This document shows, piece after piece, positions 1 through 32,908 of a stretch of 32,908 bases of DNA. Where the stretch lies: NCBI GenBank assembly GCA_009602725.1, contig WELB01000300.1:1-32908 (forward strand). Reading direction: 5' to 3'. The position numbers were made by a program, and so were the translations under genes. The DNA is from Spirogloea muscicola (lineage: Eukaryota; Streptophyta; Zygnematophyceae; Spirogloeales; Spirogloeaceae). A model generated the notes under the pieces. That model did no database searches, was not told the DNA's origin, and saw only the letters and a program-made list of their open reading frames with translations. The number at the start of each line of letters is the position of its first letter. The stretch's first letter is position 1.

Positions 1-159
1 CCTAAACCCTAAACCCTGAACCCTGAACCCTAAAACCTGAACCCTCAACCCTCAACCCTAAACCCTGAACCCTGAACCCTGAACCCTGAACCCTGAACCC
101 TGAACCCTGAACCCTGTACCCTGAACCCTGAATTCTGAACCCTGAACCCTAAACCCTAA
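1..159. repeat. Telomeric repeat tract, degenerate CCCTAAA type
   Basis: The window starts with about 23 head-to-tail heptamers. Only a minority are canonical CCCTAAA; about twelve are CCCTGAA, and single or paired CCCTCAA, CCCTGTA, ACCTGAA and TTCTGAA units also occur. The C-rich strand runs 5' to 3' inward from base 1, the orientation expected at a left chromosome end. The tract stops abruptly near base 159. The canonical unit is the plant/green-algal telomere repeat. The variants are what is normally seen in the proximal, less homogenised part of a telomere, so the distal canonical part is probably missing from the assembly. Confidence 0.95.
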
Positions 160-686
160 CTCAAAGATTACAAAGCTGGCGTAATAAATAGCACTGGCTA
201 TTGATGATTCAAGCTATTTAACCCATGGAGCCATTCTTTGGCATTAACTGATGACAATACTATTGAGCGGGGGATGGATGGTAGTCGAGCTTGAAGCAAA
301 TTGTCATTTAAGGGTGCCACTCGAGTGTGGAGCCTCCAAGAGAGCTTGAGGAGAGCTTTGAGGTTGCCTTCATGCCTTTATGGCTTTGTAGTACTTGTGA
401 CACGCTATTTATGAGTCGAGCACTTGCTTCTTGCTTTGTTCGCAAGAGGGTACAGACATTATTGAGATTAATGGAGTGTGCTGGTCCCCAAGAATTGATG
501 AGGCCATCAGCACATGGGCTAACAGAAACGAATACTGAGTGGTCGAGCTTTTACTGTTGATGTGCTAGGGCTTGCTTGTAAGCATCTGGGCCTGGACTAA
601 GATATGCAAGAAGGATACCTCCACTGGCTGCAAAGAATGATGCGTCATACTTGTTGTGTGGGTTCCTAGTCTTGGAACAATGTGCA
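160..686. other. Subtelomeric spacer and probable TTC4 3' untranslated region
   Basis: No convincing gene was found. Short open frames here show no splice context, family motif or composition supporting them. There is no subtelomeric satellite. The stretch lies downstream of the TTC4 stop codon on the minus strand and most likely holds its 3' UTR. Confidence 0.6.
168..172 (-). terminator. Candidate TGTAA polyadenylation signal of TTC4
   Basis: The minus strand reads TGTAA here, the pentamer commonly used as poly(A) signal in green algae. It lies about 515 bases past the TTC4 stop and nine bases from the telomere repeats. A five-base motif is expected often by chance, so this is only a candidate. 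Confidence 0.25.
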
Positions 687-2997
687 TCACGGCGGAACCC
701 AACCTCCATGTAGAAGGCGCTCCCGGAACTCGGTGCCTTTAGCTACAACGTAAAACGCTGCAGGCGATGACCACCTCTACTTTAAGAATGAAAATTCTAC
801 AATATGCTTCGCAAGCTGGTTAACGTCCTTGACGAACATGCACAGACAACCAGTGGAGTAGATTGCAAGACCTTGCACCATGAGTTGCCCCATGCTACGA
901 ATTTAGGCTGGATACAGGTTTGCACATCGTGTGCAGCACAGCGCCATACTTCTGAAGCAGGGTGGAAAGAGCATCTTGAGGCTTAGAATCAGAGACTTAC
1001 CTGGTATGCCAGCAACAACGTGGTCATCCTTTCCTAATGTGGCGCGCAGTGTTGCCTTCAGATCGACCTTCACCCATTGACGCTTTCCTCTTTCTGTACC
1101 AGTCCAGTTCTATGTATTGTTAGTGGCGAGGTCTAGGACTGAGTCAACCATGGTTGACACGCGCCTGGCATTGACTGGAATATCTGGATAGTCAACAGCC
1201 TGACCGACCTGACCAGTCCACAGCTTCATGCTTTTCATGAATCTCTCTGGAAATCGTCTGTCCCCCTCCTTGATCCTCCATCAATGAGAGCACTGTGGCC
1301 TCCTCTGAGAATGCAGGCACTGCATTAGACTGCAAACAATTGAGACAGAGTATCTGAGAAAGCGAGGCACTGCATGTGAGGAGCATCAGACAATAGCACT
1401 TTAATGTGTTCCATTGCCAAGATGGTCTTGCCTTCAGCGTCAGAGTATGTTGCATAGACCTACCTGGTAGTAGAGCTCAATTGTAGACAGTCTGTACTCC
1501 TTTCCTTCATCCCAGGGGAGTGGTGGAGACTCCTCACCAAACACATGAGGGCTGGAGTCAAGGTGTCCTTGACTTGACATGATTGGGTCTAAGGAGCAAC
1601 AGAGTGCTGATTGAGCATCTTTGCTAAGAAAGAAAACCACTTCTTTGCGATGTGCTGACATTCTTTTCCTTCGCAAGACAGCCTCTCTTGACTGCAAGCC
1701 AGTTGCATGCCACCTACAGTGCAAGTGACAAGGGGCACGCAAGAGGATACGATCTCCAGGTGAGCAGCAAGTGTGTCCTGCTCATTGACATCCTCTAAGA
1801 TATCTGTTGCCATGACAGCCCCGTATACCAGCACCACAGGCCAATGCAAGTTGCCAGCTGTGTCCACCCAAGGCTTCTTTCCCAGCGTGTGCTGCTCGAA
1901 GTTGGACTGGCCCAAGCGAATCCCCCGCTGATTGAGAGCCGCCGCTAGATCCTGGCGAGTCAAAAGAAAAGGCAGATGCCTCCTATATGGTTACGGGCAT
2001 GGCAATACGTCTGGCACCAGCTTCCTCTCCTACACTGCAGCCTGATCGCCTGGTTCTTCAGCTGGAACATTTCAGTCTGATTCTTGCAAGCAAACCCCTG
2101 CATGCACCACAAAATCCGCCTCGCGCGATGCCCCTTGCGTCATACGCCACCTGCTCACCTCTGCCTCCGCACGGCGGGCAGCTGCGTGTTCTGCGGTCTT
2201 GGTAGCCTCGGCCAGCTTGTTGAGGACCTGCCTCTGGACGTTCTTGATGTAGTCATTGGAGGGGTCCCGAGCTATGCCCTCCTGGGCGCACTGCAATGCT
2301 GTCGCCAGCGAGGACGCAGTCCCCAGCAGCAGGCCAGCCTTGGCAGCTCGGGCATATGCCTGCCAGCCACGGCATGCTGAATGCCTCACACGGTGCGTGT
2401 GTCATGAGGAGAGAGGGTGCTCGGCCAACAAGGGTTCTGGAGGACTCATGCCTCTCATTCCGTGTTTCTCACGCGGACCACAGTACTCTGCTAACAAGGA
2501 CGCGGCATAGGCGTCTAGGCGGCCTGAGGGTGGGCTACTGAACACAAAATTCAGAAGGGCAGATGGGCACCCCGAGCAAGATACCTTGATGTTGGCGGTG
2601 TTCAGTCTGGCGGCCTCTTGGGCGTCGCGCAGAGCCCTGCCGAAGTTCTTGCGCAGGATGTGGACGTGGGCGCGGTTGGCGCGATAGGTGGAGTTGGCTT
2701 GCGCGCTGCTGCTCCTTTGCTCGATGGCCTGCGTGTAGTAGCTGATGGCCTCCGGGTACCAGGCTGGGCCCTTGCCGAGCGCAATATTGCCATGCTCCTG
2801 GAGAAGGCGCGGCACGGCGAGAGGCGTGTGAGGTGGGGGTTGGAGGGAGCGGAGAGGGGGAGGGGTGGCGGCGGGCGGTGGGGGGCAACCTTGAGGAGCT
2901 CCGCGGTCTCCTCGGGCGTCTCGTCGGCCAGGCTGCGGAGCGCGAGGACGTCGGGCGCGTCGGAGTTCGGCGGCAGGTCGTCCAGGAGCAGCGCCAT
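687..2997 (-). CDS. TTC4: TTC4/Cns1-type tetratricopeptide co-chaperone
   Basis: Family members are TPR adaptors that bind Hsp90 and Hsp70 in the cytosol or nucleus. The start is the ATG at 2995-2997, opening MALLLDDLPPNSDAPDVLAL. Exons read: 2890-2997; 2585-2797 with the first TPRs (EHGNIALGKGP then YPEAISYYTQAI); 2159-2359 with the last TPR and a charged helix; 1751-1951 with the start of the C-terminal wheel domain (KKPWVDTAGNLHWPVVLVYG); an exon ending at 1464 with FGEESPPLPWDEGKEY; 1001-1093 with WVKVDLKATLRATLG; and 687-757, ending FYVVAKGTEFRERLLHGG then WVPP and stop. The last two exons join in phase as GIPAFYVVAKG. The junction into the exon ending at 1464 is unresolved, because no AG acceptor seen restores the frame cleanly. 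Length and domain order fit the family. The gene is the first from the telomere and shares its promoter region with the divergent RAB3GAP1-like gene. Confidence 0.92.
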
Positions 2998-3195
2998 GGG
3001 GTGCTCGGGGGCGGGANCGCGCGCCCCCTGGAGGTGCTCCCTCCTCGCGGCGCGCCCTCTTGGGCGCCCCCCCCCCCAGCTCCCCTCCACCTCCGCCCGG
3101 CTTCCGCCCGGCCCGGGTGGAGGCTGCGACGCACAATGTGGCCTTCCCGACGTGCTGACCGCCCCCGCTCGCCCGGCTGCCTCGCCCGGCTCCAG
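2998..3195. promoter_or_regulatory. Head-to-head promoter region between TTC4 and RAB3GAP1-like gene
   Basis: Only about 198 bases separate the two divergent start codons. The stretch is far more GC-rich than either gene body, with long C runs around 3069-3077 and CCGCCC-like blocks, and no TATA box was seen. One undetermined base lies at 3017. It must carry both 5' UTRs and a bidirectional promoter, unless an upstream start is used for either gene. Confidence 0.55.
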
Positions 3196-6100
3196 ATGGA
3201 TTCGTCTGACGAGGAGGCCTATCAGAGGCTGTCGAGCGTCTGCGCCGTCCCGCCTGCTGGGCTCGTGCGCCGACTTGCTTCCGCGATCAGGTGGCCTCCC
3301 AAAGCCCCCTTCCTGTTGGCTCAGCTGTGCATGCCACAGACGCTGTAGCCCATCCTCTCCCATCCTGACGCTGCCTCTTCCGCACAACACACACCTGCTG
3401 CGCCCCATGCCTCTGTGGAGGGGCCTGTATACCCAGGCCAAGTGATTGGACGGGCACAACTGGTGCAGTGTGGCAAGGACGGTGGCCAGCATGCAGGACT
3501 TGGGCCTGCTCAAGCAAGAGGCTGCAGATGCGGTGAGGAGCATACGCTGGTCAGGTTTGGTCTCCTCCCTGGCTGCCCTCCGCTCCCGCTCGACCACGGC
3601 GGCAAGAAGTGAGGACAAGGCATCCCACCGGTCAGCACTTCTACGGGCTGTCTTCAGAAATGGAGGTGGGTGCTCGTCTTCTTCCGGTCCATCAAGGGCC
3701 TCAAGGAGCCGAGATCGCTGGCCAAAGGGGCGGCATCGCCATCCTGCTGTTGGCCTGTGGTTATCTTGCTCCTGCCTGCCAGCACCTCACAGTCTGCTCC
3801 CCTCTTCTCGTGTGCAGACACAGCTTGCACAGCACCTCAAGAGCACTCCAACGGTGCTGAGAAGGAGTTGACGAAGTGTGACTTGCTCCGAGAGATCCAT
3901 GCAGCACCTTTGAACAGCTTTGTTGCTCAACTAGCAGAGGCGATGGGAGGCATCAGCAGTGAGCAGGAGATGGCCAGCTTGTGGTTGGCGGTCGTTGCAG
4001 AGGTATGGCAGAGCCGAATGTAGTCTTTCTTTGGAGCAAGGGGTGGTGAGGCAGGTCGCAGGACTCGTCACCTGAGGCCATGCCACGTTTCTGATGTATT
4101 CAGTTGAGGAGGCACTGGGTCGATGGACGCCCCATTCCAGGTGTGGAGGTGGAAGAAGACCCTGACCTCAGGAGTTGCCTTCTCCACCAGCAGCTGCAGC
4201 TGATCAACTGCTGTATTGCAAGGAGGAAGCGAAGGGCCACTTCTCTTGCCGCTCTGCAGAAACTAGATCTGGATGACAGCCAAAGCCACAGCCACAGCCA
4301 CAGCCACAGCCACAGCCACAATAAGAGCTCAGCAGGCAAATACCTGATGGAAGCAGACAGGATGTTTGGCCCTCTGAAAGAAACACGTACTCCTGTTGCA
4401 AATTGGTTTCTTCACTTTTGGTTTCTTCAGTTGTGCTCGCGCTTGTCGTTGCTGTAGTCTTTGAAGGAATCAATAGTAGGAATCACATGGTTGCAAAGGT
4501 AGTGCGTGGGCTGATGCTATGTTCTCTAGCGGGTACCTCATTGGGAAGCTTATCACTTCGTTTACTGCTGTGCTCCTCTTTGATGACAAATGTGCATATG
4601 TAGATGCCAACAATCAAGTGGGTGTACCAGAGGAGGTGCTCTATGCTCGCCTTCCAGATGACCGATTGATGAGGAGACTAGCTGTTCAGAAGCCTGTTCC
4701 ACATTTGCGACTTCTGGAGACTGGCGAGCAGTGCTATGCCCCAGTTTGCCAGGTCATTCAGATCTGTTGCCAAACTCATCCTTCAGAGGCTCTTGTTGGC
4801 TTCAGGTCTGGTTGTTGTAGAAGCAGCTGCTGAAGGGATTGCTGCATAGCTGTCAATTCTCCTCCAAGACTTTGTTCATTACAGCCTGCAAGTACTGAAA
4901 CATCCTCTTGACAGGACTTGCCAGTACTCACGGAAGTACTGATCAGGGAGAATGAGGAGCTCGTTCTGCGCACAGGCAGGTAGGAGAGAGAAACTGCCAA
5001 GCCCCCACTACATGTTGCATGCCTTTGGAGGTCACCAGTAACATTTTGGCAATGCCTATGTGTGACACTATTCTCTCACTAGACGAGGTTTGTGTGTCCG
5101 TCAGTGTAGGGGCTGGATGTCAGCAGCTGTTTGGAGATATGCAAGCATTCAAGGTGAGGCGCAAAAGATGCTGATGGCCACTGCTCAGTGGATGTCATAT
5201 CTGTTGCGGTCACGGTGCCTTTGACATGCATGCTGAGCTTGTCGTCTGGACTGCTTGTGTTGGGTGCTGCTCACACCAGGCCAGTCATGTACTCCTGTCT
5301 GTGGTTGAGCTGTATCTCAGGCTGCTAATCCAGGGTGCATCCTTGAGGACTTTGTGAGGTGGTACTCGCCTTTGGACTGGCGAGACACCCCTAGAAGCCC
5401 TGGAGTTATGGTGGCTGAGAGCAGTGCTTTGGATGTGTCCTGTGCAATCAAGGTCCATGGCTATCTAAGTGCACGTATGCAATCAGAAGGTTTGTACTTG
5501 AGACAGTCCTTGTCTGTGCTGTCTTTCTGAGATTCTCGCAATAGCAACAAGTGACAGGTTGGGCAATACATTCGGGTTGCTTGACCTGTCACTTTATTGC
5601 TGTGCAACTTCTCTGGTGTTTGGGTCTTCTGGCTGCAAACAGCGAGAGACCTTCGGGGCGTAACAAGAGGTGGGTGATCCCCTCACATCTATATAATCTC
5701 GCTGATCAACTATCTCAGATGCAGACCTTCTAGCAGACTCACAATGGCGCTAGCAGCAACATGGAAACGCCACCTGGCTTTATAGCAGGCTACTTAGTGC
5801 ATCTTTGGTGTCGTCTTTCGCTCTTGCACACTGCTACTTCTTGCTTTTCAGGCAACCTCTGGCAGGAGCTCTGGGCAACTGCCAAGGCAATCCCGGCTGC
5901 AAGACAACCTCCCCTCTTTGATGAGGAGCTTTCTGGGTGAGTCTGCAGTTGGCATTCCTGCCACCTGTACATCTTTGGCTTGGCGGCTGGCAGGCACATG
6001 GACTGGCAAGTCTCACCTGTCATGTGCCAGTGAGGACTCACAGTGTCCTGCAATTGTCCCCTGCAGAGAGAGTACTTTGGATTCCCTTGAGAAGATTGCC

Positions 6101-7237
6101 CCCTCCGACTTGTTTGAGCAGCTCTTTGTTGTTGCTGTGAGGCTCCAAATCAGCATCTCTGCATCTGCTGTCCTGCATAGCAAATTCAGTGGTCTTGAAT
6201 GCCATGATGACTCAATTGGTAGGCATTACCAAATGAGTCCCTCTTCTGAGGGCTTGCCATTGATACTCATGTGCATGAACCGCTCTGGCACAAGAAGTAG
6301 AGCAATCTTGATTGTAGCTATGGCTTGGTCGAAGCGTGGCGACAAGTGTGCTACATTCTCATAGTAGAGTAGCAGAAATTTCGAGTATGTTAGCATGAGA
6401 TACATCATCTTCTCAAGTGCCCCCTCGCCAATGACGTTGATACTTGCAGTTGGGAGCGGGCATGGCCTTGGCTGAGGCATCTGCCCTACCTGGAAAGGAG
6501 CCATTGGCTAGCTGCCTTGAGGAATGCCTGGCTTATGTTGTGCAGACATGCACGCAGGGCATGGGCTCCTCCAAGCTGGAGAAGCTCTGCCAGGTCAGTA
6601 TCCTTGAGTCCAGACTGGTATTAAGTTTATGATCAAGTGTCATGCTGAGTCCTTACTGGCACGCATGATGCCCACGCTTGGCACTTATGCTTATCACAGA
6701 CAGGACTAGAAGGACAGTGAACGACCATGGTGCTTGCCTATTCCTGAGACAGCCACGGTCTTACTTGCCAAGCTTACTGGCTGAAGTCACACGTGCATCA
6801 CCAATCTGGAGTATGATACTTGCTTACCTAATGTCAATCTCATTTGATGGTCCAGCATAACGGCAAGTTACATGATTCTGGTGGTCGTTTTGTGCCAGGT
6901 CTATGAAACCATGGAGACTGCTTTCCACAGCACAACTGAGGGAGAGAGCACGACTATTGACCCAAGTGGTCATCCTGAAGCTTTCAGTAACGCTCAAGTT
7001 GCAGAGACATCTTGGGGACCATGCAGTAGGGGTCCTTTGGCTGATGCAGTGGATGGTACTGTTGAATCTCGGTCCTTCTCACAAAAGAGTGGATCGGAAT
7101 GGGGCTCTCAGGCTGAGGCAATGAGAAGCAGAGCAGGAAAGGTCCTTGCTTCCATGGCAAGTCTGGAGGCTATCAAAGCAATTCCAAAGACAAGCAGTGA
7201 CAGGGTTCCAATTGTTGATAACTGGACGGCAATCTAG
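3196..7237 (+). CDS. RAB3GAP1: RAB3GAP1-like Rab GTPase-activating protein catalytic subunit, lacking the N-terminal region
   Basis: RAB3GAP1 with RAB3GAP2 stimulates GTP hydrolysis by Rab3 and acts as exchange factor for Rab18 at the ER. Exons carry family signatures in order: SALLRAVFRN (about 3640); IHAAPLNSFVAQLAEAM (exon 3822-4002); DLRSCLLHQQLQLINCC (exon from 4104); HLRLLETGEQCYAPVCQ (about 4700-4750); VLTEVLIRENEELVLRTG (about 4930); CQQLFGDMQAFK (about 5120); AANPGCILEDFVRWYSP (about 5325-5380) running to LSARMQSEG (5489); GNLWQELWATAKAIPAARQ (about 5853); ESTLDSLEKIAPSDLFEQLF (about 6068); SKLEKLCQ then VYETMETAF (6899 on). This covers the C-terminal catalytic region. Roughly the first 300 residues of plant homologues have no counterpart, because the TTC4 promoter begins just upstream. 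The ATG at 3196 and the stop at 7235-7237 are best guesses; a further exon near 7295-7430 is possible. Confidence 0.87.
4278..4320 (+). repeat. Coding CACAGC hexanucleotide repeat (Ser-His repeat)
   Basis: An imperfect run of AGCCAC/CACAGC units inside the RAB3GAP1-like exon encodes alternating Ser and His (SQSHSHSHSHSHSHN). It lies in the poorly conserved acidic/linker region after the LHQQLQLINCC motif, where length variation should be tolerated. Replication slippage is the likely origin. Confidence 0.85.
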
Positions 7238-8499
7238 AATTAGAAGGTAGAAGGGAGAAGCCAAACTTGACTTGTTCCTCATGTATCCTCAGAGATCAGC
7301 TGCTGGATGCTGAGCTGCTCTTGCCGAGGAGGGAGCAGGACCTGTGCTACCAACCTCCTTCAGTGCCTGCACTTTGTCATCCGCCACATCTCCTTGCACA
7401 GCAGCACCTTGTGCAAACTGTTCACGTGACAAGCATGAGGTACTGTACTAATGGGAGGGCAAAGCGTGTAATACATCTGACATAGGTGACTGAGCAGCAC
7501 GCAAAAATTCACTTCGTTGTCCAACCTTTATGGGCTGGCTTTCCCAAGACCTCGCCCCTTTCAAAGAGCTGTTCGCAGCGCTGAGCCTCATCTACGAATG
7601 CCCACGTGACCAGCGAAAAGTGGTGTGCTAGGCAGACAGTAAATTGGGCAAGGCTACCCAGCCTCCGTGTGTGGCAGTGAGAGGACTGTCAGCCAACTGA
7701 GCGAAGTCCTGGCTTACGCGGCACCCCCCACCCCAGTCTGTGCAGACTCGTGAAATATTCTCAGCCCTTTCTGGGTGGTCACCATTGAGCAACCTGGGGA
7801 ACTTTCAACTGGCTGAAGCAAGGCGAGATGAACAAATATCGCATGCTGGTAGTGCCGTCCTCTTCATGCAGCACAAATGATGCAGTAACAATGTAGCCGC
7901 TGGACCCACCTTCATCTTAGCTATGAGTCTTGCATAACTCACATGCATGCACTTTTCTTCAGATGGTCAGTCGTGTCCAGGGCCAGTTTTCTCCAGTACA
8001 CCTGGACTGTGACTTGGAAAGGAAGTTGGCCTCCCAAAGAATATGGCACATGGATTCTACTTTGCCGGTTTCAGACTGAGCTGGACATGGCATCAGTGCA
8101 TGTCTCAAGCTCAATGTGGCTTTGAAGCGTAGAACCGTATATCCACGTTGGAGAGTGAAGGGAGCAGAGGTCAGGGGTAGATAGCACAGGCGGGGGCAGA
8201 GAAGTAACAGGCGGTGGACGATTGAACGGGTTGAAAGGAGAGCGCAACAAGAAGATGGGAGGAAGGGCATGGCCAGGTGTAGCTACGGGCGCTTTCTTGC
8301 AAGCTGCAAGAGTGTGCAAGGGCAGTCGTACACGCTCTCTGCCACCCTTGACGGCTCCACTGTCGTGCTAAGCTAGCGGCCACATTGTCCTCAACTGATG
8401 TGCTTCTCTGCTTTACCCTTGTCGCTGTATAGGACCCTACGGCCCCTAACCCCCTTTGTCCGCCCTGCTCTGCCTCTGCACACCTGCTCATCCCCTCCA
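7238..8499. other. Convergent intergenic region between RAB3GAP1-like and ECM29 genes
   Basis: The two flanking genes point at each other, so both 3' UTRs should fall here. An additional C-terminal exon of the RAB3GAP1-like gene could lie at about 7295-7430, and a last ECM29 exon could lie below 8500. I found no frame with recognisable family motifs, no tRNA-like fold and no repeat. Confidence 0.5.
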
Positions 8500-11400
8500 T
8501 CAACTGCTCTTCACCACCGCTGCCAGCACCATTGCTGCCTTGACTGCAACCTCCTCGCTCTTCTCCACAGCCCTTGCCCCCTCCACCGCCTCCCGCACCT
8601 GGTGCAGGGCTTCCTCTGCTCCCGCGCCTGCCCCAACACCGCGCAGGACTTCCACACCTGCCTGCAAGCACTCTAATGCGCCTAAACGCACCTGCCATGC
8701 CATCAATCCTGCTGCTTAGAGAGTGCACACCTTGTGCTCCCCAAGCAATGCACCAACGCACTGCTGCCTTACTCTCACTCCTCAAGGTACCTAGCCCTTG
8801 CTAATCTGGTGGCATACTTGCCAAACAGGCTTACCTGCGAATACTTTGGCTCCTCCAAGCAACGCAGAACTGATGGAAGTAGGAGTTCAACCCAGCCCCG
8901 ATTGCGCTCCCGCTCCTCGAGCGTCAACTGCGCAGGCAGCCAGAGGAATCGATAAGACGCCAATGCTTGGAAACATGTAACCAGACACAGACAGTGATAT
9001 GATTCCAGCATTGTGCAGCTCTTACGACTCCACAAAGAGAAACTCTACGTAGTGTCTGCTAACAGACCGACACAGCACGTACAACAGAATCTGCGTCGCC
9101 GTGGCTTGTGGAACCAGGCTGCAGCTTCTTCAGAAAGGTTTTCGCCAGTCCAAGCGCAACCAAGCGATCTGGAAACGCTCAGAAAGAGAGATTGTCCACT
9201 TGCATGTCTCTTCTAAGGAGTGCCGTGCAGTGCCAAGGGCAGATGGTGCGCAGCAATGGTGGCATTCTTTGTCAACAAGTGCCTGCGCACCTGGCACTGG
9301 TAGTGCAAAGGTGCAAACATTCCCAACAACGTGCCTGGGTGGTAGGAGTAGCACAATCTGTGGACTTCTGTCTCAAACTCACCGTTCCAAGTGAGGTTTC
9401 CGTCGAGGGCATGAGCAATACCCCCAGTGACCTCAGCACCTTTTGCAGCAACTGTTGCTGGAGAGGCTGCACTCCAAGCTGCAGAGAGGCATGCAAGAGC
9501 TGGGCCGGGAGGCAAGGCCGCATCTGCTGCGTCTCCCTCGTCTGCATCAAAGGTAAACTAGGAGCAGATAAGCAAACGAGGCACGCTCATGACAATGACG
9601 TTAGTCAACCTGCCTGGCGAGCAACGCATTCGGCAAAGCAAGTGGCGCGGAGCAGAAAGAACGCATCGAGACCAACCAACTTCTCCAGCACTTGCACGAC
9701 TCGGTTCTGCTTGGTAGCACGAAGGCAGAAGCAGGCTGTGGACTTCCTCGTACATGTCCACATCGTGGAAGGCGCTGAGTACCTGGGATGATGCCCAGAA
9801 CCTCCAACAGATTAGTGAGAGAAAGTGGTATTGTGCAGGATACAAGAACAGGGAAATGGAATGCTGTGCACCTTCTCCAGACAAGCTAGAGCTGCAAGGC
9901 GGAAGGCCTTCTTTCTCCGCTTGCAGGAGTCCACAAGAACATTCACGATACTCCTTGGATCATGCTGTGACCGGCCTCCAGTCACAAGGGCCACGTGACA
10001 GGTCTTGCTGACGGCTGCAACAGCCTCCAAGATCGACTCCTTCCCCTAAACGGGCCACAGTGGATGCGCAGTTGGGAGATGCACAATGTACTGACGACCC
10101 TGACCACAACGTGCAACAGGGAATGTTGTCATTGACTCTCATGCCTGCGATGATAAAGCACCTGAGTGCCCAAGATAGTACCTCCCACAACCGACCAGGC
10201 AGCTCGTCAACCAATCGGGCAACGATTGAACATGCGTAATGCCCCTCCAAGGTGCTGAGGCCAGACTCCGCCATCCCCTTGATGGCAAGCGCGCTCTGCA
10301 TCCAGGGGGATACTTGTAAGCAAGCGATACGAAGACAACGACGTGCTATGTTTGTCCAGGTCACATGGTGCATCATTCTGTGAGATGTTGATTTACATAT
10401 CATGACAGACCTGCCGCTTGCATGTCCACAAAGAAGACGAGAGCGCGTCCAAGACTAGTGACACAATCTCGGCAGCGTACAGCTGCAGTGCTGCAGTCTC
10501 AGTTCCGCTGTTCTCATCCCAAACTTCAGACAACTGTTGTTGGATCTCCTTCTCCTCGTCATAGCGAGCAAAATACGCAAGCGGCAGGAAATCTGACAGC
10601 TGGGCCTGAAGCGACGAGGATGCTTTGCGGGAAAGCTCACGCAGGAGCAGGCCACTGGCTGCCCTCGAGTCTTTGTCACCGGGATCAGAGTACAGGGCCA
10701 CAGCGTCCTGCAACAGCTTCGTCAACAAGGTGCCTGGTGCACAGTTGGCCACTTCCGCACATGCAGAGGCGAATGCTCGGCGGGCCGTGGGACTGCGCTC
10801 CCCAACGGTTGCCTGCTGCAGGGCCCGTATCAGCGGCCCCGAGTAAGGCCTCACCGCTGTTGCCCCTAGACGTTGCACCAGAAGACCCACAACCTTTCCC
10901 AGTCCTACCCTGAGGCAGGGAGGCAGGAGCTTGCACCCATAAGCACACTCAAGATGAGCCCAACAAGGGACAAGTGCAGGTTCTAGCATGCAGCTGCTAT
11001 TTACGCATCAGAATCTCAGACAAGTCAGATGGCTGGCAAGCAGCCAGCTGGTGATGCGAGCCAGCCGCCTTTTCACGTTGTTCGCAGATTACCTGGTGTT
11101 AAGTCCGACTGCGGAGCGTGCAAGGCTGACCAGCCGCGGCACAAGAGCAGCCAGAGAGGCATCATCGACTTGGAAGACACACGTGTCAAGGGCATCCCAT
11201 GCTGGGGACACGCGCGACATGCCCACACGCACATCCTCCAGCTTCTCGTGGGATAGCCCCAGGGTTTCAGTGTGCATCTGACGCATCCGATCCAATATGG
11301 CCTCAGTATGGTCAATGCGTGGTAAACAAGAGCCATGCAGGCAGTAGGCAAGCACAGAAAGGGGGACCGTTGATGGAGAGTGGCAAGTCCAACCTCAGCA

Positions 11401-14400
11401 TAATTCAAGCGTTGGTCTTCCATGCTGGACAGGCTCTCAAGCAGCGTTGCAACAAGGTCTGGCACGTGCGGCCGCACTGCCGGCCCTGCTCCCTGCCAAG
11501 CCGACACGTCAAGCAGCACAGAAGAGCTTATGAGCAGGTGAGCATGAATCTTGACAAAGTGACGAGGCTGCAGGAAGCCGCTGGTGGACCTTGACAATCT
11601 TGGTGATGGCCTTGAGGCAGAGGCGCTGCACGTCCGCAACAGCGCTGCCAAGCCCCTGGGAGAGTAGGAAGGGTAGCACAATGGCCACAGCTCGGTCCAC
11701 ATCTGCTCGGGGGGATGTCAGTGCCGGATCACACAGCCGCACTGACAAACTGCTGACGGACGTCGCCAGCCGCTGCCCAGCAAGTCTGACGCTTTCCTTG
11801 ATGTCGTCCATCGTGCGGATTGCCATCAGCCACAATCTCTCCAAGAATTTGCCCACCTGCTCCATGTGCCGACAGGCCACCATAAGTTGCCACTCCGAGC
11901 AAGTAGCTAAGCTGACATTTTCTTGCTATAGCGAAGGGCACTCTCACCTCATCAAAGCGCCGTGAGGCAAGCAGGTCAGACAGGGCAAGGCATGACGCCT
12001 CGCGGGAACGCCACAGACGAGATCCAGCACTGGTCAACAGATCCTCCAGGATTGCGTCCAGGTGCTTGTCCACAGTGGTCTTCGGGTCCACCACCAGGGC
12101 ACGCCAGATGTGGGTCATCGCATCCTGGATGCCTCGATTGGGATCATACTGGTAGCGCAGCAGCTTGGGCAAAAGTGTTGCCAAGTGGGGCTCCAGTGCT
12201 GCTCCAGCTTGCTTGGCAATCTTGGCAAACCCAAATGCAGCACCTCTGCTTGAATTCAGGGATGACTGCGGGGGAAAGAAAGCGAGTCAGTAAGTTGACC
12301 CCCAGTGATGCAGCAACGGCCTTACTCGTCACGTGCTCCATAGCGGGACGCTTCATAAGCAGCATGCTGAGTGCCGCGGATGAGTGCTCCACATGCAGAC
12401 ACACACCTGGTAATTCTCAAGGTCCATGAAGCGGTAGATAAGGTCGGGCTGGCCCATCTCGGTAGCCAGCGTGCACAATTCCTTGTATGTGGTCAACTTC
12501 CCGCCACCTGGTGCCTCTCCCAAAGCACCCTCCTGGAATACTTCCGTGTCCTCCGTCAACTGCATGGCATCGCGCGGCGGATCAGATGCTTATGCAAGTG
12601 GCCTCTTACTAGACAGGTAAGCGCGCAACGTCTGGACGGGAAGCAAGAAGAGCCCGAAGGAGCTGCACTGAACCTTGACAGCCCGCTTCTTCCGGTTCGC
12701 TCCAGACAGGGTGCCGACAAGAGCAGCCACCAGCTGCTTGCGGGTGGCATCGTCCCCGAGCTCGTGCACGAGGCTCATGCCGCGCGAAGCCATGTCTTGC
12801 GTCAGGGCATTGCTGTCTCCCAGCAGCTGTAGAAGCGACTCCTGCACTTTCACATGATCGGTTACGGCCGGGCCACGGTGCGCTCAGATGCCAACAAGCC
12901 CATCCTCCCTGCTTCATTGTTGCTCAAAGGCTAGTGATTCCAGTCAATGAAGCTCGCCCCGGAGCAACCTGGGCCTCAGGAAGGATGCGTTGGAGCTGCT
13001 GCTGGCGGCCACAGTACGTGAGGAGGGACACGAGCCACACAGAGCCAGCACACCGCTCCTCGCTGCGCTCACTGATGAGAAGCTCCTTGAAGAGCTTCTC
13101 TGTGATCTTAGCTCTCACCCCGCGCTCCTCATCCTCATTGTCGGTGTCCATGGTAGATGCTTCCCCAGGGTCCCCGTTGGGGTTGGGCTTGAAGGAGGTT
13201 GTCAGGGACGTGAAGCTGGTCCGCAGAATCACGTCTGCACTGATCGGCAGGTTGCCCCAGATGTACGCCAATGACTCCCCTGCTGCAAAAAGCACGTCCT
13301 CTGCCTGCACTCCAGCAGCACCGCTGTGTGTCAGCTGTGACTGTCAACCCCACACCACTTGCACGCCCTTCAATTCACCTAAGCAATATCCTACACGTGC
13401 TCACAGCACCTCCGACGAAATGCGCACACAGGGGCATTGAATCACCTTGGAGCTGGCGAGCGAGAAGGCAGCCCTCGCGGCAGCATCCAAGAGCTTGGGC
13501 CACGGGGAGCCAAAGCCCAAGTGGCCAAGAGCAATGGCAGACTTCTGCACAGCCTTGGCATCAGCACTTTGGAGCAATGCTTCCATTCGCTCGACAAGAG
13601 AGCTCAAGGACGACACGCCCGCCTCCGCTTCATCTGCTGCCTGATCTCCATCCACTCGACAACTCGAAGTGACTGGCCCAAGGCCTCCCGGAGGCACCGG
13701 GAGAGGGCCGCGCAGACCGATGTGTCCAAGACTTTCAGCCGCCGCGCCAGCAATTTGGGGATCTGCATCCGCCAAGAGGCTGCAAAGCACTGCCACAATG
13801 CGTGCCTGCGGCTCCCGTGGCACCTGCAAGTGAGTGGACGGATAAATTTCAGCATTGCTCTCTGACTCACCCATGCCCGGCCAGCCTTGCTTGTCACAGA
13901 CCTACCTCCGGGGTGCCGGTTGCTGCCTGCGCCAGTACATAGCCTGTGGCGCATACGCTGCCATGGAGCTTCTCGTGATGAACAGGGCCCCCCAAGGACC
14001 TGACAGAATTCGGAGGAGGGGAGAGGGTAGCGTGGAGCTCTTGCAGGAGCCCCTGGGCTTCTTGTGAGCTGAGAGCGGAGGTGACAATGCCCATGATCTT
14101 TGCCATGATCACGCGCACGTTGCTGCTGATGGACGCAACGTGCTTGCTCAACCACCACAAACGGTCGCGGTACGCCAAGGCCAATCTCTGCAGCATGCCA
14201 GCCAGCGCGCTTGACGACTGTGACGCCCCTCCTCAATGCGTCGTGGTGCACTGGTGCATGAGTTTGAGCAGAAGTCTCTGAGATGCATGCCGTTGAGAGA
14301 TTACTTGCCTGTGGGTCCAACGAGGCTAACGCCAAGATACCCTCCGCAGCTTCTATCTGCAGCTCGGCAGTGCCACTGGTGGCAAAGGCATGCTCCAGAA

Positions 14401-17268
14401 GCTGCCGATACATCTGCCGGGTCTCCACGTCCATGCCACCCTCCCTGACGTACTTCTTGACTCCTTGCTCCGCCTCAAAGCACTTTCGAGTGAAACGTAA
14501 AAGGATAAGGTAGATAGGCACAGGGAATAGCAGCACGCTGTCGTGGGAGGTGACAGGATCCTTCAGCCCTGGTTGCTGCTCAAATATGCAGTCCATCATG
14601 AAGCGCAGCTGGGGAAGCTTCCTGGCCGCTTTGCCCTCAACGAGCACACCATCATCAGCTTCCACCTGAAGCGCACGCTCTGCCATCTCTCTGCCAGCGT
14701 GCCAGGTCAAGCCAGATTGTCAGCGACGCCATCCGGAGGACCTGGTCAGGCTAGCTCGCCAACTTGGTCGCCAAAGCCAAACGGCATACCGTATATCTGG
14801 CCTGCTATCGCCAGCTCCTCTGATGCAGATGTAGCGGCCGAGGGCATGTGTAGGGTGGAAGAGCTGAGAAGCCCATTGCACGGCTGCAAAGCGAGCTGCA
14901 TCGTCGCCCTGTCCAGGCCCAGGAATAGGACATGATGCTCAAGCTCGAAGGACAGCCTTCATCGAGTGTGGCTCCATAATGGGACGCTATCAGAGTGCAT
15001 CGTGGAGCATGCCGGAGTTGGGCACGGGGAGTTTTCTCGAGGAAGGGGTGGGTGTTGGGCCGGGGGGGAGGGGGCAGCGCACCGTGTCGACAAACTTGAG
15101 TAGGAGCCGCTCAATGCGCTCTGAGACACCCTGTGAGCAGCCCTGCAATCGCCCCAGCAAGTGGAGCTGGGTGTGTCAAGGACGTGTCATGCCCAGCAAA
15201 AGCACTGCGAGCCTGGTGTGAGCCTGGCACACTCGAGTGCCTCTCAGCGAGAATTGAAGGCCACATAGCACACAATCACCTTGTATGCAGACGCCAGACT
15301 TGCGCTTGCTTCCTGCAGTGCGCTGCGTGTCGAACCCTTCTCCACTGCCAGTGCAGCAAGGAACCGCTCCACTATTATCTCGTTCTCCCTGTCACGAACA
15401 AAACCCGTCACGCCTGTGAGCACCTGGAAGCTGGCCATCACTTCTTCACTGCCCGAATCGCAGCTGACCTTCACAGCAACCGGAGCCAGATGGCTGTCGC
15501 ACAAGCACAAGGTGCTGCAGTACGAGATGGCACATACCTGAACACGTGCGGGGCCCTCCCAGCCAGCTGCCCAAGCCCCTGGAATGCAAAGATGCGGAGC
15601 TGCTGCGACACGGCATCTGCGAGCATGGCCCACCACCCCATCAGGTCACCTCTTGCCTTCAGGCTGACGCGGCGGTGGCTTGGGGACCCAGGGAAGCGGT
15701 GAGGTGCCTGGAGTGTCGTCGGGCTCCGTGGCGTCGAGGAGCTCAACCAGGCTCCTGAATATTTCAGCACCCATGCTTTCCATGTGGTCGTCGGAAGCCT
15801 GGCAGCCCCCCAAACAACAGGTCAGGCATTGCTCACAGAGGGGCCATGAGAGTGCCTCGACGACGGCACGGCAAACTGCTCAGTGCAAAGTCAGGGGGAT
15901 TGCTAACGTGCTTGAAGACCCAGATGGCAAACTCCATCCCCACCCGCTTCAGACGGGGACCAGTGTGGGGACCTGGCAGCCAGCGAGCGTCTCAGGTGAA
16001 CAGGCTTCGCGAGGGCAAGCGGAGGCAGCTGTCAACACGAACAGCGTGCGGTGGTGCAGTGCAGTGCAGGGAGCAAGGTGGGCGCAACACCAACCCGAGA
16101 CCGAGTCGTCGATGAGGCTGAGCACATCGGGGAACCTGTTGGCAGCCGTCACCGAGTGCGTGAAGCAAGCCAGCAGCCGGGCCCTGACTGCAAAGCTTGC
16201 TTTGCGGACAGTGGTGCCTGCAGGCCCGCTACTTGAAGTGCCTGGTGCACGCCATGTTCGGTGTACGTCATCTCAGGGCGCGCAGCTTGACACCACGGCG
16301 CTTGTAGAGCACCGCAAGCCACTGCAGCCACCTGGGAGGAGGCGGCGCTGCTCACCCAAGTAGAGGCAGAACAGGCGGGACACCAGCCCCGCATCCTCGA
16401 GATCGGCGGCTCCTCCCAGGTGCTTCATCAGCTCCTCGCCCCTCTTCGACACTCGCTCGTCCCTGTTGCACTGGCCGACGGGCTCAGCGGCTGAAGGACG
16501 ACAGTCGCCATGAGCATCTGGTGGCGCTGCGCGCCCACGGCCATACAAGCTGTGGCGGTGGATCACGGGCACGCTGCTGGTGCTCACCCATCTGCGGAGG
16601 CCACGAGAAAGTGGGGGTAGACGTCCGCAGGTGTGTACTCTGCGGCGGAGAGGAAGTTGAGCAGGCCCAGCTGCGAGATGCGCACGAGTGGGACTGTCAC
16701 CTCCAGGTGCCCGCGCAGCTCACTCTGCTGCCGGGCATGCGGTCGTGCAGGCGTGGACGCTGCAGCTGGGGCTCGGAGGCACCTTGCGCGTGACCAGGGC
16801 GTCCCCGGCCAGCTCGTCGGTGCCGGCCACTCTCTGCGCCTGCTCCTGGGACAGCCCCGGAGGAGCCATCGAGGTGCTGCAGAGGAAGAGCTGCCTGCAG
16901 CTCAGCACCGACCGGACATCCCGAGGCGCGCCCGTGCTGCGGTCGCCCTTGCTGCACCTGCCTGGGAAGGCGGCGGGGAGAAGGGGGTGAAGGGCGCGGC
17001 GAGGGGCTCACCCACGCTCGGCCGCGCCGGGCGGGGCGTAGATGAGGCTGTGGAGGCAGAACTCGAGGACGAGGGAGCGGTCGTGGGGATGCGCCATGAA
17101 GGCGAGGGCGTCCTGCAGCTCCTCCCTGGCCAGCGGCTTCGCCGTCCCGTACATGTCCAGCGCCTGGCGGGGCCCGCACGGCGGGGCCGCCCGAGCAGCT
17201 CAGCTCGGCGAGGTCACGGCCAGCTGTGCGGAGCGGGCGCGCCCGGCGGGCTGCCCGGCGGGCTGCCC
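8500..17268 (-). CDS. ECM29: ECM29 proteasome adaptor and scaffold, HEAT-repeat protein (5' end in assembly gap)
   Basis: ECM29 links the 19S cap to the 20S core of the 26S proteasome and acts in its quality control and localisation. It is almost wholly HEAT-like helical repeats. Recognisable blocks, N to C on the minus strand: LVLEFCLHSLIYAPPG (about 17050); LSQEQAQRVAG (about 16840); LGLLNFLSAAEYTPADVYPH (about 16660); SKRGEELMKHLGGAADLEDA (about 16430); LKRVGMEFAIWVFKHV (about 15940); YLILLRFTRKCFEAEQGVKK (about 14490); EDVLFAAGESLAYIWGNLPI (about 13260); YKELCTLATEMGQPDLIYRF (about 12450); LLPKLLRYQYDPNRGIQDAM (about 12150); SRLWRSREASCLALSDLL (about 12000); TMDDIKESVRLAGQRL (about 11800); RRAFASACAEVANCAPGTL (about 10760); and a C-terminal helical stretch ending at a TGA at 8500-8502. 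About 20 introns are implied. Roughly the first 120 residues lie in the N gap. The final exon is uncertain. Confidence 0.95.
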
Positions 17269-18091
17269 NNNNNNNNNNNNNNNNNNNNNNNNNNNNNNNN
17301 NNNNNNNNNNNNNNNNNNNNNNNNNNNNNNNNNNNNNNNNNNNNNNNNNNNNNNNNNNNNNNNNNNNNNNNNNNNNNNNNNNNNNNNNNNNNNNNNNNNN
17401 NNNNNNNNNNNNNNNNNNNNNNNNNNNNNNNNNNNNNNNNNNNNNNNNNNNNNNNNNNNNNNNNNNNNNNNNNNNNNNNNNNNNNNNNNNNNNNNNNNNN
17501 NNNNNNNNNNNNNNNNNNNNNNNNNNNNNNNNNNNNNNNNNNNNNNNNNNNNNNNNNNNNNNNNNNNNNNNNNNNNNNNNNNNNNNNNNNNNNNNNNNNN
17601 NNNNNNNNNNNNNNNNNNNNNNNNNNNNNNNNNNNNNNNNNNNNNNNNNNNNNNNNNNNNNNNNNNNNNNNNNNNNNNNNNNNNNNNNNNNNNNNNNNNN
17701 NNNNNNNNNNNNNNNNNNNNNNNNNNNNNNNNNNNNNNNNNNNNNNNNNNNNNNNNNNNNNNNNNNNNNNNNNNNNNNNNNNNNNNNNNNNNNNNNNNNN
17801 NNNNNNNNNNNNNNNNNNNNNNNNNNNNNNNNNNNNNNNNNNNNNNNNNNNNNNNNNNNNNNNNNNNNNNNNNNNNNNNNNNNNNNNNNNNNNNNNNNNN
17901 NNNNNNNNNNNNNNNNNNNNNNNNNNNNNNNNNNNNNNNNNNNNNNNNNNNNNNNNNNNNNNNNNNNNNNNNNNNNNNNNNNNNNNNNNNNNNNNNNNNN
18001 NNNNNNNNNNNNNNNNNNNNNNNNNNNNNNNNNNNNNNNNNNNNNNNNNNNNNNNNNNNNNNNNNNNNNNNNNNNNNNNNNNNNNNNNNNN
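17269..18091. other. Assembly gap of 823 undetermined bases
   Basis: Bases 17269-18091 are all N. The flanks are extremely GC-rich, with repeated GGCTGCCCGGCGG-like units on the left. By position the gap should hold the 5' end of ECM29 (minus), the 5' end of the membrane-protein gene (plus) and their shared promoter. The N run may be a size estimate, not a measured length. Confidence 0.95.
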
Positions 18092-19055
18092 GCAGCCCCG
18101 CCCGGCCGCCGCCCGGGCCGCCGGGCCCGCCGCGCGCAAGGCGTCCTACTACCCGTCCGAGTACCGCCACCTGGACGCCCGCCGCGCCGACTGGCGCCCC
18201 ACCCTCGCCCTCGCCCTCGGTGAGCGCCCACCCCGCTGCCGACACTGCCGCCGCCATCTCCCCCGCCCCGCCCCGCCCCCCCTCCTGACACCCCACAGCC
18301 CTGCCGGCGGCACAGTGGCGGCGCTGCTGGTGGCCAAGCGGGCCGTGATCGCGGAGGAGCTGCAGCTCTGGCTGCTGGGCGCCGCCGGCCTCACCGCGGG
18401 CGCCGCCCGCCTGGCCTGGGCCGCCGCCGAGCAGTGCCGCGCCTGGCTGCTGGCCACCAAGCAGCCCGCGCTGGTGGCCCTGCGCACCCTGCTGGCCTGG
18501 GCCTTCCGCCGCCTGCTGGTGGCCGCGGCCGCGGTCACCGAGGCCGTGGCCCCGGGCCCCACGGCGCTGTCCGTGGCCTCCGCCTCCCTGGTCCTCAGCG
18601 CAGGCGGTGCGCTGTGCCGCGGGGACGACCTGCGCTCCCTCAGGGCCAGAGCCGAGTGGGCCGGCCTTGCCGTCCTGCTGGGCCTGCTGGGCGTGCTCGG
18701 CCCCTCGCGCGTGCTCCTCGCACTCCTGCTGCCAGCAGCAGCCAGCCTGCTGCTGCAGAGAGCCTCGCCTCTCTCGGCGGCGACGCCCGTGGCGGCTACC
18801 CTGGCAGCAGTCTCGCCCCTGCCATTGAGAGCAGCGGCGCTCCTGGCCTTTGCAGCTCTGGCAGCGTACACCGCCAGTCGCGGAGTGTCGACTGGCGAAT
18901 GGCAGGTGCAGCTTTCAGCGGCGGACATGAGCAGCAGTAGCAGGCAGCCGCCGTCCCTGCCCTTCGCACTGCGCCTTGTGGCTGTTGTGGCAGCCGTCGC
19001 TGCGGCTGCTCGCTGGTCATATCGACAGCAGCTCCTCTGGCAATTGGTGTCATAA
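18092..19055 (+). CDS. Ala/Leu-rich multi-pass membrane protein, unrecognised, 5' end in gap
   Basis: Two exons are visible. The first enters from the N gap and ends at 18219 after YYPSEYRHLDARRADWRPTL; the second runs 18316-19055. Donor CTCG|GTGAGC and acceptor GCACAG|TG join in phase to give LALALVAALLVAKRAVIAEE. The unspliced frame is also open, but it would insert an Arg/Pro-rich stretch into a hydrophobic helix. About 280 residues are visible, with several Ala/Leu/Val-rich segments long enough to span a membrane (LAVLLGLLGVLGPSRVLLAL, LRAAALLAFAALAAYTA, LRLVAVVAAVAAAA). It ends RQQLLWQLVS. No family is recognised. It is head-to-head with ECM29 and tail-to-tail with the gene at about 19.07-21.84 kb. 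High GC inflates Ala, so segment counts are uncertain. Confidence 0.65.
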
Positions 19056-19065
19056 GTCATCACTG

Positions 19066-21837
19066 CTCCCCTGCTATTCTCCAGCAATCTTCCGATTTGC
19101 TCGGTGCCCCATGACCTTTCGGAGACCGTAGGCTGCGCAGCTAAGTTGCCGAGCACTTGGAGGGCAGATGCAAGAGCAATTGAAGGTTCAGCTGTTGAAG
19201 TTGTGACATCAAGCCCTAGGATATAGTACACCTGCATGCTATTGGGTGATGGACTCTGGTGAGCAGAGGTGCATTAAGAAGTTGCCAGACAATGCATTGC
19301 TGACCTAGGATCTCGTCGCCAAGGAGTGGTGACTGAAGTCGATGCTGTAGGGCATACACCAGTGGAGCATAAAGAGCTGTGCTGCCGAGAAGGCAATTCG
19401 ACCTGCTGGGCGTGCAGCCCTGCTGGCTAATCAAGCTACGAGACATGCCTGCGCGAGCCAACACCCCACCCCATCTCAATCCCTTCCCCACATAGTACCT
19501 CTGAGGTTGCTGCTTGCGTCAACTCCCTGGTTGCTGCTTCCATCAACTCCTTGAAAATTGTCTTCACAGCTCCAGGTCCTGACTCCGTAGAAGCTAGGAC
19601 TTGTGGCATATGAGAAGGCAATCACAATTTGGGCAAGACGAGCCAACCTCTGAGACGGTAGGCTCAGTTGTGAGCAGTACGAAGCGACACTGGCCAGATA
19701 CCCCTGTGAGCATTTGTGGGCCTTGGCGGAGCCGATGGCTGATTGGCAGGGCTGCTGGCAAACCACGGGGCTGGGTTGCTGCCTGTGCCTGTGGCTGCTC
19801 TCCGCCAATGCTCACAGGCGCCCTCTCGCGCCTGACGATCGAAATTGTGAGGGCTGACCCTCCTGCTGCCACTGCCAGGAGGAGCCTTGTGGCCTAGTGG
19901 TAACAAATAATGTACCGCCATTCAGCTCTGCTCCTCAATCATCTACTCAACCTTTGCTATCTCGGTGCCCGGTACTGGGGTTGATGCCACATGTTCGTTC
20001 ATGAAGCTGCTTGCCAAGAAGAAAAGAGGACCACGGTGCTTAGCAAGCTGCCCTCTGAAAGCGAGACAGTGCCAACAAGAGGCAGAGGCGAGCTCATCTC
20101 AGGAACAGAGCTTGACTCAATGCTTGTGTCAAGCGCCACTGAGGAAGTGCCAGTAGGAGTAAGGAGAAGAGGACGGACCGAGCAATCTTCTCCTTGGATG
20201 ACTGCAATATATACAGAGCCAGTGTGGTGGTCATAGCAAAAGCTGCAAGATGGGCAATGGTGTGCAGGAAGTAGTAGACAGTCAGCTATGGCAGTCGTGC
20301 ATGGCAAGTCACATGGGGCTGTTGACAAGTAACAGAGTCAAGTAAACTGCTCAAAGGCCAAGAGCTGGAAGCTGTACCACTGCCAAAGAGGACATAGAGT
20401 CCGGCCTTGCTGTCCATCTCTGCCTGCTCCTTCCTTCAAGCGACCAAGGCAATGAGTGCGTCAAGGTGCGTCAGCGAGATGGCATGTGCACCCCGTCTGG
20501 CTAAGGTCATGTAGTTGCAAGCCAGTTTCTGGTGTAGCCAGGAGCAGAACCAGGTGTAGCGCAGAAGAATGTGCTTGGGCCATGATGAGTCATTGTGGTA
20601 GTGCTGAGCAATGTCAGGGTGCAGATCAAGATCTGCAGTGGACCAACAAAATGCCAGTGGGCTGTTGTCGAGCAGAGCAGGCAGACCCTCACCTACGACC
20701 TCAACAAACAGAAGGAGACCGCTCTACAGCGGGCTGACTGTCAGCCCAGTCATCGAGCGAGGGCCACAATGTGCATTGTGCGAGGCAGACGCAACAGCTG
20801 AATATCCTCCAAATCAAGGCCCACGGCAAGCGAGTCATCCCAAAGGGAGGGCAAGCAAGGCCCTGACTGCTTCTATGTGAAGCAGCGGGCTGCCTCGGAA
20901 GACCAGGAATGTCCTACTAGTCCAGGATGAGCGTCGCGAGGCTGGGAAGTACATTTGCTCGGCATGGGCGCAACCTGGGCCTTCACGCCGCGGAGCTCCC
21001 CGGCGAAGTGAGCCTGCGGAGGCAAGGACACGGTGGCCCCACGCAGCATCATGACTGAGGCAATGGACAGCTTGATAGTGAGGTGTTCAGGAGGAGGAGC
21101 CCACACGCGGCCACCCCAATCTGGGGGGGGGAGCGGCCTGCAGCTTGCGCTGGGAAGCGCCAACCGACCAGAGTGACGTCAACGACAGGTATGTCCGGCC
21201 CTTTCCGCCCCAGAACGAAGAGCCAAGGAGTCACAAAGCGCTCCTTGCCAAACTGCAAGGAACTGCCTCGCGGCCGGCGAGTGTGTGCTATGAGAGGCTT
21301 GTCAGCGGCCGTGGCCAGGCGTGCCTTTCTGTGCAGGCAGGCCGGCAGTGGCGGCGATAGGATGCCTCGGCGGGCCCGGGGGTCAGATGGCCAGCATGCC
21401 AGAGAGCCGGTCCATGCGGAGATGAGATGCTCATGCACAGAGCGCGCGCGGTGCTTGGGCGCCTGCGGCTGGTCGCTCACAGCTTGTACGGCTCGCCTGG
21501 GCTGTACCCCACGGGCCGGGGCACGGGGAGCACGACCTGCCGTGCAGCCAGGAGAGGAGGAGGTCGCGCCCGCTCAGCAGCTCGGCGGCTGCGCGTGCCT
21601 CGGCTGTGAAGCAGGCGAGGAGGCGGGGGAGCAGAGCGGGGCGGCGACCTCGCGGTCCACGGCGAAGTGGGGGCAGTGGCGGCCGAGGGCGTCGTGCCAG
21701 TGCATGCGCATCTGCGGGGCGCGCAGCAGCCGCCGGCGGGGGGTGAGGGTGGTGAGGGGGAGCTGGGGCGGNTCGCCGACGCTGTAGGCCCGCGCGGCGG
21801 GCGCCAGGCACAGCAGCGCCACCAGCGCCGCCGCCAT
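19066..21837 (-). CDS. Unrecognised secretory-pathway multi-pass membrane protein, multi-exon
   Basis: I do not recognise this gene. Exons 1-4 are supported by phase: 21649-21837, starting MAAALVALLCLAPAARAYSV (a clear signal peptide) and ending HFAVDRE; 21481-21536 (VVLPVPRPVGYSPGEPYKL); 21165-21328 (KARLATAADKPLIAH to IPVVDVTLV); and 20975-21120 (HLTIKLSIASVMMLRG to FAGELRGVKAQ). Further minus-strand exon-like stretches follow: HPDIAQHYHNDSSWPKHILL and FCSWLHQKLACNYM (about 20500-20640); LWQWYSFQLLAFEQ (about 20360); a hydrophobic block with HTIAHLAAFAMTTTLALYIL (about 20180-20280) and VLFSLLLLALPQW; AVKTIFKELMEAATRELTQA (about 19530); ALYAPLVYALQHRLQSPLL (about 19360); and ASALQVLGNLAAQPTVSERS (about 19150). 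The order suggests a lumenal N-terminal domain followed by membrane helices. One undetermined base, 21772, falls in exon 1. The 3' end is unresolved, and two genes rather than one remain possible. Confidence 0.5.
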
Positions 21838-22953
21838 GGCGGGCCTCGGGCCTCGGCTGCCCATGGCCCGCGAGGCGGCTGAGCGCAGCTCGCCTCGCCA
21901 ACGCAAGTAGTGCCTCGCTTGGGTTGGCCTCTTGGTCTTCCCTCTCGTTGCAACATGCTCCGTCCCTTCCTTGCCGACGCCGACGCCGTGACTGAGAAAG
22001 AGGCTCTTCCGACGTAAGGGCACTGGCTGTGCAGAAGCAACGAGCGAGGTCTTGTGAGAGAGTTGTCCACTCGCTTTGGGCTGGCTTTGCCACCTCCTCT
22101 TCTCCATGGGCGAGCACTCTCTTTCTTCTGTGAGAGGCCAGCCCCGGCAAGGCTTTCGACAGAGCCTCTTGTAAGACGCTTGTCAACTCAGAAGACAGGG
22201 TTAGAACACCCTCTCCCCCCCCTCTTCCCTGATGTGCTGGCTTGTCAAGGACGCCTCATCTTCATCGACATGCTCGCGGCATTCTGCACAATCCTGCAGC
22301 ACACTCTCTCAGTCCAACGTCTCCGGCTCTCTTTGTCCTTTCTACAAGCACTTACATTTGCTCCAAAGCATGCAGCTTCGGCTCGACAAGAAGCCCATGC
22401 ACCCCTACATCCACTGCTTTTACTATAACATCTCCCAAAGCGACTGCAATGTAAATCCCAGGGCAGAGCTGTTGCAGCTGCCCTGGAAGCTGGGCTAACC
22501 AAGGAAAATTCTCGTGTATTTGAAACAAGCCAAGGCCAAAATGGCCGAGTACAAGGGATGGTCATCTAGCACTGGCCTCACTGCCCAGCGGAAGACAGCT
22601 TGATAGGGTGTGCAACAGCACTGACGACGCAGCCTGTGACATGACCTTCCGGACAACTGCTGTACAAGGGCGGGCATATCATCAGTCTTCCAGTCCCACT
22701 GGTCAAATAACTTAGGCAGGTACCCCTATAACAAGCCAGTTGACTGGGACACTAGCCACCCGCGCGGGCCATGATCACCATTCACTGCCCCGACTTTTAG
22801 GTGGACTATGAAGCTAGGGGATGGGCTGATGAGGGTACAAATCGATGCTTCTAGCAAGCTCGTGGTGTAGACCTCCCCTTCAGCCATGCTCCATGCTTGG
22901 TGATGGCGATGGGCGCGTGGCGAGCACGACAGTCAATTTGTATCAGTAGCAGC
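21838..22953. other. Intergenic region: promoter of the 21.8 kb gene and 3' UTR of the DUOX-like gene
   Basis: Both flanking genes are on the minus strand, so this stretch carries the DUOX-like 3' UTR and then the promoter and 5' UTR of the signal-peptide gene. Open frames inside (for example around 22054-22428 on plus) have no supporting motif. A minus-strand TGTAA at 22352-22356, about 600 bases past the DUOX-like stop, is a possible poly(A) signal. Confidence 0.5.
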
Positions 22954-25032
22954 TCAGAACGCCTCCCTGTAGCAGTGAAATGTCTGGTGCGCATCAGAGG
23001 CCTCCGCACAAGCCTCCCTGCCAATGGAGCCAACACCCGTCAGCTGGTTGCAGAGGACTTCGAAGCACTTTTTGCAAGGGTGACTAGCAGTGTGCAGAGC
23101 GCCAGCTGACAGGCTTGACAGCTGACAGCTTGGACCCTGATACAACGACAGTGCGTGGAGTGGGTGTTTGGTAAGAGGGACTTACTTGACACTCTCAGTG
23201 ACAGCCAGAGCTCCACAGCAGCAGACGGTGATGGCAGGGCGCAAAGGCAACTCGGCCTTGAGCTGCCTGAAGATCTTCTTCCAGTCTGGTCGGGCAAAGA
23301 AGGTGCGTGCCCGGAGCCCTGTGTACGCAGACGGGATGTCCGTGTAGGCGCCTCGGACCTCTGCTTGGTCCAGTTGGGCGAGCTGCCGGTCCAAGCCCAT
23401 GCTGGGCTCGGTGACAAACAACGCCGCCTCAAAGTGCAGGTTGGGCTCGGCAGCGGCGCGCTCTTCCAGCTCGCGCAAGACCTCCGTGAACCACTCAAAC
23501 TGGTTCTGGGTCCGCGCCACCCAGTAGAAGTAGATGGAGCGCTGCGTGGGCTGCAGGCGGGCTGACGCGGTGAGAGCAGACGCCCCCAACACTGACGCAG
23601 AGTTGCTGTCAGCATGTTGGGAGGCGTGCGAGGTCAGCCTGTCCTTGAGATCCTCGTTCGCCTTGTCGCGCGCAATCTGGTAGAGCAGGTCCCTCAGGAT
23701 GGACGACGCAGGGGTCACACCGATGCCGCTGGCGACCAGGACGAGGACGTCCTCGCCCGCGAGGGTCTGGTGCACCTCGCCAAACGGCCCGTTGATGAAG
23801 ACGGTGGGGAACGGCGTGCAGGGGTTGCGGGAGTCCTCCCCGTAGAAGCTCGGGGTGAAGAGCTCGTAGACCTTGGAAGTCCAGGGGCCCACTACGCGGA
23901 TGTTGATGGTCAGGTACTCCTCATCGGGCGCGCTCGAGATGGTGAAGGGGTGCGGAGTCGAGCCAATCTGCTTGACGCACAGCGTGATGTACTGGCCGGA
24001 CTTGAACTGGAAGTTGGGCGGCTTCTCCAGCGCCAGCTTGAGCACCTTGCCAGGGAGGTGCTGCGCTGCCATGACCTTCCAGCCGACCAGCGAGGCGTTC
24101 TTGGCCACGATCCAGTTGAGGAGGTAGAGCACCCCGGGGCCGAGGTAGAACCAGTGGAAATAGGGGACCTGAACCAGCCTGGCAGAGCCATGCACAAAGA
24201 CGAGCACGTAGATGGGCAGGAAGAGGTCATGCGTATACTGGAAAGTCCGGAAGAATCGCTGGCGGGCCTGTGGGATCATGGCAAAGGCAGCCATGGGGAC
24301 GCTGAATATGACGAGCAGGAGGCCAGAGAAGCCCGTGACGGTCGTCAGGCCCCAGAAGGAGAAGAAGGACACCAGCTCGTCCGAGTACAAAAAGGTCTCG
24401 CGGAAGTAGCAGTTGATCTCAAACTGTGGCTGCGTGCAGATGTTGTAGAAGTTGAACATGTGTCCCACAGTGTGGAGGCCGAAGAAGAAGAAGGCATTGT
24501 AACCGATCACTTGGTGTAGCAGCAAGGCGTTGTCGATGGGGAAGATGAAGCGAACGGGTGTGTCCCGCAGGTACGTCCACATGTGATTGCAGACCATGAG
24601 CAGGAGGAGGGACAGATTGTACATGGAGCACTGCGCAGCGCCACGGGTTGTGGCGACGCCATAACCCGCGATGAGGCGCAGGCCGCCACGTTCCATCTCA
24701 AAAGCATAGGTGTACCACCGCTCTGCGTGACGAGGAGAAACGGGGGGGGGCCCCCCATGAGTGCACGAACTTGTTTGATCCATTGGGGTATTGGATTGCT
24801 CGGGCAGGCGCAAGAAATGTCCGCACGTGCGACTTGACGACGCCACAGTGGTGGCCATCCAGAGACTTCGCCAACAAGCAAGAGCTGCCTATTCGAGGAT
24901 GGGAGGGGGCAGGGAAAAGCGGGCTTACCAACGAAGAGGCCAATCTCCACGAGGAAATACAGGGTGAGCCATATCCAGAGGAGGCGATTCTCGACGATGC
25001 TGTCTATGAAGTGGTACCACAGCTTGCTGAGC
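22954..25032 (-). other. NADPH oxidase (ferric reductase-type) core of the DUOX-like gene
   Basis: The first helix is in exon 24929-25032 (NRLLWIWLTLYFLVEIGLF) and joins in phase as LFVERWYTYAFE. The 1,537-base exon 23186-24722 holds the rest. Haem histidines: HQVIGYNAFFFFGLH plus GH in one helix, and THDLFLPIYVLVFVHG (H-x12-H) in the other. FAD site: HPFTISSAP. NADPH site: NGPFGEVHQ, ASGIGVTPASSIL, YFYWVARTQNQFEWF and the CCG of VCCCGALAVTESV. The last 64-base exon gives EACAEASDAHQTFHCYREAF and stop, the aromatic-ending C-terminus of NOX enzymes. Confidence 0.95.
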
Positions 25033-28000
25033 CTGCGCATGAGGGGCGCGAGAGTGAGGGTCAGCCGGCGACAATGTGGGCTCACCCGGCTCCAGTCACC
25101 GCACCAATCAAAGCAGTGCTCGCTTTTCACACACACTAGGAAGGGCCTGCAAGAGGAGCCTAAGAAGGCCCCGTTGCCTTGCTCATGCACCTGGAGCGAG
25201 GCCGCGCGACCTCGGCAGCCTGCACCTCCTCTGCTTGTGCCATATCCTCCTCCAGGACACCTGCCCTGCCCCGTCCTATGCTCGGGTACGATTGCAGCTG
25301 ATGCACAGCCACCAGCACAAGGACCGACATACACCGTCAGTCACGTTGGTGAATGGCCCGAAGCACGCCTTGCTCACACCACCCGCTTTACAGTGGGACC
25401 TCAGACTGTGGTGCCGATCGAGCACCTGCGGGCCCTTGGTGAAGTCCCGGCGGCGCTGAACAATCAGTGTCGACCCTGGTCGAATGTTGTACTCTGCCAC
25501 TATGTCCCCGTCCCGGAGCTCCCTGAGGGGGTTCTGCTCCATGGTGAGCACCAGATCCTCGGCGGGGTCCAGGCCAAGCGTCTCGCTGACGCTGTGCTTG
25601 ACTTGCGCAATGGTGTCCATGGCATCAGCCACGAGATCGAGCGTGCCCACGGCCTTGTTCACATTGTCCTTCACCACCTGCAGAGTCACGATGCGAGTTA
25701 CAGACAAGAAGGAGCTGGCTACGCCCCACACCCTCTTTGCCGCCACCTTGAGGAGGACGAGGTTTCCAAGGACACCCTGCATGCTGACTGCGCACCTGCA
25801 GGAGGACTGTTCACCAGATGTCCTGCTCTAGCACAGACACCGTGATGCCAGGACGACTCGTGAGGGCTTTCGGTGTCACCAGAGGACAGGGCAACAGGTC
25901 GGAGTGCAACCACCCTCACCAGATTGATTTCGCCCTCGTAGACCGAGGCCAGGGGGCCGGAGCTGGCAACCAAGGGGCCCGAGTGCGAGACAATGCGCGT
26001 GGCATCATGGCGTGCAAACTCCTCCACTGTCAGGCCCTTCTTGGCGGAGTAGTCTGGCACAGCGGTGCCAGGCGGGGCCACGGCTTGCATGAACGAGTGC
26101 ATCTGCTGCTTCCGGAGCCCAGACACCACAGTTTCGCCTGCCAGCCACGCAGTCGTCAGGATCCACCACACACAAAGAGCTCCGAGGAGGGGAGCCTGGA
26201 TCAGGCATCCCTGCAAGCGACGTCCCCGTCCAGAGGCAAGCCAGAAGCTGGGCATCAGCCATCCCAGGCAATGGGCCGGTGCAGGGCCGTTCCCGGCGGG
26301 TGAGCGCAGTCTCACCACAGGAGAAGCGCGCGAAGATCATTTGGGCCTTTGCGAACGCGTCCTTGGCATAGAAGAGGCGGAAGAACCAGACCACGTCCTG
26401 CGCCACGATGTAGCCGGGCGGCAGCTTCTGCGTGCTCTCCAGCTTGAGGGCCAGCTCAAAGGTGGACCGTATGAAGAACGAGTTGGGGGATCTCCGGAAG
26501 GCGTCCGCAAGCTCCTGCCGGCCGATCACGGCTTCCAAGGGGTCATCCACCACCGTGGGCGCGAGGCCTGCGCCGGTGTCGGGCTCCTCACGGATGCCCA
26601 ACAGGCCGGAGAAGCGAATGCGTAGCGACCCTGAGAGGCCTGTGCAGCAAGGCGTGACCAAGGCGCGGGCACGAGGACGTCAGAGGAGCGTGCCACAGCT
26701 TGTCCTGAGTCGGAAGAGCAGAAGCGATGAGCATGCAGGGAGGGGCTCTGTGCGTCTGCCAGCAGCGCACACCTGGAGCACCCTCGCGAGTGTCCACCAG
26801 GCGCTTGATGATGTGACGCGATATGCCGTCGACCTCCTCCCTCCGCTTATCAGCGGTCTTGAGGCGCCCGCGCGCGATGGCAGAGCCAGCAACATCCGCT
26901 GTACTGTTGAGCAGGGGCGCATCAAGTCCCACAGCCTCACGGGCTCCGCTCACTCCCCTTGCCATGTCCTCGAACAGCTCTCGACACCGGTCAGTAGTGA
27001 TGAGGACATCGTGCCCCACGCGCACCTGGACATCGCGGGCTCGGCGACCATGAGCCAGACGCGCTTTCTCTCTCTCTCCGCAGGCGCACGTCCCGTGCAA
27101 GAATGGAGCAGGCTGGCAGGCTGGAGGCTCACCTCGAGCCAGAGCAGCTGGGCGGCGGCGTCGAGGGAGATGGCGTCGACGAGCTGCAGGGGGATGGTGC
27201 GCTCCACGTACAGCACCTTCTCGCCCTCAAAGGCCGGGGGCTTCTTGGCGAGGACGGCGAGGGCTGGGAACGCGTTGCCGGTGGTCTCGCAGACCAGGTT
27301 CCGGAGCTGGAGATACCTGACGGCATTCAGACCTGCAGGGCTCTTGAGCTCGGAGCAGTCCATGATGGTATGCCCCCGAGGCTCAAGCACCATCCACTTG
27401 GCCTCCTCCCTCAGGTCGGCGTTCTCGATGTCTGCAGCGAGCCGACAGAGTAGTGCCGCGGTCGGCCACCGGGCAGACAGGCGACCACAGAGGGAGCAAG
27501 CAGCCTCGGGAGGGAGGCGGCACCGACTTTCCCGCCGCTGGGCTCCTCGCCGTGACAAGGTTATCAGCAACGGCGGCACTCACGAGCGATGGGTGCCGTA
27601 CGGAAGCCGAGAACCAGGAAGCAGCTGGAGGCTCGCGTCCCCCGCTCCCCAAAGACAATCTCCTCGTCTCCGCCCTTCAAAGGGCTCGCAGCTGCAGCAG
27701 GGGAGAGGGGGCGCGGCTGCTGCTGCTTCAAGGTCCGAATGTGAGCAGGTCTCGGGGCGTGGCCTCGGCAACCGGTCACGACGGCAGACGCTGTTGTTCC
27801 TGAGGACCAGAGCCTCGCCCTCGAGCGGGTAGCAAGACCAGCAGCGTGAGCCACTCTCACCTCGCTGTGGGTTCTCGCCAGAGAGCTGGGCCCGCGGCAT
27901 GCTCTCGAGGATCTTGGATGGGTGATGCCTGCGCCACGGATTGCAGGCAAAGAAGGACCGCTTGGCTCCCCCCAGCTTGCTGGCAGTCAGCAGCCAGTAG

Positions 28001-31000
28001 GCTGCCGTGAGCAGCAGGGTGCACACAGAGGTCCCCACAAGCGTCCACAAGATGGGGTGCGTGTCGTCGGGGTAGTAGTCATGGTGCTGCAACCAGCCAC
28101 GCCCCCACCGCCTGGCACGTCAGGGGAGCTGAGACACCCGCTCGCGCAGGGTGTCGCTGCTCACGCTTCATGCCTCGGGGAGTTTGTGTCGCACTGGTCA
28201 CTCACCCCAGGCGCCGTGCAGTTGGCAAAGTCAAACTGGCTCAGCTGGAACGGCTGCGGGCAGTACTTGGGTTCATCCGAGGCCTGGAACAGGTTCTCTT
28301 GAAGCGACTCTCCAAACATGTCATAAATGTCCACCCTCCTGAAGTTGGCCGCGCCCAGGGAAAGGGGGGGGGGGGCTTGCTCAGGAATGAGAGCAGCCTC
28401 AGGCCAGCGAGCTGGCAGATGCCAATCGAGGGGCAGAGCAGCCGGATGGTGCCAGAAGCTGGCCCCTCAAAGAGGCAGACGCGAGGAAGCGAGGCGAGCT
28501 GTCTCACTTGAGGATGTGGGACAGCTTGGCTGCCTTTATGTCGGCAATCTCTTCCTCGGAGAAGAGGCGGTTCAACCGGTTCTCGTACCACCAGCGGTCC
28601 GCCTCCCTCAAGCTCGTGAAGACGTTGAGCAGGATCGCTCTGCACACATGCACCAGCACTCAGCGACCGGGGCACCTTTGACGACCCCACCCACTCGAGC
28701 GCGTGGACGAGATGCAGACCCTCCTTGAAGCAAGGAGGAGGAGGACATCGAGGGTGGTCAGAGTGCACGTACTTGAACAGGCCGCCGGGCCCGTTGCGCG
28801 TGGTCTCCAGGATGCCGCCGACCCAGATGTCAATGTTGTTGATGTCGTTGTTGTAGAGCTCCTTGAGCTTACGAGCCAGGCGGTCCTTCGTATGAGTGCC
28901 GTCGTCGTCAGTGCCCTCCTGGCCGGCGACGATCTCCTCAAAGGTCGTGTACTCGGGCAGGCCGTACTCCCTCCGAGCAGTCTGCGCACGAGGTTCTCAT
29001 GGAGGTCGTCAGCCCCACTGACTGCCCAGCACGCTGCCCGAGCAACGGTGCTGCCAGCGGGGCCTTGTCTGCTCCGGGGCCTTGTCTGATCAAGGCCTGC
29101 GACGGGATCGGCGTCCCAATCCCCCTGTGGGTGCAACAGCAGCGATATCTCACCTGGAAGTCTGGCAAGCCAGTCTCCCGCCCGCGCTGGATGTTGATGG
29201 CCTGCGTCATGCAATGCCCGGGCGCTGGGCTCGTCAGTCCTCGCCGCGTGCTCAGTGCAGGACGCGGTCCAGCGGGCCGCCGTCCCGCAACGGCAGGTCC
29301 CTCCAGGCTGCGATCGCCGGCTGCCCAGCGAGCCCTCGGCTCCACATGCAGGCAGGGAGCCCAGCTGTTGCCAAGGGCTTTCTAGAGCGACGACAGGACT
29401 GGGCATGCAGCAGCCTACCATGAGGTCGCGGCGATCGAACTCGGGTGGACCGAAGACAAAGCCACGGAGGTCCTCGGTGATGATGTTGTCCTCGCGCTCG
29501 CACCGCTGCGAAGCCAGGCCCATGAAGACCTCCTCGATGGTGACGTGCGTGAGCACGGTGGGAGAGTTGAAGTAGCTGTTGCACGTGCGGATGTTGTGTT
29601 TGCCCGAGAGGACCGTGTGCGGGTCCGCCTGCAGCCTCGGTGACAGACCCACGCCGTCAGTCCGCCTGTGAGGCCCACAGGCCCTCCTGTCCCAGGTGGC
29701 CAGCATGCCAGAGAGATACAGGAGGGCGCCGCGTCGTGCGACCGACCTTTGGATTCATGTCGCGGAATTTGCAGGTCTTGTCCCGGAGAAACACCCCGGG
29801 GGTCACCAGCGTGTGTCCAAACCTCATCGCGGCACTCTGCGGGGGCAGGATCGGGGTCAGCCAGGCTCCCCGTGCTCGTCTGAGTCGAGCAGGTGTGAAC
29901 TCAGGAGCCAAGGCAAGCTGCCCGCTCTGCGGAGGCCCCAGGCGACAGGGCCGCCCGGGCCAGGGAAGGGGCCGACGTTGCACCTGGAACTCGACGGGGA
30001 CCGAAGGGAAGGTTTTGGGCTTGTGCCCTTCGTAGGCTGGAATAGTCACGACGGGGCCAAGCCACGCGGGCAGCCACTCGTCCATCAGGATGTGCTGCGA
30101 GCGGCGGACGACAGGCGACGCGCTTGGCTTGTCAGCATCCGGTGCACGGCAGCCAGCCCCCCGCCAGCGACTGCAAGTGGCGCCGAGGCGCAGGCGCATC
30201 CTGGCGGGCCGGTCAGCAACCTGGTAGGTGGCAACCACGAACTGGCGGGCTCGGTGGAACAGCTGCTCGTCGGTCCAAGTGGGGTGCTGCAGCTTCAGCT
30301 GCTCGCAGTACCAGTTGTGATGGCGGAACCACAGCACCTGGAAGGACAGCTGTACAAGCCAGGCACAGGACGGTCCGAAGGTCAGTGCTGCGTCCTGTCA
30401 CGGGCATCGGCACAGGGAGAGCCTGTGTATGCCGCCGGCTTTTTGTGCTGCCCGCCGAAGCGGCTGAGAGCACCCGTCAACCGCAGCCGAGCCTTCCAAC
30501 AATGCCAGCGCTCACCAGGTAAGGGTTCTCCTCCCCACGGGGGTTGCCGATCCCTGCCGCCACACCAGAGAGACGGAGAGAGCGAGAGAGGAAGGCATCA
30601 GGCACATGAAGCCTCCGCCTGTCGAGCGAGTCCTGCCAGCATCCCGTGCAGCAGCGAGGAGCGGGGCTGCCGAGGCTCGGACCGCAGCACCCAGCCGGAG
30701 CATGCAGGACCGCAAACAGCATCGTGCGACTGTGTCGGGGCGACAGAGCTGTGGAGCACGAGAAAGGAGGGTGGGGCACGGACTGAAGAGGCGGGAGGCT
30801 GGCTTGTAGTGGTGGTCGAGGGGCAGCGTCGGGTTGAAAATCGGCAGTCCCACTTCGTTGTGGGCGGGATAGCCAGGACTGCAGCCGAGAGCGCGACCGG
30901 AGATGAACGTGTGAGTCGAGAAGTTGCATCCGTGCATGCACACCTCCCCCGGCATCGGCAGGAGGAGAGGCGCAATCAAGTCGCGCACGACCAACCCCCC

Positions 31001-32908
31001 CGCCCCAGCCGCAAGAGAGCAGACCGCTCTCCAGGAACTAGGGTCGGATGGGCTGCTCACCGCTCGGGGTTCTCGAGCAGCTTGCCGTCCTTGAAGCTCC
31101 GCAGGGCGTCGCACCAAGCTTTGGCGGTTCCGTACATGAGCCCGCCGTCAATCCACGGCGTCACCTGGCCACCACTCACGGCACTCCTGCCCATCAGGAT
31201 GGGCTGCTTGCTCTCGGCCCGCAGCTCCCCGCCAGAGCGTGTGTCCCCCGGGCGGGCGGGAAGAGCAGGCGAGCAGGCAGTCCGGCGTGAGGGGGGTTCG
31301 GCGGCAGGGCCGCGCGGCGGGCGAACGACCGTGCACGCCCTCGTGGGCGTCAGTCAGCGTGTGACGCTCGCTGCGCTGATTGGGAGGTCTGCGCAAGGAG
31401 CCGCGTCCCGGAGTCATTGGGGGCAATGAGGGGCACCTCGTTGAGGATCTCGCGGGGGGCGCTTGGCCCATCGCCAGTCCTGGCGATGTATCGGATGCGG
31501 GGCAGAGGGATCTCCACTTTGCCCTGGGCAGAGGTGCACAGCGACGGACGACTGAGGGCAGCGGCCAGGCGCAGCTGCGACGCCCGCAGCGGGGCATCTG
31601 CCAGAGCGGGAGCCGGTCGAGGGCCGGAGCGGAACACGTGGCATAGCATCAAGCCCTCGCAAGGCAGCTGCAGGACCGTGCCCTTCTCGGCATGTGAGGC
31701 AGTGGTGGGAGTGGCAGGTCGGCGGGGCCGACAGCCGGCTGAGGGACCGGGTGGCCGGGCAGTACCGTGCAGTTGGGGTCATAGAGGTCGTCGCACTGGG
31801 GGATGGGGATGTTGAAATACTCTGACCACACGACACGCGGGACATCAGCCATGCATGCTCCGGGCGAGGCGGCAAGCCGGGAGCGCCGGGCAGAACATTC
31901 AGAACACCGTCGATATGCGGCCCCGGCGGGAAGAGGCACATGGGGTCGTGGAGTTTAGGCGGGAAACGGTCACGCAATGTGCAGGGCCGGCGGACGCCGG
32001 CGCGGGCGGCCGCCCACTTGCAAGAGCGGGTCGTAGGAGAGCTCACCCAAGGGGCACGCCGGGACCTGCGAGTCGATGATCTCCTCCACGACCTGCTGCC
32101 CGAAGAAGACCATGAGCGCGGTGCGGTTGCGGTACGACCCGAGCCTGCACAAGCCAGGCGGGGGGCGCGTCAACGCCAGGGCAGCGGGGAAGTGCAGGCA
32201 GGCACGCGGCGCCGCTCTCCTGCCCCGCTCGCAGGCTCCATGCCGGCGCACTGCCGGTCACCGAGCCATGGCGAGAGCCTCGCGGGAGCTGGGGGGGCCG
32301 ACGGGCGCGGCGTGGGCACCGGTGGGTGGGCGGCGAGTGAGGGGGAGGGGAGGCGAGCTGCCTGCCCGTGGCGTGGCGTGGCGTGGCGTGGCGGAGGAGG
32401 GGCGTTACCCGGTGTTGCCGGCCAGCAGCTCCCTGGACAGCGTGCGGGGGTTGGGCCGGTCCCACCCGCCCGGCTCTCGCACCCCGTCCCTGTACCCGTA
32501 CGGCAGCCTCCTCGACAGCTGGCCCTCTGCACGGGAGGGGGGGGGGAGCGGCGACGCGGACGGCGCCTCAGGAGCGGCCCGGCGTGGAGCTCGACGGGAC
32601 GACGCGGGGCCGCGGGGCCGAGCCCGGCGCGCGGGGTGGGGCACGGGGCGCAGGTGACCGCCACGGCAAGCGGCCGAGCAGAGCGCGCCGCTGCCGGCAG
32701 AGAGGCGTGGCGCGAGAGGGCTCGACCCTGCGCAAGGCACACCTGACGCGGTCCGGAGCAGCAGAGGTCCGGGAGCGGCGAGGGGAGAGGGAAGGGTGAC
32801 TGACCTGTGATGCCCCAGTCCGGGTGAGCCAAGCTGTGGTAGTACCCTGCGGGAGGGGCGGAGGGGAGGGGCGTCAGGCACAGCGGCGGGCGGGCGGGCG
32901 GGCAGCCG
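22954..32908 (-). CDS. DUOX: DUOX-like dual oxidase: peroxidase domain, TM helix, PH-like, EF-hand-like, ubiquitin-like and NADPH oxidase modules (5' partial)
   Basis: Predicted to pass electrons from NADPH through FAD and two haems across a membrane to oxygen, making superoxide or H2O2; the peroxidase-homology domain would face outside. Exons, 5' to 3': 32805-32846, 32409-32526, 32047-32144, 31766-31821, 31437-31523, 31061-31164, 30784-30878, 30516-30553, 30221-30337, 29984-30094, 29747-29836, 29419-29628, 29154-29201, 28773-28981, 28508-28639, 28206-28338 (peroxidase-homology, about 560 residues); 27861-28086 (TM helix ILWTLVGTSVCTLLLTAAYW); 27584-27691 and 27133-27431 (PH-like); 26782-27025; 26316-26630 and 25920-26137 (EF-hand-like); 25400-25677 (ubiquitin-like); 24929-25032 and 23186-24722 (NOX core); 22954-23017 (C-terminus TFHCYREAF). 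Nearly all junctions are GT-AG and phase-consistent, giving about 1,692 residues. The first visible exon reads YYHSLAHPDWGIT, equivalent to the start of the animal DUOX peroxidase domain, so signal peptide and first exon(s) lie beyond the window. Weakest donors: exons 30784-30878 and 25400-25677. Confidence 0.94.
25445..25934 (-). other. Ubiquitin-like domain inserted in the DUOX-like protein
   Basis: The domain is split by one intron: the first strand EINL ends exon 25920-26137, and the remainder opens exon 25400-25677 with VVKDNVNKAVGTLDLV. It continues with DTIAQVKHSV (ubiquitin DTIENVKAKI), GLDPAEDLVL (GIPPDQQRLI), ELRDGDIVAEYNIRPGSTL (QLEDGRTLSDYNIQKESTL) and IVQRRR (LVLRLR). Length is about 80 residues with ubiquitin spacing. 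There is no C-terminal Gly-Gly; the chain runs on into DFTKGPQ and then the first NOX helix, so this is an integral, non-conjugated domain. It would sit in the cytosol between the EF-hand-like region and the membrane core. Confidence 0.8.
25990..26560 (-). other. Degenerate EF-hand-like region of the DUOX-like gene
   Basis: Exons 26316-26630 and 25920-26137 occupy the place of the EF-hand pair in animal DUOX. The helices are still alignable: RQELADAF, SFFIRSTFELALKL, DVVWFFRLFY, AFAKAQMIFARFS, LRKQQMHSFMQAV and GLTVEEFARHD. The first loop reads LESTQKLPPGYIVAQD and the second FSCGETVVSG. Neither has the D-x-D/N-x-D pattern at the calcium-coordinating positions. Calcium activation of the classical type is therefore not expected. 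Confidence 0.7.
28206..32846 (-). other. Peroxidase-homology domain of the DUOX-like gene
   Basis: Sixteen exons encode an animal-type haem peroxidase fold. Landmarks: NPRTLSRELLAGNTGLGSYR; RTALMVFFGQQVVEEI, where the distal site should be; QCDDLYDPNCT; VTPWIDGGLMYGTAKAWCDA (matching the WLDGSAIYG motif of DUOX); VLWFRHHNWYCEQL with the proximal haem-ligand His (codon about 30317-30319); TYQHILMDEWLPAWLG; LLASQRCEREDN-like region ending in DNIITEDLRGFVFGP; AINIQRGRETGLPDF (the IQRGRD motif); and LFKAILLNVFTSLREADRWW. The distal His of classical peroxidases aligns with Glu in GQQVVEEI, as it is also lost in vertebrate DUOX, so classical peroxidase chemistry is doubtful. Confidence 0.9.
32368..32393. 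repeat. Short GTGGC pentamer tandem repeat in an intron
   Basis: About five tandem copies of GTGGC lie in the intron between exons 32047-32144 and 32409-32526 of the DUOX-like gene. A simple-sequence repeat; no function is implied. Confidence 0.8.
32884..32903. repeat. GGGC tandem repeat at the window edge
   Basis: A run of GGGC/CGGG units lies in the 5'-most visible intron (minus strand) of the DUOX-like gene, just upstream of the exon 32805-32846 acceptor. Simple-sequence repeat. Confidence 0.75.

Follow-up and report, generated by a model that had tools for sequence, protein, structure and literature searches.

A ubiquitin-like domain between the peroxidase and NOX parts of a predicted green-algal dual oxidase

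The window analysed here, a stretch of 32,908 nucleotides of Spirogloea muscicola DNA, carries a gene whose predicted product is by its architecture a dual oxidase (DUOX), in which a NOX core follows an ectodomain of the animal haem-peroxidase type. Between the An_peroxidase and NOX families, in one frame, lies a ubiquitin-like domain (Ubl), as the first-pass annotation of this DNA had claimed. Our preferred reading, to which we give a probability of roughly 0.5, is that this Ubl is an integral, non-conjugatable module that docks on the enzyme or on a partner and gates electron transfer in a green-algal DUOX.

Gene structure and domain order

The minus-strand gene was modelled as 17 exons with GT-AG borders, running from 30349 to a stop at 22954 (Table 1). 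The spliced open frame comprises 4356 nt and codes for 1451 residues plus the stop; it starts at 30349, with further peroxidase exons upstream of the modelled part. When the 1451-residue frame was compared with Pfam, the families found in this single frame were, in order, An_peroxidase (residues 2-312, E = 9.5e-82), ubiquitin (residues 806-866, E = 0.038, below the cut-off), Ferric_reduct (residues 955-1093, E = 4e-7), FAD_binding_8 (residues 1133-1234, E = 1.2e-15) and NAD_binding_6 (residues 1243-1435, E = 1.4e-23). Its closest solved relatives in the PDB were two DUOX1 entries, 7d3e (E = 1.1e-155) and 6wxr (E = 1.4e-154), which we take to be the human and mouse enzymes, respectively; both alignments span the peroxidase part and the NOX core. 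In the latter, the four haem histidines align with those of DUOX1, whose residue numbers are given in passages of PMC7794343. Because all the families lie in one frame and the matches are to DUOX1, we read the product as one dual-oxidase-type enzyme and not as two adjoining genes.

Table 1. Features of the predicted dual oxidase gene, with positions in the window
Feature	Position	Strand	Basis
Upstream peroxidase-domain match, beyond the modelled exons	31069..31173	-	
Haem-peroxidase-type ectodomain, eight exons	28206..30349	-	predicted splicing, Pfam
Ectodomain exons 1-4	30349-30221, 30094-29984, 29836-29747, 29628-29419	-	
Ectodomain exons 5-8	29201-29154, 28981-28773, 28639-28508, 28338-28206	-	
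Exon with hydrophobic helix M0, after the peroxidase domain	27861..28086	-	by eye and DUOX1 alignment
Exon of cytosolic loop 0, position of the animal PH-like domain	27133..27431	-	by order only
Exon of cytosolic loop 0, position of the animal PH-like domain	26773..27025	-	by order only
Exon with first EF-hand-like stretch, no Pfam EF-hand, no PROSITE-type loop	26316..26630	-	
Exon with second EF-hand-like stretch, ligands not recognisable, ending EINL	25920..26137	-	by eye
First Ubl strand residues EINL, end of exon 25920..26137	25920..25931	-	phase-0 splice to 25677
Ubl exon, 278 nt, phase 0 in, phase 2 out	25400..25677	-	
Ubl residues VVKDN...IVQRRR, 77 of 81	25447..25677	-	
Exon with preM1 and M1 helix of the NOX core, 16 residues after the Ubl	24929..25032	-	
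Exon with NOX transmembrane helices, FAD and NADPH domains	23186..24722	-	
Last exon, ...FHCYREAF and stop	22954..23017	-	

The Ubl is assembled across one splice. The donor exon ends in GAAATCAATCTG/gtgagg (25920), the acceptor reads ctctgcag/GTGGTGAAG (25677), and the phase-0 junction yields the product EINL/VVKDN...IVQRRR, in which the Ubl comprises 81 residues (25931-25920 plus 25677-25447). This is the splice that the first-pass annotation had proposed, at the same coordinates, and the four segments in which it had seen ubiquitin (DTIAQVKHSV, GLDPAEDLVL, EYNIRPGSTL and IVQRRR) are all present. The 242-nt intron before the Ubl exon contains stops in all three frames. Since the 278-nt length of the Ubl exon is not a multiple of three, its skipping would put the NOX core out of frame.

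A transmembrane-like stretch at 26150-26200 (LLGALCVWWILTTAWLAG) was considered and rejected; it belongs to an intron, since the EF-like frame is restored from the acceptor tggcag at 26137 on. Loop 0 alone had no match among PDB sequences up to E = 10.

Relationship of the internal domain to ubiquitin

Pfam PF00240 matched the Ubl (E about 2e-4) and did so in all three copies of the gene found in the genome (best E = 1.4e-4), but the window copy, with 21.6 and 21.2 bits in two PF00240 searches, did not reach the curated cut-off of 25.4. By the Pfam threshold the Ubl is no PF00240 member, yet by sequence it is related to ubiquitin beyond chance. Ubiquitin was the sole family that Pfam listed for the window copy up to E = 10, and each of the other two copies had one chance-level family (E = 0.11 and 0.2). 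No PB1, RA or RBD family was listed for the Ubl in Pfam, and its assignment to one of these domain types appears unsupported.

When the Ubl was compared with PDB sequences, 287 distinct matches were obtained up to E = 10, of which the best 60 were ubiquitin, its fusions or designed variants; these included two chains titled Affilin, presumably a ubiquitin-based scaffold, and one 79-residue chain titled Uba1. Among the matches listed, E was about 0.002-0.008 for unmodified single ubiquitins and far lower for chains that sum several ubiquitin repeats. A search of the alga's own genome with the Ubl returned 23 places up to E = 1, namely the three DUOX copies and 20 others (E = 0.08-0.14). Five of these 20 were read and all were ubiquitin: four polyubiquitin units (L007, contig C160) and one ubiquitin-ribosomal fusion (L004, contig C10). 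A pattern search for relatives of the Ubl exon in viruses gave 19 stretches, none of which qualified.

The strength of the resemblance was gauged with a ubiquitin HMM built from eight sequences (seven of nine viral ubiquitins and one of the alga). The three Ubl copies scored 19.9-20.5 bits (19.9 for the window copy). The best of 20,000 shuffles, 18,697 of which returned a score, reached 11.5 bits, the best of 119 other 87-aa pieces of the same protein 1.6 bits, and the best of 322 ORFs of the window 5.3 bits. With controls of this kind, an accidental similarity to ubiquitin is unlikely.

Aligned with the alga's own ubiquitin, the Ubl shows the correspondences TITL/TLDL, DTIDNVK/DTIAQVK, GIPPD/GLDPA, EDG/RDG, YNI/YNI and STL/STL (ubiquitin first), interrupted by insertions of 3 residues after K11 and of 4 residues before the K48 position. 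Judged by eye from this alignment, hydrophobic residues occupy 14 of the 14 core positions, with Ala at position 17; we take the ubiquitin core to be formed by positions 1, 3, 5, 13, 15, 17, 23, 26, 30, 43, 50, 56, 61 and 67. Among other residues of ubiquitin, K11 and K27 are kept as Lys, and L8 is replaced by Asn, I44 by Leu, K48 by Arg and K63 by Pro; V70 would be replaced by Gln if the last strand is aligned ungapped (the program placed a gap there). The lack of Gly-Gly that the first-pass annotation had pointed out is real: the end of the Ubl reads IVQRRRDFTK..., and since the domain is internal, the hallmark of a conjugated modifier, a C-terminal Gly-Gly at a free C-terminus, is absent. 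The missing Gly-Gly, the internal position, Arg and Pro at the K48 and K63 positions, and Asn and Gln at those of L8 and V70 indicate that the Ubl is non-conjugatable and no plain ubiquitin mimic.

Structure prediction gave a ubiquitin-like model of this segment only when ubiquitin sequences were supplied. The AlphaFold model of the Ubl exon alone (without EINL) was poor, with a pLDDT of 64.5, a pTM of 0.31, a helical N-terminus and a long helix, and lends no support. With nine viral ubiquitin rows (26-32% identity) added, a ubiquitin-type model with a pLDDT of 75.3 and a pTM of 0.63 was obtained (strand 8-14, helix 23-34, strands 42-46 and 49-53, short helix 60-63 and strand 70-75); since the rows were themselves ubiquitins, this model is partly circular and shows compatibility only. 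Foldseek returned 443 matches to it up to E = 10, the best with E = 2.6e-3 and none of the 443 at or below 0.001. Of these 443, the best 50 are entries for ubiquitin, ISG15 or RUB1, alone or in complexes; in a few the title does not name the protein, and we presume its presence. The VIA Z values of the row-aided model were at most 7.9, and according to the tool's own note a Z below 8 may mean merely a common arrangement.

Copies, constraint and genomic setting

The genome searched (153 Mb in 471 contigs) contains three DUOX loci, on contigs C300 (the window), C314 and C68, which are colinear over many kilobases; in the main alignments, C314 and C68 are 92.5% and 93.9% identical in DNA to the window locus. 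In the three pairwise comparisons the exons differ at 130, 133 and 172 of 4356 sites with no gap column, and the introns at 243/3011, 223/3006 and 301/3005 sites with 100, 68 and 112 gap columns. Over the three copies, GT was found at 48 of 48 donors and AG at 50 of 51 acceptors; the sole odd acceptor is that of exon 12 in C314, GG for AG, and that copy may hence be mis-spliced. The Ubl exon carries no indels in the three copies, and its splice dinucleotides are kept in all of them.

Differences were pooled over the three pairs, which are not independent and give small counts. On this basis the Ubl (4.0 nonsynonymous and 18.0 synonymous differences) has a pN/pS of 0.07, close to the values of about 0.07 for the peroxidase part (19 and 77) and about 0.09 for the NOX core (40 and 132). 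Higher values were obtained for loop 0 before the EF-like region (18.2 and 32.8, about 0.19), the EF-like region itself (28 and 37, about 0.26) and the 16-residue linker after the Ubl (4 and 6, about 0.2). Small as the counts are, the Ubl appears to be constrained as strongly as the catalytic parts.

The EF-like region gave no sign of calcium ligands. No EF-hand family was found in Pfam up to E = 10, either with the first EF-like exon alone or with the 1451-residue frame, although HMMER filters discard most matches above E of about 0.1, so that a cryptic EF hand could escape. A PROSITE-type EF loop, searched in what we take to be the form of that pattern and without a positive control, occurred in none of the three DUOX copies. 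The calcium ligands of human DUOX1 are D828, D830, N832 and E839 in one EF hand and D864, D866, N868 and E875 in the other, and passages of PMC7794343 report that mutating them abolishes calcium activation. D828 faces a Leu in the algal protein, in a weak stretch of the alignments (-2.5 and 0.9 bits with the two DUOX1 sequences). The lack of an EF-hand family and of an EF-loop pattern, together with this Leu, suggests that the canonical calcium switch was lost in the algal DUOX; a cryptic EF hand may persist, as may some response to calcium. Two calcium-binding EF hands in loop 0 are a criterion of DUOX; they were not recognised here, and in this respect the predicted enzyme departs from the calcium-regulated DUOX type.

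At all three loci a gene for the DUOX maturation factor DUOXA (PF10204) lies head-to-head with DUOX, beyond the window in the case of C300; the six PF10204 matches over the cut-off fall two to each DUOX locus. A gene for ECM29, a proteasome adaptor, is found near DUOX, and all nine matches to it in the genome are on C300, C314 and C68. DUOX, DUOXA and ECM29 thus each occur in threes, and the S. muscicola genome is described as triplicated in passages of PMC7994812. Not all genes are triple: the other NOX loci are a pair on C197 and C355, 84-88% alike in their three longest alignments, and a distinct gene on C271. These contigs gave three more FAD-domain matches and neither a peroxidase nor a Ubl match. 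No PROSITE-type EF loop was found in these other NOX loci, in stretches that may stop short of EF hands.

An algal host, as the first-pass annotation had it, is borne out by 68 light-harvesting-protein matches in the genome, with a green LHCII type in the locus read. That locus (L014) had as its top PDB row 9vfj_2 (LHCI-2, 620 residues), followed by 7xqp, 8htu and 8c29, which we take to be moss and seed-plant entries; chains that we take to be of the Chlamydomonas type scored somewhat lower. This order hints at a streptophyte, short of proof. Three LHCII loci are only 83-87% alike in their longest alignments and so do not fit the pattern of the triple genes either. The G+C content is 0.60-0.65 in the DUOX loci, against 0.54-0.58 in those LHCII and other NOX loci that were read, and contig C68 has a length of 677 kb.

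Possible role of the domain and comparison with known systems

When loaded with calcium, the EF module of human DUOX1 closes around the dehydrogenase domain and clamps it, and the linker that leads to preM1 occupies a groove of that domain (passages of PMC7794343). The distance from the EF-like anchor to M1 is 230 residues in the algal protein (688 to 918) versus 219 in DUOX1 (829 to 1048), which places the Ubl in the slot of the animal linker. From the presence, position and constraint of the Ubl and the lack of recognisable EF loops, all of them read from the DNA, we infer docking, gating and a partner. The Ubl, replacing the animal EF-to-preM1 linker, is probably an integral docking module, joined to the first NOX helices through a tether of about 16 residues. 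Docked on the dehydrogenase domain of its own enzyme, it would hold that domain against the membrane core, a step argued by analogy with a single enzyme, human DUOX1; binding of a partner would displace the Ubl and release the dehydrogenase domain. Electron transfer would then be ruled by protein-protein contact and not directly by calcium. The suggestion of the first-pass annotation that the Ubl could replace calcium as a regulatory input is strengthened by the failure to recognise either EF hand. As to origin, we propose only tentatively that the algae related to land plants have a lineage of DUOX-DUOXA oxidases whose calcium switch decayed and in which a captured Ubl became a protein-protein switch. 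If so, peroxide production could fall under the direct control of ubiquitin or of Ubl-binding machinery, a kind of NOX control that is not known to us from animals, fungi or plants.

A different role, possible although we doubt it, is that of an address tag for ubiquitin-binding, proteasomal or Cdc48-type partners, by which the Ubl would control the amount or place of the enzyme and not its catalysis. Integral Ubls of shuttle proteins act as recruiting tags, and both the exclusive listing of ubiquitin for the window copy and the conservative Leu at I44 would suit such a role. The Ile44-type patch is, however, only partly kept, given the changes at L8 and V70, and both K48 and K63 are absent; the Ubl is not terminal but has a regulatory part of the enzyme on either side; and the adjacency of the ECM29 gene is no evidence of interaction.

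We think it unlikely that the Ubl simply took the place of the animal-type linker as a folded spacer of suitable length, without any regulatory input. The near equality of the EF-to-NOX distance in the alga and in DUOX1 is what a spacer would give. A mere spacer would probably drift; the Ubl, on small counts, is constrained as strongly as the catalytic domains and some three times as strongly as the EF-like region.

It is highly improbable that the resemblance to ubiquitin is an accident or that the Ubl exon lies outside the mRNA: the single-domain matches are weak (Pfam E about 1e-4, most single PDB ubiquitins 0.002-0.008), the exon alone folded poorly in AlphaFold and the exon structure is predicted from genomic sequence, but none of the 20,000 shuffles reached the score of the Ubl, the exon is free of indels with its splice dinucleotides and a pN/pS of 0.07 kept over three copies, and both the frame break on skipping and the stops in the preceding intron argue for its use. 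An origin of the locus from a contaminating eukaryote, to which the RBOH-only survey of Streptophyta cited below and the somewhat higher G+C of the DUOX loci might point, is just as improbable, since ECM29 was matched on the DUOX contigs only, so that a contaminant would require an alga without ECM29 or one whose copy was missed, and since one of the three colinear loci lies on a contig of the length of C68.

Among the matches listed in a search of the open PubMed Central literature, no title or abstract dealt with a ubiquitin-like domain in a NOX or DUOX, with a green-algal DUOX, or with a dual oxidase together with Zygnematophyceae. According to passages of PMC9421330, RBOHs are all that Streptophyta (land plants) have, and the sequences of Chlorophyta are exclusively unclassified NOX-like ones. 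That survey comprised 14 Streptophyta and 2 Chlorophyta sequences, so that algae of the Spirogloea kind may be unsampled in it; it proposes direct EF-hand calcium activation as the founding NOX control, and in it the stem "ubiquitin" occurs once, in a reference title on Nox4. Passages of PMC9524095, PMC3591440 and PMC1940245 describe animal DUOX and make no mention of a Ubl in a NOX. With a DUOX and its DUOXA in a streptophyte alga, the enzyme would be more widely distributed than known so far, and a Ubl that replaces the linker beside the calcium module would add to the ways in which a NOX can be gated.

The algal protein resembles animal DUOX1 and DUOX2 in having a peroxidase-type ectodomain, the M0 helix, loop 0 and the NOX core in the same order, and a DUOXA gene paired with that of the oxidase; it differs from them in its green-algal host, in the lack of recognisable EF loops and in the Ubl that takes the place of the EF-to-preM1 linker. 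With plant RBOH and NOX5 it shares the NOX core, in a family with EF-hand regulation upstream; to our knowledge, RBOH and NOX5 have neither a peroxidase domain nor a Ubl. Like ubiquitin, the Ubl has the core hydrophobics and the DTI..VK, DG, YNI and STL motifs, whereas its place inside a membrane oxidase, the absence of Gly-Gly, the two insertions and a Pfam score below the cut-off set it apart. Integral ubiquitin-like domains are known from Parkin, from IKKbeta and TBK1, and from the Ubls of the USP family. Beta-grasp domains regulate NOX2 in the form of the PB1 domains of p67phox and p40phox; these sit on separate cytosolic subunits, whereas the algal Ubl is built into the oxidase itself.

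Other NOX-type genes and the DUOX copy of C314

Beyond the DUOX loci, the genome assembly (G000) carries three NOX-type FAD domains, on contigs C197, C355 and C271. The C197 and C355 loci are 84-88% alike over their three longest alignments, and the C271 locus is a gene distinct from this pair. A search of these genes for the RBOH N-terminus (PF08414) gave no match, and the controls were equally without a match. In the DUOX copy of C314 (C314:84000-93900), the acceptor of exon 12 reads GG instead of AG, and because of this substitution the copy may be mis-spliced or decaying.

Neighbors of the DUOX genes

Matches to the proteasome adaptor ECM29 were found in three copies, confined within the genome to the DUOX contigs C300 (that of the window), C314 and C68. 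The TPR-type frame of the window is possibly a co-chaperone gene.

Features near the DUOX copies
Feature	Position	Remark
ECM29 HEAT-repeat frames	window 10393-11717	minus strand
ECM29 HEAT-repeat frames	C314:105244-106030	
ECM29 HEAT-repeat frames	C68:668531-669319	
TPR-type frame	window 2402-3286	minus strand; TPR_2 E=5e-4, below cut-off
DUOXA	G000:C300:36136-36968	past window end
DUOXA	C314:79455-80304	
DUOXA	C68:642700-643554	

Comparison with animal DUOX

Aligned to DUOX1, the peroxidase domain of the window protein reads LWFRHHNWYC (about 30320, minus strand), whereas DUOX1 has LWFRYHN at this position; it may bind haem, which the peroxidase domain of human DUOX1 is not known to do. At each of the three loci, DUOX and the gene for its maturation factor DUOXA are arranged head-to-head, which is not expected in a green alga; the vertebrate DUOXA and DUOX genes are likewise head-to-head.
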